Shown one piece after another: positions 1 through 64,000 of a stretch of DNA of 64,000 nt (the stretch's first letter is position 1; each line of letters opens with the position of its first letter). Source of the DNA: Pseudomonadota bacterium (lineage in GTDB: Bacteria > Desulfobacterota > Desulfobulbia > Desulfobulbales > Desulfocapsaceae); contig JAHJKP010000008.1 in assembly GCA_018821985.1 (NCBI GenBank), positions 62,001-126,000 of the forward strand, read 5' to 3'. A model generated the notes under the pieces. The model was given only the letters and a program-made list of their open reading frames with translations, was not told where the DNA came from and did no database searches. A program made the translations under genes and the position numbers.

Positions 1-2
1 CC

Positions 3-323
3 CGGCGCTATGATCAGAAAATTGAGCAATCTGAAGAAGCGACAAAACAGCTTCTGGAGATCGGCAACACCACTCGACAGTTCATGCGGCTCATCGCCGA
101 CAATCTGGAACATCCCTCCCCGGAAATCATGGTCACCGCCCATGGGCTGGAAAAGGCCATTGATGAAATGCGCACTCGTATGCGCGACAGCCATATTTCC
201 CGTCTCAACGAGCAGTGCTGTTCCGTTGCCAGTGGCCTGATGTTCATAGACATGCTCAGCTCTTTTGAAAAAATCGGCGATCACGCCTACAGCGTGGCCC
301 AAATACTGGGCGGCGAGCATTGA
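3..323 (+). CDS. Na/Pi cotransporter family protein, C-terminal part (partial)
   Basis: This open frame enters from the left edge without a start and runs to a TGA. It encodes about 106 residues of helical, charged sequence. The end (SFEKIGDHAYSVAQIL) resembles the PhoU-like helical region found at the C-terminus of NptA-type Na/phosphate cotransporters, which normally follows a membrane domain. The membrane part must lie outside the window. A complete member of the same family is present at 10043-11770, so the genome carries at least two. It faces the DUF486 gene tail to tail. Family assignment is inferred from the PhoU-like tail only. Confidence 0.7.
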   Translation, partial: RRYDQKIEQSEEATKQLLEIGNTTRQFMRLIADNLEHPSPEIMVTAHGLEKAIDEMRTRMRDSHISRLNEQCCSVASGLMFIDMLSSFEKIGDHAYSVAQILGGEH

Positions 324-399
324 GCTGCCGCTTGCAGTTGGGGTTACCGCAGATTTCCCTGCATAGTCATGCTCCAGGCTCCTGACTGCCGACAAACAC

Positions 400-765
400 T
401 CACGTCCCCATGATCCTGGAGCGAAACAGAAAAAAGACCGCGCCCAGCAGACAAATCCCGGCCCACAGATAATCCAGAGACAATTTCTCTTTCACGTAAA
501 AGAGAGAAAAGGGGATAAAGACCGACAGGGTCACCACCTCCTGGAGGATTTTCAACTGGCCCACATTCATGACCTGATGGCCGATGCGGTTGGCGGGAAC
601 CTGAAGCAGATATTCGAACAGGGCTATCCCCCAACTCGCCAAGGCCGCAAAAATCCATGTCCGGTGAGCCATATTCGTCAAATGACCATACCAGGCAAAG
701 GTCATGAACACATTGCTGCAACAGAGTAAAATCAAGGTGACAATATAAGGGTTCATTTTGTCCAT
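400..765 (-). CDS. DUF486 family small membrane protein (DMT-like)
   Basis: This 121-residue protein has four hydrophobic segments (about residues 5-25, 35-52, 70-88 and 95-117) and the overall pattern of the DUF486 family, small proteins related to half-size drug/metabolite transporters. No substrate can be assigned. The start could be the ATG at 765 or the ATG three codons later at 756. The later one is better spaced from an AAGGTG sequence that could serve as ribosome binding site. It stands alone, convergent with the partial phosphate transporter and divergent from nhaA. Confidence 0.75.
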   Translation of the reverse strand: MDKMNPYIVTLILLCCSNVFMTFAWYGHLTNMAHRTWIFAALASWGIALFEYLLQVPANRIGHQVMNVGQLKILQEVVTLSVFIPFSLFYVKEKLSLDYLWAGICLLGAVFFLFRSRIMGT

Positions 766-991
766 ACACCTTATTTATCCTTCAACAATCAACACGAACA
801 ATTCAAGCCAGCGGTTTCCTATTAAAACATCTGACCTGGGGTGTCAATCAACGAGAATGGGCAGCCATTAAGAAGATGGCTATTACGATAGACATCTTGA
901 TAGAACCTGATAAGATTCTTTTATTAGAAATCATCTTCCTGAATAAGCCGGTCAAGGCTCATTTTCTTCTTTGGCGACAGAGGCGTCTTCC

Positions 992-2365
992 ATGACACTG
1001 AGAAATGATAGCGATTGCGGCCAGAACCTCTCGCAACTGGAACTGACCTTTCAACGGATCAAGACACCTCTTGATAAATTTATCCATTATGATGCCGCCT
1101 CGGGCCTCCTGCTCATGGGATGTACCATCCTGGCCCTGATCCTGGCCAACACCTCCCTGGCTGGCTCTTATGAGCATATCCGCCATACCGTCATCACCCT
1201 GCAACTTGGTTCATTTAGTTTAAGCCATAGCCTCCACCATTGGATCAATGACGGCCTGATGGCCCTCTTCTTTTTTCTGGTGGGACTGGAGATTAAACGG
1301 GAGATCCTAGTGGGCGAACTCGCCAGTCTGCGCCAGGCCCTCCTGCCCATTGGCGCAGCCCTGGGCGGCATGATCATCCCTGCCCTGTTCTATGCCGCCA
1401 TCAATAAAGACGGAATTGGCGCGGGAGGCTGGGCTGTCCCCATGGCCACCGATATCGCCTTTGCCGTAGGCACCCTTGTACTCCTTGGCAAACGGGTACC
1501 AAAAGCATTATTTGGCTTTCTTCTGGCCTTGGCCATTGTTGATGACCTTGGCGCCATCCTGGTCATTGCCTTCTTTTATACCAAGACCATTGACCAGCAT
1601 ATGCTCCTTTGGGCAGCCTTTATTTTTTCCCTGCTCATCGGCTGTAATCGTGTGGGAATTCGGAAACCACTCCCCTACTTTCTTCTGGGTGGTCTCCTCT
1701 GGCTTGCCCTGCTCAATTCGGGAATCCATGCCACCCTGGCTGGGGTTCTCACCGCCTTGACCGTACCTGCAAGCCCCAGGTGTCATCCGTCAAAATCCAT
1801 TGAGATAATGTCCAACTTGCTCAAACGATTTGACAAGGTTCACGAACCAGGCAGGACCATAGTCGGTAACACCAAGGCCCAGGGCGTCCTGCAGAATCTG
1901 GAAGACTCCATCCACAATATGGCATCTCCACTCCAGCGCCTGGAGCTTCATCTCCACCCATGGAGCGCTTTTCTGATTATTCCACTTTTTGCCCTGGCCA
2001 ATACCGGGATCCCCATAGAATTTTCCAGCCTGGCCACCACCCTGCGCCATCCGGTGACCCTGGGAGTCATTGGGGGTCTTGTGGCCGGAAAGGCCATCGG
2101 CGTCTTCGCAAGTGTCTGGCTCCTGCAACAAATCGGGATCTCCCGCTTACCGCCTGGCATAAACCTGCACCATATTGCCGGGGTCTCACTCCTGGCCGGC
2201 ATCGGATTCACCATGTCCATCTTTATCGGCGAGCTCTCTTTTGCAGGTCAGGAAAACCTCCTGCTCCAGGCCAAGACCGGCGTACTGATCGGCTCACTAC
2301 TGGCAGGAGTCAGTGGTTTTATCTGGCTTCGCCTGACAGGCTCGGTAGACTCGGCAGACAAATAA
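992..2365 (+). CDS. nhaA: Na+/H+ antiporter NhaA
   Basis: NhaA exchanges protons for sodium across the inner membrane and controls internal pH and sodium. The protein is about 457 residues, longer than the roughly 390 of E. coli NhaA, as in many members outside the enterics. Family features are clear: GLEIKREILVGEL after the second membrane segment, the stretch VPMATDIAFAVG with the conserved Thr-Asp, and LAIVDDLGAI with the paired aspartates that bind the ion. A TTG at 971 is in frame, but the ATG at 992 has an AGAGG eight bases upstream and is preferred. The extra length sits in a hydrophilic loop around residues 265-315. Confidence 0.93.
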   Translation: MTLRNDSDCGQNLSQLELTFQRIKTPLDKFIHYDAASGLLLMGCTILALILANTSLAGSYEHIRHTVITLQLGSFSLSHSLHHWINDGLMALFFFLVGLEIKREILVGELASLRQALLPIGAALGGMIIPALFYAAINKDGIGAGGWAVPMATDIAFAVGTLVLLGKRVPKALFGFLLALAIVDDLGAILVIAFFYTKTIDQHMLLWAAFIFSLLIGCNRVGIRKPLPYFLLGGLLWLALLNSGIHATLAGVLTALTVPASPRCHPSKSIEIMSNLLKRFDKVHEPGRTIVGNTKAQGVLQNLEDSIHNMASPLQRLELHLHPWSAFLIIPLFALANTGIPIEFSSLATTLRHPVTLGVIGGLVAGKAIGVFASVWLLQQIGISRLPPGINLHHIAGVSLLAGIGFTMSIFIGELSFAGQENLLLQAKTGVLIGSLLAGVSGFIWLRLTGSVDSADK

Positions 2366-2469
2366 AAACATATATCAGATGTAAAGCTTCAGCTTGTGGG
2401 ACATCTTCCAAAATTGTATAGTGACGGACCCTCAAATTTATACTGACCTTAACAAACCAACAGGACTCC

Positions 2470-3351
2470 ATGCGTAAAGGTATCATACTTGCCGGTGGCT
2501 CCGGCACCAGACTGCACCCCCTGACCCATTCGGTGAGCAAGCAGCTCATGCCGGTCTATGACAAGCCGATGATCTATTATCCCCTCTCCACCTTGATGCT
2601 GACAGGGATCCGGGAGATCCTCATTATCACCACCCCGGCGGACATGCCCTTGTTTAAAAACCTGCTGGGAAATGGCAGACAGTGGGGTCTTGAATTGAGT
2701 TACGCGGTGCAGCCAAGCCCGGATGGCCTGGCTCAGGCCTTTCTGATCGGGGAAGATTTTATTGGAGACAGTCAAGTCACCCTGATTCTGGGCGATAATA
2801 TCTTTCATGCCGAGGGGCTGTCTCATAAACTGCAACTGGTCAGTCAGCAGGAGCATGGGGCCACGATTTTCGGCTACTATGTGCAACGACCTGAACGCTA
2901 CGGCGTTGTGGTTTTTGACAAGGAGGGCAAGGTCATTGACCTGGAAGAAAAACCGGCCCGGCCCAAATCATTCTATGCCGTCACCGGCCTTTATTTCTAT
3001 GACAATGAGGTGGTGGAGATTGCCAAAGGCATCCGCCCGTCAGAACGCGGTGAATTGGAGATCACCGATGTCAATCGGGAATATCTCAGACGGGGCGCAT
3101 TGCAGGTCGAGATCCTCAGCCGCGGCACCGCCTGGCTGGACACCGGCACCCACGCCTCTCTCCTTGATGCCGCCAATTTTGTCCGGGTCATTGAGGATCG
3201 GCAGGGGCTGAAGATCGCCTGTCCCGAAGAGATCGCCTTCCGCATGGGATACATTGACCTGAAAGACCTGGAGGCACTGGCCGCCCCCTTATCCAAGAAT
3301 GGCTATGGCGCCTATCTGCACTCCATCTGCCGAATGGAGCTTCAGCCATGA
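2470..3351 (+). CDS. rfbA: Glucose-1-phosphate thymidylyltransferase
   Basis: RfbA (RmlA) makes dTDP-glucose from glucose-1-phosphate and dTTP, the first step of dTDP-L-rhamnose synthesis for O-antigen or other surface polysaccharide. The 293-residue length is typical. The N-terminus carries the nucleotidyltransferase signature [16 protein letters not shown] followed by [12 protein letters not shown]. Its stop overlaps the rfbC start as ATGA, so rfbA, rfbC and rfbD form one translationally coupled unit. The gene order A-C-D-B differs from the common B-D-A-C order. Confidence 0.96.
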
Positions 3352-3908
3352 AGGTGATCGAGACTCCGCTGGCTGGCCTGCTGGTCATTGAGCCCAAGGT
3401 CTTTGGTGATGAACGGGGGTTTTTCCTGGAGACCTGGTCGCATAAACGATACCAGGATATAGGAATCAATGTTGATTTTGTACAGGACAATCTTTCTTTT
3501 TCCGGGCGCGGAGTCCTGCGCGGACTGCATTTCCAGAACCCTCAGACCCAGGGAAAACTGGTCTATGTTCTCCAAGGTGAGGTCTTTGATGTGGCAGTAG
3601 ATATCCGTAAAGGCTCGCCAACCTTTGGCCGTTGGCACGGGCTTATCCTGTCGGGCGAAAATAAACGCCAGTACTGGGTACCTGCCGGCTTTGCCCATGG
3701 CTTCTGTGTGACCAGCGAAACCGCCCTTTTTGCCTATAAATGCACGGAGTTGTATGCCCCGCAACATGAAAAATCAATCCGCTGGGATGACCCAGAGCTG
3801 GCCATCGACTGGCCAATAAACGATCCGCAAGTTTCGGATAAAGACCGTCTGGCCCCGCTGTTCAAGGATCTTGACCCAGCCAGTTTTTGTCTTTTTGAGA
3901 ACAAATAA
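3348..3908 (+). CDS. rfbC: dTDP-4-dehydrorhamnose 3,5-epimerase
   Basis: RfbC (RmlC) epimerises dTDP-4-keto-6-deoxyglucose at C3 and C5. The 186-residue cupin shows the conserved RGLHFQ with the catalytic His, followed by the [20 protein letters not shown] strand region typical of the family. The start codon overlaps the rfbA stop by four bases, and the stop overlaps the rfbD start (TAATG). The intermediate would pass directly on to RfbD. Confidence 0.96.
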
Positions 3909-4801
3909 TGAAGGATAATTCTTCCATCCTGCTGACCGGGGCCAATGGCCAGGTCGGATACGAAGTGAAACGTCTGGCCGGCGAAAGAGGCTGCGCCCTG
4001 ATAGCCTTGACCCGGCAGCAACTCGATATCGGAGACGGTGAGGCTGTGGAGCAGATCGTCAGCCAGTTGCACCCATCCCTTGTCATCAACGCTGCAGCCT
4101 ACACGGCAGTGGATAAAGCCGAACAGGAAGTCGAGGCCGCCATGCGGGCCAATCGGCAGGGGCCGGCCGATCTAGCCACCAGTTGCCATAAGCACCAGAT
4201 CCCCCTGATCCATCTCTCCACCGATTATGTCTTTGACGGCAACAAGGACGGGGCCTATGATGAAGATGATCGGGTTGCCCCCACCGGCGTCTACGGCCTG
4301 AGCAAGTGGGAGGGAGAAGAAGAGGTGCGAGCCCGACTGAAAGAGCATCTGATCATCCGCGTCAGCTGGGTCTTCGGGCCGCACGGCAACAACTTTGTCA
4401 AGACCATGCTCCGGCTGGCAGCTGAGCGTGACGAGCTGCGGGTGGTGGCGGATCAGCACGGATGTCCAACCTGTGCCACCCACATTGCCGCGGCCCTGCT
4501 GTCCCTGGCAGGCAAGATCAGGAAAGGGGATGATATTGCCTGGGGCACCTATCATTTTTGCGGCCTGCCAGAGACCACCTGGCACGGATTTGCGGAGACC
4601 ATCATCAAAGAGGCCTGCAAAATCGGCCTTCTTGATCATGTGCTACCAATACATCCCATCACCACCCGCGATTACCCGACCCCCGCACGGCGTCCCCAGA
4701 ATTCAGTCCTTGATTGCCACAGAATCATGCAGACCTTTGACATGAAACTTCCCAATTGGCAGGAAGGATTAACCACCATGTTAAAAACCGTTACGAAATA
4801 A
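3908..4801 (+). CDS. rfbD: dTDP-4-dehydrorhamnose reductase
   Basis: RfbD (RmlD) reduces dTDP-4-keto-L-rhamnose with NAD(P)H to give dTDP-L-rhamnose. The 297-residue protein starts with a Rossmann motif (LLTGANGQVGYEV) and contains STDYVFDG and the short-chain dehydrogenase Tyr-X3-Lys pair in VYGLSKWEGE. The start overlaps the rfbC stop. After the stop, 116 bases with no recognised element separate it from rfbB. Confidence 0.95.
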   Translation: MKDNSSILLTGANGQVGYEVKRLAGERGCALIALTRQQLDIGDGEAVEQIVSQLHPSLVINAAAYTAVDKAEQEVEAAMRANRQGPADLATSCHKHQIPLIHLSTDYVFDGNKDGAYDEDDRVAPTGVYGLSKWEGEEEVRARLKEHLIIRVSWVFGPHGNNFVKTMLRLAAERDELRVVADQHGCPTCATHIAAALLSLAGKIRKGDDIAWGTYHFCGLPETTWHGFAETIIKEACKIGLLDHVLPIHPITTRDYPTPARRPQNSVLDCHRIMQTFDMKLPNWQEGLTTMLKTVTK

Positions 4802-4917
4802 CCACTAACTTTCTATCCATTTCACGACAGCCTCTTATGCCGTTCACGGTATTTTCATATTACGATTATTTTTCAACAGAGGCCTGGCCCTGATAAAACA
4901 AGACAAAAGGAAATAAA

Positions 4918-6039
4918 ATGCTTTACCGGCCTGAAAAAATCCTGGTAACCGGAGGCGCTGGTTTTATCGGCGCCAATTTTGTCCACTTCTGGTTGAAAAA
5001 TCACCCGGAAAGCCGGATAGTGGTTCTGGACGCCCTGACCTATGCCGGCAACCGGGCCAACCTGATCTCCGTTGAAAGCCAGGACAACTTCCGTTTTGTC
5101 CATGGCGATATCAGGGATTTCGATCTGGTGCTCGGCTTGCTGCAAGAAGAAGAGATTGACACCATTGTCCATTTTGCCGCCGAATCCCATGTTGATCGTT
5201 CCATCCATGGTCCGGATGAGTTTATCGACACCAATGTTATCGGCACCCATGTCCTGCTCAAGGCGGCCAAGAAGGTTTGGCTGGAAGATCTCCAAACACC
5301 CCGGCCGCACCGCTTTCATCATGTCTCCACCGATGAGGTCTATGGCACCCTGCAACCGGACGCACCACCCTTTAGCGAAAACAACCAATATGCACCCAAT
5401 TCGCCCTACGCCGCATCAAAGGCCTCTTCCGATCATCTGGTACGGGCCTACCATGAGACCTATGGCCTGCAGGTGACAACCAGTAACTGTTCCAATAATT
5501 ACGGACCTTACCAGTTCCCGGAAAAACTGATTCCCCTGATCATCAGCAATATCCTCGACGGCCGCCCCCTGCCCATATACGGTGATGGACTGCAGATCCG
5601 CGACTGGCTTTATGTGGACGATCACAACCGGGGCATTGATCTGGTTATCCACCAGGGAAGGATTGGCGAGACCTATAATATCGGGGGCAACAATGAATGG
5701 ACCAATATTGAGATCGTCAAATTGATCTGTCGACTCTTGGATGAGAAATTTGCCGTCCATGAGGAGATGAAGAAAAGATTTCCCCACGCCCCGCAGGTCG
5801 CTGGCAACATGGCTGAACACTTGATCACCCATGTCACGGACCGGCTTGGTCACGATCGCCGCTACGCCATTGATGCCGCCAAAATCACCAACGAACTTGG
5901 TTACTGTCCGCAGGAATCTTTTGAAACAGGTATTCGCAAGACCCTGGACTGGTATCTGGACAATGAAGGCTGGTGGCGGGCAGTTATGGATGGCAGCTAT
6001 CGAAAGTGGGTGGAGCTGAACTATATCCAGAACACTTAG
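4918..6039 (+). CDS. rfbB: dTDP-glucose 4,6-dehydratase
   Basis: RfbB (RmlB) converts dTDP-glucose to dTDP-4-keto-6-deoxyglucose, the second step of the pathway. The 373-residue extended SDR shows the NAD site VTGGAGFIGANFV, the catalytic STDEVYGTL and the YAASKASSDHLVRAY segment with Tyr-X3-Lys. A stretch of A/G bases (AAAAGGAAATAAA) precedes the ATG. The stop codon TAG overlaps, on the opposite strand, the stop codon of the convergent O-antigen ligase gene. With rfbA, C and D the four-enzyme pathway is complete. Confidence 0.96.
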   Translation: MLYRPEKILVTGGAGFIGANFVHFWLKNHPESRIVVLDALTYAGNRANLISVESQDNFRFVHGDIRDFDLVLGLLQEEEIDTIVHFAAESHVDRSIHGPDEFIDTNVIGTHVLLKAAKKVWLEDLQTPRPHRFHHVSTDEVYGTLQPDAPPFSENNQYAPNSPYAASKASSDHLVRAYHETYGLQVTTSNCSNNYGPYQFPEKLIPLIISNILDGRPLPIYGDGLQIRDWLYVDDHNRGIDLVIHQGRIGETYNIGGNNEWTNIEIVKLICRLLDEKFAVHEEMKKRFPHAPQVAGNMAEHLITHVTDRLGHDRRYAIDAAKITNELGYCPQESFETGIRKTLDWYLDNEGWWRAVMDGSYRKWVELNYIQNT

Positions 6040-7244
6040 ATCCGAGCTTCCGTAGATCCTTTGCGCGCATAGAGCACGGCACTGAAAAGCGAGAAGAGAA
6101 ATCCTGTCTGCGCAATGATCAGATAGGACTCGGTGAACATGATGGTCAGGAAAAACAGGGGAAAGGCCAGACGGATCCGCTCCCAGCCGTCTGACAAGGC
6201 ACAAGCCTGACGAATCTGGGTCACAAAGATGCCAACCAGGGCCGCCACCCCCAGTAGTCCCAGTTGGCACAGGACAAAAACATACTGGTTATGAGGATTA
6301 TCGGTTGCCACCATCCGCGGTGATTGAAGCGTATTGACCTCGGCATAGGCCGACTGAAAATCACCAGTGCCCACCCCCAGCCATGGACTCTTTTTTATAA
6401 TCTCCCAGGAATTCTGCCAGAAGAGCAGACGTAAGCCCACAGAGGTATTAGGATTGCTCTTAAACTGCTGAACCTCGGCACAGGCCCTATCGAACCGCCC
6501 ATGAAAGACAGGGCTGAACTGATAGCCGGCAGTAAAGATTGCCGGAAGAAGAAAGATCATGATCAGGCCGGCGCGCAAAATATTTTTTCTGAAGATCTGC
6601 AGAAGAAGTAGACCAAGCAGGACAAAAAATACAATCTGACCGCCCCGCCCTTCCGTTATAAACATGTTGAATATCATAAGAAAGGCCAATGCGGCCAAGG
6701 GCCAGCGCAGGACCGATCTGATCTTACCCCACACCAGCTCATGACAAAGGAGATAAATGGCAAAGGCCAGCATGGGATTGTAGATGACATGAAAGGTACC
6801 ACGGGTGAGATGGTGCGTCGTGACGTCGGAGTAATGCAAAAGACCGAACCAGGCCAAATAGGTCATGGTCATGGCAACAGTCATCCCTGCAAGAAAAAAA
6901 CCTGTGTACACCCGCCGCATCTCCCAGCGAGTAGTCGTCAAAAATACAGGCAACAGCATGAGTTTCCAGTATTTTTTCAGGACATCAAGGCCATTTCCAA
7001 GATCTTCAGTCCAGAGCAGACCGATCACATAGAGGGCAAGATACAAAAGAACCGCCATGGAAACCGGGTTTGTGGAGATGACCCGTAACTTTTCCCGGTA
7101 GCCTCCTTCAACAAGCCAGACAACCAGGATCAAGATGGCCAGTATCGAAAGGGCAGAGGTGGAAAGCGGCAGCACCAAAGCCATAATGGCCAGAAGCCAT
7201 GTATTCAGACGCCCTGCATTCTGTTGAAAAGTTCTATGATTCAT
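6036..7244 (-). CDS. O-antigen ligase / Wzy-type polymerase family membrane protein
   Basis: This polytopic inner-membrane protein has about ten hydrophobic segments and a large periplasmic loop that contains the O-antigen ligase (Wzy_C/WaaL) hallmark DNPHNQYVFVLCQLGLLG. Members join O-polysaccharide to lipid A-core or polymerise repeat units. The neighbouring rhamnose genes support a role in surface polysaccharide. The start at 7244 (MNHRTF) gives 402 residues and places the first membrane segment shortly after the N-terminus. In-frame ATGs upstream (7301, 7322) are possible but add a non-hydrophobic leader. Ligase cannot be separated from polymerase by sequence alone. Confidence 0.85.
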   Translation of the reverse strand: MNHRTFQQNAGRLNTWLLAIMALVLPLSTSALSILAILILVVWLVEGGYREKLRVISTNPVSMAVLLYLALYVIGLLWTEDLGNGLDVLKKYWKLMLLPVFLTTTRWEMRRVYTGFFLAGMTVAMTMTYLAWFGLLHYSDVTTHHLTRGTFHVIYNPMLAFAIYLLCHELVWGKIRSVLRWPLAALAFLMIFNMFITEGRGGQIVFFVLLGLLLLQIFRKNILRAGLIMIFLLPAIFTAGYQFSPVFHGRFDRACAEVQQFKSNPNTSVGLRLLFWQNSWEIIKKSPWLGVGTGDFQSAYAEVNTLQSPRMVATDNPHNQYVFVLCQLGLLGVAALVGIFVTQIRQACALSDGWERIRLAFPLFFLTIMFTESYLIIAQTGFLFSLFSAVLYARKGSTEARI

Positions 7245-7506
7245 GATGTTCGTTTCGTAGCAAATACCATTATAAAAAACAAGGCCTAAATCGAAACTCA
7301 TTCCAGCATATAAGGCGGTCATTGCCATAGCCTTGCTCTTGATTATTCATCCCCGGTCCATGCATTAAAAAAGATCATCCTGTTTTTCTTTTGCCAACCC
7401 TGTTTTTTTGTGTAAAAGTAAAAAAATCACTTGCTATAGAACTCGTAATGTGAAGTGTTACTGGTTGAAAAGAACCTTCTAAAGAGTAAACAAATGGAGC
7501 ATTATC

Positions 7507-7692
7507 ATGTGGGAAGTCGTAGTTGATAAAGATAAATGTCAGGGAAGTGAAGAGTGTATCAGTGCCTGTCCTTCAGCCGTCTATGAGTTGATTAACGGCA
7601 AGGCGGAACCAGTAAATGCCGACGAATGTATCGGCTGCGAGACCTGTGTCGAGGTCTGTCCCAATGGGGCCTGTACCGTCACCGAGATTTAA
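7507..7692 (+). CDS. Small ferredoxin with one complete and one three-cysteine cluster site
   Basis: This is a 61-residue electron carrier with an acidic surface and two cluster motifs. The second motif is complete (C41, C44, C47, C51 in CIGCETCVEVCP). In the first, the second ligand position is Ser14 (C11, S14, C17, C21), so it may hold a [3Fe-4S] or a labile [4Fe-4S] cluster, as known for ferredoxins in which that cysteine is Asp. A GGAG lies seven bases before the ATG. The gene is followed 16 bases later by rsmE on the same strand. Likely partners are low-potential redox enzymes of anaerobic metabolism, but none is adjacent. Confidence 0.9.
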   Translation: MWEVVVDKDKCQGSEECISACPSAVYELINGKAEPVNADECIGCETCVEVCPNGACTVTEI

Positions 7693-7708
7693 CCCTCAGT
7701 CTTTTTTA

Positions 7709-8452
7709 ATGATGCGTAGATTTTTTTTTGAACCGGCTGATAGAAATGGCGATGAGGTCCTGCTGCCCGAGACCGAATCACGTCATATCTCCAAGTCCCT
7801 GCGTCTGCACGTTGGCTCCCAGATCCAGCTCTTTGATGGTACGGGGATGCGTTATCTGGCTGAGATAACCAACATCGGCAGACAGATTGTTGCCCGCATC
7901 CTGACGGCTGACGCCGATCAGCAGGAGGGAAGGGTGATGTTGCATGTGGAACAGGCAATGCTGAAAAATGCCAAGATGGATTTTGTCGTTGAAAAATGTA
8001 CGGAACTGGGAGTCGCCAGTTTCACCCCTTTTGTCAGCAGCCGCTGCCAGGGCAAGCTGGATGACGAGCAGCGTGGCAACAAGCGACAGCAGCGCTGGCA
8101 GCGGATCGTGGAATCGGCCTGCAAGCAATGCTCCCGCCCCCGGCCCATGGAACTGAAGGAAAGTCTTTCCCTTGCCGACCTATGTACTTCTGCCAGTCCA
8201 GAGCCGCACACCCAGCGCATCCTCTTCTGGGAAGAGGAAAAAGCAACCAGCCTGCACGACCTACCTCCCTTTACTGATTATGAGCAGATCCATATCCTGC
8301 TGGGGCCTGAGGGCGGCTTCAGCAAAGAGGAGGTTGAACTTGCCAGCCGCTCCGGCTATACAAGCGTCACTCTCGGGCCGCGTATCTTGAGGGCCGAGAC
8401 TGCCACAGTGGCCGCTGTTTCTATTGTTCGCTATCTGGTTGGCGATATGTAA
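7709..8452 (+). CDS. rsmE: 16S rRNA (uracil-1498-N3)-methyltransferase RsmE
   Basis: RsmE is a SPOUT methyltransferase that methylates U1498 of 16S rRNA using S-adenosylmethionine. The N-terminus MMRRFFF and the SRHISKSLRLHVG stretch match the PUA-like domain. The C-terminal knot shows LLGPEGGFSKEEVELA and LGPRILRAETATVAA, the SAM-binding signature. The start at 7709 gives 247 residues, the usual length. A longer reading from 7616 would overlap the ferredoxin in another frame and is not supported. Confidence 0.94.
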   Translation: MMRRFFFEPADRNGDEVLLPETESRHISKSLRLHVGSQIQLFDGTGMRYLAEITNIGRQIVARILTADADQQEGRVMLHVEQAMLKNAKMDFVVEKCTELGVASFTPFVSSRCQGKLDDEQRGNKRQQRWQRIVESACKQCSRPRPMELKESLSLADLCTSASPEPHTQRILFWEEEKATSLHDLPPFTDYEQIHILLGPEGGFSKEEVELASRSGYTSVTLGPRILRAETATVAAVSIVRYLVGDM

Positions 8453-8468
8453 GGCCCTTAAGCGCACA

Positions 8469-9599
8469 TTAAGCACAGACTGCCAGCAGCGCATGGCGGG
8501 CAGGGGATTTCATCTCGGTGCCGCGCGCGTCTCCAATCAGCACGGAAAAGGGCATCTCGGCCAGAAGATGAATGGTCAACGGTGTGCGCCCATATTGGCT
8601 GGCCGGAAAAGAGGATTCCAGCCTGGAATTCCACACCTCCTTCCATGTCTCCGCTTGGGGTAAAAGCGCAGCCGGATCACTGCCATTCAGCTTTTCGGCC
8701 TTGACCAGCTCGCCCAGGGCTGCAGCCAGCTCCTGCAGATGGGCCTGCATCTCGCCCCTGAATTGCTCGATATCCCTTATCGCCTCAGCATCCTCCTGGC
8801 TGATTCTAGCCGGAAGATCAATCTGCAAAAGTGCTAGCGGCGCCTGCCCGCATTCTTGTTCATACTTTTCCAGAAGGATATCCGCTGCCTCCTGACGCCT
8901 GGTTGTCCACAAGCAGAAGTTCTCCGGCAAGTGACCTGACAGATAGAGTCTATTCCAGGCACGGAGGCGATTCTTGATCATCCCGGGCCGGGGTTGATTC
9001 ATCTTCTGTTTCAGTTCCATGAGTTCAATGAAAGGATCTTCCTCAACAACTTCCTCGTCCCCACTCTCCCTGATTTCTCCCTGCAGACTTCTGAACAGGG
9101 CTATCTCCTCATCATCGATAGCAGCCAGTTGCTGGGCCAGCTCTTCTTCTTCCCGGTCAAGGAGCTCGGCGATCTTCAGCACCAGCCGGGCCTGCCACAG
9201 GGCCTCATCATGACCCTCAGCGTCTTTGTCCATGCCCTGGAGAAGTGAAGAGATAATCGTCAACTTGGAATTATCACCACGACTGGGCGGCGCGGACAGA
9301 GAGGCGAGGGAAAGATAATTCAACTGCTCAACATAATTATCTTTTCTATTTCTGATATCATGCAGGAGATGCAGAAAACGATCCCGGTCCTCTCCCAGCC
9401 GTGAAGGAGTATGTTCTTGACAGAACCCCGTTTCCGTGAAAAGATGACTTTCTGGGGTCAAAGAACCGTCCTGCTCTTCCTTCCCTTCCTGTTCAACGGG
9501 CTGGAGCAGATGGATACTATGGAAGAAAAGGGCCAGGGGCAACTGCTGATACAGGGGAAGAACTGTATCCGGGAAATAAAGGGTATCAAGAGTGTTCAT
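8469..9599 (-). CDS. Conserved-looking hypothetical protein, acidic and helical
   Basis: The function is not recognised. The product of about 376 residues is cytoplasmic in character, with no signal peptide or membrane segment. It is rich in Glu, Gln and Leu, with coiled-coil-like stretches around residues 140-185 and 270-320 and an acidic patch (DEEVVEEDPFIELMELKQ). The C-terminus (TIHLLAEMPFSVLIGD) looks like a short folded beta-alpha element. The ATG at 9599 lies in a CATATG shared with the divergent gene; a TTG at 9605 is also in frame. The lack of stop codons over 1.1 kb and codon use like that of neighbours argue that it is real. Confidence 0.7.
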   Translation of the reverse strand: MNTLDTLYFPDTVLPLYQQLPLALFFHSIHLLQPVEQEGKEEQDGSLTPESHLFTETGFCQEHTPSRLGEDRDRFLHLLHDIRNRKDNYVEQLNYLSLASLSAPPSRGDNSKLTIISSLLQGMDKDAEGHDEALWQARLVLKIAELLDREEEELAQQLAAIDDEEIALFRSLQGEIRESGDEEVVEEDPFIELMELKQKMNQPRPGMIKNRLRAWNRLYLSGHLPENFCLWTTRRQEAADILLEKYEQECGQAPLALLQIDLPARISQEDAEAIRDIEQFRGEMQAHLQELAAALGELVKAEKLNGSDPAALLPQAETWKEVWNSRLESSFPASQYGRTPLTIHLLAEMPFSVLIGDARGTEMKSPARHALLAVCA

Positions 9600-9896
9600 A
9601 TGCAAAGTGTGAAGGAAAAAGTATCATTTTATCTGACCGCGGCAGGCTACCTGCTTTTTAATCTGCGGCCTGCTTCCGATCTGATAGTGACCGTGCAGTC
9701 CACCCTGTGGCAGATCCTGCAGACGGCGCCCTATGTGGCCGGCGTCACCTGGTTTGTCATCGCCCTGCTGCAATACATGTCCGAGGGGGAAAAGGTGTCA
9801 TGGGAACGCCGCTTTCGATTGTTTTTCACCATAGGAATTTTTGCCGGTCTTGTCCATGCAATTATTGAATATACCGGCAAAGGGGTTGGCCAGTAA
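9600..9896 (+). CDS. Small hypothetical membrane protein
   Basis: This 98-residue protein has two predicted membrane segments (about residues 36-58 and 74-92) separated by a charged loop (SEGEKVSWERR). The open frame extends upstream to 9411, but that part overlaps the divergent gene antisense. The ATG at 9600, which abuts the divergent start, is the first reasonable choice. No family is recognised. It ends about 150 bases before the Na/Pi cotransporter gene on the same strand, with nothing recognisable in that gap. Confidence 0.55.
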   Translation: MQSVKEKVSFYLTAAGYLLFNLRPASDLIVTVQSTLWQILQTAPYVAGVTWFVIALLQYMSEGEKVSWERRFRLFFTIGIFAGLVHAIIEYTGKGVGQ

Positions 9897-10042
9897 AGAG
9901 GAATCAATAGCGATCTCAATTGGCCTTCTTAAGATCACGGCGCTGATGTTTTTTTATCTTTCCTCTTAGTGCTCTTCATCAGAACAAAATGACAAGCACG
10001 TGGAAAGGGTAATCCATTGCTTTTCCAATATCGGTCACGTCT

Positions 10043-11770
10043 ATGAATGAATCCTTAGATCTGTGGAAACTGCTGGCCGGCCTCTCCATCTTCCTCTACG
10101 GGATGTTTCTCCTGGAGGATGCCATCAAGGCCATGTCCGGCAGGGCCTTCCGCCAGATGATCAGGTATTACACCAACGGCCGCCTGCGCTCCATCGGCAG
10201 CGGCGCCTTTATCACCGGTATCCTCCAGTCCAGTTCAGCGGTATCCCTCATGGTCCTGGCCTTTGTCGGGGCGGGGGTAATGACCATGGAAAACGGGATC
10301 GGGGTGATGATGGGCGCCAATGTCGGCACGACCCTTACCGCCTGGATTGTGGCGGTCTTCGGCTTTAAACTGAAGATCGAGGCCTTTGCCCTGCCTCTGG
10401 TCGCAGCCGGCGGGCTTATTTTTATGGTCTTCGGCCCCTCTTCCAAGCTCTTTCAAGCCAGCAGGCTGCTGATCGGTTTCGGCTTTCTCTTTCTTGGTCT
10501 CGATTTCATGAAGACCAGTGTGGAAAACTTTGCCCAGCATATTGATATCAGCACCATTGCCGATTACGGGCTGTGGCTTTATCTCCTCTTCGGCGTTGTG
10601 ATCACAGCCCTGATGCAGTCGAGCTCGGCCTCCATCGCCATCGTCCTTACCGGACTGAACAGCGGACTGTTCAACTTTGAGTCCTCACTGGCCATGGTCA
10701 TCGGCGCCAATATCGGCACCACCGTTACCGTTCTTCTCGGCTCCATTGGGGGGATCCAGTCCAAGAAACGGGTGAGTACCAGCCATCTGATCTTTAATCT
10801 GGCGACCGGCATCGTGGCCTTTGCCGCCCTGCAGCCCCTGTCGTGGCTGGTTTCCCGTTTCATTGATATCTCCACGGACGCGGTCATGGCCCTGGCCCTC
10901 TTTCATACCCTTTTCAACTTCATGGGCGTGGTTATTTTTTTCCCCTTTATCGGACTTCTTGCCCGTTTTTTGATCCGCACCTTCCCTGATCGCAAGGAAG
11001 TGCTGACCATCTATCTCAATAATACCCCCACCGAGGTCACGGATGCGGCTACCGCCTCTCTGCGCAAGGAGATCCTCCACCTTTTTGAAGAGTGTCAGCT
11101 TTACAGCCTCCGGACTTTCAATATCGATGACAAATTGATCTTTGACCACACCCTGCCCTTTGAAAAAAACTTACCCAGGCGCAGTACACTCCCTGATTTT
11201 TATGCCAATGTGAAGCTCCTGCACGGTGAGATCATCGAGTTTTACGCCAAGCTGCTCAGTGCCCAACTGGCAGAGAAAGAGGCCAGAGAACTGGAACGGA
11301 TGATCTATGCCTCGCGCAATATCATGAACTCCATCAAGAATACCAAGGGGATAAAAGGTGACCTGGACGAGTTTGAGAACTCCGACAATGAACACCTGAA
11401 TCAGCAGTACAAGCTTTTTCGCCGCCGCCTGGTGGAACTGTACCATGACATCAATCGCTTTCTCGAGATCGACAATCCCCAGGAACAGTACCGCAGTCTG
11501 CTACGGACAGTGGTCCACATTGAACAGATGGACAAACAGTGCATCCAGACGGTGATGAAAAGGGCCGCCGCAGGAGAGATTAATGAGCTGGAGATCGCCT
11601 CCCTGCTCATGGCCAACCGCCTCTTCAGCCAATCCTGCCGACTCCAGGTCTTTGCCCTGAAAGATCTGCTTCTTACCGAGAATGAGATCCACGAATTTGA
11701 CCATGCCATGGACATGAAGGAACTCATGGACGAGGAACAACAAAAGAGGGCGGAGACCCAGTCCGTCTAA
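10043..11770 (+). CDS. Na/Pi cotransporter family protein (NptA-like) with PhoU-like C-terminus
   Basis: This 575-residue inner-membrane protein probably couples sodium to phosphate movement. The first 310 residues hold two inverted halves, each with the family QSSS motif (GILQSSSAVSLMV and ALMQSSSASIAIV) and a glycine-rich GAN(V/I)GTT loop. Residues about 330-560 form a soluble helical PhoU-like region. The RAM-domain gene follows 38 bases later and could be cotranscribed. A partial paralogue occurs at the left edge of the window. Confidence 0.9.
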   Translation: MNESLDLWKLLAGLSIFLYGMFLLEDAIKAMSGRAFRQMIRYYTNGRLRSIGSGAFITGILQSSSAVSLMVLAFVGAGVMTMENGIGVMMGANVGTTLTAWIVAVFGFKLKIEAFALPLVAAGGLIFMVFGPSSKLFQASRLLIGFGFLFLGLDFMKTSVENFAQHIDISTIADYGLWLYLLFGVVITALMQSSSASIAIVLTGLNSGLFNFESSLAMVIGANIGTTVTVLLGSIGGIQSKKRVSTSHLIFNLATGIVAFAALQPLSWLVSRFIDISTDAVMALALFHTLFNFMGVVIFFPFIGLLARFLIRTFPDRKEVLTIYLNNTPTEVTDAATASLRKEILHLFEECQLYSLRTFNIDDKLIFDHTLPFEKNLPRRSTLPDFYANVKLLHGEIIEFYAKLLSAQLAEKEARELERMIYASRNIMNSIKNTKGIKGDLDEFENSDNEHLNQQYKLFRRRLVELYHDINRFLEIDNPQEQYRSLLRTVVHIEQMDKQCIQTVMKRAAAGEINELEIASLLMANRLFSQSCRLQVFALKDLLLTENEIHEFDHAMDMKELMDEEQQKRAETQSV

Positions 11771-11808
11771 GGGATAGTGGAACAAACTAAAAACAACAAG
11801 GAGACAAA

Positions 11809-12087
11809 ATGGTTACTTCAATCATTCTCATCAATGCGGAAAGAACCAAAATTAACAAAGTGGCCGAGCAAATAGCCGCCATGGACGGGATTTCCGAGGT
11901 TTATTCTGTAAGCGGAAACTACGATCTTATCGCCATTGCCCGGGTTGCATCCAATGAAGACCTTGCCGATCTGGTTACGAATAAGCTCCTGACTATCGAC
12001 TCCATTGTCAAATCAGAAACCATGCTCGCCTTTAAGGCCTTCTCCCGTCATGATCTGGACGGCATGTTTCAGATAGGTATGGCATGA
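11809..12087 (+). CDS. Stand-alone Lrp/AsnC effector-binding (RAM) domain protein
   Basis: The 92-residue protein matches the ligand-binding domain of Lrp/AsnC regulators (VTSIILINAERTKINKVAEQ, then GISEVYSVSGNYDLIAIARV), without the DNA-binding helix-turn-helix. Such domains form oligomers that bind small molecules, often amino acids. A good ribosome binding site (AAGGAG) precedes the ATG. Its position directly behind the Na/Pi cotransporter suggests a modulatory role, which is inference only. Confidence 0.88.
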   Translation: MVTSIILINAERTKINKVAEQIAAMDGISEVYSVSGNYDLIAIARVASNEDLADLVTNKLLTIDSIVKSETMLAFKAFSRHDLDGMFQIGMA

Positions 12088-12292
12088 TAAGAAATGAACA
12101 AATGCTGGATTCACTGAAACAGGCGATCGCCAAAGTCGTGGAAAAAATAACGCCTCTGCCAATACACTGTGATATGGAAAAACGGTAACCCGTACTGATT
12201 GGCGAAAACGGTACCGCAAACCCTTCATGTTTGAAATCAATACTTAATGCGATCCGAAACTTGATTCCATAAAAAGCAGCAAACACCAACTT

Positions 12293-15200
12293 ATGTTCTA
12301 TCTCCATCTCTCCAACAGGACCGAAAATCTGCTGGCTCAGCTCGTTGAGAATCTTCACAAAAATCCTCGCCGCAACCTGTTTGCCAAGGAGTTCTTTCTC
12401 ATCCAGAGTCAGGGGATGGAGCGAATGCTCTCCCAGCGACTGGCCGATGCCTTTGCGGTCTGGTGCAATTTTGAGTATCTCCTGCCTACCCGGTTTTTTG
12501 ATCTCATGGCCAACCGGATGGACATGATCATCAATCCGGATGCCTTTGCCCGTGATGCGCTTGCCTGGCGTATTGATGCTCTGTTGCAGCAGATAACACA
12601 ACAGGAACAAGAAAAGCCGAGCTCTCTCTTTGCACCGCTTCTGCGCTATATCAGAGGGGAACAGAGCGGGTTGAAACGCTATCAGCTTTCCCAGCAACTG
12701 GCCAATATCTTTGATCAATATCAGATCATGCGGCTGGAGATGCTTGATGGCTGGCAGCAGCAGAGATTGAGCACCAGAAATCAGGCGGAAGAATGGCAGA
12801 TGGCCCTGTGGACACAACTACGCACGTCCCTTGACAACACCCCGCACCGCGGAGAGTTGCTGCGCCAGTTTCTCCAACGTCTGAAAGGGTCGGAGGACTT
12901 TAGCGCCATCCTGCCCGCCCGTCTCTCGGTCTTTGGTCTGCACAGCATGCCGCCCCTGCTGCTGGATTGTCTGCACGCCGTCTCCTGCCATTGCGAGGTC
13001 CATCTCTATCTTCTCACCCCCTGTCAAAACTACTGGCTTGACATCCCCGGCAAGCGGCAGTTGATACGGGAAAATCTTTCCCGACTGCACGAGAATATTG
13101 AGCCGGTTCCTTTTATTCCTGAAATTCACCCCCTGCTGAACTCCCTTGGGAAACAGGGTCAGGACTTTCAGGCCATGCTCCTTGATCGTATTGACAACCT
13201 GATAGACACTGACAGCTACGAAGATCCGGTCCAGACGAAGACACCCTGCCTGCTGCACCGCCTGCAATCCGACCTGCTTGATGGCGGCTGGAAAGAGAGA
13301 GAGGATGATGAGAAGATCTGCCTTGATTCCTCCTTGACCATTGTTTCCTGCCACTCGGCCGTCCGGGAAGTGATGGTTCTCAAGGATCAGGTCCTACGCT
13401 GGCTTACGTCCAATCCGGAGATGGAACTGCGGGATATTGTGGTCATGGCCCCTGACATCCAGGAATATGCCGCCATTATCCCGGCCATCTTTCATGATAT
13501 TCAGCACTCCATTGCCGACCGCAGCCTGCAGCACCGCAACTCCAGCCTGGCTGTTTTTCTCCAGTTCCTTGATCTGGCCGTCAGCCGCTGCTCCTGGACT
13601 GAGGTCTTTGATCTATTGGCAAGGCCGGAGCTTATGCCTGCCTTTTCTCTCACCGAGTCCGAATGCGAACTGATTCATCACTGGGTCGTAAGCTCCGGTA
13701 TCCGCTGGGGGCTCTCGGCCAAACAGCTGCAGAGCCTGGACTTGCCGAAACAAGCAGAGACCACCTGGCAGGCCGGACTTGATCGCCTGCTCATGGGCTA
13801 TGCCATGGATTGGGACCGGCCGGTAAACGGAATCCTGCCCTATCCCGATATCGAAGGAAGTCAGGCCCGGCCCCTGGGCGGGTTATGCCAGTTCATCGAA
13901 CTGCTGGCCCGGGCGGCAGCACTCCTTGCCAGGCCCCGTCCGCTGGCTGACTGGTCAACGCTCCTGCTCTCCCATGTTGATGCCTTGTTTGGCCCAGACA
14001 GGGAAGATCTTGCCCAGTTACGGGAGATCCTGACCACTCTTGACAGTCGCTTTGGCACCTTTCACCACCACGATGTCCCCCTTGAGGTGATACGGGCCTG
14101 GCTGGAGACAACGGCCTCGGAGAGCAAAAGCAGCGCCGGATTTCTGCGCGGCCAGCTCACCTTCTGCTCCATGCTGCCCATGCGCTCCATCCCCTTTCAG
14201 GCGGTCTGTCTGCTGGGGCTGAACGACGGGGTCTTTCCCAAAACCGACCGCCATCCGCCCTTTGATCTGCTGGGTGAGAAGTTCATCCCCGGAGACCGCT
14301 CCAAACGAGGCGATGACCGTTACCAGTTCCTTGAGGCCCTGCTCTCGGCCAGAAAGTATCTCTATCTCAGCCATGTAGGCCAATCGATTCGCTCGGGAAA
14401 TGCTATCCCGCCCTCGGTGCTGATCACCGAACTGATCGAGGCCCTCAGGCTCTCTTACGGCATTGAAGATCCAATGCAGATCCATCCCCTGCAACCCTTT
14501 TCACCCCGTTATTTCCGGGTCCCGCTTCATCCATCCATGGAGCGCGCGACACTGAGCCATCCCCGGCCTGCGTCCTGCCTCTTCAGCTATAATGAGCATA
14601 ACTGTGAAGTGGCCAGGGCCCTGGTCCAACCGCCGCAGATCCAGAACCCCGAACCATGGTGGTCGGGATCACTGCCTGACGATGACACTCATATTGTGAA
14701 CATTGTTGATCTGCTCCGCTTCTTTGCCCATCCGCAAAAATGGTTCGTGCGCAACAGGCTTGATATCCGGCTGGATACTGAAAATGAACTCCCCGGAGAC
14801 AGTGAGCTCTTCAGCGTGGCCGGCCTTGACCGCTATCTGATCAATCAGGAGCTGGTCCAGAGCTGTCTGGAAGGGAAGATAACGACCGATGCTGAAGCGG
14901 AGAGAGCCATCCTCGCCAGATTGAAGACCCAGGGACGCTGGATGCTGGGTGCCCCCGGCCAGCTTGCCTTTGACCGGATGATTCCGGAGCTGTCAGCCTT
15001 TGCCGCCCGGATTCGGGCCAAAGATATGGGCCGGCGCCTGCCGGAGCTGCCCATTGATCTGCAGGTCGGCGAATATCGCCTTGTAGGCCAACTTGTAGAT
15101 CTCTATGAAAACGGCATCCTGCTGGCCCGCTATACAGAGTGCAAGGGCAAGGATCTGCTCAAGGCCTGGATTCATCATCTGCTTGTCGCCGCTGCCACCA

Positions 15201-15562
15201 CACCCGTCACCACCCATCTGCTGACCAAAGACCTGGATCTCTGCTTTCCACCCTGTGCTGATCCCCTTTCCCGGCTGGGTGAACTGATGACAATTTACAG
15301 GCAAGGTTATTCCTCTCCCAGCCCCCTGCTGGTGGAACCGGGCTGGACCTTTATCCAGCAGCAGGACAACCTCAAGGCCAGAACACCGCCACTGCAAGCG
15401 GCAATAACAGCTCTCACCAACAGTCTGGAACAGGGTTATGAACCTGAGCTGACCCTGCTCTATGGTGATTGTAATCCGGACACCTTGCTTGGCCAGGAAT
15501 TCCAGCGGCTGTGTCAGGACTTCCTTGGCCCCATCTGGGCAGCAGGAGAGAAAAAGCCATGA
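12293..15562 (+). CDS. recC: Exodeoxyribonuclease V gamma subunit RecC
   Basis: RecC is the non-catalytic subunit of the RecBCD helicase-nuclease. It splits the duplex, holds the complex together and scans for Chi in the enterics. The product has 1089 residues (about 1120 in E. coli) and begins with the family N-terminus (YLHLSNRTENLLAQLVE). It contains LPMRSIPFQAVCLLGLNDGV and FPKTDRHPPFDLL, typical of the inactive helicase domain. Its TGA overlaps the recB ATG (ATGA). The 205 bases before it (12088-12292) hold no recognised gene or motif. Confidence 0.94.
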   Translation: MFYLHLSNRTENLLAQLVENLHKNPRRNLFAKEFFLIQSQGMERMLSQRLADAFAVWCNFEYLLPTRFFDLMANRMDMIINPDAFARDALAWRIDALLQQITQQEQEKPSSLFAPLLRYIRGEQSGLKRYQLSQQLANIFDQYQIMRLEMLDGWQQQRLSTRNQAEEWQMALWTQLRTSLDNTPHRGELLRQFLQRLKGSEDFSAILPARLSVFGLHSMPPLLLDCLHAVSCHCEVHLYLLTPCQNYWLDIPGKRQLIRENLSRLHENIEPVPFIPEIHPLLNSLGKQGQDFQAMLLDRIDNLIDTDSYEDPVQTKTPCLLHRLQSDLLDGGWKEREDDEKICLDSSLTIVSCHSAVREVMVLKDQVLRWLTSNPEMELRDIVVMAPDIQEYAAIIPAIFHDIQHSIADRSLQHRNSSLAVFLQFLDLAVSRCSWTEVFDLLARPELMPAFSLTESECELIHHWVVSSGIRWGLSAKQLQSLDLPKQAETTWQAGLDRLLMGYAMDWDRPVNGILPYPDIEGSQARPLGGLCQFIELLARAAALLARPRPLADWSTLLLSHVDALFGPDREDLAQLREILTTLDSRFGTFHHHDVPLEVIRAWLETTASESKSSAGFLRGQLTFCSMLPMRSIPFQAVCLLGLNDGVFPKTDRHPPFDLLGEKFIPGDRSKRGDDRYQFLEALLSARKYLYLSHVGQSIRSGNAIPPSVLITELIEALRLSYGIEDPMQIHPLQPFSPRYFRVPLHPSMERATLSHPRPASCLFSYNEHNCEVARALVQPPQIQNPEPWWSGSLPDDDTHIVNIVDLLRFFAHPQKWFVRNRLDIRLDTENELPGDSELFSVAGLDRYLINQELVQSCLEGKITTDAEAERAILARLKTQGRWMLGAPGQLAFDRMIPELSAFAARIRAKDMGRRLPELPIDLQVGEYRLVGQLVDLYENGILLARYTECKGKDLLKAWIHHLLVAAATTPVTTHLLTKDLDLCFPPCADPLSRLGELMTIYRQGYSSPSPLLVEPGWTFIQQQDNLKARTPPLQAAITALTNSLEQGYEPELTLLYGDCNPDTLLGQEFQRLCQDFLGPIWAAGEKKP

Positions 15563-18500
15563 CTATCCCCCAGGAAACATTTGACGCCGCCACCGCCCGT
15601 CTGCACAAAGGGATCAATCTGGTGGAGGCCAGCGCCGGAACCGGCAAGACCTTTGCCATCGCCATGCTGGTCCTGCGCTTTGTCACGGAATTTGGTTTTC
15701 CCCTGCAGAACATCCTGGTGGTGACCTTTACCAAGGCGGCCACCGAAGAGCTGAAAGAGCGGATCCGGGCGCGGCTGGCTTCGGCGCGGGAGCTGCTTGA
15801 CCACAGCCACCGGCCCGATATCTGCTGCCAGAGCGATCCCGCGCTTACGGCCTGGCACGCCGGACTCGCCGAGCATGGTATCAGTGAACACCTTGCCCGG
15901 GAGCGGCTGGAACTGGCCCTCCTCGATATGGATCTTGCCGCCGTCTTCACCATCCACAGTTTCTGTCAGCGCATGCTTCAGGAACAGGCACTGGAGAGCG
16001 GCCAGCTCTTTGACTTTACCCTGACCACCGATCTGAGCAGCCAGCGCAATCAGGTCATCCATGATTATTGGCGGCGCCATGTTTACAGACTCTCTCCCCT
16101 GCACTGCGCCCTGATCACCGGGAAGTACAGGACCCCTGATGACCTCTATAACAGCATCCGGGGGACAGGGAAAAGGGGTGAGCGGATTGAGCCGCAGGCG
16201 CAAACAGTAACAGATGCCCTGGATGCTTTTGACAAACGGTTGCTCCGCCTCTCTGACTGGTGGCGGACCAAGGCAGACACCTTGCACAGTTGTCTGGAAA
16301 AGGCCCTTGCTGGGGGGAAATTCAAGACAGAGCTGCAGAATAATTTTTCCGGCTGGTGGCGGCAGATGGATGACTTCCTCCTCCACAACAGCCTGCAGCT
16401 GCCCGAGAGCATGGAGTTCTTCAGCACAGAGGGGATGATGAAGGCGCTCAATGGTCACAAGTTCAGGGCCGGCGGCGGCCAGGGAAGCGAAGACAAAAAA
16501 CAGGCCTTTATCGCTTCCCTGCCCTTGCCGGAACAGGAACTTGCCGACTTTCGCCAGGCCTGGCAGGATGTAACCCTGGCCTTCCGCATGGGCCTTGTCC
16601 ATGAACTTGCAACCGGGCTGTCCCATGTCCTGCGCCGGCAAAACCTGCTCTCCTTTGATGATCTGATCTCCCAACTGGAAAAGGGCCTGCTGGGCAGCCA
16701 GGGGCCGGAGCTGCGGCAGATTATCAGCGACCGCTATCAGGCCGCCCTGATTGATGAGTTTCAGGATACGGACAATGCGCAGTACACCATTTTTTCCGCC
16801 CTCTTCGCCGGTTCTTCCCATTATCTGTACCTGATTGGCGACCCAAAACAGGCTATCTACACCTTCCGGGGGGCGGACATCTACTCCTATTTCAAGGCCC
16901 GAGAGCAGGCAGACATCCACCTGAACCTGGCAAGGAACTACCGCTCCCATCCGGCTCTGGTTACAGCTATCAACCAGCTGTTCCAGTTACGCAAAGATGC
17001 CTTCGCCAGCAAAGAACTTTCTTATCAGCCTGTCCTCCCGGCAAAAAATGCGGATGACGGCCAACTGCTGGCGGATGGCAAGAGCATGGCCGTCATGGTC
17101 TATTGCGAACTGGCCGCCTCGGATGCCAAAGACGGCAGATGGAGTTCCGGCAAGGCAACAAAGCAGATTGTCTCTTATGTGGTCACAGAAATCGCGCGGC
17201 TGCTCAGCCCGGTGAGTCCCATCATGCTGACCGCCACAAATGAGAATATGCTGCAGCAGCAAGCGCTGGCACCAAGAGACATTGCCATTCTGGTCAGGAG
17301 TCATAAGCAGGCGGAACAATTTCAGGCAGCCCTGGCCCATGCCGGCATTCCCGCAGTCATGGCCAGTCAGCAATCGGTGTTCACCACCAGTGAGTGCCAT
17401 GATCTCTTTCTGCTCATGCAGGCGCTCTCTTCTCCAGGAGACAGCTCGCTGCTGAAGACGGCACTCACCAGTTCCTGGTTTTCCATGGATGGGATGGAGT
17501 TATATGCCTCCTGGCAGGACCCGGAGCAGGTGGATCAGTGGCTGACCCGCTTCCATGACTACCATCTGCTCTGGCAGGAGCGCGGCTTTCTGGCCATGAT
17601 GACCCGTCTCCTGGAGACGGAAAAGATCCTTATCAATCTGACACACCAGCCATTGGCCGAACGTAAGATCTCCAATATCCACCACCTCCTTGAATTGATT
17701 CAGACAGCAGAAACGGACGAGGCCATGGGACCGGCCAAGACCCTGCAATGGCTGCAGACCATGAAGGAAGAACAACGTGGGATGGAGGACACCGAACTGC
17801 GGCTGGAAAGCGACGAAGAGGCGGTCAAGATCGTCACCATGCACAGCGCCAAGGGACTGGAATACCCCGTGGTCTTCTCTCCTTTTCTCTGGCATCGCAA
17901 CAATTACCTCAAAACGGCGAAGGATTGCGTAACCTGTCATGACGGCACTGAAGGAACCGGCAGGGAACTGGTCATGGATCTGGGTTCCCCCCTCTTTGAG
18001 GAACGCAAGGCCCAGGCGCTGCAGGAAGAACTGGCGGAAGAGCTGCGGCTGGCCTATGTGGCCCTGACCCGGGCCCGCTGCCGCTGTTACGCCTTCTGGG
18101 CCGAGGTGAAGGGGAACAGGTTTATCGCCGATTCCAGAGAATCGGCCCTGGCCTGGCTGTTATCCCTGGAACAGGGATTGGACTTTGCCACCCGGATACA
18201 GACTCTGCAAACACAGGCGGCAGACAAGTCCGTGGTCTATGAAGTTCTTGCCGCCGACAACGATGAACCTGTAATGATAAGCAATCGGCAGGAAAGGACG
18301 GATGAACTCATGCCCCTGTCTTTCACCGGTCGTCATCTGCACACCGACTGGTTGCTCCACAGTTATTCATCCCTGACTCATCAAGCTGACACCCCTTCTG
18401 CCAGAGCGGACAGGCCTGCCGGCTCGAATGTATCAGAGGCTGCAGCAACGGTCCTCCTTCCCGATCTCCCCAAAGGGGCACCGCTGGGCAATGTGGTGCA

Positions 18501-19197
18501 TGGTCTGCTGGAAAACGTCTCTTTTGCCACTCTGGCCGAAGGCAGCGGCCTGGAAGAGACGATCAAACAGCAATGCGTGTGGTTCGGCGTTGAGGCTACT
18601 CCCAGCAAGGTGGCCGCCCTGCTCCAAAAAGTGGTACAGACCCCCTTGTCTGCAAGTAGAGCCGCCTCATTCTCTCTGGCCGATCTGGAACAGACCGAGA
18701 TCATCCGGGAGATGCCCTTTTATTTCCGGCTTCAGCCTGGCTCCACCGATCAGATCAATGCACTCCTGGCCGGATCGCCCACGGTAACCCCGGTTGCGCC
18801 CAAGGCCATCAATGGCTACCTCACCGGTTTCATAGATCTTATCTGCCGCTATCAGGGCAGATTCTACATCATGGACTACAAGAGCAACTGGCTGGGTAAC
18901 CGTCTTTCGGATTACGGCCAGCAAGCCCTGGAACAGGCTATGCGCGACCATAACTACGGCCTGCAATACTGGCTTTATACCCTGATGCTCCACCGCTATC
19001 TGCAGAGCACCATGAGCGATTATGACTATGCAGCTCATTTTGGCGGCGTAATGTACCTCTTTGTCCGGGGTATGGAGCCCAGCACGGCCGGGAGCGGAGT
19101 CTATTTTGATCTGCCGGATCTTGCCATCCTCAAACAGCTCGACCGCTGCCTTGGTCGCTCCGGCGCTCAGCACTGTGGAGGATCAGATAATGGATGA
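15559..19197 (+). CDS. recB: Exodeoxyribonuclease V beta subunit RecB
   Basis: RecB is the 3'-5' SF1 helicase and nuclease subunit. The 1212-residue protein shows Walker A in EASAGTGKTFAIAML near the N-terminus, motif II ALIDEFQDTDN, motif V VTMHSAKGLEYPVVF and the C-terminal nuclease motif MDYKSNWLG at about residue 1105, all intact. The ATG at 15559 overlaps the recC stop. An upstream in-frame start at 15511 would only duplicate recC sequence. It overlaps recD by eight bases. Together the three genes repair double-strand breaks and degrade foreign linear DNA. Confidence 0.95.
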   Translation: MTIPQETFDAATARLHKGINLVEASAGTGKTFAIAMLVLRFVTEFGFPLQNILVVTFTKAATEELKERIRARLASARELLDHSHRPDICCQSDPALTAWHAGLAEHGISEHLARERLELALLDMDLAAVFTIHSFCQRMLQEQALESGQLFDFTLTTDLSSQRNQVIHDYWRRHVYRLSPLHCALITGKYRTPDDLYNSIRGTGKRGERIEPQAQTVTDALDAFDKRLLRLSDWWRTKADTLHSCLEKALAGGKFKTELQNNFSGWWRQMDDFLLHNSLQLPESMEFFSTEGMMKALNGHKFRAGGGQGSEDKKQAFIASLPLPEQELADFRQAWQDVTLAFRMGLVHELATGLSHVLRRQNLLSFDDLISQLEKGLLGSQGPELRQIISDRYQAALIDEFQDTDNAQYTIFSALFAGSSHYLYLIGDPKQAIYTFRGADIYSYFKAREQADIHLNLARNYRSHPALVTAINQLFQLRKDAFASKELSYQPVLPAKNADDGQLLADGKSMAVMVYCELAASDAKDGRWSSGKATKQIVSYVVTEIARLLSPVSPIMLTATNENMLQQQALAPRDIAILVRSHKQAEQFQAALAHAGIPAVMASQQSVFTTSECHDLFLLMQALSSPGDSSLLKTALTSSWFSMDGMELYASWQDPEQVDQWLTRFHDYHLLWQERGFLAMMTRLLETEKILINLTHQPLAERKISNIHHLLELIQTAETDEAMGPAKTLQWLQTMKEEQRGMEDTELRLESDEEAVKIVTMHSAKGLEYPVVFSPFLWHRNNYLKTAKDCVTCHDGTEGTGRELVMDLGSPLFEERKAQALQEELAEELRLAYVALTRARCRCYAFWAEVKGNRFIADSRESALAWLLSLEQGLDFATRIQTLQTQAADKSVVYEVLAADNDEPVMISNRQERTDELMPLSFTGRHLHTDWLLHSYSSLTHQADTPSARADRPAGSNVSEAAATVLLPDLPKGAPLGNVVHGLLENVSFATLAEGSGLEETIKQQCVWFGVEATPSKVAALLQKVVQTPLSASRAASFSLADLEQTEIIREMPFYFRLQPGSTDQINALLAGSPTVTPVAPKAINGYLTGFIDLICRYQGRFYIMDYKSNWLGNRLSDYGQQALEQAMRDHNYGLQYWLYTLMLHRYLQSTMSDYDYAAHFGGVMYLFVRGMEPSTAGSGVYFDLPDLAILKQLDRCLGRSGAQHCGGSDNG

Positions 19198-20971
19198 GCT
19201 CACTCCTATGCCCTCCATGGCACCTCCGACACCGGGCCCTCCCGGCCCGTCGCCGATCTTTTCTCCCCTCGACACTCAGTTCGCCCGCTTCATGACCAGA
19301 CGCTCCGGCCTGTCGGGAACAGCGGCTGACAGATTTGAACAGCTGATCAAACGACTTTCAGCCTCCCTCACCGATGGGCATAGTTGCCTGGTGCTGACCA
19401 GTGCAGAAGAACATTTTTTGAGTACAACCGGAGACAGTGCAGGACAGGGATGTCCTCATGCCGCGGGATCCAGGGATGGTGTGAGCGTCCTTCTCTCCGC
19501 CGACATCACCACCCCGCTGGTGCTCTGGCAGAGCAGGCTCTATCTTCAGCGCTACTTTCGCTATGAATTACGACTGGCCGAGCAGCTCAAGGGACTGGCC
19601 CGGAAACAATGCGTCGTCCCGCAGTATAAAGCTGAGCTTGATGGCTGTTTTGGCAAGGAGCAGGAGATAGACTGGCAGCGCCGGGCAGCGGAGATGGCAC
19701 TGACACGACACCTGGCCCTTATTTCCGGCGGCCCCGGTACCGGCAAGACCAGCACCGTCGTACGAATTCTTGGCCTGCTCTTCCTGATGCTGGGGCCTGA
19801 CTTACAAATCGCCATGGCAGCCCCGACGGGCAAGGCAGCCATGCGGCTCAAGGAATCCATAGCGGCAAGCCTTGCCGGTCTGCCCTTCTCAGAAGAGATC
19901 AAGGAGAAGATTCCCACCACCGCCTCCACGCTGCACCGCCTGCTGGGAGTACGCCACAATTCCCCCCATTTTCGCCACAATCACACCAATCCCCTGCCCT
20001 GGGATGTAGTGGTGGTAGATGAGGCCTCCATGGTGGATCTGGCCATGATGAGTAAACTGGTGGATGCCTTGAAACCAGGTGCCAGACTGATTCTGCTGGG
20101 AGACAAGGATCAACTCGCCTCCGTTGAATCCGGGGCGGTACTGGCAGATTGCATCCAGGCCCTGCCCGAAAATACGATAACGCTGCAGAAAAGCTACCGT
20201 TTCAACCAGGAGATCAGCGCCTTTGCCAGTGCCGTAAACGACAACGACAGCGGTGCCGCCTGGGCCATGCTCAACCGGGAGGATCATGAAACAACAGCGG
20301 TGAGCCTGCTCCATGAACCAGTGGCTACCTTCATTGCCACCCGCTATTCCCACTACCTGCAACAGGCACTGGCCGTACATGATGATGACAGAAAGGAAGA
20401 CGACATCCGCCAGCTCTTTCAATGCTTCAAGCGGTTTCGGATCCTCTGCGCCACCAGACGCGGGGCCGGCGGCGTTGAGGCCATCAACCGGCAGATGGAA
20501 CAGAGTCTGGCAGCCGCGGGATATCCGAGTCAGCCAGGGAGTTGGTATCCCGGACGACCGGTTATAATCCTGAATAATGATTATGGCCTGAACCTGTTCA
20601 ACGGGGATATCGGCATCTGCCTGCCGGAGCGAACCACCCTCGAAAACGATAATAGTCCCGGCCAGTTCAAGGTCTGGTTTGAGCGCGAAGATGGCAGCCT
20701 GAAAGGATATCAGCCCTATCGTTTGCCAGCCTGTGAAACGGTCTTCGCCATGACTATCCACAAAAGTCAGGGTTCCGAATTTGCCGAGATCCTGGTGGTC
20801 CTGCCCGGCACCGACACCCCCATCCTGACCCGGGAGTTGATTTATACCGCAGTTACCCGCGCCCAAAAGAGGGTGCTGATTGCCAGTGACCAGACCATTT
20901 TTCAGGCTGCGCTCAATCGCACCATCAGCCGTTCCAGCGGCCTGTATGCAATGCTGATATCTTCTGGATAA
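19190..20971 (+). CDS. recD: Exodeoxyribonuclease V alpha subunit RecD
   Basis: RecD is the 5'-3' SF1 helicase subunit. The chosen ATG at 19190 has a GGAGG eight bases upstream inside recB and gives 593 residues, close to the family norm. Walker A (ISGGPGTGKTSTVVRIL), motif II (VVVDEASMVDLAMM) and the C-terminal TIHKSQGSEFAEI and YTAVTRA motifs are all present. The N-terminus is unusually proline-rich (residues 6-25). About 210 bases without a recognised element follow before the next gene. Confidence 0.94.
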   Translation: MDELTPMPSMAPPTPGPPGPSPIFSPLDTQFARFMTRRSGLSGTAADRFEQLIKRLSASLTDGHSCLVLTSAEEHFLSTTGDSAGQGCPHAAGSRDGVSVLLSADITTPLVLWQSRLYLQRYFRYELRLAEQLKGLARKQCVVPQYKAELDGCFGKEQEIDWQRRAAEMALTRHLALISGGPGTGKTSTVVRILGLLFLMLGPDLQIAMAAPTGKAAMRLKESIAASLAGLPFSEEIKEKIPTTASTLHRLLGVRHNSPHFRHNHTNPLPWDVVVVDEASMVDLAMMSKLVDALKPGARLILLGDKDQLASVESGAVLADCIQALPENTITLQKSYRFNQEISAFASAVNDNDSGAAWAMLNREDHETTAVSLLHEPVATFIATRYSHYLQQALAVHDDDRKEDDIRQLFQCFKRFRILCATRRGAGGVEAINRQMEQSLAAAGYPSQPGSWYPGRPVIILNNDYGLNLFNGDIGICLPERTTLENDNSPGQFKVWFEREDGSLKGYQPYRLPACETVFAMTIHKSQGSEFAEILVVLPGTDTPILTRELIYTAVTRAQKRVLIASDQTIFQAALNRTISRSSGLYAMLISSG

Positions 20972-21182
20972 AATTTCCGCTGATTCACATTTTCCTAAAA
21001 AAAGATCGCTCATTCTCAACCGTCTGCAAGATCAGGATATTTTTCTTGGTGAGCCATTTTTTTTATGGTAGAAAAGAAGATTAAAATCTCAGACATTTCT
21101 AAAAGATACACTTGCCTCTGCCCAGATCCCCACAGTGTGTACGGGTAGCCAAGCATTCCCAATCCATAAGGCGGTTGTCCTA

Positions 21183-22280
21183 GTGAACGAACCCTTATCC
21201 ACAATCCTGATCGTCGACGATGCGCCGGAGAATCTGGCCGTCTTGAACGAACTCTTGCAGCCACTCTACCGGGTACGAATTGCCACTTCTGGGGAAAATG
21301 CCTTGCGACTCGCCGTCACTCCTCCCGAGCCGGACCTGATCATGCTCGACGTCATGATGCCGGAGATGGATGGTTATGAGGTCTTCACCCACCTGCGCGC
21401 CAACCCCCGCACCCGCGACATTCCCGTCATCTTCGTCACCGCCATGAACAGTACCGAAGCAGAGATGCGCGGCCTGGAGGCAGGCGCGATGGACTACATC
21501 ACCAAACCGATTGTGCCCCTTATTGTCCTCGCCCGCGTCCGCACCCAGCTGGAACTGAAAAAGGCGCACGACTGGCTCCGCAACCAGAATGACTTTCTGG
21601 AGGCGGAGGTGGCCAGGCGCATGGGGGAAAACCTGCTCATCCAGGACGTCAGTATCCTGGCCCTCGCTCATCTGGCCGAGACCCGCGACCCGGAGACCGG
21701 AAACCATCTGCGCCGCACCCAGGGCTACGTCCACGCCCTTGCCGAACACCTGCAGAATCACCCCCGATTTACCGCACTCCTGACCAGGTCCAATATCGAA
21801 CTTCTATCCAAATCCGCCCCCCTGCACGATATCGGCAAGGTAGGCATCCCCGATTACATCCTGCTCAAACCCGGGAGACTCTCCCCGGAAGAGTGGGAAG
21901 TGATGAAGACCCATGCCCAACTCGGCAGCCAAGCTATCGAACAGGCGGAATGCGAGATCCCCCAGCCTGTGGAGTTTCTCGTGCTGGCCAAGGAAATCGC
22001 CCACTGGCACCATGAGCGCTGGGATGGCAGTGGCTATCCGGATGGGCTGGTCGGAGATGCCATCCCTGTCTCGGCACGACTGATGGCCCTGGCCGATGTC
22101 TTCGATGCCTTGATCAATCGCCGCGTTTATAAAGAGCCTTTATCCTTTTCCGAGGCCAAGGATATCATTGCCGCCGAAAGCGGCCGTCAGTTCGACCCGG
22201 ATGTGGTGGAGGCCTTTCTCGCCATTTTCGACATCTTTGAGGCCATCGCCATCCGCTACAATGATACGGATGGCCAATAG
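21183..22280 (+). CDS. Response regulator with HD-GYP domain (c-di-GMP phosphodiesterase, RpfG-type)
   Basis: The N-terminal receiver domain (residues 5-125) has the acidic pair in LIVDDAPEN and the phospho-acceptor Asp in LIMLDVMMPEMDGYEV. The C-terminal HD-GYP domain (about 160-350) shows HDIGKVGIPD, HHERWDGSGYPDGL and the downstream DVFDAL segment. HD-GYP enzymes hydrolyse cyclic di-GMP. The GTG at 21183 is preferred because AAGGCGG lies about ten bases upstream and it begins right before the receiver fold. A GTG at 21135 is possible. The next gene, a hybrid kinase, starts 14 bases after the stop and is the obvious phosphodonor candidate. Confidence 0.9.
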   Translation: MNEPLSTILIVDDAPENLAVLNELLQPLYRVRIATSGENALRLAVTPPEPDLIMLDVMMPEMDGYEVFTHLRANPRTRDIPVIFVTAMNSTEAEMRGLEAGAMDYITKPIVPLIVLARVRTQLELKKAHDWLRNQNDFLEAEVARRMGENLLIQDVSILALAHLAETRDPETGNHLRRTQGYVHALAEHLQNHPRFTALLTRSNIELLSKSAPLHDIGKVGIPDYILLKPGRLSPEEWEVMKTHAQLGSQAIEQAECEIPQPVEFLVLAKEIAHWHHERWDGSGYPDGLVGDAIPVSARLMALADVFDALINRRVYKEPLSFSEAKDIIAAESGRQFDPDVVEAFLAIFDIFEAIAIRYNDTDGQ

Positions 22281-22294
22281 CCACTGATTTGCAC

Positions 22295-25200
22295 ATGACT
22301 CAAGATATAAACTCTCCCCTGCCTCCCCACCCGTCCGGGCAAGACTTGCCCCTCGGCATCTACCGTATTGTCATGATCTATGCGGTCTTTGCCTCCCTAT
22401 GGATCCTGCTTTCCGACACGATCGTGACATGGCTGTTCACCGATCCGTCCCAGATCATCCTGGCCAGCACCCTCAAGGGATGGTTCTTTGTGGGGGCTAC
22501 CTCGCTGCTGCTCTACAAATTATTACGGCGCCTGACTGGCTCCTCCAAGACGGAGATTAAAGGCCTTGGAGGATCTGCTTCTCTGTTTTCCTGGCCACAA
22601 TGGCAGATATATATATTTGCCGTGGCGGTGACCCTGGCGATGCTGTTGGTACGCCTGGGGTTCATTTTTTCATTTGGCGAACGGCCACAGCTGCTCTTTT
22701 TTATGTTTCCCATCATCCTGAGTGCGGTGCTGGGAGGTCTTGGCCCCGGCTTGACCGCAACCATAGTCGCTGCCGCCAGCACAGCTTATTTTCTTCCGCC
22801 GGCCCATGAATTCTGGATAACTCTGCAGCAGGATCTTTTCCCTTGGACAGTTCTCATTATGAATGGTGTACTCGTCAGCGTCCTGAGCGCGGCCCTGCAC
22901 AATGCACGACAGCAGGCGGAAGCGAGCCGGCAACTCCAGACTGTGACCCTGGCCAGCATCGGTGAGGCAGTCATCACCACGGACAGCCCTGGTCGCATCA
23001 CCTTTCTCAACCCGAAGGCAGAAGAGTTGACCGGATGGACATGCCAGCAGGCAGTTGGCCAGCCACTGACGACAGTATTCAAGATTATCAATGAACAGAC
23101 TCGTGAGCCAGCCGAAGACCCGACCCAACAGGTCATGACCTTCCCCGAAATGGTTGAACTTACCAATCTTACTCTTCTGCTTGCCCGAGACGGCAGAGAG
23201 ATTCCTGTTCATGTCAGTACCGCACCCATCAGCAAGAACAGTGAAAGAGTCTTTGGTCTAGTCCTGGTATTCCGTGACGACACCAAAAGGCGGCAGGCAG
23301 AGAGTGCGCTGCGACAAGAACGTGATCGTAGACAGCGATACCTTGATACGGTACAAACCATTATGGTCAATCTGGACCCTCACGGTCAGATCACCATGAT
23401 TAACCGCAGAGGGTGTGAACTGCTGGGCTATAAAGAAGACGAACTCCTGGGACGCCTGTGGTTCACCACATGCCTGCCTCAACCTCTGGGAATGGAGACG
23501 CTTTATCCCCTCTTCCAACAGATCATGGGTGGCAAGTTACCAGCCACTGAATATTCTGAGAACCCGGTACTATGCCGAGACGACAGCCAACGTCTGATTG
23601 CCTGGCACAATAGTTATTACTCCGACGACAAGGGTCGGCTCATCGGGATTCTCAGTTCCGGTGAAGACATCACCGAACGCAAAATAGAACAAGAGAAAAT
23701 CAACAAACTTTCCTTGGCGGTGGAACAGAGCCCGGAGAGCATCATCATCACCAATCTTGCTGGCGACATCGAGTATGTGAACGAGGCCTTTATCTGCAAC
23801 AGCGGCTACACCAGCGAAGAGGTGATTGGCCGGAACCCGCGTATCCTTCAGTCCGGCAAGACCCCACCTGCAACATATATGGCCATGTGGAAGGCCCTGA
23901 GCCAAGGTCAGGCGTGGAAAGGCGAGTTCCACAACAAGCGTAAAGATGGCAGCGAATACATCGAGTTCGCCATCATCACCCCCCTCCGCCAACCAGATGG
24001 AAGCATCACCCATTATGTGGCAATACACGAGGACATCACCGAGAAAAAAAAGATGGGCCAGGAACTGGACCACCACCGTTATCATCTGCAAGAACTGGTG
24101 GAGAAGCGTACAACAGAACTGGCAGAGGCACGTCAGCGGGCCGAGAGTGCCAACCTGGCAAAGAGTACCTTCCTGGCCAATATGAGCCATGAGATCCGGA
24201 CTCCCATGAACGCCATTGTCGGGTTGACCCATCTGCTGCAACGCGACAGCTTCGACCCAGAACAGCAGAATAAATTGGCCAAGATTACCGCTGCCGCTCA
24301 GCACTTGTTGACCATCATCAACGACATCCTCGACCTCTCCAAGATTGAGGCCGGTCGGATGCAGCTGAGAACCACAGATTTCCCCCTGGATGCTGTCATG
24401 AAGCATGTCCGCTCCCTGATCTCAGAACAAGCCAGGAACAAAGGAATAACCATTGAGGTGGACACAGAGAATGTTCCCCCCTGGCTGCGAGGCGACGCAA
24501 CCCGGCTTGGTCAGGCCATACTCAACTACGCCACAAATGCCGTCAAGTTCACCCAACACGGCTCCATCACTCTGCGCGCCCGGCTGGTGGAAGAAAGCAA
24601 TAATGAGGTGCTGGTGCGTTTTGAGGTAGAGGATAGCGGAATCGGCATCGCGGCCGAGCAGTTGCCCCGCCTGTTCCAGGCCTTTGAACAGGCGGATGTC
24701 TCAACCACCCGCCTGCATGGCGGCACCGGCCTTGGATTGGCCATCACCTCCCGGCTGGCACAGATGATGGGTGGCAAGACAGGTGTCGACAGCAAACCGG
24801 GCCAAGGCAGCACCTTCTGGTTCACGGCCAGACTCGAACGAAGCCAGGAAATCATGGATCCGATCGCAGCTAAAACCGAGATGAACACCGAGGCTGCCAT
24901 ACGACAACGCCATGGTGGTTCCCGGCTGCTGCTGGTCGAAGACAATGCCATCAATCAGCAAGTAGTCCTGGAACTGCTGCGTGAGGCTGGACTTGAAGTT
25001 GACACCGCGCAAAACGGCCGCGAAGCCGTGGAGAAAACCCGCAGCACTGCCTACGATCTGATCCTGATGGATATACAGATGCCGGTGATGAATGGTCTGG
25101 AAGCCACGCGTGCAATTCGTCTGCTGCCGAACTGCACGCAGCTGCCGATCCTGGCCATGACCGCCAACGCCCTTGATAAAGACCGCCACGCCTGTCTGAC

Positions 25201-25951
25201 GGCGGGCATGAATGACTTCATCTCCAAACCTGTAACGCCGGAAATCTTATTTTCCGCCCTGTCACAATGGCTTCCGGGACAGACATGCCCACTCCCCGCC
25301 CATCGTGCACAAGATACCAGTGGAGAGAAGAGCTGGCTCGAGATGTTACAAAATATTCCTAACCTCGATCCAACGCTCTGCCTCTCAAATTTACGTGGTA
25401 ATATAAAGAAATATGTCCAGATTTTGCACCAGTTTTCCCTGTCTCACACCAATGATGCCGCCCAGATCACAGAACTGCTGAGCTCCGGCAATTTTCAGGC
25501 AAGCCGGGATGTCGCCCATGGTCTTAAAGGGGTAGCCGCTACCTTAGGGGCAACCCGGGTACAAGAACTGGCTGCCCAACTGGAAATCGCTTGCAGGGAA
25601 GAGCAGCCAGCCAGCAAAACTGATCCCTTGCTCAAAGCCCTGGCCCAGGAACAACTGCTCTTAAATACGGCAATTCTTGCCTTGCCGGAAGGACAAGTGG
25701 ACTCAACAGAAATCGCTCAGGCAGATCCGGGCCAGCTGCGCCATATCCTCACCGAACTCGAAGAACTGCTGACCGAAAACAACGGACGTGCCAGCCTGCT
25801 GATACGGGATGCAGCCCCTTTGTTACGTCCCGCCATGGGAGAGCGCTTCAGCGAATTATCGCAACAGATTGAGGGGTTCAATTTTGAAGCGGCGCTCAAG
25901 ACTTTACATGCTGCAGTAGGCAACGAGCTAATAAACAAGGGAAAATCATGA
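22295..25951 (+). CDS. Hybrid sensor histidine kinase with PAS, receiver and HPt domains
   Basis: This is a multidomain membrane kinase of about 1218 residues. In order: two membrane helices (residues 20-75), a DUF4118-like membrane region (100-200), three PAS domains (about 215-330, 350-460 and 465-590), a coiled coil, HisKA with the phospho-His in NMSHEIRTPMNA (near residue 632), HATPase (GGTGLGLAITSRL), a receiver (Asp in LILMDIQMPVMNG near 925) and an HPt domain (His in RDVAHGLKGVAATLG near 1074). All key residues are present. The ATG at 22295 is preferred over a TTG two codons earlier. The stop overlaps the next gene as ATGA. The signal is unknown. Confidence 0.92.
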   Translation: MTQDINSPLPPHPSGQDLPLGIYRIVMIYAVFASLWILLSDTIVTWLFTDPSQIILASTLKGWFFVGATSLLLYKLLRRLTGSSKTEIKGLGGSASLFSWPQWQIYIFAVAVTLAMLLVRLGFIFSFGERPQLLFFMFPIILSAVLGGLGPGLTATIVAAASTAYFLPPAHEFWITLQQDLFPWTVLIMNGVLVSVLSAALHNARQQAEASRQLQTVTLASIGEAVITTDSPGRITFLNPKAEELTGWTCQQAVGQPLTTVFKIINEQTREPAEDPTQQVMTFPEMVELTNLTLLLARDGREIPVHVSTAPISKNSERVFGLVLVFRDDTKRRQAESALRQERDRRQRYLDTVQTIMVNLDPHGQITMINRRGCELLGYKEDELLGRLWFTTCLPQPLGMETLYPLFQQIMGGKLPATEYSENPVLCRDDSQRLIAWHNSYYSDDKGRLIGILSSGEDITERKIEQEKINKLSLAVEQSPESIIITNLAGDIEYVNEAFICNSGYTSEEVIGRNPRILQSGKTPPATYMAMWKALSQGQAWKGEFHNKRKDGSEYIEFAIITPLRQPDGSITHYVAIHEDITEKKKMGQELDHHRYHLQELVEKRTTELAEARQRAESANLAKSTFLANMSHEIRTPMNAIVGLTHLLQRDSFDPEQQNKLAKITAAAQHLLTIINDILDLSKIEAGRMQLRTTDFPLDAVMKHVRSLISEQARNKGITIEVDTENVPPWLRGDATRLGQAILNYATNAVKFTQHGSITLRARLVEESNNEVLVRFEVEDSGIGIAAEQLPRLFQAFEQADVSTTRLHGGTGLGLAITSRLAQMMGGKTGVDSKPGQGSTFWFTARLERSQEIMDPIAAKTEMNTEAAIRQRHGGSRLLLVEDNAINQQVVLELLREAGLEVDTAQNGREAVEKTRSTAYDLILMDIQMPVMNGLEATRAIRLLPNCTQLPILAMTANALDKDRHACLTAGMNDFISKPVTPEILFSALSQWLPGQTCPLPAHRAQDTSGEKSWLEMLQNIPNLDPTLCLSNLRGNIKKYVQILHQFSLSHTNDAAQITELLSSGNFQASRDVAHGLKGVAATLGATRVQELAAQLEIACREEQPASKTDPLLKALAQEQLLLNTAILALPEGQVDSTEIAQADPGQLRHILTELEELLTENNGRASLLIRDAAPLLRPAMGERFSELSQQIEGFNFEAALKTLHAAVGNELINKGKS

Positions 25952-27357
25952 AAATCACCTTCCACGGAGCAGCCGGGACGGTTACAGGCTCCCTGCATCT
26001 TATTGAGGTCAACGGCAAAACCATCATGCTCGACTGCGGTCTGTTTCAGGGAAAACGCAAGGAGGCCTTTGAGCGAAACCGCAGCGAGTTCTGCGAGGGC
26101 AAAAAGGTGGACGTGCTCATCCTTTCCCATGCCCATATCGATCACTCGGGTCGTATCCCCTGTCTGGTCAGAAACGGTTTCCGCGGCGATATTGTCTGCA
26201 CCTCCGCCACCCGTGATCTCTGTGCCGTCATGCTCATGGACAGCGCCTTTATCCAGGAAAAGGATGTGGAATTCGTCAATCGACGGCGTCGGAAAAACAG
26301 ACAGAACCCCTTTGAACCGCTTTATACCGAGGAAGATGTGGCCAGGTCCATGGAGCAATTCGTAGGGCTGAGCTATAATCGCCGCCACCAGCTTTTTCCG
26401 GGGGTGCATCTGACCCTGATAGATGCCGGCCATATGCTGGGTTCCGCCCATGTCATCCTCGATATTGAAGACCAGGAGACCGGGAAATCCCGGCGTCTCG
26501 TCTTCAGCGGTGATATCGGCAGGCCCGGTATTCCCATCATCCGCGACCCTGTTCCCCTCACCGACGGCGCTGACATCCTCATCATGGAGAGTACCTATGG
26601 CAACAGGAACCACCCACCCTATACTGAAACGGAAAAGGAGCTGGAACGCATCGTCAATGAAACCGCGCAGCGAGGCGGCACCCTGCTGATTCCAGCCTTT
26701 GCCGTGGGCAGGACTCAGCAGCTGGTCTATGTGTTGCACAGATTACACAGCAGCGGCGCTATTCCGGACCTGCCCATCTTTGTCGACAGCCCACTCGCCA
26801 CCCGCACCACTGATATCTTCCGTCTCCATCCCGAGGTCTATGATGCCGAGATCCGAGAATTTCTCCTGACTGATGACGACAATAATCCCTTTGGTTTTGG
26901 CCGGCTGAAGTATACCCAGTCTGTTGAACAGTCCAAGGCACTGAACGAAATGAAGGGGCCGATGGTCATTATCAGCGCCAGTGGCATGATGGAGGGCGGC
27001 CGCATCCTGCATCATCTGTGCAGCCGTATCGAGAATCCCCGCAACACGATTCTCATTGCCGGCTGGCAGGCCCCGAATACCCTTGGCCGCAAGATTGTCG
27101 AAAAAGAAAAGATGGTGCGTATTTATGGGGATGAATATCAGCTGAGGGCCCATGTGGAAGTGCAGACAGGCTTCAGCGGTCACGCCGACCATGACGGGCT
27201 TATGAATTTTGTGCAGGTTATGGACAAAAAGCCTGAACATACCTTCATTGTCCACGGCGAAGAGGAGGGATCGCACAGCCTGGCCAATGATCTGCGAACC
27301 CAGCTGGGTCTGGAAAATGTGGTGATTCCTGAATCTCTGCAGTCGTTTGTCGTGTGA
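25948..27357 (+). CDS. Metallo-beta-lactamase fold beta-CASP ribonuclease
   Basis: The 469-residue protein has the metal-binding HAHIDHSGRIP motif, then the beta-CASP insert (FAVGRTQQLVYVLHRL) and the C-terminal FSGHADHDGL with the conserved His pair. This architecture matches the archaeal CPSF-like and bacterial YsH-type RNA-processing nucleases that cut or trim RNA. The ATG overlaps the kinase stop by four bases, so translation is coupled to a signalling gene, which is unusual for an RNase. Confidence 0.9.
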   Translation: MKITFHGAAGTVTGSLHLIEVNGKTIMLDCGLFQGKRKEAFERNRSEFCEGKKVDVLILSHAHIDHSGRIPCLVRNGFRGDIVCTSATRDLCAVMLMDSAFIQEKDVEFVNRRRRKNRQNPFEPLYTEEDVARSMEQFVGLSYNRRHQLFPGVHLTLIDAGHMLGSAHVILDIEDQETGKSRRLVFSGDIGRPGIPIIRDPVPLTDGADILIMESTYGNRNHPPYTETEKELERIVNETAQRGGTLLIPAFAVGRTQQLVYVLHRLHSSGAIPDLPIFVDSPLATRTTDIFRLHPEVYDAEIREFLLTDDDNNPFGFGRLKYTQSVEQSKALNEMKGPMVIISASGMMEGGRILHHLCSRIENPRNTILIAGWQAPNTLGRKIVEKEKMVRIYGDEYQLRAHVEVQTGFSGHADHDGLMNFVQVMDKKPEHTFIVHGEEEGSHSLANDLRTQLGLENVVIPESLQSFVV

Positions 27358-28697
27358 TTGCCGATGGTCTTTGTCAAAGAATGAAACAAAAACCATCGGC
27401 AATCAATATCATCTGGCTGGCCATGATTGTGCTGGCCACGGTGACCGCCTCCTATACAGGAAAGATGGATGCCCTGACCAAGGCCTCATTTGAGTCGGCC
27501 AAGGACGCGGTGGTCCTGGCCATTGGTCTGATCGGGCCCATGGCCCTGTGGCTGGGCATCATGAAGGTAGCTGAGACAGGCGGCCTTATGCAGATCATTG
27601 CCCGGCGGGTACGGCCCCTGATGGTGCGGCTCTTTCCGGAGGTGCCCCACGATCACCCGGCCATGAGTGCCATGATCATGAACATGGCGGCCAATGCCCT
27701 GGGGCTGGGTAACGCGGCAACACCCATGGGAATCAAGGCCATGCAGGAGCTGGAAAAGCTGGCCCCGGAAAAAGGCACGGCCACCAATGCCATGTGTCTG
27801 TTTCTGGCAATCAACACCTCCTGCGTCACCATCCTGCCGCTGGGGGTCATTACGGTACGGGCGGCGGCGGGTTCCACAAATCCGGCCTCGATTTTCATCC
27901 CCTCCCTGATCGCCACCTGCTGCTCCACCCTGGTGGCAATTGTCATGGCCAAGATGCTGGCAACCAGAGAACGCGGGCCGGAGAGAGAGAGAGAGCACCA
28001 GGTAACAGCGGGAGCATCGCTTTTAGAGCCCAGTGCTGCGCCGGAAACAGGGGCGGAACTGGTTCCTCCCGGGCCGGCGGGCCGGATCTTTATCTGGCTG
28101 ACGATTGCCGCCTTTCTCGGCGGTGTCGGCTATCAGCTCAGTATAGCCTCAGAACCGTTTGCCTTCTCGGCTGCCAGCCTGAATGCCCTGTCCAGCTGGT
28201 TGATTCCGATGCTCATCTCGGGCCTGCTCATCTTTGGCTATCTGCGCGGGGTCAAGGTCTATGAGGCCCTGACCGATGGCGCCAAAGAGGGCTTCAGCAC
28301 GGCAGTGCGCATCATTCCCTTCATGGTGGCCATCTTTGTGGCCATCGGCATGTTCCGGGCCAGCGGCGCCATGGATATCATGATCACCATTCTGTCACCC
28401 ATCACAACCGCCATGGGGATGCCGGCTGAGGCCCTGGCCATGGCCCTCATGCGCCCCCTTTCCGGCAGCGGTGCCTTTGGCCTCATGAGTGAGATTGTCA
28501 ACCAGGGGCCCAACAGCTTTCTTGCCGATCTGGTTTCAGTCATCCAGGGCTCAACGGAGACAACCTTCTATGTGCTGGCCGTTTATTTCGGGGCAGTGGG
28601 TATCCGCCGCACCCGACATGCTCTGCCGGCCGCTCTCTGCGCCGATGCGGCCGGTATCATCGCTGCAGTGCTTGTCTGCAATCTCTGGTTTAGATGA
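27354..28697 (+). CDS. Nucleoside recognition (Gate) domain protein, SpmA-SpmB fusion
   Basis: This 447-residue membrane protein is made of two Gate-domain halves. The first (residues 15-205) resembles SpmA (MIMNMAANALGLGNAATPMG) and the second (about 240-447) resembles SpmB (LSGSGAFGLMSEIV near the middle, QGSTETTFYVLAVYFG near the end). In spore formers these are separate spore maturation genes. In non-sporulating bacteria the role is unknown, probably transport. The linker carries a 15-base GA repeat at 27981-27995. The GTG at 27354 overlaps the previous stop as GTGA; an ATG at 27381 is the alternative start. Confidence 0.88.
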   Translation: MIADGLCQRMKQKPSAINIIWLAMIVLATVTASYTGKMDALTKASFESAKDAVVLAIGLIGPMALWLGIMKVAETGGLMQIIARRVRPLMVRLFPEVPHDHPAMSAMIMNMAANALGLGNAATPMGIKAMQELEKLAPEKGTATNAMCLFLAINTSCVTILPLGVITVRAAAGSTNPASIFIPSLIATCCSTLVAIVMAKMLATRERGPEREREHQVTAGASLLEPSAAPETGAELVPPGPAGRIFIWLTIAAFLGGVGYQLSIASEPFAFSAASLNALSSWLIPMLISGLLIFGYLRGVKVYEALTDGAKEGFSTAVRIIPFMVAIFVAIGMFRASGAMDIMITILSPITTAMGMPAEALAMALMRPLSGSGAFGLMSEIVNQGPNSFLADLVSVIQGSTETTFYVLAVYFGAVGIRRTRHALPAALCADAAGIIAAVLVCNLWFR

Positions 28698-28711
28698 AAT
28701 GAAAATCTGCA

Positions 28712-29227
28712 TCAGACTGTTGTAAAACCATCCAAACGGAAATATTTCTCGATAAAATCGGCAATTTCCAAACCTTGATCAAGCCTGAACAGGGCACAGC
28801 CTGGCTCATCAGGGAGAACAAGGTCGGTGGCCACAGCTATGACTCCCTGCACCTGCTTCCACAACAAAGACTGATCCGACTCCCTCCTGACCTCGATCTT
28901 TGGCACCCCATCCGCACCTTTAAACCCTTCACCGATAACAATATCCACATCTGAACAGAAACAGTGCGCCAGATCCACCAGAGACTTGCCCTTGTTTTCG
29001 GTGATCATGGTCATCTGGTCGGGTGCCACCAGAAGCACTGTATCTGCCCCGGCCTGACGATGCCTGGCGGTATCGGTACCCGGTGCACCAACGCTGATCC
29101 CCCGGTCTTTGGTCGATTTGATCACCGCCACCCGATAGCCACGCTGTTTCAGATGGGCAACCACCTTGGTCACCAAGGTGGTCTTGCCACTGTTGTGCCA
29201 GCCGATAAAGGTAATAATGGGAAGCAT
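28712..29227 (-). CDS. mobB: Molybdopterin-guanine dinucleotide biosynthesis protein MobB
   Basis: MobB is a P-loop GTPase that works with MobA in making molybdopterin guanine dinucleotide, the cofactor of formate dehydrogenases and related Mo/W enzymes. The 171-residue protein starts with TFIGWHNSGKTTLVTKVV (Walker A) and has the VIKSTKDRG switch-like region and GEGFKGA. It lies 129 bases behind the radical SAM gene on the same strand and ends 14 bases from the convergent SpmA-SpmB gene. No mobA is in the window. Confidence 0.88.
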   Translation of the reverse strand: MLPIITFIGWHNSGKTTLVTKVVAHLKQRGYRVAVIKSTKDRGISVGAPGTDTARHRQAGADTVLLVAPDQMTMITENKGKSLVDLAHCFCSDVDIVIGEGFKGADGVPKIEVRRESDQSLLWKQVQGVIAVATDLVLPDEPGCALFRLDQGLEIADFIEKYFRLDGFTTV

Positions 29228-29356
29228 AGGAAGGTCAATAATTAAGGGTTAAAGGTAATCTGGACGTAACGCATCCGGAGCTCTGTTCCCGTGCAGCGCA
29301 GGGGAACAAGGTAAATCCATAAAAAAAGGAGCGCATATACCATCTCAAGGACAAGA

Positions 29357-31366
29357 TCACCTCTTGTTGCCACCACCCTCTCGGGCCAGTGCTTCCTGAA
29401 AATGGTCAAAGCACAGAGGTGTCAGGCCCGTCTCAGGATCAAGTTGCAGGGCTCCTTCCAGGTATTGGCCCATAAACTGCTCTTCCCGTCGACGCAGCTC
29501 GGCCAAGGGGAAACGGGGACGAATCTTCTTTCCGGACCCAGCCTTCATTTTTCTTTTTGCAGGCAGGGGCCACGCCTTGGCAAAGACCCTTTGTCCATAG
29601 CGCAGCAGATACAAAAACGAATGATGGGTGGAAATGGCCCCGGCCCAGGGGTAATGATCGAGCTGATAGCGGGAGGAGAGGTCATCAATCTGCGCGTCCA
29701 GTTGGGCGGATTGGCGGTCAGTGATAATTGTCCCGGCAGCACGAACGGTATAAAGTGGGAAGAGCCTGAACACGTCGCCTGCCGTAAAGTAGATGGAATC
29801 AATACCAAACTCTTCCGGCCGACAGGCAATCCTGGAGCCCGGGGTCAGGCCGAAGGTGCCGACGATAAACTGATCCACGACCTTTCTTTCTACCGTCAAC
29901 AGGTCCAACGTCGCCTTGGCCTCCTTGAATCCTTCGCCCGGATGACCGAGAAAGGTCATCCAGGCAGTGGAGATTCCGGCCTGATGGAAATGACGATTAA
30001 CCGAGCGAATGCGCTCAGGTGTTGTCCCCTTGTGCATAAGGCGCAGGACCGCCTGCGAACAGCTCTCAACCCCGAAGGCCACGGCCCGCAGGCCAGACAG
30101 GTAGAGCAGACGACAACGCTCAGGGGTATAGGCCGCCTCAATACGCAGATCTGTCGACCAGTAAATCTCAAGCCCGCTATCGAGGATTTCCTGGGCCAGA
30201 CGAAAGGCATAGTCGGGCGAGAGGACATCGCAGGAGAGATAAAAATTGGCAACGCCAAACTCCTCCTGCAACGCCTGCAGATCGGCCACGGCCTGTTGTA
30301 CGGGGATCTCCCGGTAGGCATGCGCTCCAGATTGATTAAAGCCATAGCCGCAGAAAGAGCATTTATTCCAGTAGCAGCCCCTGGTCGGACTATAGAGAAG
30401 CATGGGTGAGGGCGCCAGATAGAGTTTCAGATCGAGATCGGAATAGTCTGGTGCCACGCTCTTCACCAGATCCAGAACCCAGGGCGGCCCCTGATGGACA
30501 ACGCCGCTGACCTTATCGCGGGTGATCAGATTGGGGATAGCGGCAAGTTGTTCCTGATCAGGAAGGCCGTCAGCGAGCAGGGGCAGAAGCTGTTCCAAGG
30601 CCTTCTCTCCCTCCTGCATGGTGATGGCGTCCACATGGTCTAAAATCAAGGACACCACCTCAGGACGGCCATAACGGACCATTAAATCAAGGCAAGGCCC
30701 ACCCAGCATCAGGAAACAGCAAGGAAAGGCGTCCCTGAGCAGACGGCAGAGATAAAATGCCTCGGGAATCTGGGAGACAAAGGTCAGAGAGATCCCGACA
30801 AAGCGCGGAGGTTCAAGTTCGGCCAACTGCTGGCGATAAAAACGATCAAGGAGACTTCTGCGATGAGTGATATAGGAGTCCAGAAGAGTGAAATCCCAAG
30901 GCGCCACCAGGTGATCTGCCCGATTGCAGTTGAAGCGAAAAGGGAAATAGACCGCCTCCATGATCCGAAAGAGATCTTCAATGCCATCACGACCCGCACC
31001 GTAAGCGGCCCGATCATAAAAGCTGCGCTCATCCCGCATCACCGTCATGAGCGCAGCAAAATCCTGAAAGAGAGGCAGAGCCTCTGCCACCCGTCGATAT
31101 TCCATCTGCTCGGAAAGAGTTAAGCTTTCCCGACCATTCAACACCTGAAACCGTGCCGACAAGCGCTGTTGCCATTCGTCAGTGGTGGACTCAGCCGTCA
31201 GGACAGAAAAGGCCTCGACATTCAGATCCCGGACTGTCACCGGAATCCCCCGCCTGCCCAGATATCCCTTGAGAGTGGGCAGACTCACATAGGGCCAGGT
31301 AGGATCGGCAAAAGGCGGGTAGATCAGCAAGGATTTTCCTGCAGAGGGTGAACCATGATTACTCAT
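29357..31366 (-). CDS. B12-binding domain radical SAM protein
   Basis: This 669-residue enzyme of the cobalamin-dependent radical SAM class has an N-terminal B12-binding-like Rossmann domain (LLIYPPFADPTWPYVSLPTL, no clear DXHXXG) and a radical SAM core from about residue 320. The cluster motif is GCYWNKCSFCG, that is CX4CX2C rather than the usual CX3CX2C. Similar proteins modify peptides, hopanoids or small molecules, and the substrate here is unknown. It lies 25 bases after the hydantoinase-like gene on the same strand, so the two are probably cotranscribed. Confidence 0.85.
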   Translation of the reverse strand: MSNHGSPSAGKSLLIYPPFADPTWPYVSLPTLKGYLGRRGIPVTVRDLNVEAFSVLTAESTTDEWQQRLSARFQVLNGRESLTLSEQMEYRRVAEALPLFQDFAALMTVMRDERSFYDRAAYGAGRDGIEDLFRIMEAVYFPFRFNCNRADHLVAPWDFTLLDSYITHRRSLLDRFYRQQLAELEPPRFVGISLTFVSQIPEAFYLCRLLRDAFPCCFLMLGGPCLDLMVRYGRPEVVSLILDHVDAITMQEGEKALEQLLPLLADGLPDQEQLAAIPNLITRDKVSGVVHQGPPWVLDLVKSVAPDYSDLDLKLYLAPSPMLLYSPTRGCYWNKCSFCGYGFNQSGAHAYREIPVQQAVADLQALQEEFGVANFYLSCDVLSPDYAFRLAQEILDSGLEIYWSTDLRIEAAYTPERCRLLYLSGLRAVAFGVESCSQAVLRLMHKGTTPERIRSVNRHFHQAGISTAWMTFLGHPGEGFKEAKATLDLLTVERKVVDQFIVGTFGLTPGSRIACRPEEFGIDSIYFTAGDVFRLFPLYTVRAAGTIITDRQSAQLDAQIDDLSSRYQLDHYPWAGAISTHHSFLYLLRYGQRVFAKAWPLPAKRKMKAGSGKKIRPRFPLAELRRREEQFMGQYLEGALQLDPETGLTPLCFDHFQEALAREGGGNKR

Positions 31367-31391
31367 AAGATGCTAAGGTTTCAACCCACCC

Positions 31392-33098
31392 TTATAGTTG
31401 ACGCTTAGTATCGGACAGGGAGATGCTGAGAGCAGAAGCACCCTTGCCAAGCAGGGCGGCGCCAATAGCGTTGCCGACCTCGCAATGCTCCGGGAAAGTG
31501 ACGGTGGTGCCCAGCCTCTTGGCCACGCCAGGCAGGAAATAGCGGGAAGCGGCCCCAATGCCGATCAAAGGTATTTTCAGGGAGAATTCAACACCAAGTA
31601 CCGGATGACTGTCACGGCTGGTGATAAACGAGGTCAGCGATTTTCCCCAGTAGCGATGAATGATATAATCGATGATCAAATCCTCAATCTGTTTTTCGGT
31701 ACGGCGCATGACCTCCTGACAGAACTGTTCAGGATCGCCCCCCTTGATCCGGGCCAGAACAGCAGCCCCATCTTTGGCAGCCTCACTATTTCCAAGAGAA
31801 ATCAGGCCCAGCACATGCAAAGCATCGGTGGGGGTAAAGCCGGTTTCAAAGATTAACTGGGCCCGGGCCAGTCCCTCCAGATGTTTTTCCAGGGGAACAG
31901 AGGAAATCCCGATGGCAGCTCCAATGGCCGCAGGTGTTGCCGGCCCATGCTGACGGAGAAAAGTAATCACCAAATCATCAAGACCCGCCGGCACTGCCGC
32001 CTCGGCGACCAGCCCAATACAGCGGGAGGAGGCGCTGGCACCTAACCATTCAGAGGCCTGAGGGAGAATCGCGCCATGGATGGAAGAAGAGCGACTGGCA
32101 GAAGCGGCCATAGAGAGGGGGACAACCCGGGCAGGCCCGATGTGAAGTGCGCCCTGCTCATCGATCAGCACATGACTGTCGCCACCGATTCCCCCGGTAA
32201 ACATATCAATGGCCTCCACATGGGTCTGCCACTCGCCTATCTGACAACCATCAGAGGCCAGAATCGGCCTGCCGTTCTCAATCATGGCAATATCCGTGGT
32301 GGTGCCGCCCACATCAATGACCAGGGCGTCACCAATAGTCTGCAATGCCCCGAAATGAGCCGTACAGGCAGGACCGCTTGCCACAGTCACCCCGGCCCGC
32401 TCCACGGCCTGATCAATGGTCACGGTCTGACCATTGCCGCCGATGATCACCACCGGACAGGAGAGCTCCTGCTTGATCATGGCAACCTGAACGCCACCAA
32501 TATAGTCCTGCATCAGGGGCATGAGCTTGGCGTGGAGGGCGGCGGTGGCGGCCCTCTCCCGCATCCCTGCCTGCTGGCTTATCCGGTAGGAACAGAAGAC
32601 CGGCTTGGGATCAAGCATGCCAATGGCCTTTTCCGCTACCAGCTCATGGGTGGGATTTTCCATGGACATGGCGCTGCAGACCGCATAGGCATCCACCTCA
32701 CTGGCCAGACCCCGTACCGTATCGACCAGATTCTCCAGATCCAGTGGCTCTTCTTCGACGCCCTGAATGGTATGGCCACCCTTGATAAAGACCACAGCCA
32801 CCACCGGCAGACGGAAATGTTTGACATAGCCGATCACAAAAAGGCCAACTCTGGCCCCTTTGCCTTCGACCACGGCATTGGTGGCCAGAGTGGTGGAGAC
32901 AGCCAGTTGCTCAATATCTGAGGCTGCGACCCCGGATCCCTGCAGAAGGGCGGCCAGAACCTGGCCTGTTCCCGTGGCCAGATGGTAATGGGTGGTCGGT
33001 TCCTTGGCCGTGGCCATGATCGCCCCGCTGTCTGTCTCGATAAGCACCCCGTCAGTGTAGGTACCACCCGTATCTATTCCAATGATGTATTTTTTCAT
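31392..33098 (-). CDS. Hydantoinase/oxoprolinase family protein (HyuA-like)
   Basis: The 568-residue protein has the ASKHA-type nucleotide-binding fold of hydantoinase A and 5-oxoprolinase: GIDTGGTYTDGVLIE at the N-terminus, VIDVGGTTTDIAMIENG in the middle and an N-terminal VSTTLATNAVVEG. These enzymes use ATP to open cyclic imides or lactams or to carboxylate ketones. It is shorter than catabolic HyuA (usually above 650), and no HyuB-type subunit is adjacent, so a hydantoinase reaction is not assured. It heads a minus-strand operon with the radical SAM gene and possibly mobB. The 213 bases upstream contain no other gene. Confidence 0.85.
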   Translation of the reverse strand: MKKYIIGIDTGGTYTDGVLIETDSGAIMATAKEPTTHYHLATGTGQVLAALLQGSGVAASDIEQLAVSTTLATNAVVEGKGARVGLFVIGYVKHFRLPVVAVVFIKGGHTIQGVEEEPLDLENLVDTVRGLASEVDAYAVCSAMSMENPTHELVAEKAIGMLDPKPVFCSYRISQQAGMRERAATAALHAKLMPLMQDYIGGVQVAMIKQELSCPVVIIGGNGQTVTIDQAVERAGVTVASGPACTAHFGALQTIGDALVIDVGGTTTDIAMIENGRPILASDGCQIGEWQTHVEAIDMFTGGIGGDSHVLIDEQGALHIGPARVVPLSMAASASRSSSIHGAILPQASEWLGASASSRCIGLVAEAAVPAGLDDLVITFLRQHGPATPAAIGAAIGISSVPLEKHLEGLARAQLIFETGFTPTDALHVLGLISLGNSEAAKDGAAVLARIKGGDPEQFCQEVMRRTEKQIEDLIIDYIIHRYWGKSLTSFITSRDSHPVLGVEFSLKIPLIGIGAASRYFLPGVAKRLGTTVTFPEHCEVGNAIGAALLGKGASALSISLSDTKRQL

Positions 33099-33311
33099 AA
33101 TTCCTTGTCGAACCTCATGCGATTGTATTCACAATCAAGATAATTTCTTCACGTCCTTGTCATCGATGGTCTACCACGTCATATTTGCTGATGCCACCTT
33201 TCAATTCGTATAAAACAATAGCAGGATTTTTTAAAGGGTTATAATATACTGTCCTTACGCTAAATCAATCACCATAATCCTCAGCCCAGTCCTGATTCCT
33301 TTATTACCGCC

Positions 33312-34049
33312 ATGTTACCCACTAGCAAAGACACCATTTTCGCCATCAACCAGATCCAGGAAGATTTTGTCTTTAGCGAACGGGTCGCCCAGGTCTTCGA
33401 TGACATGCTTGACCGCTCCATTCCTTTTTACCAGGAGGTCATCAAGGGAACGGCCCGACTCCTCGACACCTTTCTCCACCAGGATGACACGGTCATTGAT
33501 CTTGGCTGTGCCACCGGCACCACCCTGCTGCAACTCGCCCGGCTGTTGCCGGAGAAGGGACTGCAATTCAAGGGAATCGACAACTCGCCCGCTATGCTCC
33601 ACAAGGCCCGCCTGAAGGCTGAGATGTTCTCCAAACAGGACCAGGTCTCCTTTGTTGCCCGGGACATCACCGATCTGGATCAGACCGATACCGGGGCCTT
33701 TCTCCTCAACTACACCCTTCAGTTCATCCGCCCCCTGCGCCGCAAGGACTTTATCCACAGACTTTTTGACAACCTGCGTCCCGGAGGCGTCCTGATCCTC
33801 AGTGAAAAAAAGATTTCCCACGACCCTCTGCTCAACCGTAAATATATCGACATTTACCATCAGTTCAAGCTGGAACGCGGCTATTCAGAGCTGGAGATTG
33901 CCAAAAAAAGAGAGGCCCTGGAAAATATCCTGATCCCCTTTTCCATTGAAGAAAACCGGGAGCTCCTTCTGGGCGCCGGATTTACAAACGTCGAGACCTT
34001 CTTCCAATGGTTCAATTTCGTCTCCTTTATTGCCATCAAACCGGGTTGA
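33312..34049 (+). CDS. cmoA: tRNA carboxy-S-adenosyl-methionine synthase CmoA
   Basis: CmoA makes carboxy-SAM from SAM and prephenate, the donor used by CmoB to modify wobble uridine 34 of tRNAs. The 245-residue Rossmann methyltransferase-fold protein has DLGCATGTTLLQLARLLP and FKGIDNSPAML, and its length matches the E. coli protein. CmoB follows six bases after the stop, the standard pairing. Confidence 0.95.
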   Translation: MLPTSKDTIFAINQIQEDFVFSERVAQVFDDMLDRSIPFYQEVIKGTARLLDTFLHQDDTVIDLGCATGTTLLQLARLLPEKGLQFKGIDNSPAMLHKARLKAEMFSKQDQVSFVARDITDLDQTDTGAFLLNYTLQFIRPLRRKDFIHRLFDNLRPGGVLILSEKKISHDPLLNRKYIDIYHQFKLERGYSELEIAKKREALENILIPFSIEENRELLLGAGFTNVETFFQWFNFVSFIAIKPG

Positions 34050-34054
34050 ACCGA

Positions 34055-35038
34055 ATGCCATCTTCCATCGATTATCTTTCCCTACTCCCGGAAACCGCCT
34101 GCCGTCAGGAGATTTTTTCCCTCCACCAAGAGCGGCAGCAATGGGTCAATCAACAAAAGAAGGGCTTTCTCCGCTACCGCACACCCTATGAATCGCTTGC
34201 CCCTTTTGTTGCCCGGACCGTCGACTGTACTGGAGATACCGTCATCATCGGTGGTCCCGACGAACTGAATTCCAGCGAACAGGTGCAGGTCAAAGAGGCC
34301 ATGCGCGCCTTTATGCCCTGGCGCAAAGGTCCCTTTTCAGTCTTTGGCATCGATATCGACGCCGAATGGCGGAGTGAACGCAAATGGCAGCGTCTGCTGC
34401 CGATGCTGCCCGACCTGGAGGACAAGATTGTCGCCGATATCGGCTGCAACAACGGCTACTACATGTTCCGCATGGCCCCCTATCGCCCCAAACTGGTCTT
34501 GGGCCTGGAGCCCTCCATGCAGCACTATTACTGTTTCAAGGCCTTGAACAGCATGGCCAGACAGGACGCGCTCCATATTGACCTGCTCGGCGTGGAACAT
34601 CTCTCCCTTTTCCCTGATTGCTTTGATGTCCTCTTCCTTATGGGCATCATCTACCACCGCGCCTCACCCATTGATGTGCTGCGTGACATCTATCAATCAC
34701 TGCGCCCCGGCGGCACCCTGCTGCTGGAATCCCAGGCAATCCCCGGCGATGCGCCCATTGCCCTCTTTCCCGACAAGACCTATGCCAAGGTGCCCGGCAC
34801 CTATTTTATCCCCACCGGCTATTGCCTGCAACTGTGGATGGAAAAGGCAGGCTTTGATGAGGTGGAACTCTTCTGCCAGCACCCCATGAGTGCAGAAGAA
34901 CAACGATCCACCGAATGGATGCGCTTTGAATCGTACAGCGATTTTATCGATCCGCTGAACCCGGCGCTGACCGTGGAGGGATATCCGGCTCCGCACCGCG
35001 TCTTCCTGCGAGGCAGGAAAAAATCAATCTCACCCTGA
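34055..35038 (+). CDS. cmoB: tRNA U34 carboxymethyltransferase CmoB
   Basis: CmoB transfers the carboxymethyl group from carboxy-SAM to 5-hydroxyuridine 34, giving cmo5U in tRNAs that read all four codons of a box. The ATG at 34055 gives 327 residues, matching the family. The SAM-site motif VADIGCNNGYYMFRM and the conserved GIDIDAEWRSERKW segment are present. A longer frame beginning at 34007 would overlap cmoA and is not supported. After the stop, about 150 bases without a recognised element precede the next gene. Confidence 0.95.
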   Translation: MPSSIDYLSLLPETACRQEIFSLHQERQQWVNQQKKGFLRYRTPYESLAPFVARTVDCTGDTVIIGGPDELNSSEQVQVKEAMRAFMPWRKGPFSVFGIDIDAEWRSERKWQRLLPMLPDLEDKIVADIGCNNGYYMFRMAPYRPKLVLGLEPSMQHYYCFKALNSMARQDALHIDLLGVEHLSLFPDCFDVLFLMGIIYHRASPIDVLRDIYQSLRPGGTLLLESQAIPGDAPIALFPDKTYAKVPGTYFIPTGYCLQLWMEKAGFDEVELFCQHPMSAEEQRSTEWMRFESYSDFIDPLNPALTVEGYPAPHRVFLRGRKKSISP

Positions 35039-35192
35039 CAACAAAGAAAAAACATGGCAAAACTTGCCTTTGAATGCAGGTGTGGTATAGAATTGAGCAT
35101 GAAACTTTCCAATGATACTTAGAAGCCGTCTCTGATATGCGGACGGTGATATTTATTTTATTACAGCGGCTTAATGAATAAGGAGCACATAT

Positions 35193-35744
35193 ATGGATCA
35201 GAAATCCTGTACCCTCTGCAGTGGCGGCCTGAAAGGGGCCGAGGCAACCTTTGGTGAGACGGCAGAACAATGGGGCGTAAAAGAGATTATCTACACCTTT
35301 GAAGGGCACAAGCTGCATCGGGAAAACAATGCGGTCTATCTCAGCCAGCAGGATCTGGAACGGGGCGATATAAGCATGGAGTTGGCCTCAAAGATGCTCA
35401 ACCGCACCTATTATGAGACCTCCAAGATCAGAAAGGTATTGCAAACCATCTTTCATATGGTCAACAACGGCCATCAGATATTTGTCATTGGCACCATCCT
35501 CGACGACAATTCAGTAAAGGGTGGTACCGGCTGGGCTGTGGAACTGGCCAAACTGTTCAACCGCCCCCTCCACGTCTTTGATCAGCCCCGTAAACAATGG
35601 TTTACCTGGAAAGAGAACCAGTGGCAGCCGGATACCCCGATCATTGAATACAACACCTTTGTAGGGTCAGGTACCAGGTATCTCAGTGATGCCGGCCGTG
35701 AGGCCATCATAAAACTTTTTGAGGACTCTTTTGGCCCTCAATAA
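35193..35744 (+). CDS. SLOG-like Rossmann-fold protein with N-terminal CXXC
   Basis: The function is unknown. The 183-residue protein begins with CTLCSGGLKGAEATFGETA, where GG-X2-GAE-X2-F is typical of the SLOG nucleotide-binding superfamily, and later has IGTILDDNSVKGGTGWAVEL, the second nucleotide-contact region. A CXXC replaces the usual small residues before the first loop. SLOG proteins bind nucleotides or related ligands in cytokinin activation, DNA uptake and some conflict systems. AAGGAG lies eight bases before the ATG. It is followed 39 bases later by the HIT gene. The superfamily call is by motif only. Confidence 0.6.
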   Translation: MDQKSCTLCSGGLKGAEATFGETAEQWGVKEIIYTFEGHKLHRENNAVYLSQQDLERGDISMELASKMLNRTYYETSKIRKVLQTIFHMVNNGHQIFVIGTILDDNSVKGGTGWAVELAKLFNRPLHVFDQPRKQWFTWKENQWQPDTPIIEYNTFVGSGTRYLSDAGREAIIKLFEDSFGPQ

Positions 35745-35783
35745 TTCCATTTCCTCTTGACCTAACACTGTAAGAGAAAAATC

Positions 35784-36128
35784 ATGAATAAACACTGCCT
35801 TTTTTGCAAGATTCTTGCCGGCGAGATCCCAGCGGACAAACTCTATGAAGACGATGAGTTTCTAGCCTTCCGGGATATCTCACCCCAGGCACCTGTCCAT
35901 TTTCTACTCATCCCCAAAAAACATATTGTTGGTCCGGCATTCCTGGAGACCGAAGATGAGCAGCTCATGGGCAAGATGATGCGCATAGGCGCACGGCTTG
36001 CCAAGGAACTCGAGCTCATTGATGGGTACCGGATGATCTTTAACAATGGTGCGGCTGCAGGCCAGACCGTCTTTCACATCCATCTCCACGTTCTCGGCGG
36101 CCGCCAGTTACTCTGGCCGCCAGGCTAA
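35784..36128 (+). CDS. HIT family nucleotide hydrolase (HinT-like)
   Basis: This 114-residue histidine-triad protein has the metal-binding-like CLFCKILAGEIPA at the N-terminus and the catalytic triad QTVFHIHLHVLGGR near the C-terminus. HinT-type enzymes hydrolyse AMP-N or AMP-S bonds such as aminoacyl adenylates and AMP-lysine. Length and motifs are ordinary for the bacterial group. The 235 bases between it and the next gene contain no recognised element. Confidence 0.93.
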   Translation: MNKHCLFCKILAGEIPADKLYEDDEFLAFRDISPQAPVHFLLIPKKHIVGPAFLETEDEQLMGKMMRIGARLAKELELIDGYRMIFNNGAAAGQTVFHIHLHVLGGRQLLWPPG

Positions 36129-36363
36129 TTCCAGAAATTCAGAAAGTCAGCACGGGGCCGGCCACAAACAAAAAGGCCGCCCTCCGTGCTGACCGAGACC
36201 AAGCTATTCCAGCTCTTCCCCAAATAACTCCCCGTCCGCCAGAACTCAATCCGTCGTTTCACTGGAACCTGCTGATATGAACGACCGTTGTCAAATTCGT
36301 GCAATTCAGTCTGGTAATCTAAATTTTGTGAGTCTGAACCCGAGTCAATAGATTTTGGAAGAA

Positions 36364-36990
36364 ATGTACGTAATTCACGAAGAACCCGAATTTGTCGTGG
36401 TCGTAAAGGCAAGTGGGCTGCTCTCTGTTCCTGGACGTGGTCCGGAAAACCTGGATTGTGTCAGCGAACGGGTGAAAGCACGGTATCCGGGCTGCATCGA
36501 ACAGCCCTCAGTTCACCGCCTTGATATGGACACTTCGGGGTTGTTGGTGGTCGCTCGAACCAAAGAGGCACATCGTAACATCTCTATTCAGTTTCAAGAG
36601 AGCGAGGTAACTAAACGCTATATCGCCATGCTTGACGGCGAATTAGATGGCGAGGAGGGTATCGTCGAACTTCCTTTCCGCCTCGATATTGACAATAGAC
36701 CTCATCAAATTTATGATCCGGTTCACGGAAAGGTGGGAATTACCCACTGGAAAAAACTCCTGGTAAAAGATGGCAAAACACGAATCGAGTTTAAACCTAT
36801 CACCGGAAGAACACATCAGCTCAGGGTTCACTCCGCTTCCAAACACGGTCTCGGAATTCCTATTGTCGGCGATCCGCTCTACGGAACTGGAACTGGCCCG
36901 GGATTGCTGAAGCTACATGCCTGCTATCTTTCCTTTGCTCACCCAAGGACTGGTGAGAGTCTCGAATTTAACTCGGAACCTCTGTTCTAA
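36364..36990 (+). CDS. RluA-family pseudouridine synthase, catalytic domain only
   Basis: The protein of about 208 residues holds the complete catalytic core of RluA-type rRNA/tRNA pseudouridine synthases: VHRLDMDTSGLLVVART with the catalytic Asp, ITGRTHQLRVH and the GDPLYG loop. There is no S4 or other RNA-binding domain. GGAAG precedes the ATG at 36364; a TTG at 36355 is in frame. The next gene encodes what looks like the accessory N-terminal domain normally fused in front of this core in larger RluA-type enzymes. Codon use is less GC-rich than in the cmoAB genes, hinting at separate origin. Confidence 0.88.
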   Translation: MYVIHEEPEFVVVVKASGLLSVPGRGPENLDCVSERVKARYPGCIEQPSVHRLDMDTSGLLVVARTKEAHRNISIQFQESEVTKRYIAMLDGELDGEEGIVELPFRLDIDNRPHQIYDPVHGKVGITHWKKLLVKDGKTRIEFKPITGRTHQLRVHSASKHGLGIPIVGDPLYGTGTGPGLLKLHACYLSFAHPRTGESLEFNSEPLF

Positions 36991-37092
36991 CCCCGATGAA
37001 CGGGATAAGTGCCTTATCAGAAAAAATTCTTTGAAAAAACAAGAAATTTTTCTGTAAGTCACTAAATATTTTTGCCGGATCATGCTGTTGCC

Positions 37093-37956
37093 ATGAAAAA
37101 TATTACCGATATAGACCACTTGATTACTGCACTTCCCAAAGATACGACCTGCTACGGGTATTGTACAGCTTGTGATGAGGTTCATTATCTGACAGAGGGA
37201 AACAGCCGCAAATATGCTCTCGAGCTGATGGCAGAACTCGAGCAGAACAAACGGATTGACTTTCATCGACCAGATCCGGAACCAATATTCTCCACAGACT
37301 GCCTCTGGGAAAAAAGAGGCGGACAGATGTTTGGGGTGTTGGAATGTGTCGATGCCGATGGAAATACCGTAGTGCTTCGTGCATTTTCCGGACAGTTCAA
37401 CACACGCTGGCAAGCAGAGGGCTGGGTTCCACCGACTTTTGACCTGGATGGATACTACCAGCTGATGGCAAAAATCGAGTCGGCGATCCAGCAAATGACC
37501 GACGATATTGAGTCCTGCAAACAAAAAGCAGACCAAGGTAAATACAAGTTCGAAGAAGCCATGCGTTCTGGTGGTCGTGCGGCACAGAAAGATTGCCGCA
37601 GGCAGATGCGGGAGGCATTTATAACGCTCGACCTTGCAAAGAAAAACCGGAGAACATATTCCCAATCCATGATGAGTGTCTTTCAGGATCTGTATCAACT
37701 CCAAAATTTCAAAGGTGATCAGCGTTCCATCCTGAATGTCTTTTATGAAGACCGGGGAATTCCCACCGGATCCGGCGACTGCTGCGCCCCAAAACTCCTC
37801 CAGGCCGCCGCCCAAAACGGGCTGACGCCTCTCGGACTGACCGAATTCTACTTTGGCAAGGAAAATAAATCTTCTACAAAGTACCACAAAGAATTCTATC
37901 CCGGCTGTAAAAACAAATGCCAGCCAATTCTAGGCTACATGCTTTGCGGCCTTTAA
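37093..37956 (+). CDS. Stand-alone homologue of the N-terminal domain of large RluA-type synthases
   Basis: This 287-residue protein has FGVLECVDADG and RAFSGQFNTRW near residues 80-115, a central helical charged region (130-215) and a Cys-rich C-terminus (GDCCAPKLLQAAAQNGL, then YPGCKNKCQPILGYML). From knowledge of the family, the same sequence features form the N-terminal half of RluA-family synthases of around 550 residues. Here the domain is a separate gene downstream of the catalytic gene, so the order is inverted. It probably acts with it. The ATG at 37093 is preferred over a TTG at 37072. A terminator hairpin follows. Confidence 0.72.
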   Translation: MKNITDIDHLITALPKDTTCYGYCTACDEVHYLTEGNSRKYALELMAELEQNKRIDFHRPDPEPIFSTDCLWEKRGGQMFGVLECVDADGNTVVLRAFSGQFNTRWQAEGWVPPTFDLDGYYQLMAKIESAIQQMTDDIESCKQKADQGKYKFEEAMRSGGRAAQKDCRRQMREAFITLDLAKKNRRTYSQSMMSVFQDLYQLQNFKGDQRSILNVFYEDRGIPTGSGDCCAPKLLQAAAQNGLTPLGLTEFYFGKENKSSTKYHKEFYPGCKNKCQPILGYMLCGL

Positions 37957-37975
37957 GTGATCAAAAGTTTCTTTG

Positions 37976-38004
37976 AACTAAAGGGGGCTGACCCCTTTAG
38001 TTTA
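37976..38004 (+). terminator. Rho-independent terminator-like hairpin
   Basis: Perfect 11-base arms (AACTAAAGGGG at 37976-37986 and CCCCTTTAGTT at 37992-38002) surround a five-base loop. A short T-containing tail follows. It lies 20 bases after the stop of the accessory RluA gene and would end that transcript before the convergent ABC-F gene. Confidence 0.7.
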
Positions 38005-38139
38005 TTTGCCTTTCATTTGTCGAATGTCTTAATCTCTTGGTAATTCGACAAGTTGACCTTTCTATTGAATTGCGGCTTTGAAACGCAGAGACTCTCTTGG
38101 TCAAGATCTCTCCTCTCGATACACATTACAAATCCAGAA

Positions 38140-39987
38140 TTACTCACTGCCGTTTTTCTTGGCCTCCAGCACATCCCAGCGGTCATAGAGTTGCGATACC
38201 ATGGCCTGCGCTTCCTGCAACTCCGTCCAACATCCATGCAGCCGTTCCGGATCTGAGACTGTCTCCGGGGCTTCCATAAGCGCCTGCAGCCGTTCCTGTT
38301 CTTCCTCCGCCTTCAAGATCTTTTCTTCTATCTGCTCATATTCACGCTGATCAAGATAAGAGAGTTTACCCGTCTTCTTCTTTTTTCCCGGATTGCCGGC
38401 AACAGGCGCGATTGCCAGCGATTTTTCATTCTCCTTGCCACTTTCCTGCAGAGCGGTAAGCCACTGCTCATAATCGGCAAAATAGCCCAACCCGCCACGC
38501 CCATCAAAACCAAGCACCTGGTCGCAGACGCGATCGAGAAGAAAACGATCATGGGTCACAAGTACCAACGCCCCGGGAAATTCAAGGAGACTCTCTTCCA
38601 GTACGTCAAGAGAGGGGATATCAAGATCATTGGTGGGTTCGTCAAGAAGCAGGATGTCTGCTGGCTGGCGCATCAGTTCGGCAATAAGAATTCGGGCCTG
38701 CTCGCCACCGGAGAGCTGCCCCACCGGGGTTTCCAGTTGTTCGGGCTGAAAGAGAAAACGTTTGGCCCACGAGATAACATGCATGGAGTGCCCCTGGCAG
38801 ACAATGGCATCTCCATCAGGGGCCAGGGCTCGTCGCAAAGTAACAGCAGGATTGATCCTTTCGCGCCGCTGATCAAAACTGACAATACACACCCCATCGG
38901 CCACAATGATCTCTCCAGAATCAGGTGAGACCGCCCCGTCACCGCCACCAGCGGCTGCCAGCAACTGCATCAGTGTGGACTTGCCACAACCATTTCTTCC
39001 CAGGAGCCCAAGCCTGGTGCCGGGAGAAAGGACCATATCGAGGCCAGAGAACAATGTCTTCCCGCCATACCCTTTGGTAATTCCGCGGGCCTCAAGAAGT
39101 TTTCGGGTTTTCCGGCCGGTCGCATCAAATGATATCTGCACACTTGATGTAGAGCGATTACGGGTCTTGACCTGCGCCAGCTCATCCTGCAGCCTGTACG
39201 CCTCATCAATGCGATAACGAGCCTTGGTGGCCCGGGCCTTGGGCCCGCGCCGGAGCCACTCGGTCTCCCTGCGAACCTTGTTCGACAGCCGTTCTTCCTG
39301 CTGTTGCTGCTGGCCGAGAAAGATTTCACGCTCTTCGAGAAATTTAACGTAGGCCCCCTGCACCTGAAAGGAGCCCTCGGGATAAAGAGCTGACAATTCC
39401 ACTACCCGACTGACCGTATTTTCCAGAAAACGACGGTCATGACTCACCAGCAGGACCGCCGATGGCCCATCAGCAGACGGACTGCACAGCATCTTTTCGA
39501 GCCAGAGGATCCCCTCGATGTCAAGATGATTGGTGGGCTCATCCATGACCAGGATGTCAGGCCGCACCACAAGAGCACGACAGATGGAAAGGCGTTTACG
39601 CCAACCACCGGACAAAACGCGAACAGGGACAGCGGGATCGGCAAATTCGGCCCTGCTCAGCAGGGCATGGACCCGGTTATACTGCTCGGTTCCATCCAGA
39701 TCGAGACCGGAAAGAGCCTGCCGCAAATTTTCAGCGACACTCTTCTCCTCCTCAAAGACATCCACCTGATCCAGGTAAGCGGTACGCACATGTCTCTGGG
39801 TCAGAATCTTTCCCTCATCGGCCTCAATCTTATTGCAGATAATCTTGAGCAGCGTTGATTTGCCGCTGCCATTAGGACCGATAAGACCAATCCGGTCACC
39901 ATCACTGATCGAAAGAGAGATATTTTTAAATAAGGTTTGAGCACCAAAAGACTTGCTCAAGGAGTTACAACTAAGAAGATGCGCCAT
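38140..39987 (-). CDS. ABC-F family ATPase (Uup-like)
   Basis: This 615-residue soluble protein has two ABC ATPase domains and no membrane part. Walker A motifs are IGPNGSGKSTLLKI and LGRNGCGKSTLMQL. Signature and Walker B are LSGGWRKRLSICRAL with MDEPTNHLDIEG, and LSGGEQARILIAEL with LDEPTNDLDIPS. A C-terminal coiled coil (about 545-610) is typical of the Uup subgroup. ABC-F proteins act at the ribosome or on DNA-related processes. The start MAHLLSCNSLSKSFG is well placed. It diverges from the M23 peptidase gene; the 223 bases between hold no clear promoter motif. Confidence 0.92.
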   Translation of the reverse strand: MAHLLSCNSLSKSFGAQTLFKNISLSISDGDRIGLIGPNGSGKSTLLKIICNKIEADEGKILTQRHVRTAYLDQVDVFEEEKSVAENLRQALSGLDLDGTEQYNRVHALLSRAEFADPAVPVRVLSGGWRKRLSICRALVVRPDILVMDEPTNHLDIEGILWLEKMLCSPSADGPSAVLLVSHDRRFLENTVSRVVELSALYPEGSFQVQGAYVKFLEEREIFLGQQQQQEERLSNKVRRETEWLRRGPKARATKARYRIDEAYRLQDELAQVKTRNRSTSSVQISFDATGRKTRKLLEARGITKGYGGKTLFSGLDMVLSPGTRLGLLGRNGCGKSTLMQLLAAAGGGDGAVSPDSGEIIVADGVCIVSFDQRRERINPAVTLRRALAPDGDAIVCQGHSMHVISWAKRFLFQPEQLETPVGQLSGGEQARILIAELMRQPADILLLDEPTNDLDIPSLDVLEESLLEFPGALVLVTHDRFLLDRVCDQVLGFDGRGGLGYFADYEQWLTALQESGKENEKSLAIAPVAGNPGKKKKTGKLSYLDQREYEQIEEKILKAEEEQERLQALMEAPETVSDPERLHGCWTELQEAQAMVSQLYDRWDVLEAKKNGSE

Positions 39988-40210
39988 AAAAGAAAGTGCT
40001 GGTTCTCGCCTGCAAAGCGTTGAACAAATTTGATTAAAGAGATGGAAAAGCCATCAACAAAAGAACGGGGTGGATTTTTTATTGATTATTCCGAAAGCCG
40101 CGGTTATAACAACCCAGATCAAAAGTTAAAATTGTACAAAAAGAGAACTATTCTCGACAGTTTTCATGTGCCGCTAAGCTCTTTTATACAATCAATTCGG
40201 ACAAACTGCA

Positions 40211-41263
40211 ATGAGTGACCATATCCACATCATCGTTACCGGGGCCAAAGAAAAGGCCCGAACGATCCTTCTTTCCAGAAAAAAGCTTAAATTTGGCCTT
40301 GCTCTCAGTGTTGGCCTTATCTGTGCCGTTGTTGTCGGCACGATCATTGCCACCCGTCTTTTTGTTGAAAACAGCAACCTGAATGCGCAAGTTACCGCCA
40401 TGAATCTCAAACTGATCGAGAGCACGCAAGAAAGTCGAAATTACGCTGATCGGATTGATGATCTTCTTTCCCAGAGCACATCACAAACAGCAATATTTGA
40501 GGCGGAAAAAGAGGTCCTGGTAAGCAAAACCCTCGCTGAGTTCAATGAGAGGAATCAACTCATTGAAAATATCATGAAGAATATCGGGGTAAAAATAAAA
40601 AAACACAAACCCACAGCCAACAGTGGCGGTCCCTACATCCCACACTCTGGTTCGCTACAGGAAGACCTGCTCCTGCGTACCGACAAAAATCTAGACATCT
40701 TGCGCCGTACTCCATTGGGACGTCCGGTTCCAGGGCGGATAAGCTCCCATTTTGGTGACAGAGAGGATCCGGTGAACGGCAAAGAAGCCTTTCATTCCGG
40801 GGTGGACATGCAGGTCAAGCGTGGGGAAAAGATCGTGGCCACGGCAGATGGCACCGTCGTTCAAGCCAATGACAATGGCTACTATGGCCGTTTTGTTGAG
40901 ATCCGTCATGGCAACGGTTTCACCACCCACTTCGCCCATCTTCAGGAATATAAAGTCAAAAAAGGCGACAAGGTTAAACGAGGGCAGGTTATCGGATTGG
41001 CTGGGAGCAGTGGTCGTTCTACTGGCGTTCACCTTCACTACGAACTCTGCCTTAATGGAAAACCAATCAATCCCGAGACCTTTATGCAAACAGCGAATCT
41101 CTCCAAAGGCAGTATTGCAGAGATTAATGCCGCTGGAACCAAAAAAATTATCGCTTCCGCTCCCTCCTCAAAGAGATCCGTGCAAAGTGCTTTTTCTAAA
41201 ATCAGTGCGATGGCAGTCAAAATTAAAAAGAAAATCTCACCGACAGCTTCCACCATCAATTAA
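40211..41263 (+). CDS. M23 family peptidoglycan endopeptidase, membrane-anchored
   Basis: The 350-residue protein has a short cytoplasmic start, one membrane helix (residues 30-55), a coiled-coil stretch (55-130) and a LytM/M23 domain (about 165-295). Zinc ligands appear in FHSGVDMQV and HLHYELCL, and the conserved GYGRFVEI-like strand is present as GYYGRFVEIRHGNG. Such enzymes cut peptide cross-links or activate amidases during division. It appears to be a single gene. Confidence 0.9.
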   Translation: MSDHIHIIVTGAKEKARTILLSRKKLKFGLALSVGLICAVVVGTIIATRLFVENSNLNAQVTAMNLKLIESTQESRNYADRIDDLLSQSTSQTAIFEAEKEVLVSKTLAEFNERNQLIENIMKNIGVKIKKHKPTANSGGPYIPHSGSLQEDLLLRTDKNLDILRRTPLGRPVPGRISSHFGDREDPVNGKEAFHSGVDMQVKRGEKIVATADGTVVQANDNGYYGRFVEIRHGNGFTTHFAHLQEYKVKKGDKVKRGQVIGLAGSSGRSTGVHLHYELCLNGKPINPETFMQTANLSKGSIAEINAAGTKKIIASAPSSKRSVQSAFSKISAMAVKIKKKISPTASTIN

Positions 41264-41347
41264 AAAAGAAGATCTTTTCTAACAATTATCAGCAACACTC
41301 ACCCCACTTCCGCCAAAGATAGTCCGTCATCCATCAAATAACACACC

Positions 41348-41596
41348 ATGCAGATTAAAAAAGATCGTCCAGCAGCTGTCAATCTGATCTCTTGTCCATC
41401 TTGCGGTAATAATGAAGATTTTTTTGAGGTTGCGGAAAATGTTATCATTACTACTCATTATATCCAGAACCCTGATGGAAGCTTTACCCCTGAAGAAGAT
41501 AGCTCTCAGATTCTAGGTCCTGTCAGACTTATCTGCGGAGAATGCGAAGAAGACCTCACCGCCTTTCATCAACGATTTTCAGAAATGCTCTTTTAA
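41348..41596 (+). CDS. Small zinc-ribbon-like hypothetical protein
   Basis: This 82-residue protein has two Cys pairs, CPSCG at residues 16-20 and CGEC at about 63-66, spaced as in a zinc ribbon, and no other recognisable domain. It follows the M23 gene by 84 bases on the same strand. Function is unknown. The Cys pairs and clean frame support it being real. Confidence 0.65.
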   Translation: MQIKKDRPAAVNLISCPSCGNNEDFFEVAENVIITTHYIQNPDGSFTPEEDSSQILGPVRLICGECEEDLTAFHQRFSEMLF

Positions 41597-41635
41597 TCCT
41601 CTCTCACCAGATTACCCTTTTCGTTTTCCCCTCTG

Positions 41636-42277
41636 TTACTCAGCACTATTCTTCCGTTCACAATGAGGTACAGCAATACTGGGTGGCCCATTGACCAACA
41701 TCTGGGCAATGGTCAATTGTATCCTGGGATAGAGATGCCTCTTGCCATCCATCAATTCATTTTCCATCATTGCCAAACTACGCAATAATTTTGTTCGCTC
41801 CGTGCGTGGTGCCTCTGACTCATGGGCAAACGTTTCCTTAACCAGCTCCTGACAGCGGAAACAACCAGGGAAATTCAGCCGCTGGCCATCAGGCCTCTGC
41901 ATAGTGGCCGGGACTCCGTGCGTCCTGCAGACCATGAGACGATGGGCATAGAGGATACAAAGACCGTTTTCATTCAAGGGACACATGACCTGGGGGCGGT
42001 CATTCCGGGCCATGGATTGCTCACAGGCAGCAATATAAAGGCGGCTGCGCTCCAGGATATCCTCCTGTTGCCTTTCGGGAAGCTGACGAAATCCCAGCCA
42101 GAGATACCCCCATTCTACAAAGGTATGGTGCTGAAAATAGGAATCACAACAGTTATCAGGGCAGCCGTGACAACTGAACTGCAGCAGTGTGGCCACCTGC
42201 TCATAGCCCTTCTCCATCTCATCATATATCTGCCGGATCCGACCAGCCAGATCCGCAGTGAGCTTAACCTCTTTCAT
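41636..42277 (-). CDS. YkgJ-like cysteine cluster protein
   Basis: This 213-residue cytoplasmic protein has clustered cysteines: CHGCPDNCCDSYF (near residues 30-42), CPLNENGLCILY and MVCRTHG in the middle, and FPGCFRCQEL. The pattern resembles the YkgJ/Fli(B) CxxCxxxCC family thought to bind zinc or an iron-sulfur cluster. The ATG at 42277 is preceded by GAAGGA and sits directly behind the AMMECR1 stop (one base between), so the two are translationally coupled. Longer readings upstream overlap AMMECR1 and are rejected. Confidence 0.75.
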   Translation of the reverse strand: MKEVKLTADLAGRIRQIYDEMEKGYEQVATLLQFSCHGCPDNCCDSYFQHHTFVEWGYLWLGFRQLPERQQEDILERSRLYIAACEQSMARNDRPQVMCPLNENGLCILYAHRLMVCRTHGVPATMQRPDGQRLNFPGCFRCQELVKETFAHESEAPRTERTKLLRSLAMMENELMDGKRHLYPRIQLTIAQMLVNGPPSIAVPHCERKNSAE

Positions 42278-42278
42278 C

Positions 42279-42848
42279 TCATTTTCCTTCTTCAAAACAT
42301 TGGACCTGATAGGTCTCAACCTCAGGATGCAAATCCTGCCAGGCCATTTCAGACAGACCTGCCTTACGACAAAGATGAGCCAAAAAATCCTCGGCCCTCG
42401 GCAGCTGCTCCCAGACCTGGGGTAAAAAGGTGGCACCGTAGCGGCCTAATCTCAAAATTACCCCGTCGATACCAGGACGCAGTCCGGCAATGAGATCGGC
42501 ACCATCACGATAGGTCAGGACTTGCGGCCGAGTGAGGATGGAGATGTCAATTTGCACCTTGGCCAACTCTTCAGCGGTGAGTTCAGGGAACCGAGAATCA
42601 TGAAAAGCGGCATTCAGGGCATTGCGTCGGATGCCTTCATAAATTGAGCTTACAGGCTCCAGATTACCAATGCATCCCCGCAATTGGCCATCGATCTTCA
42701 GCGTAACAAAAGTTCCGCATTCGGCCTGCAGGGCAGGATCAACGACATCGCTGCTTTTCCCCAACTGCTTACCAAGTTTCTCGGCAATAGTCTCCCGGGC
42801 CAATCGGAGTAAGAACCGCCCTTGTTCTTCCGTTATATGATCTTGCAT
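42279..42848 (-). CDS. AMMECR1 family protein
   Basis: The 189-residue protein matches the AMMECR1 domain, with the family core TLKIDGQLRGCIGNLEP and HDSRFPELTAEEL. The biochemical role of the family is unknown; bacterial members often lie near radical SAM (AmmeMemoRadiSam) genes, which are absent here. It sits between the OleA-like gene (39 bases upstream) and the cysteine cluster gene (one base downstream), all on the minus strand. Confidence 0.92.
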   Translation of the reverse strand: MQDHITEEQGRFLLRLARETIAEKLGKQLGKSSDVVDPALQAECGTFVTLKIDGQLRGCIGNLEPVSSIYEGIRRNALNAAFHDSRFPELTAEELAKVQIDISILTRPQVLTYRDGADLIAGLRPGIDGVILRLGRYGATFLPQVWEQLPRAEDFLAHLCRKAGLSEMAWQDLHPEVETYQVQCFEEGK

Positions 42849-42887
42849 AATCCCTCTTTTTTTGAAGAATAGATCCCCCTGCTTATT

Positions 42888-43928
42888 TCACTTTCCCCAG
42901 TCAACACCAAGCATCAGTGAATTGATACCACTGCCAATTCCCAGGAGTGCCCCCCTCTGGCCGGGTTGAAAGGCCTTCTCTTCGATTGCCATGGCCAGAG
43001 TAATGGGAGCCGAAACAGACCCCACATTGCCCAGTAGGGCCAGGGTCTCAAAATTCTTTTCCGCTTCCAACCCTAGAGAATCAAAAAGCAATCTGGCATG
43101 GGCAGAACCGACCTGATGACAAAAGAACCTGTCAATGTCCGCCGCGTGCCAGCCGGGTTCTGCCGAAAATGCCTGCCACGTCATAAGCGCCGTCTCCACC
43201 CCTCGATGCAGCAGTTCTTCAGAATGGGTGTTCATCAGCGTTGTCGCACTTCCGCTCTGACTGCCCTGACAGAGAGTGGAATGTGTCGTATTGGCCCGCC
43301 AGACAGCATGGTTCAAACGCAAGGGCTGCATCTCATTTTCTGCCCGGCACATATAAAGGGCTACTGATCCGGAACCGATCGTCAAAGAGGCAAAGGCAGG
43401 TTTAATGCTCTTACGGGTTAAATTTCGATCCGCCAATAAGGCCTCTATGGTCGAGTCTACCAACTCCTCTGCGGTTTCTCCAGCCACAATCAAGCCGTTT
43501 TTAACCTGTCCTAATTCAATCATATTAGCCAGAACCACCATACCATCTAGAAATCCGAGGCAGGCATTAGATAGATCAAACAGCAGGCAATTCTCAGACA
43601 ATCCAAGGCTATTATGAACAAACGAGGCCGTTGCCGGCTCCATCATATCCCTTGAGACAGAAGTAAAGATCAGACACTCTATCTGATCGGGAGCAAGATC
43701 AGCCTTCTCCATAACCTGTCGCCCGGCAAGGGCAGCGCCCTGACTTGGCCGGGTTCCCGGATTCCAGAAACGCCGTTCCCTGATCCCGCTCATCATCTCC
43801 AGCCTGCCTACTGGTAATTTAAGGCGTTCATACACCGGAGCCAGTCGTCGCTCTAAATCTTCTGAACTGACCATTCTGGGCGGTAGTACATACCCAAAAG
43901 TGTGGAGACACACATGTGAATAGAGCAT
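42888..43928 (-). CDS. Beta-ketoacyl synthase III / OleA-like thiolase
   Basis: This 346-residue thiolase-fold enzyme has an intact Cys-His-Asn triad: C123 in LSNACLGFLDG, H271 in RFFCHQVGS and N301 in LLGNVGSVSAP. Glu97 lies 26 residues before the Cys, the spacing of Glu117 and Cys143 in Xanthomonas OleA, which condenses two acyl-CoAs head to head. This favours an OleA-like Claisen condensation over FabH-type initiation. The ATG at 43928 has a GGAT upstream. No OleB, OleC or OleD gene is nearby. FabH-like alternatives cannot be excluded. Confidence 0.85.
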   Translation of the reverse strand: MLYSHVCLHTFGYVLPPRMVSSEDLERRLAPVYERLKLPVGRLEMMSGIRERRFWNPGTRPSQGAALAGRQVMEKADLAPDQIECLIFTSVSRDMMEPATASFVHNSLGLSENCLLFDLSNACLGFLDGMVVLANMIELGQVKNGLIVAGETAEELVDSTIEALLADRNLTRKSIKPAFASLTIGSGSVALYMCRAENEMQPLRLNHAVWRANTTHSTLCQGSQSGSATTLMNTHSEELLHRGVETALMTWQAFSAEPGWHAADIDRFFCHQVGSAHARLLFDSLGLEAEKNFETLALLGNVGSVSAPITLAMAIEEKAFQPGQRGALLGIGSGINSLMLGVDWGK

Positions 43929-44448
43929 TAAAAATCCTATTACCTGTACTTGCAATCAACCACAGCTGCCATCTCAACAATAAATCCGGCACCCATCGTT
44001 TTCAGCATATATTCCTGAAATGTTCATTAATCTGACCGCAATTCAAAAACGGCCCACCATCCACCAAAATGTAGCAGGAATTCAACAGGAACACAAGACG
44101 AAGCACTCACCTGCATTAGTTAGTAAAAGACCGATAACAAGCCCACAGTCATCAATGGTATCGAGGGATAAATGGCAATTTGATATCATCACCACTAATA
44201 GTCAATCTGTACAAAATTATTGAAAAAAATTCAGATGAGTCGAATGATTTGCTGAAGAAACCGACCTACATCAGAGAGCGAGAACGGATATGCATTCTCC
44301 AGTTTCGTGTTTTTATGGGCAGAAATCATACTCTCTTTTACCGTTGTCATGAATAATTAATTTGCCAAATGAGATCTGCAGACAGTATAGATTAGAGAAC
44401 AAGAAGAGCTGACCGACTCTTTCATGCCTCCACTCTCTATCTAAGATT
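43929..44448. other. 520-base intergenic region, nothing recognised
   Basis: This is the divergent region between the OleA-like gene and the amidohydrolase gene. The only frame of note (67 codons at 44020) has no ribosome binding site and unlike-protein composition. It presumably contains the two promoters, but no convincing -35/-10 pair, repeat or RNA element was seen. Confidence 0.5.
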
Positions 44449-45234
44449 ATGATTATCGACTTTCACACCCATGCCTTCCCTGACAATGTGGCAGCCAGGG
44501 CCATCCCTGCTCTTGCAAAAGAAGGCAAGGTCACGGCCCATACTCAGGGAACCGTTGATTCACTGCTTGCCTCTATGGACCGGGCTGGAATCACCAGCAG
44601 CGTTGTCTGTTCCATCGCCACCCGCCCCAGCCAATTTGAACCTATTGTGGCATGGTCTTCTGCTATTCAATCCCCGCGCCTTATCCCGCTCCCCTCCATT
44701 CATCCAGCCGATGCCGACGCTGTGGGCCATGTCTTCAGGCTCAAAAATGAAGGATTTAGGGGAATCAAGATGCATCCTTACTATCAAGATTTTTCCCTCG
44801 ACGAAGAGCGTCTCACCCCCCTCTATGAGGCCTTGTGCGAGACTGGCCTGCTTCTGGTTGTCCATTGTGGATACGATATTGCCTTTCCGCGGATACGACG
44901 GGCTGATCCCAACCAGATTCTGACGGTTAAAACTCGTTTTCCTGATCTCAGACTCATCACCACCCATTTTGGGGGCTGGGACATCTGGAAAGAGGTGGAA
45001 GAAGTACTTATCGGAAAAGAAATTTTTATGGAAATATCTTTTGCCCTGACCTATCTTTCACCTGAACAGTCCGTCAGAATGCTGAACAGTCATCCATCCG
45101 ACTATCTCCTCTTTGGCACTGATTCGCCTTGGGATGATCAATTGCTAGCCATACAGAGGCTCGAGAGTCTTAATCTCAACAAGGAACTTTTACACCGCAT
45201 CCTTGGACAAAATGCTAAAAGGCTCCTCCTATGA
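44449..45234 (+). CDS. Amidohydrolase family protein (TIM-barrel metal hydrolase)
   Basis: This 261-residue protein starts with the metal site DFHTHAFPD. It has HPYYQDF with the conserved Lys-His region before it (GIKMHPYYQ), a TTHFGGW strand and the final metal-binding LFGTDSPWDD. This fits amidohydrolase_2-type enzymes (decarboxylases and lactone or amide hydrolases); the substrate cannot be named. It overlaps the next gene by four bases (ATGA). Confidence 0.88.
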   Translation: MIIDFHTHAFPDNVAARAIPALAKEGKVTAHTQGTVDSLLASMDRAGITSSVVCSIATRPSQFEPIVAWSSAIQSPRLIPLPSIHPADADAVGHVFRLKNEGFRGIKMHPYYQDFSLDEERLTPLYEALCETGLLLVVHCGYDIAFPRIRRADPNQILTVKTRFPDLRLITTHFGGWDIWKEVEEVLIGKEIFMEISFALTYLSPEQSVRMLNSHPSDYLLFGTDSPWDDQLLAIQRLESLNLNKELLHRILGQNAKRLLL

Positions 45235-45608
45235 CCGACATACAAGATATCAGCACTCGAACCTGTGATTCCTGCGGCATAGCCATCCAGGCAGGAGATC
45301 TCTATTATCATTGCCGTACCGAAATTATTGCCGGCAAAGACCAGTCTCTATCAGAACTTAAATACCCTGACCAGATTATAGCTCAGGCCTTGGCAGACAT
45401 AGCAACAAAAGAGGAACGAGAGCTGCTCGATGGCATCTACCAGGAGATCATCCTTCAACTCTGCCCTCAATGTCGTTCTACCTTGGTCCAACGAATCCAG
45501 AGTATGGTCAAAAGTTGTAAGGGCTGCGCCCAATGCCCATCACAACCAAAAACTGAAAAGAAAGGTAAACTGCTGCAATTTAGCAGTAAAAAAAGCCCGA
45601 AGAACTAA
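45231..45608 (+). CDS. Cysteine-rich hypothetical protein
   Basis: This 125-residue protein has three Cys pairs, CDSCG (12-16), CPQC and CKGCAQC (about 78-101), suggesting one or two zinc ribbons, and a basic C-terminus. It overlaps the amidohydrolase gene as ATGA, so the two are coupled. No function is recognised. Confidence 0.7.
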   Translation: MTDIQDISTRTCDSCGIAIQAGDLYYHCRTEIIAGKDQSLSELKYPDQIIAQALADIATKEERELLDGIYQEIILQLCPQCRSTLVQRIQSMVKSCKGCAQCPSQPKTEKKGKLLQFSSKKSPKN

Positions 45609-45712
45609 TATAACTTTACCCAGCTTTTCAATGAGACTCTCTCTGTCTCCCAAAAGTTATATTACATCAAGACATCAATGAGATACTTAATACATCTCTC
45701 CATGAGGGGAAT

Positions 45713-45746
45713 ACCAGCCAGCCATCTTGATTGATGGCTGGCTGGT
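45713..45746 (-). terminator. Strong hairpin downstream of the selenoprotein gene
   Basis: A 14-base perfect inverted repeat (arms 45713-45726 and 45733-45746, loop of six) lies 25 bases beyond the peroxiredoxin stop and between two convergent genes. It has no clear T tract on either side, so termination is likely but not proven. Confidence 0.55.
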
Positions 45747-45771
45747 TGAACTTACGTTACGCGTTAAAAAA

Positions 45772-46491
45772 TCAATCAAAAGCATCCGTTGTTTTCCACT
45801 CTTTCCAAACCATCCCTACAAGGTTAATTCCCGGCTTCAGGGTCCTTTTACCAGGCTGCCATCCAGACGGTGTTGCCTCTGCACCTTTGGTTTCCCGCAC
45901 CAATTGGAAAGCTTGAAGTTGACGAAAGGTCTCATTAACATTGCGTCCAACAGGCGGTGTCAATACCTCATAACCCTGAACAACTCCATCGGGATCAATG
46001 ATAAAGCGACCGCGAGCCTCAACACCGGCGTTTTCATCATATACACCATACACCGTTCCAACCTTTCCGCCCGCATCTGAAAGCATTGGATAGGGCACTC
46101 CTCCCTTCACCATATGCTCCAACTCATGATCATTCCACATCTTGTGGACAAACATGGAATCTATGGACATGGAAAGTACTTCAGCACCAAGTTTTTGAAA
46201 TTCTGGATATTTTTCAGCAACTGCTGAAATTTCTGTTGCTCAGACAAAGGTAAAATCGCCTGGATAAAAACAGAGCAATACCCATTTTCCAAGAAAATCA
46301 GAAAGCTTCACATTCACAAACGCCCCTTTATGATAACCGGGAGCAATAAAATCAGGCGCCTTTTGTCCTACTTTAATCATTGACTGTTCCTCCTTTGAAA
46401 TTTCATGTGATTGTGGAGTCTCATTTTTATTTTCCTCACCTACTGGACCACCTGTCGGCCTGGCACATCCAACGGCTGCTTCCTCTGCCAT
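45772..46491 (-). CDS. Selenocysteine-containing peroxiredoxin (AhpC/TSA family)
   Basis: A TGA at 46242-46240 interrupts the frame exactly where 2-Cys peroxiredoxins have the peroxidatic cysteine (FYPGDFTFV then U84 then ATEISA). The reading frame continues through clear AhpC sequence ([39 protein letters not shown]). Read through, it gives 239 residues, longer than a plain AhpC. A hairpin suited to a bacterial SECIS starts ten bases after the TGA. The usual C-terminal resolving motif VCP is replaced by ATPSGW, while Cys9 lies in an N-terminal extension. AGGAGG is well spaced from the ATG at 46491. It should reduce peroxides. A sequencing error is far less likely given the context. Confidence 0.93.
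46212..46229 (-). promoter_or_regulatory. Bacterial SECIS-like hairpin
   Basis: On the minus strand, ten bases after the TGA (46242-46240), a seven-base perfect stem (TTTCAGC with GCTGAAA) closes a four-base AGTT loop that contains the G-U expected for SelB binding. The distance from TGA to the loop is 17 bases, within the range known for bacterial SECIS elements. It overlaps codons of the peroxiredoxin. Confidence 0.8.
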
Positions 46492-46612
46492 AAGCACCTC
46501 CTATCTTGATGGACGGAAAAATAGGATACGGCCAACCCGCATCCTATTGTGTATTTGCTCAGTATATACAACTTCTATGCCCATGTCCATGGGACATAGA
46601 CAACAAAAACTC

Positions 46613-48238
46613 CTAACATTTTTCCACTTCGCCCAACAGTCCGCCTTTTTTTTTCCTGAACCTAGTATCCTTTCTAAGGATATCGCGATGTTCCGGGTAA
46701 TCAACAAGATAATGCAGTCCGCGAGATTCCTTCCTGAGCAAAGCCGACTGTATTATTAATAGCGAGACAAGGGCTATATTTCGCAACTCAATCATATTCG
46801 GAGTAACAAAATAATCTCTATAATGTTCTTCTATCTCTTGAAAAATACCCTTAATATGCCTTTTTGCCAGTTGTAACCTCTTAACCGTCCGCACTATTCC
46901 CACATAATTCCACATAATTCGCCTGATGAGGTCCCAATTATGATGTATCAAAATTTCCTCGTTCAACTCTTTCGCTCCTCCAGCCTGCCAGGGTTCAATT
47001 TTCGGATAGGGTTTTTGAGATATTTCCGACCAATGATCAGCACAATATTCATAAGCCCTTTCCGCAAAAACGACAGCCTCGAGCAGGGAGTTGCTTGCAA
47101 GGCGATTTCCCCCATGTAATCCGGTACATGCGGTCTCCCCGAGTGCCAAGAGCCCTTCAATAGATGTTCTTCCCCATGTATCCGTCTGCACGCCTCCGCA
47201 CATATAATGAGCCGCCGGCACGACAGGGATAAGTTCACTAGTAATATCAATACCATACTCAAGGCATCGCGCGTAAATTGTGGGAAATCGCTCTTTCACA
47301 AACGCCTTGTCTTTATGGGTAATGTCAAGGAAAACACAGTCGACTCCACTCTCCTTCATTTCTTTATCTATAGCCCTGGCCACTGTATCCCTGGTTGCTA
47401 GATCTTTACGACTGTCATATTTTTCCATGAATGGCCGTCCGTCCCGACCTACAAGAATTGCTCCTTCTCCCCGTACTGCCTCGGAGATTAAAAAGTTCTT
47501 CGCCTTTGGGTGATAAAGACAGGTGGGATGAAATTGGACAAACTCCATATTGGCCATCACCGCCCCGGCCCTGAATGCCATCGCTAACCCATCTCCGGTC
47601 GCGATATCTGGATTAGTCGTATAGAGATACACCTTGCCCGTCCCCCCCGTACAGAGTATCGTAACCTTAGCCTGATAGGTTTCAACATTCCGCTCCTCCG
47701 TCAGCACATAGGCTCCGGCACAATACTGTCCCCCTCTTTCCGTCTCACCCTTTTCATCCACCATAAGCAGATCTATCGCTCTATGGTTTTCTAATATTTG
47801 TATTTTGGGATTCTGTTTCACCTTTACCAACAAGGCGCGCTCGATTTCCCTGCCCGTGAAATCATGCGCATGCGCAACCCGCCTCTCGGAGTGCCCTCCC
47901 TCCCGACCCAAGTCCAACCCTGAAGAATCTCGAGCATCTTTCACAAAATCTACCCCCAGTGCCATCAACTCCCTTACCCTCTCAGGCCCTTTATCCACAA
48001 CAAGAGCAACGACCTCTTTATCGCACAACCCAGCTCCGCTTATAATTGTATCCTCAATATGATTTTTTTTTGAGTCATGGTCCGACAATACAGCTGCGAT
48101 CCCCCCCTGAGCTAAATTGGTGGCTGTGTCAATCTCACTCTTTTTTGTTACAATCACCACAGAACCCAACCGAGCCACGCGCAAGGCGAATGAGAGCCCA
48201 GCTATTCCACTACCAATAATCAGGAAATCACATTTCAT
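46613..48238 (-). CDS. nadB: L-aspartate oxidase NadB
   Basis: NadB oxidises L-aspartate to iminoaspartate, the first step of de novo NAD synthesis; anaerobes use fumarate as electron acceptor. The 541-residue flavoprotein has the FAD site FLIIGSGIAGLSFALRV, then GREGGHSERRVAHAHDFTG with substrate-binding residues, and EFVQFHPTCLYHP. The start lies 21 bases from the parS site, which therefore falls in its promoter region. The selenoprotein gene follows 121 bases downstream on the same strand. NadA and NadC are not in the window. Confidence 0.95.
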   Translation of the reverse strand: MKCDFLIIGSGIAGLSFALRVARLGSVVIVTKKSEIDTATNLAQGGIAAVLSDHDSKKNHIEDTIISGAGLCDKEVVALVVDKGPERVRELMALGVDFVKDARDSSGLDLGREGGHSERRVAHAHDFTGREIERALLVKVKQNPKIQILENHRAIDLLMVDEKGETERGGQYCAGAYVLTEERNVETYQAKVTILCTGGTGKVYLYTTNPDIATGDGLAMAFRAGAVMANMEFVQFHPTCLYHPKAKNFLISEAVRGEGAILVGRDGRPFMEKYDSRKDLATRDTVARAIDKEMKESGVDCVFLDITHKDKAFVKERFPTIYARCLEYGIDITSELIPVVPAAHYMCGGVQTDTWGRTSIEGLLALGETACTGLHGGNRLASNSLLEAVVFAERAYEYCADHWSEISQKPYPKIEPWQAGGAKELNEEILIHHNWDLIRRIMWNYVGIVRTVKRLQLAKRHIKGIFQEIEEHYRDYFVTPNMIELRNIALVSLLIIQSALLRKESRGLHYLVDYPEHRDILRKDTRFRKKKGGLLGEVEKC

Positions 48239-48259
48239 AGTCTGACCTTACCTTCCATA

Positions 48260-48275
48260 TGTTTCACGTGAAACA
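48260..48275. other. parS centromere site
   Basis: The 16-base palindrome TGTTTCACGTGAAACA is a perfect match to the universal chromosomal parS consensus bound by ParB. It lies in the divergent region between nadB and parA, 21 bases from the nadB start and about 190 bases from parA. It should load ParB-CTP clamps near the origin. Confidence 0.95.
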
Positions 48276-48463
48276 TTAATAATAAAAACACAAGCGCAAC
48301 ATCTAATATGTATCGAATTCAGTTCTAAAAAGCAAACAAACAACACTATTGACCCGAAAACAACCGCCATGTCATGCATTTTTATATTGTTTGAGATTGA
48401 AAACTGGTATAAAAGCAGTACTTGAAGAAATTAGTTCCCAAAAAATATAAATGGGGTGGGGAA

Positions 48464-49258
48464 ATGGAACAAACGAAAGAAGCCAAAATAATTGCGATTG
48501 CCAACCAAAAGGGGGGGGTGGGAAAGACAACCTCTGCGGTAAATCTAGCCGCGGCATTGGCAAAAAAAAGAAAAAAAGTACTTCTCGTAGATTCAGACCC
48601 CCAAGGAAACGCATCAAGTGGCCTAGGAATCCACATAAACGCCCTCAAACAACATCTCTATCACAGCTATACCGGCGGAACTCCCTTGGCAGATGTGCTG
48701 GTAAAAACAAAAATGACCAATCTTGTTGTCGCCCCCTCAAACATAGACTTGGTGGCTGCCGAGATAGAACTCATCTCCATGGAAAAAAGGGAATTTAAGC
48801 TCAAAAAAATACTACAAACAGTTAGCAACAGTTTTGATTATATCTTGATAGATTGCCCGCCATCTCTAGGCTTATTAACTCTTAACGGATTAACGGCAGC
48901 ACACTCGGTACTGATCCCCATGCAATGTGAATACTATGCAATGGAGGGGTTGGCACAACTGGTAAAAACAATCAGGGCCGTAAAAAAGGCCTTCAATGAA
49001 GAGCTTTTTATTGAAGGCCTTTTACTCACTATGTACGATAAACGCAACAAACTAACCTATCAAGTGGCCGAAGAAGTCGCTAAGCACTTCGGCGATCAGG
49101 TCTTCAAGACAGTTATTCCTAGAAATGTAAGACTCAGCGAATGTCCAAGTCACGGTCAAACCATTATTGAATATGATATCCGCTCAAGTGGGGCAATAGC
49201 ATATATGAACCTGGCCAGTGAATTTCTTAAACAACAGAGGCTTAATATATGTCAGTAA
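48464..49258 (+). CDS. parA: Chromosome partitioning ATPase ParA (Soj)
   Basis: ParA/Soj is a P-loop ATPase that binds DNA non-specifically, moves ParB-parS complexes and in some bacteria controls DnaA. The ATG at 48464, after a GGGG stretch, gives 264 residues. The deviant Walker A QKGGVGKTTSAVNLA and the switch motifs LVDSDPQGNASSGLG and YILIDCPPSLGLL are present. The Walker A codons contain a run of eight G bases (48511-48518). The gene overlaps parB by ten bases. Confidence 0.95.
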   Translation: MEQTKEAKIIAIANQKGGVGKTTSAVNLAAALAKKRKKVLLVDSDPQGNASSGLGIHINALKQHLYHSYTGGTPLADVLVKTKMTNLVVAPSNIDLVAAEIELISMEKREFKLKKILQTVSNSFDYILIDCPPSLGLLTLNGLTAAHSVLIPMQCEYYAMEGLAQLVKTIRAVKKAFNEELFIEGLLLTMYDKRNKLTYQVAEEVAKHFGDQVFKTVIPRNVRLSECPSHGQTIIEYDIRSSGAIAYMNLASEFLKQQRLNICQ

Positions 49259-50133
49259 AAAAAACTGGTTTAGGACAGGGCGTCGGACTCCTTTTTTCTC
49301 AGGATGAAGATGAGGAAAAATATTTCGAGTGTGATATCGACAAAATTATTCCCAATAAACATCAGCCAAGAAGCTATTTTGAAGAGCAGGGACTAGAAGA
49401 GCTCACTCAGTCAATCGAGGAACATGGGGTCATCCAACCCCTTGTCGTGACTACTCAATATGACGGCTATTATCAATTAATCGCTGGCGAAAGAAGATTA
49501 AGGGCCTCTCTACGAGCAGGATTAAAGAAAATCCCCGTTATTGTCCGAGCAGTTGAGAACGATGATTCGCTGTTAGAACTAGCTCTCATTGAAAATATTC
49601 AGCGAAAAGACCTGAACGTTATTGAAGAAGCTGAGGCCTATAACAAACTCATAGAAAAATTTAACTACACCCAGGAGCAAGCCGCGCAAAGGGTGGGGAA
49701 GAAACGATCCACAATAACCAACATACTGAGATTACTACAACTTCCAGGGTATATCAAAAATGATTTGGAACAGGGGGCCCTCACCGAAGGACACGCTCGA
49801 GTTCTCTTAAGGATCCTTGACACCCCGATAGAACTGCAAAATTTACGCGATCAAATAATTCAAAAAAATCTCTCCGTACGGCAAACGGAAAAAAGTATAC
49901 GCAAAACAAAAGGGACAGGAAAACCGTCCATTTTGGCCAACCAAGCATCTCAGTCGGTTGAACTTTCTCAATCCTACTGTACAGCCCTGACAAATCAACT
50001 CACCAATGTACTACATTCAAAGGTTACAATCTCACAAAGTGGAAATCGCGGTAAAATTGAAATCGAATATTACTCGCTGGACGACCTGGAAAGAGTCATA
50101 GAACTGATCACGGCAAACAAGTCAACAATCTGA
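49249..50133 (+). CDS. parB: Chromosome partitioning protein ParB (Spo0J)
   Basis: ParB binds parS and, using CTP, spreads as a sliding clamp. The 294-residue protein has the CTPase box AGERRLRASLRAG, a helix-turn-helix around residues 140-160 (EQAAQRVGKKRSTITNILRL) and a C-terminal dimerisation region (KIEIEYYSLDDLERVIELI). It starts within parA and is followed after 14 bases by the MTH1187-type gene, so these may share a transcript. Its target site lies at 48260. Confidence 0.95.
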   Translation: MSVKKTGLGQGVGLLFSQDEDEEKYFECDIDKIIPNKHQPRSYFEEQGLEELTQSIEEHGVIQPLVVTTQYDGYYQLIAGERRLRASLRAGLKKIPVIVRAVENDDSLLELALIENIQRKDLNVIEEAEAYNKLIEKFNYTQEQAAQRVGKKRSTITNILRLLQLPGYIKNDLEQGALTEGHARVLLRILDTPIELQNLRDQIIQKNLSVRQTEKSIRKTKGTGKPSILANQASQSVELSQSYCTALTNQLTNVLHSKVTISQSGNRGKIEIEYYSLDDLERVIELITANKSTI

Positions 50134-50147
50134 AATAAAAGAACATA

Positions 50148-50471
50148 ATGGCATTACTACAACTCACTATAATTCCAATAGGAACCTCAACTCCAAATCT
50201 TGGAAACTATGTTCTAGCAATCCAGAAACGGCTGACGGACATGGGTGCAACATTTACGCTCAACGACATGGGGACCTTAATAGAGGGTGAAGCAACAGAA
50301 CTTCTCAAGCTTGTGATCGCTCTCTATGAAAGTCCATTTGCTGAGGGAGCTGTACGGGTAATAACTCAGATCACCATTGATGACAGAAGAGACAAGAAGG
50401 TGAACATTGGTGATAAGACTCAATCAATTCTAAGCCGATATGTCTCACAGGAAGCAAACAGCCATGACTAA
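50148..50471 (+). CDS. MTH1187 family (DUF77/YqgV) thiamine-binding-like protein
   Basis: This 107-residue ferredoxin-like alpha/beta protein has the family start LLQLTIIPIGTSTPNLGNYV and end RVITQITIDDRRDKK. Some members bind thiamine or its pyrimidine. The role is unsettled. It is 14 bases behind parB and overlaps the next small gene by eight bases (ATGACTAA), indicating coupled translation. The conserved neighbours suggest a shared but undefined process with the ferredoxin-type protein. Confidence 0.85.
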   Translation: MALLQLTIIPIGTSTPNLGNYVLAIQKRLTDMGATFTLNDMGTLIEGEATELLKLVIALYESPFAEGAVRVITQITIDDRRDKKVNIGDKTQSILSRYVSQEANSHD

Positions 50472-50613
50472 AAAAAAATCCATACCAATCTACCGATTCA
50501 TTCCGCTCATAATCTTCCTCCTTCTATTTCTAACTGGAATAGCACTGAACGAACCACAAAGAGTTTTGGAGCAAGCATGGAATATCTGCCTGGAGTGCGT
50601 AGGAATAGGGTAG
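50464..50613 (+). CDS. CD1871A-like CXXC microprotein, single membrane helix
   Basis: This 49-residue gene starts with ATG inside the end of the previous gene and stops at TAG. It has a Lys-rich start, one membrane helix (residues 10-28) and a C-terminal CLECVGIG with CXXC. The pattern matches the small CXXC family typified by CD1871A of Clostridioides, as I recall it, which is found beside 4Fe-4S membrane proteins as here. It may hand a metal or redox equivalent to the ferredoxin protein downstream. The function is unknown. Confidence 0.75.
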   Translation: MTKKKSIPIYRFIPLIIFLLLFLTGIALNEPQRVLEQAWNICLECVGIG

Positions 50614-50713
50614 GTGTTAGAAGCATTCTACGAAAAGCAACTCTCCAAGCCTCAGAGAAAAAATAACAGCTCTGTCACAAAAAGTCCTCATCAAAGTGTT
50701 TTTATATAACCCA

Positions 50714-51631
50714 ATGGAAACGTTAAGAAAATTCATCCAATTAACATTTACACTGATAACTAACGGGTATCTTCTATTTCCATGGACAAAAAACATCTAT
50801 CAAGGACCACTGAAGGCACTCTGTTCACCAGGATTAAATTGTTACTCCTGTCCAGCATCAACCACATACTGTCCCATAGGTGCAATTCAGCAATTACTCC
50901 TTGGAATACGTTTTTCCATTGAAACAGGATCCTATTATTTTGGTTCCTATGTTTTTGGAACCATTGGGATTATCGCCTCATTAACAGGAAGATTGACCTG
51001 TGGATGGCTTTGTCCTTTTGGTTTCCTGCAAGAACTACTTTACAAAATTCCTTCCTGGAAAAAATTCCAAATACCTCAATATCTACGATATATAAAGCAT
51101 TTTATGCTTATTTTCTTTGTAATCTTGTTCCCACTTATACTGACGGATCAATGGGGAATTGGCAAACCATGGTTCTGTAAATTTGTCTGCCCAGCAGGCA
51201 CCATTGAAGCGGGCATTCCCATGCTCATCCTACAGCCGGATCTCAGGGCAACTGTGGGATACCTTTTTTATAATAAACTTTTTTGGATGTTTTGGTTCCT
51301 TGTCTGGAGTATCTTTTCAAACCGACCATTTTGTAAAACAACATGTCCTTTAGGTGCTTTTTACGGTATGTTTAACAATATAAGCTTACTCCAACTGCAT
51401 CTTAACAAAAAAAATTGTACTGATTGCGGGGCCTGCCTGCAGATTTGTCCCATGGATATTCAATTCAATAAAAACGTCAACAGCCAAGAATGCATTCTTT
51501 GCATGCGCTGTATGACAGAAGCGTGTAAGTTTGAAGCAATATCCATACATTGTGCAGGCCTACCACTCTCATCTCCTCTTAAAAAAACAAGGGCCCCAAA
51601 AATTGATAATTTACAATCAGACAAATTTTAA
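50714..51631 (+). CDS. NapH/NosR-like 4Fe-4S membrane protein
   Basis: The protein of about 305 residues has four or more membrane segments, several CX3CP motifs in membrane-loop positions (TCGWLCPFG, FCKFVCPAG, FCKTTCPLG), an N-terminal CYSCPASTTYCPIG, and two ferredoxin motifs near the C-terminus (CTDCGACLQICP and CILCMRCMTEAC). This fits the NapH-type quinol-linked electron transfer family. The ATG at 50714 is the first good start; a GTG at 50696 is also in frame, and neither has a strong ribosome binding site. It follows the CXXC microprotein by about 100 bases. Substrate and partner are unknown. Confidence 0.82.
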   Translation: METLRKFIQLTFTLITNGYLLFPWTKNIYQGPLKALCSPGLNCYSCPASTTYCPIGAIQQLLLGIRFSIETGSYYFGSYVFGTIGIIASLTGRLTCGWLCPFGFLQELLYKIPSWKKFQIPQYLRYIKHFMLIFFVILFPLILTDQWGIGKPWFCKFVCPAGTIEAGIPMLILQPDLRATVGYLFYNKLFWMFWFLVWSIFSNRPFCKTTCPLGAFYGMFNNISLLQLHLNKKNCTDCGACLQICPMDIQFNKNVNSQECILCMRCMTEACKFEAISIHCAGLPLSSPLKKTRAPKIDNLQSDKF

Positions 51632-51695
51632 TCAAAAATTATAAATTATCCATCAATACAAAGACTAACAATATCAAATTCACTGTAACAGTAAA

Positions 51696-52160
51696 ATGCT
51701 AACCAATATAAAAACTATACTTTGCACAACGATTATTTTACTTCTGGTGCTATATACAACCTCATTTGCAGAAATGAAAAGCACAAGTGGTGAAAAAGTA
51801 AGCCTACGAACCGGACCAGGTGAACAATACAATGTAAAATGGGAGTTTGGGAATGGCTTTCCAGTAAAAATTATTTCCCAAAAAGGAAAATGGACAAAGG
51901 TTCAAGACTTTGAAAATGACAGTGGATGGGTTTACACTTCCATGCTCAACAATGAACCTCACGTCATTGTTAAGGTGAACAAAGACAAAAATAAAAAAAT
52001 TAATATTCGCAGTGGACCTGGAACCAAATACTCCATCGTGGGGAAAGCATATTACGGTGTAGTCTTTGAAAAAAAAGAACAGAAAAAAGGTTGGGTAAAG
52101 GTAAAACATGAATCAGGACTAGAGGGGTGGATTGAAAAAAATCTAGTATGGGGGTTTTAG
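51696..52160 (+). CDS. Secreted protein with two bacterial SH3 domains
   Basis: This 154-residue protein has a signal peptide-like start (residues 1-25, hydrophobic stretch LCTTIILLLVLYTTSFAE) and two SH3b repeats (about 27-80 and 90-152), each with the NIRSGPGTKYSIVGKA or LRTGPGEQYNVKWE pattern. Such domains bind cell-wall peptides or mediate assembly in the periplasm. It lies 64 bases after the ferredoxin gene. The terminator at 52216-52250 follows. Confidence 0.88.
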   Translation: MLTNIKTILCTTIILLLVLYTTSFAEMKSTSGEKVSLRTGPGEQYNVKWEFGNGFPVKIISQKGKWTKVQDFENDSGWVYTSMLNNEPHVIVKVNKDKNKKINIRSGPGTKYSIVGKAYYGVVFEKKEQKKGWVKVKHESGLEGWIEKNLVWGF

Positions 52161-52215
52161 GAACCACAAAAAATCAACAAATATTTTCTAAAAAAACTGT
52201 ATAACAGTAAAAACA

Positions 52216-52250
52216 AAACCCCATTCAAGTTACTAACTGGAATGGGGTTT
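52216..52250 (-). terminator. Terminator of the tRNA-Ser transcription unit
   Basis: Arms of eleven bases (AAACCCCATTC and GAATGGGGTTT) enclose a 13-base loop with an inner four-base stem. On the minus strand a T-rich tail (TTTTGTTTTTA) follows. It sits nine bases beyond the tRNA-Ser(GCU) CCA end and could also stop the SH3-gene transcript from the other side. Confidence 0.85.
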
Positions 52251-52258
52251 CTTGGCAT

Positions 52259-52350
52259 TGGCGGAGAAGGAGGGATTCGAACCCTCGGTGGAGTTTAACC
52301 CCCACACTCGCTTAGCAGGCGAGCACCATCGGCCTCTCGGTCACCTCTCC
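52259..52350 (-). tRNA. tRNA-Ser (anticodon GCU)
   Basis: The minus strand reads GGAGAGG for the 5' acceptor arm and CTTCTCC for the 3' arm, with CCA encoded. The anticodon loop CTGCTAA gives GCU, reading AGC/AGU. The long variable arm and the GGTTCGAATCC T-loop are typical of class II serine tRNAs. It lies ten bases after tRNA-Ser(UGA). Confidence 0.95.
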
Positions 52351-52360
52351 AATTTTAAAA

Positions 52361-52446
52361 TGGCGGAGGAAGTAGGATTCGAACCCACGGTACTTTCGTA
52401 CAACGGTTTTCAAGACCGCCGCCTTCAACCACTCGGCCATTCCTCC
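52361..52446 (-). tRNA. tRNA-Ser (anticodon UGA)
   Basis: Acceptor arm GGAGGAA pairs with TTCCTCC and CCA is encoded. The anticodon loop CTTGAAA gives UGA, reading UCA-type codons. The variable arm (TGTACGAAAGTAC) is long, as in serine tRNAs. It is first in a two-tRNA transcript with its own promoter. Confidence 0.95.
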
Positions 52447-52459
52447 ATCATTCAGAGCC

Positions 52460-52488
52460 CTTTTACCATCTGAACTAAAAACTGTCAA
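52460..52488 (-). promoter_or_regulatory. Sigma-70 promoter of the tRNA-Ser pair
   Basis: On the minus strand a perfect -35 box TTGACA (52488-52483) is followed after 17 bases by TAAAAG (52465-52460), a four-of-six match to the -10 box. The predicted transcript start is around 52453, seven bases before the tRNA. The rest of the gap up to 52637 contains only the divergent regulator's upstream region. Confidence 0.75.
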
Positions 52489-52636
52489 CAGCTGCCACAA
52501 TCAACACCTTACAAAAAAACAAATTTGTAATATCCTGTCGGCAAACATTTCGTTTTCTGTTATAAAGTTATTACAATAAACCTCAACAAACACATATATC
52601 CACACATCCATCAGGATTAATAAAAAAACTATCACT

Positions 52637-54199
52637 ATGCAGGAACAAAAAAGAATTTCTGAGGAACTCCAGGACTTAACCTGCCTTTATGAAATAACCA
52701 AGGCACTTGCTACAGCACTCAATCTGAGCGACTGCCTGGAAAAAATCATGAAAACACTGGCCGATCTAAAATCCATGGAAAATGGGACTATCACGATTAT
52801 CAACCCTTTCACCGGAAAACTGGAAATAGAAGTGGCGCACGGACTCACCGCAGAAAGTAAAAAGCGAGGACAATACGTGCTTGGTGAAGGAATTACGGGA
52901 AGAGTGGTAGCTTCAGGAGAACCTATAATTGTACCACATATTGCAAATGAACCCCTTTTCCTCAACAAAACAGGGGCAAGGGGAGAAGTTACCCATAAAA
53001 ACAAATCGTTTCTCTGTGTCCCGATCAGAGATAAGCAACAAATCATTGGTTCTCTAAGCGTTGACCGCATGTACAAAGAAGGCCTTAATCATCAGGCTGA
53101 TGAAGACTTACGTTTTTTAATTGTCCTCAGTGGACTCATAGGCCAAACCACCAGAAGAATTCAGATTGTAAACCGGGAACAAGAAAAATTACGCTTAGAG
53201 AACCTGAAACTTAAACGTGAGCTTTCAGAAAAAAACAAAATCAACAATATTATCGGCAACTCAAACAAGATGCAAGAAGTGTATGATATGGTGCATCGGG
53301 TAGTCGATTCTAACGCCACAGTCCTCCTGCGCGGTGAGTCTGGGACCGGAAAAACCCTGGTTGCTAAATCCCTGCACTACAACAGCCATCGGAAAAATAA
53401 ATCGTTTCTAGTGGTGAATTGTTCCGCACTTCCTGAAACTCTTCTTGAAAGCGAACTGTTCGGACATGAAAAAGGGGCATTTACAGGGGCTACAGAGCGC
53501 AGGATTGGACGATTTGAACAAGCTGAAGGCGGAACTCTCTTCCTTGACGAAATCGGCGAAATAAGCCCATCTGTACAGGTAAAACTTCTTAATGTCGTCC
53601 AGGAAAGAAATTTTCAACGCTTGGGTTCAGCACGCACCATACAATGTGATGTGCGGCTGGTTGCCGCCACGAACAAGGACCTGGAACGGGCTGTAAAAGA
53701 GGGAAGCTTCAGAGAGGATCTTTATTATCGCCTCAATGTCTTCCCAATTTATATGCCACCTCTACGAGAAAGACGCACCGATATACTCCTGCTGGCAGAA
53801 TATTTTTTAGAAAAATATTCACGCGAAAATAAAAAAATTATTAAACGTATCTCTACCTCAGCTATAGATATGCTTATCCAGTATCACTGGCCAGGAAATG
53901 TGCGGGAACTGCAGAACTGTATGGAAAGAGCAGTCCTGATATGTGATGATGAATCTATAAAAAGTGTTCATCTGCCACCAACCCTGCAAACATCAGATTT
54001 AAGTCAATTAAACAACTTGTTATCATTGGCCGGATCCGTGGAAAATTTTGAAAAAGAGCTGATTATTGAAAGCCTGAAACATCATAATGGAAACCAAACA
54101 AAAACAGCAAAATCTCTCAATACAAGTTTGAGGATTATTAATTATAAGATTCATCAATATAATATCGACCCAAAAAAATTTAAAATTGTAAAAAAATGA
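52637..54199 (+). CDS. Sigma-54-dependent transcriptional activator with GAF domain
   Basis: This 520-residue NifA/NtrC-type enhancer-binding protein has an N-terminal GAF sensor domain (about 20-175), an AAA+ domain with [16 protein letters not shown] (near 232), [14 protein letters not shown] (the GAFTGA loop near 280) and LFLDEIGEI, and a C-terminal Fis-type helix-turn-helix (about 475-515). It activates RNA polymerase with RpoN. The GAF ligand is unknown. Its stop overlaps the queH start as ATGA, so the regulator is coupled to a tRNA-modification gene. Confidence 0.93.
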
Positions 54200-54756
54200 A
54201 TCTCTTTCTTCATATTTGTTGTGGTCCATGTGCTACCTATCCATTGGCCAAATTGCGCCAGGAGGGGATTGCCGTCAATGGATATTTTTATAATCCTAAC
54301 ATTCATCCATACCGCGAATTTAAAAAGCGAATCGAGGGTGTACAACAACTCGCTGAGATAAGCAATTTAAAGGTGGAGATAGAAACCAGGTATGGCCTTA
54401 CTGAATATCTAAGAGAGGTTGTTTTTCATGAACATCAACGATGCCCCCTTTGTTACGCCATGCGCTTGGAAGTCGTGGCTCAAAAAGCGAAAGAAAGAGG
54501 AGATGACGCCTTTTCAACCACACTCTTATACAGTAAATATCAGGACCATGAAGGCATTCGTAGAATTGGTGAAAGGCTGGCACTAAAACATGAGATAGAG
54601 TTTTACTATGAAGACTTCAGAGAAGGGTGGAAAGAGGGGATAGAACAAGCCATTGCCATGGATTTATATCGACAGCCATACTGTGGGTGTATATATAGTG
54701 AACAAGAGCGTTACGATAAAGCATTCAAGAAGTATGTTGAAAAAATCAAATTATAA
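54196..54756 (+). CDS. queH: Epoxyqueuosine reductase QueH
   Basis: QueH (DUF208) reduces epoxyqueuosine to queuosine in tRNA, the last step of Q synthesis, in place of QueG. The 186-residue protein has HICCGPCATYP near the N-terminus, CPLCYAMRL in the middle and QPYCGCIYS near the end; these Cys clusters carry the 4Fe-4S and second metal site. It starts within the sigma-54 regulator stop and is followed 15 bases later by rdgB. Confidence 0.93.
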   Translation: MNLFLHICCGPCATYPLAKLRQEGIAVNGYFYNPNIHPYREFKKRIEGVQQLAEISNLKVEIETRYGLTEYLREVVFHEHQRCPLCYAMRLEVVAQKAKERGDDAFSTTLLYSKYQDHEGIRRIGERLALKHEIEFYYEDFREGWKEGIEQAIAMDLYRQPYCGCIYSEQERYDKAFKKYVEKIKL

Positions 54757-54771
54757 GAAGAGAAAAACGCC

Positions 54772-55443
54772 ATGACTACCATCTTGATTCTTGCCACAAC
54801 GAATAAAAATAAAGTGAAAGAATTCCAAGAAATGCTTAAGGACTTTCCCATTGAAATTCGATCACTGGCCGACTTTGGTCCTCTGCCAGAGGCCATTGAA
54901 GATGGTGCAACATTTGATGAGAATGCCTACAAAAAAGCCATTCATACGGCAAGAATACTCGGTTTCCCCGCTATTGCCGATGATTCCGGACTGGCTGTGG
55001 AGGCTCTAAATGGAGCCCCGGGGGTATATTCAGCAAGGTATGCCGGGGAAAATGCAACGGATGCGGAAAATGTTGATAAACTCCTGCACGAAATGAAAGG
55101 GATAAAGAACAGGATGGCTGCCTTTCATTGCGTACTTTCGATAGCAGTGCCGTCTGGTCCGGCATTAACCTACGAAGGAAGTTGTGAAGGTATTCTACTG
55201 GAGGAACGGAGAGGTGAAAGCGGTTTTGGTTACGATCCTATCTTCTATTTTGAGGATTTGGGAAAAACCTTTGCTGAATGCACAATGGAAGAAAAAAACA
55301 AGGTGAGTCATCGTGGAAAAGCACTGGCCGATTTAAAAGCAGAGTTTCCCCAAGTACTTAAATGGCTTACTCAACGATTATTGGAAGAAAAGCCACCTAA
55401 ACCAGATCATACCGAATTTGAACACAATGATTGGTCCAAATAA
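54772..55443 (+). CDS. rdgB: XTP/dITP diphosphatase RdgB (HAM1 family)
   Basis: RdgB removes non-canonical purine triphosphates (ITP, XTP) from the nucleotide pool. The 223-residue protein has ATTNKNKVKEFQEML, ADDSGLAVEALNGAPGVYSA and GESGFGYDPIF, all in the expected order. The C-terminal 15-20 residues are a non-conserved acidic extension. It is the last gene of the regulator-queH-rdgB run and converges on gpsA, 22 bases away. Confidence 0.93.
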   Translation: MTTILILATTNKNKVKEFQEMLKDFPIEIRSLADFGPLPEAIEDGATFDENAYKKAIHTARILGFPAIADDSGLAVEALNGAPGVYSARYAGENATDAENVDKLLHEMKGIKNRMAAFHCVLSIAVPSGPALTYEGSCEGILLEERRGESGFGYDPIFYFEDLGKTFAECTMEEKNKVSHRGKALADLKAEFPQVLKWLTQRLLEEKPPKPDHTEFEHNDWSK

Positions 55444-55465
55444 AGACCGCACAAAAGAATATCAA

Positions 55466-56482
55466 TCACTCAATTTTTAATTCTCTGGTCAGGAGATCCA
55501 TAACAGCATCCGAACAATCCTTATCTTTATAAAGTATCTGATATACCTGTTCCAATATCGGCATATCAACATGAAGCCGTTTGGCGAGATCATAGACAGA
55601 TCGAGTTGTTTTAACCCCTTCAGCCACCATTTCCATCTCATCAAGAATGGCAGACAGTTTTTTCCCCTGTCCCAGTTTGAGTCCCACTGTTCGATTACGA
55701 CTCAAATCCCCGGTACAGGTGAGTACAAGATCACCAAGTCCGCTCAAGCCAAAAAAGGTGAGGGGATCAGCACCCATTTTCACGCCGAGTCTTTTTATTT
55801 CTGCTAGTCCCCTGGTAATAAGCGCCGCCCGACTGTTGAGTCCATAACCAATTCCGTCACTGATCCCTGCAGCAATAGCTACTATATTTTTCAAAGCTGC
55901 GCTTATCTCAAGCCCTATCACATCACTGCTGGCATAGACTCGAAACCGTTCGGTACCAAAGATATATTGTAATTCTTTTGCTTTTTCTATCTGCTTGCAA
56001 CCAATTGTCACAGCCGTAGGCATGCCTAAAGCAACCTCTTTCGCAAAAGATGGTCCAGAAAGAACAGCAAGTGATACCCCTTTTTTTTCAACCAGTGTTC
56101 CCAATATTTCGGTCATAACCTGAGTCATGGTAAGAAGGGTATTATTTTCAATACCCTTTACTGCCGAAACTATGCAACATCCGTTTTCCAGAAAAGGAGC
56201 AACCTCCTCAAAAACCTTGCGAAACCCATGGGATGGGACAACCATACAGACAGTTGTACAGCCGCTGACAGCAACAGCCAGATCGGCGGTGGGATGCAGG
56301 GCATCAGCAAAGTGATATCCAGGAAGATATTTTTTATTCTCCCTATCACGATTCAAGGCAGCCACATGTTCGGGATGATGGCCCCACAGGGTTGTCTGAT
56401 ACCCTTTAACAGAAAGAATCCCTGCAATGGCTGTTCCCCAGGAACCGGCACCAATAACCGCTATCTTTTTTGTGCTAGTCAT
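55466..56482 (-). CDS. gpsA: Glycerol-3-phosphate dehydrogenase [NAD(P)+]
   Basis: GpsA makes sn-glycerol-3-phosphate for phospholipid synthesis from dihydroxyacetone phosphate. The ATG at 56482 overlaps the gyrA stop (ATGACTAG) and gives 338 residues. The dinucleotide motif [16 protein letters not shown] and the [20 protein letters not shown] segment with the catalytic Lys region ([10 protein letters not shown]) are present. Longer readings upstream lie within gyrA and are rejected. Confidence 0.95.
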
Positions 56483-58967
56483 TGGTGAATTCTTCGTCTG
56501 CTGAGTCGCCATCGTCATCAGATTCATCGCGGGCCACGATATCCATGGCAACTACCTTTTCACCCTCTTCCAAATTTATAAGACGAACGCCTTGAGTTGT
56601 TCGGCCAATAATCCGCAAATTTTCAAGCGGCATTCGAATCATCTTTCCGGAATCAGCAATAAGGATAACCTCGCTCTCATTATCCACCTGCATGGCGCCA
56701 ATTACGGCACCATTGCGCTCACTGGCCTTGATGGCAAAGATTCCCTTCCCGCCTCTTCGCTGAATACGATACTCATCCACCGGGCTTCTTTTCCCGTAAC
56801 CGTTTTCTGTAACTGTCAGAATAGAAAGCTCCGAGGAAATAACAATGGCCCCAACCAGGAAATCATCTTCCGCAAGATTAATCCCATTAACGCCTGCGGC
56901 TGTTCTACCCATGGTACGGATATCGGACTCATGAAAACGAATGGATATGCCCTTGGAGGAGATAAGGAGAACGGTATCATCCCCGTTCAGGATATGGGCA
57001 GCTATAATCTCATCTCCCTCCTTGATGGTCAGCGCCCTTTTCCCTCTTTTCAAGGGCTTGCTGAACTCCTGGAGACTCGTTTTTTTCACCCGTCCGGATC
57101 GGGTAACCATCAGAATGGTTCTCTCTCCACCCTTGTCTGCTATATCGGAAATGGGCAGGATAGCTGCCACCTTCTCTCCTTCAGCCAGCTCAAGGAGATT
57201 AACAATAGCCTTACCGCGGGCTGTACGGCTTGCCATTGGCAGGTTATAGACCTTGCGCCAGAATATTTTTCCGTGATTGGTGAAAAAAAGAAAGGTGTCT
57301 AAAGTGGAGGCCACATAAAGATTGGTGACAAAATCTTCATCAATATTCGTCACACCACGAACCCCTTTTCCACCTCGGTGCTGTGACCGGTACTGATTTA
57401 CAGGATTCCGTTTTATATAGCCTGAATGGGTAACGGTCACGGCCATATCCTCGGGTAAGATCATATCTTCGGGTAGGATTTCATCAACTGCATCAATGAT
57501 CTCTGTTCGTCTCTCATCCCCATAGGTCTCTCTAATTTCCAGGAACTCATCACGAATAATCTGCATGACCAGTGCTTCATCACCCAGTATCTTTACCAGC
57601 CTTTCTATTTCCAGAATGACCTCATTATAATCGCTTATGATCTTCTCTCGCTCGAGACCCGTAAGACGCTGCAGTCGCATATCCAGTATTGACTGAGCCT
57701 GAATGTCGGAAAATTCGAACCGTTTTATCAGCTCCTCTTTGGCCTCGACACCATTCTGGGAAGCGCGAATTAACTGCACAACCTCATCAAGGTTGGTAAT
57801 GGCAATCTTAAGACCTTCCAGTAGGTGGGCTCTTTCCTCGGCCTTATTCAGCTCAAAGGCTGTTCGTCGGTAGACAATGGTCTTCCGATGGAGGACAAAG
57901 TGTTCCAGTATCTGTTTGAGGTTCAAGACCTCTGGTCTGTTATTGACAATGGCCAGTAAAATGATCCCGAATGAACGCTGTAAGGGAGTCATTTTGTGAA
58001 GCTGGTTAATGACAATCTCCGCTATCTCATCCTTTTTCAGTTCCAAGACTATACGCGTTCCGTGTCTGTCCGATTCATCACGGACCTCCGAAATGGAGGT
58101 GATCTTTTTCTCTTTCACCAGAATGGCAATTTTTTCAACAAGGGTTGCCTTATTCTGTTGATAGGGAATTTCCGTGATAATGATGGCCTCACGCTTCCCA
58201 TCCTTCATCTTTTCGATATGGGTCAAGGAGCGCATCAACACACTGCCACGCCCGGTTTCATAGGCCTCCCTGATGCCTGACCTACCACAGATAAGTGCCC
58301 CTGTCGGAAAATCAGGCCCGGTAATATGGGTGATCAGTTCATGAACCGTAATATCTGGATTATCCACCAGGGCAAGTAATCCATCCATGACTTCAGTCAG
58401 ATTATGCGGTGGTATATTGGTTGCCATACCAACAGCAATACCGGAAGAACCGTTTATCAGGAGTGTAGGTATTTTACTGGGCATAACAGAAGGTTCTGTC
58501 ATGGAATTATCATAGGTCGGCACAAAATCAACCGTTTCCTTGTCCAGATCAGCCACGATCTCCCTGTCAATCCTGGTCATCCTGGCCTCGGTATAGCGCA
58601 TGGCCGCGGGAGAATCACCATCCATGGAGCCAAAGTTTCCCTGACCGTCCACTAAAGGATAGCGCATGGAAAAATTCTGCGCCATACGGACAATGGTATC
58701 ATAGGCAGCGGTATCACCATGGGGATGATATTTACCGATGACATCACCGACAATACGCGCCGATTTTACATAAGGCCTGTTATAAAAAACTCCAAGTTCC
58801 CGCATGGCAAAAAGGGCTCGACGATGCACAGGTTTAAGCCCATCCCGAATATCCGGCAGGGCTCTGCCTATAATGACACTCATGGCATAGGCAAGATAGG
58901 ATTTTTGCATCTCCTTTTCAATGGATATGGTCGGGTATTTCTCTTGGTTGTTTTCTTCCGTATTCAT
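56475..58967 (-). CDS. gyrA: DNA gyrase subunit A
   Basis: GyrA breaks and rejoins DNA in the gyrase reaction. The 830-residue protein has the catalytic Tyr125 in [10 protein letters not shown] and the quinolone region [15 protein letters not shown], with Thr86 and Asp90 at the positions of E. coli Ser83 and Asp87. The C-terminal beta-pinwheel has QHRGGKG and QRRGGKG boxes and an acidic tail. It lies behind gyrB with a 114-base gap and overlaps gpsA by eight bases. Confidence 0.97.
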
Positions 58968-59030
58968 AAAAATTCTATTTATTAAACATTGATGGATTCA
59001 CAACAAATGCAAATTTAATTTGTCATCATC

Positions 59031-59063
59031 ATGGAATGAATTAAAATTTATAATTCATTCCAT
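59031..59063 (-). terminator. Hairpin between gyrB and gyrA
   Basis: A 13-base perfect inverted repeat (ATGGAATGAATTA and TAATTCATTCCAT) has a seven-base loop. It lies 18 bases after the gyrB stop and 63 bases before the gyrA start. There is no T tract on the downstream side, so it may be a processing or stability element, not a simple terminator. Confidence 0.45.
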
Positions 59064-59081
59064 TAAAAAATGGTGAATATT

Positions 59082-61496
59082 TTAAATATCCAGTGAGGTT
59101 ACCTCTAGGGCATGGCTCTGGATGAATTCTCTCCTGGGTTCCACTTTATCTCCCATAAGGGTGGTAAACATATCATCCGCCTGTTCCGCATCGTTGATAG
59201 TTACCTGCACAAGAACTCTGTTTTCCGGGTTCATAGTGGTATCCCAGAGCTGCTCTGGATTCATTTCTCCAAGACCTTTATAGCGCTGAAGATGACTTCC
59301 TTTAAAGGTTTCACTGCGGACTGTTTGCAGCATTTCACTCCAGCCATTCGCATGAATACCCTTGTCCTGACCGGTTGTCGATTTTCTGACAATGGTAAAT
59401 GTTCTCTTTAAATAGGCCCGGACAGAGGGAAAAATTTCAAGTGCATGTCTGTACTCATTAATAAGAGGGATATTGGGCCCCAGGGTAATGAAAACATGGG
59501 CCTTTCCTCTTATGGCAATATCTACTTCATAGCATGTTGGTCGCCAGCGACAGGAGCGAATGGGACCAATGATAAGGTCTTCGCTGGAAAGTTGATCAAC
59601 AAGACCTTTTAAAAAAGATTCATCAGCAAATTGATCTGCCGAATGCACGTCATTTTCAAGGAGAAAATAGAGCATTTCTTCCCATATATTCATCCTGTCA
59701 AGATAGGTAACAATTTTTTGATAGACTGACAGTTTCCGTAATTTTTCCACGAGGACATTGCCGACAAGCTCCTTATCCTCTATTCCTTCTGTATGAATCT
59801 CAATAATTTGACTTGCTTCCATGAAAAGATGACTATTCAAATCTTCATCTTCCAAAAAATATTTTTCCTTTTTCCCTTTTCCTAGTCTGTATAAAGGCGG
59901 TTGCCCTATATAGACAAAACCACCTTCCACAAGCGGCAGCATCTGCCGATAGAAAAAAGTGAGAAGAAGGGTACGGATATGAGCACCATCCACATCCGCA
60001 TCGGTCATGATGATTACTTTGTGATAGCGTAATTTATCTACATCAAATTCATCTTTTCCTATACCACACCCCAGCGCACCAATAAGATTTTTTATTTCCT
60101 CACTGCTCAATATGCGATCAAAACGAGCCTTTTCAACATTCATAATTTTACCGCGCAAAGGAAGGATAGCCTGAACAGATCTATCCCTTCCCTGTTTGGC
60201 TGAACCGCCGGCAGAGTCACCCTCTACAATAAAAATTTCTCGTTTACTTGGATCTTTTTCCTGACATTCTGCCAGTTTTCCTGCCATAAGCAGACTGGTA
60301 GATCCTTTTTTTCTAGACAGGTCTCGAGCCCTTTTAGCCGCTTCTCTGGCCCGTGACGCCTCGACCACTTTAATGAGAATTTTTTTAGCTTCCTGGGGAT
60401 TTTGTTCCAGAAATATAGTTAATTTTTCAGAGCAGACAGATTCGACAATGGATTTTACCTCGGAATTTCCCAGTTTTGTTTTGGTCTGTCCTTCAAACTG
60501 GGGATCGGGTACACGAACAGATATAACACAGGTAAGACCTTCCCGCATATCTTCTCCGCTCATTTTTTCTTTTAAACTTTTGGGAATAATATCGTCACTG
60601 GCATATCTATTTATACATTTTGTGAGAGCGGCACGAAATCCTGCCACATGCGTTCCACCTTCCCGTGTATTTATATTATTTACAAAAGAAAAAAGTCTCT
60701 CAGTATACCCATCAAAATATTGAAATGCTAACTCAACCTGAACCATATCTTTTTCGCCAAAAACATAAATCGGTTCTGGCGTAATGGGAGTTCTTTTTCT
60801 ATTCAGATATTCTACATACGATTTTATACCTCCTTCGGCATAAAAAGAGTCTTCAGCACCTGATCTTTCATCTTTAATATCAATACGAATTTCTTTATTC
60901 AGATAGGCCAATTCCCGTAGTCTGTTATTGATAGTTTCATAATCATAGACTGTTGTTTCAGTGAATATTTCAGGATCTGGTTTAAAGGTAATACGTGTAC
61001 CTGTTGTAGTACTTTCTCCTATTACTTCCAGTTCGCCAACTTTTGTGCCATATTGGTAAGACTGTCTGTAAATTTTTCCATTCCTTTTTATTTCTGCGCT
61101 GGCTTTAACGGACAGTGCATTTACAACGGAAACACCAACACCATGCAGTCCACCGGAAACCTTATAAGAAGAATGATCAAATTTTCCCCCCGCATGGAGT
61201 GTGGTCATCACCAGTTCCAAGGCTGACATTTTTTCAGTTGGATGCATATCAACGGGTATTCCGCGACCATTATCTTCAACCGATATAGAATTGTCTTCAT
61301 GTATTTTTACATAGATATTAGTACAATACCCTGCTAAAGCCTCATCTATACTGTTGTCAACAACTTCCCATATAAGATGATGAAGTCCTGACTCGGCTGT
61401 ATTTCCAATATACATGGATGGTCTTTTGCGAACTGCTTCTAAACCATCCAGAACTTTTATCTGTTCCGCACCGTATGCTTTATTTTCTTCTGTCAC
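59082..61496 (-). CDS. gyrB: DNA gyrase subunit B
   Basis: GyrB is the ATPase subunit of gyrase. The 804-residue protein has the GHKL ATPase site (LIWEVVDNSIDEALAG, with the catalytic Glu44 in this copy), KVSGGLHGVGVSVVNAL, the TOPRIM motifs VEGDSAGGSAKQGRDR and DADVDGAHI, and the C-terminal RYKGLGEMNPEQLW. The start is a GTG preceded by AAAGGG. A strong hairpin lies in the short gap behind dnaN. Confidence 0.97.
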   Translation of the reverse strand: MTEENKAYGAEQIKVLDGLEAVRKRPSMYIGNTAESGLHHLIWEVVDNSIDEALAGYCTNIYVKIHEDNSISVEDNGRGIPVDMHPTEKMSALELVMTTLHAGGKFDHSSYKVSGGLHGVGVSVVNALSVKASAEIKRNGKIYRQSYQYGTKVGELEVIGESTTTGTRITFKPDPEIFTETTVYDYETINNRLRELAYLNKEIRIDIKDERSGAEDSFYAEGGIKSYVEYLNRKRTPITPEPIYVFGEKDMVQVELAFQYFDGYTERLFSFVNNINTREGGTHVAGFRAALTKCINRYASDDIIPKSLKEKMSGEDMREGLTCVISVRVPDPQFEGQTKTKLGNSEVKSIVESVCSEKLTIFLEQNPQEAKKILIKVVEASRAREAAKRARDLSRKKGSTSLLMAGKLAECQEKDPSKREIFIVEGDSAGGSAKQGRDRSVQAILPLRGKIMNVEKARFDRILSSEEIKNLIGALGCGIGKDEFDVDKLRYHKVIIMTDADVDGAHIRTLLLTFFYRQMLPLVEGGFVYIGQPPLYRLGKGKKEKYFLEDEDLNSHLFMEASQIIEIHTEGIEDKELVGNVLVEKLRKLSVYQKIVTYLDRMNIWEEMLYFLLENDVHSADQFADESFLKGLVDQLSSEDLIIGPIRSCRWRPTCYEVDIAIRGKAHVFITLGPNIPLINEYRHALEIFPSVRAYLKRTFTIVRKSTTGQDKGIHANGWSEMLQTVRSETFKGSHLQRYKGLGEMNPEQLWDTTMNPENRVLVQVTINDAEQADDMFTTLMGDKVEPRREFIQSHALEVTSLDI

Positions 61497-61521
61497 TCTG
61501 TACCCTTTTGTTCAATTAAAA

Positions 61522-61560
61522 TAAAAATATCCATTCATGAAGTATGAATGGATATTTTTA
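61522..61560 (-). terminator. Strong hairpin with T tract between dnaN and gyrB
   Basis: Arms of 17 bases (61522-61538 and 61544-61560), AT-rich at the base, enclose a five-base loop. On the minus strand it is followed by TTTTATTTTAA. Only 25 bases separate it from the gyrB GTG, so there is no room for a promoter after it. It fits a terminator or attenuator that gyrB expression must read through. Confidence 0.7.
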
Positions 61561-61582
61561 ATAGTAACAATGGTTTATATTT

Positions 61583-62713
61583 CTATAGCTGCATGGGCAT
61601 AATGATACTGAGGAAGCCTTCATCAAAATCTGATTTTAAAAGACAAGGACTGTTGTTTGAATTTATATAAGCATCCACTGTTTCACATTCCATGACTTGC
61701 AATGTTTCTATAAAAAAACGACAATTAAAACCAAGGGTGAGAGGTTCCCCTGTATATATTATGTTTTGCTCATCCTTGGCATTGCCAATATCAGCATTTT
61801 GTGAAGACAATATCATTTTTTCATTTAAAATTTCTAATTGAATGGTGTGATAAATATCTTCTGTAAATAAATTTATCCTTTTTAAGGATTCTAAAAAAGG
61901 AACTCTATTTATTTTAATTTTATTTTGCAGTTGTACAGCATCTATAATAGCTCTGTATGGAGGGAATTCTCCTTGTTTTAAGCGAATAACCATTGTGGCA
62001 TTATCATCTTTCACCACCAATTGTTTTTCTTCAAAAGAAATTTGTACACTGTCTCGATTTTCACAAAACTTTTTAAGTTCTTGAATTCCTTTTTTAGGAA
62101 TAAGAGTCATCTTGTTAAGGGTAAGATTATCTACATCTGCTGCAACATCTTTTTCCATAATAGAAAGACGATGGCCATCAGATGAAATCATTCTTATATA
62201 AGATCTATCATTCTTTTTTTCTTTTTCAAAAAGAACGCTGGTTAATACATAATTATTTTCCTGTTCATTGGCTATTGAATAAATAATTTTGTCAATAATT
62301 TCTGAAAATACATGGGCTTCAAAAGATACAAATGTTTCTTCATTAAATGAAGGAAATTCTGGAAATTCATTACTGGGCATTCCTGCAAGATTATATGTGC
62401 TCAATCCAGCATGGATAATAACCCAACTATTTTCTGTTTCTTCTATACTTATAGATGAAGAACCAGATTCTCTGACTATTTCAAAAATTTTTTTACTGGG
62501 TAGAGTTAAACTACCAGAATGTATTATTTCCGCTGGAATTTTAATTTTTAAACCAACCTCAAGGTCAGTTGCTGTTAAAAATAACATATCATTATCTGTT
62601 TCAATAAGGATATTTGAAATAATAGCCAACGTTCCTCTTTTATTGGTTAAATTTTGAAGGGCATTTAATCCTTCAAGAAAAACATTTTTTGAAATATTAA
62701 AATTTAGAGCCAT
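61583..62713 (-). CDS. dnaN: DNA polymerase III beta subunit (sliding clamp)
   Basis: DnaN forms the ring that tethers polymerase to DNA. The 376-residue protein shows the three-domain clamp pattern with SSDGHRLSIME and the conserved C-terminus IIMPMQL (usually MPMRL). The ATG is preceded by AAAGG. It is very AT-rich in codon use. Genes usually found next to it (dnaA, recF) are absent: upstream is an AT-rich gap and a divergent serine hydrolase gene. Confidence 0.96.
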   Translation of the reverse strand: MALNFNISKNVFLEGLNALQNLTNKRGTLAIISNILIETDNDMLFLTATDLEVGLKIKIPAEIIHSGSLTLPSKKIFEIVRESGSSSISIEETENSWVIIHAGLSTYNLAGMPSNEFPEFPSFNEETFVSFEAHVFSEIIDKIIYSIANEQENNYVLTSVLFEKEKKNDRSYIRMISSDGHRLSIMEKDVAADVDNLTLNKMTLIPKKGIQELKKFCENRDSVQISFEEKQLVVKDDNATMVIRLKQGEFPPYRAIIDAVQLQNKIKINRVPFLESLKRINLFTEDIYHTIQLEILNEKMILSSQNADIGNAKDEQNIIYTGEPLTLGFNCRFFIETLQVMECETVDAYINSNNSPCLLKSDFDEGFLSIIMPMQL

Positions 62714-63009
62714 ATAAAAATAACCTTTATTTTTTATTTGTTTTATTATTGTTATTAATGGGGGTTTATTTGTTTATTTGTATTGTAACTTTTTGATATA
62801 AAATAGAAAACAATAAACAAATAAAAGTATATAATATTTTTTTATTGTTAATATAAAGTTTTCAACACATTATAAAACGAGTTTTCCTGTAAGTATTCAC
62901 TTTCTGCTGTTTAAACTATATTAAAAAGAAAAATAACAATTTGATATATTTAACTTTTTAAGAATAATTCAAACAGGTAAAATATACAATAAAATAATGG
63001 AAATTTCCA
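62714..63009. other. AT-rich intergenic region upstream of dnaN
   Basis: About 300 bases of strongly AT-rich sequence lie between the divergent dnaN and serine hydrolase genes. A 14-base inverted repeat (TTTATTTGTTTATT at 62765-62778 and its complement at 62812-62825) is separated by 33 bases. No convincing DnaA box (TTATCCACA type) was found, so there is no direct sign that this is the origin itself. Confidence 0.5.
62765..62825. repeat. Inverted repeat upstream of dnaN
   Basis: Two perfect 14-base arms of low complexity (TTTATTTGTTTATT) are separated by 33 bases. The repeat may mark an operator or simply reflect the AT-rich composition. Confidence 0.35.
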
Positions 63010-64000
63010 GTGATTTTTTTTAATAAAAACAGTTTAAGTCAGAGACTTTATGCTATTTTTTCATCATCTTTGGATAAAAAAGTGTTTCCAGGGGCTAGCG
63101 TGGGAATTTCACAATGGAATGGAAGTGAATATTGTCATTTTTATAATCATTATGGTCAGGCGCAATCATTTCCCGTAAACATAAAACTTACCCGAGAAAC
63201 TTTTTATGATCTGGCCTCATTAACTAAAGCTTTAGCTACAGTTCCAGCTTTACTATCATTAATGGAAGAAGGAAAAATATCATGGAATTCAACGTTGTTT
63301 GAAATTTTTGGAAATGAAATTAAGGAAGATAAAAAACATATAAATATAAAGCAGTTAATGTCGCATTCTTCTGGTTTACCAGCTCATAAAGAGTATTATA
63401 AAAAATTATTAAAAATAAAAGAGAGTGGACAAAAAAAATGGTTATTTACATCGATAATACAAGAAAAATTAATATATTCTCCAGGAACGAATAATGTATA
63501 TAGTGATCTGGGTTTTATCTTATTGGGATTTATTATAGAAAAAATTTCAGAAAAAAACTTAAAGGAATATATAGAAGAAAAAATATATAAACCTCTTAAT
63601 ATCCAAAAAAGTCTTTTTTATGGCAAGAAAGGTAGTGTAGAGAGACAATTTTATGCAGCAACGGGAATATGCCCATGGACCGGGGAAATGCTGTCAGGGA
63701 AGGTCCATGATGACAATTGTCGAGCTTTGGGAGGGGTTGCTGGTCATGCAGGGCTTTTTGGTACTATAGGCGGTGTTGTTCACTGGTGTGAACATCTTCT
63801 CTCCCATATAAAAGGAAGAACCAGACATCCTTTTTTTGGGAATGAAATATTAAGACAGGCTATGATAAAAGTGGGTAACTCATCCTGGACATCCGGTTTT
63901 GATACACCATCTATAAAGGAATCGAGCAGTGGCAGGTTTTTTTCACCATTAAGTGTTGGTCACCTTGGCTATACCGGCACATCTTTCTGGATTGATCCGC
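63010..64000 (+). CDS. Serine hydrolase, class C beta-lactamase family (partial at right edge)
   Basis: The frame is open from 63010 to the end of the window (330 residues visible). It shows the three active-site motifs of the beta-lactamase/esterase/DD-peptidase class: SLTK (nucleophile Ser), YSDLG (Tyr motif) and HLGYTGTS (third motif). The first residues are not a typical signal peptide. No ATG exists in this frame; a GTG at 63010 with GGAAA upstream is the best start. Lys-Ile-rich, very AT-rich codons differ from the left part of the window. It may be a cell-wall or esterase enzyme and not a resistance factor. Confidence 0.82.
   Translation, partial: MIFFNKNSLSQRLYAIFSSSLDKKVFPGASVGISQWNGSEYCHFYNHYGQAQSFPVNIKLTRETFYDLASLTKALATVPALLSLMEEGKISWNSTLFEIFGNEIKEDKKHINIKQLMSHSSGLPAHKEYYKKLLKIKESGQKKWLFTSIIQEKLIYSPGTNNVYSDLGFILLGFIIEKISEKNLKEYIEEKIYKPLNIQKSLFYGKKGSVERQFYAATGICPWTGEMLSGKVHDDNCRALGGVAGHAGLFGTIGGVVHWCEHLLSHIKGRTRHPFFGNEILRQAMIKVGNSSWTSGFDTPSIKESSSGRFFSPLSVGHLGYTGTSFWIDP

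Follow-up and report, generated by a model that had tools for sequence, protein, structure and literature searches.

Selenocysteine (Sec) peroxiredoxins of the PrxU type were founded on PrxU of Peptoclostridium (Eubacterium) acidaminophilum (Soehling et al. 2001, as cited in the available text of PMC13188914). Sec peroxiredoxins have been listed for deltaproteobacteria and clostridia (available text of PMC1794560), and CLOST_2406 of C. sticklandii is recorded as one with Sec at position 84 of 240 residues (available text of PMC3091704). Motifs place the listed proteins in the same family, that of C. sticklandii also by length and Sec position, and the available portions of both sources mention neither an internal start nor an N-terminal Cys. 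Typical 2-Cys peroxiredoxins (AhpC/Prx1) share the fold and the peroxidatic loop with the protein described here; they carry a peroxidatic Cys and a C-terminal Cys within VCPxGW, whereas our protein has Sec and, in the sequence EATPSGW, Thr at these places.

The gene, prxU, lies on the minus strand of the analysed stretch of DNA (the window, 64,000 nucleotides). Its whole product reaches 411 bits with the NCBIfam model NF040737 (peroxi_PrxU, cut-off 270) and 183.5 bits with that of typical 2-Cys AhpC (TIGR03137), below the cut-off of 272. It is 66.5% identical to P. acidaminophilum PrxU over 239 residues, i.e. over the whole length, and the two genes share an identical hairpin (UUUCAGC-AGUU-GCUGAAA), Sec at residue 84 when read from the upstream start, an N-terminal GCARP, the lack of a C-terminal resolving Cys and two starts led by Shine-Dalgarno (SD) sequences; in the founder both SDs are strong and the internal start gives Sec47. 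They differ in the residues following GCARP (KSQ in the founder, TGG in the window) and in location, the founder gene being plasmid-borne and in a clostridial relative. RefSeq annotates the latter (L221, NZ_CP007453 357087-357809) from the upstream start, with Sec84 and 240 residues. Since the founder shares hairpin and layout and Sec peroxiredoxins have already been listed elsewhere, the window gene is a further member of the known PrxU family. The first-pass annotation of this DNA gave no PrxU family name and mentioned neither an N-terminal extension with Cys, nor an internal start, nor that the resolving Cys had been lost. The features discussed below are, in the direction of transcription:

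46496..46503, minus strand: Shine-Dalgarno TAGGAGGT of the upstream start (sequence; family mean match about 6.2)
45772..46491, minus strand: prxU long frame, predicted selenocysteine peroxiredoxin of 239 residues with Sec at 84 (NF040737, translation)
46435..46470, minus strand: conserved N-terminal motif of 12 residues that includes GCxRPTGG, with invariant Cys9 (protein kept, synonymous change free)
46381..46434, minus strand: variable linker rich in E/K/T/P/Q, predicted disordered (composition; pLDDT < 50 for residues 8-33)
46389..46395, minus strand: putative internal Shine-Dalgarno AAGGAGG (codon-level selection, 132 genes)
46378..46380, minus strand: putative internal start ATG, Met38 (internal Met in 132/132 extension genes)
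46270..46272, minus strand: Cys74, ten residues ahead of Sec and invariant in the clade (conservation)
46240..46242, minus strand: UGA predicted as selenocysteine 84, peroxidatic position in FTFV-U-ATE (TGA in relatives)
46212..46229, minus strand: predicted SECIS hairpin, 7-bp stem and AGUU loop (covariation, MFE -8.0)
45871..45873, minus strand: Thr207 instead of the resolving Cys near the C-terminus, EATPSGW for VCPxGW (alignments)

The in-frame UGA and its hairpin

The frame runs from ATG 46491-46489 to the terminal TGA 45774-45772, and translation confirmed at exactly 46242-46240 (codon 84) the in-frame TGA which the first-pass annotation had placed at the catalytic FTFV-U-ATE. Because this UGA stands for selenocysteine, ordinary gene callers cut prxU in two; as had been foreseen, calling with table 11 returns two ORFs, 46240-46497 and 45772-46170. 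The accompanying claim that both flanks of the TGA align with the family also holds, each half alone matching NF040737 (104 and 286 bits). The predicted fold is confidently that of a peroxiredoxin (mean pLDDT 87), with 2-Cys Prx and AhpC as best PDB matches. A first AlphaFold model built from 47 near relatives was poor (pLDDT 59) and was discarded, a more diverse alignment having remedied the core.

The proposed seven-base stem with AGTT loop at the right distance was likewise recovered. It consists of the 5′ arm UUUCAGC (46229-46223), the loop AGUU (46222-46219) and the 3′ arm GCUGAAA (46218-46212). The bacterial SECIS model of a 2026 review (available text of PMC13188914) specifies a loop of 3-9 nt, an upper stem of 4-16 bp, 16-37 nt between UGA and loop, a G within loop positions 1-2 (N1-G-[GU]-N2, with N1 and N2 pairable) and an MFE of -7.5 kcal/mol or below. 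The prxU hairpin has a loop of 4 nt, a stem of 7 bp, a distance of 17 nt from UGA to apical loop and, for the 20-nt element, an MFE of -8.0 kcal/mol (z -3.8). Over 151 distinct Sec genes the loop reads AGUU in 90 and GGUC in 58, its ends thus being A-U or G-C in accord with the loop rule, and 1031 of the 1057 cells across the seven stem pairs are paired. Two stem positions display all four Watson-Crick pair types (pair 2: UA 97, GC 19, CG 18, AU 7; pair 5: GC 70, AU 67, CG 8, UA 4), which amounts to strong compensatory change. Synonymous freedom is low at the codons over the stem. In shuffle controls with 21 genes, the covariation score and the number of paired cells were reached in none of 500 cases, and slid controls collapse. 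On these sequence comparisons, the hairpin is not due to chance; by sequence and fold rules it would be a bacterial SECIS, for which SelB binding is predicted.

Within the window prxU is a solitary gene outside any oxidative-stress cluster, located downstream of the gene for a nadB-like FAD protein (46613-48238, minus strand), and facing an ORF that has no Pfam match. Upstream, at 46574-46600 (minus strand), lies the imperfect palindrome TCTATGTCCCATGGACATGGGCATAGA, which was considered as a possible operator or hairpin and rejected: the nearest species (L043) has preserved it, L038 has it in eroded form, and it is missing from others such as L044. Elsewhere prxU is often found near genes for rubrerythrin, catalase-peroxidase (KatG) and a Fur/PerR-type regulator, and further neighbours resemble flavodiiron and hybrid-cluster proteins, all identities being read from sequence. 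No dominant gene partner emerged from the neighbourhoods in other genomes.

Family members and selenium machinery

Among 97 related genomes all 20 matches above cut-off contain exactly one TGA, which falls on the peroxidatic codon in each of those extracted. A phylum sample yielded 108 family matches at E <= 1e-70 in 95 of 297 genomes, only seven of them without TGA. A Cys-pattern scan of the best 80 of 574 relatives from named genomes found TGA at the peroxidatic codon in 80 of 80, a count that leans to close relatives because only these best 80 were taken, the 97-genome and phylum counts being less biased. TGA stands at this same codon in 151 distinct genes, and the protein is conserved on both flanks. 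The first-pass annotation had suggested an alignment to Sec peroxiredoxins and had named TGC or TGT at this codon as counter-evidence; nearly all family members show Sec at that position, and close copies have TGA instead. A 2013 survey (available text of PMC4046663) had found PrxU genes in no more than two sulfate reducers; compared with 95 of 297 phylum genomes, the family has been badly undercounted. The true Cys versions of the family use TGC or TGT. One of them, L167 in genome G369, which also harbours a Sec paralogue, combines the N-terminal extension with TGC at the catalytic codon; by reading of the sequence its SECIS loop is lost and part of the stem decayed, and it is a natural Sec-to-Cys reversion. 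No relatives of prxU were found among viral contigs; in a record of a Microcystis phage (MW495066.1, 40487-40990) a peroxiredoxin gene is labelled 'prxU selenocysteine-containing', with 45% identity for the match.

The source genome (3.34 Mb, 57 contigs, 99.9% complete) bears out the prediction of a Sec decoding system outside the window, whose absence had been regarded as decisive against the Sec reading: all four components are present, namely SelA (628 bits), SelB (391), SelD (380) and a tRNA-Sec with UCA anticodon (58.7 bits in Rfam, gathering threshold 47). ARAGORN missed this tRNA, although Rfam found it, and a candidate second SelB (L008) was rejected as EF-Tu. SelD, too, is encoded by a UGA gene, its in-frame TGA lying in the catalytic site (KAAGUAAKLGPGD), and another contig carries a second prxU with TGA at the same codon. 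In four of 19 prxU-bearing relatives (G037, G020, G010 and G023; loci L226-L237) SelA was undetectable by profile and protein search; these contain SelB and a tRNA-Sec of 70-74 bits, and two of them are one- and two-contig assemblies. In these relatives SelA might have been lost in assembly, or a different Sec synthase might take its place. The selA gene of the window genome lies ca. 0.55 kb from a 16S rRNA gene (L015 3405-3504). This adjacency explains why in many drafts selA is no more than a few hundred bases away from the end of a contig, but it does not account for the lack of selA in closed genomes.

Two other readings of the UGA have to be weighed. That prxU is a decayed peroxiredoxin, or its TGA a sequencing error, gains some support from broken prxU copies in relatives, L048 (G009) with TAA and a frame break and L156 (G277) with an in-frame TAG; G055:C23 is also broken, and all three represent either real decay or assembly errors. 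Nevertheless, the full-length match, the same-codon TGA of the 151 genes with its conserved flanks and the covarying hairpin render this explanation vanishingly improbable. Insertion of Trp or Cys by readthrough without selenium would rely on near-cognate UGA reading, which occurs in general. It is very improbable in view of the complete Sec machinery, the rule-conforming hairpin, the catalytic position of the codon and the use of TGC/TGT in the family's true Cys versions, the lone one with the extension (L167) showing the hairpin damage described above. We therefore judge from sequence that prxU is almost certainly intact and encodes a working selenocysteine peroxiredoxin of PrxU type. Against this stand the four relatives with undetectable SelA, although the window's own genome has SelA, and the solitary position of prxU in the window. 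SelB carrying Sec-tRNA-Sec would bind the AGUU hairpin 17 nt downstream, whereupon the ribosome would read UGA46242 as Sec.

N-terminal extension and two probable starts

The extension ahead of the peroxiredoxin domain is absent from ordinary peroxiredoxins, and among 58 genomes its exact motif occurs only in prxU. The motif is translated, since its synonymous sites change freely although the amino acids are conserved. The internal Met sits where ordinary peroxiredoxins begin and is found in all 132 genes with extension, 7-16 codons ahead of APDF. A short isoform from Met38 would have 202 residues with Sec at 47. The founder PrxU was reportedly published with 203 residues and Sec47, which is exactly its short frame.

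In these 132 genes the match of the internal SD to the anti-SD averages 6.35 bases, vs 3.31 after recoding the same amino acids from each gene's own codons, and none of 500 null sets of 132 genes went beyond 4.10; by a strict rule 7 of the 132 have no internal SD, including L046, which was scored at the first Met of the span and not at the conserved one. The upstream SD is equally good (mean match 6.16). Where Lys-Glu is encoded at the internal SD site, GGAG or AGGA is used in 81 of 85 cases, compared with 32 of 105 Lys-Glu pairs in the rest of these genes; the counted genes share ancestry, and the corresponding P values are not literal. Spacing between SD and internal ATG is 8 nt in 98 of 122, and other internal Mets of the gene body are not preceded by an SD signal. 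The stronger argument for two starts is the SD/ATG pair itself, which tracks the linker length, its two parts shifting together in the most divergent members, and is spread from Bacillota to Chloroflexota and the desulfo-lineages.

The retention of internal Met and SD beside an SD-led upstream start implies two isoforms, and prxU probably makes both a long and a short form. Use of a single start appears unlikely. The internal SD/ATG would then be either a silent ancestral relic, with only the long form produced, or a translational pause before the UGA. Ordinary peroxiredoxins begin at this point, the SD could be inherited, RefSeq gives only the long form for P. acidaminophilum, and SD-like sequences within coding regions can slow ribosomes. 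A relic, however, would not retain the SD codons to the extent seen in the recoding comparison and at the Lys-Glu sites, and a pause requires neither an ATG at initiation spacing nor one which follows the SD when the linker changes in length. No report of two starts or of an N-terminal Cys in PrxU was found in the literature covered, which was largely without subscription papers.

Resolution of the oxidised selenium

Peroxiredoxins are peroxidases served by thioredoxin-type reductants. In analogy, Sec84 would attack H2O2 or an organic peroxide to form a selenenic acid, which would be resolved by a thiol and recycled by thioredoxin or a like reductant. The two starts would supply a long form, whose tethered Cys9 might resolve Sec84, and a short form lacking Cys9, which would be a 1-Sec enzyme.

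No member that carries the extension lacks Cys9, which is the clade's sole conserved Cys outside the fold core and sits on a tether predicted to be disordered and present only in the long form. These members have EATPSGW or variants with V, A, M or I, mostly Thr, in place of the resolving Cys. Where the extension is missing, members retain VCP/ACP, show PCGW in a shifted position or carry Cys at +111 and +143, and three contain no Cys whatever. The gain of the extension and the loss of the C-terminal Cys coincide in the tree at the base of one clade. We dropped this exchange of N- and C-terminal Cys as strong statistical evidence because it is essentially one event. The structural model says nothing on docking of Cys9 since the N-terminus stays disordered.

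In our estimation, the odds that Sec84 of the long form is resolved by the tethered Cys9 are about even. Only slightly less probable is a 1-Sec enzyme served by an outside thiol, with the N-terminal motif devoted to partner docking or to the sensing of metal or redox state. It agrees with the short isoform, whose only Cys is Cys74 in a core strand, with two sub-lineages which dropped the extension without regaining a resolving Cys, one of them entirely Cys-free (L172, L178, L181), and with L046 and L192, which possess both the N-terminal and the C-terminal Cys; the single tree event also deprives the exchange of independent support. The invariance of Cys9, its unique position outside the core and the coincident loss of the C-terminal Cys speak against a role of Cys9 apart from resolution. 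We tentatively propose, as a possible though somewhat doubtful general scheme, that in several phyla PrxU genes have dual starts, so that a single mRNA would yield both a long form, in which Cys9 replaces the lost C-terminal resolving Cys, and a short form lacking Cys9.

To our knowledge, neither a resolving Cys on an N-terminal tether nor a pair of selected starts in one selenoprotein would have a precedent among peroxiredoxins. If the dual-start reading is true, the cell could tune the resolution of oxidised selenium. The conserved internal start thus raises the question of whether a selenoenzyme of oxygen defence is made in two forms, with and without its own resolving thiol.
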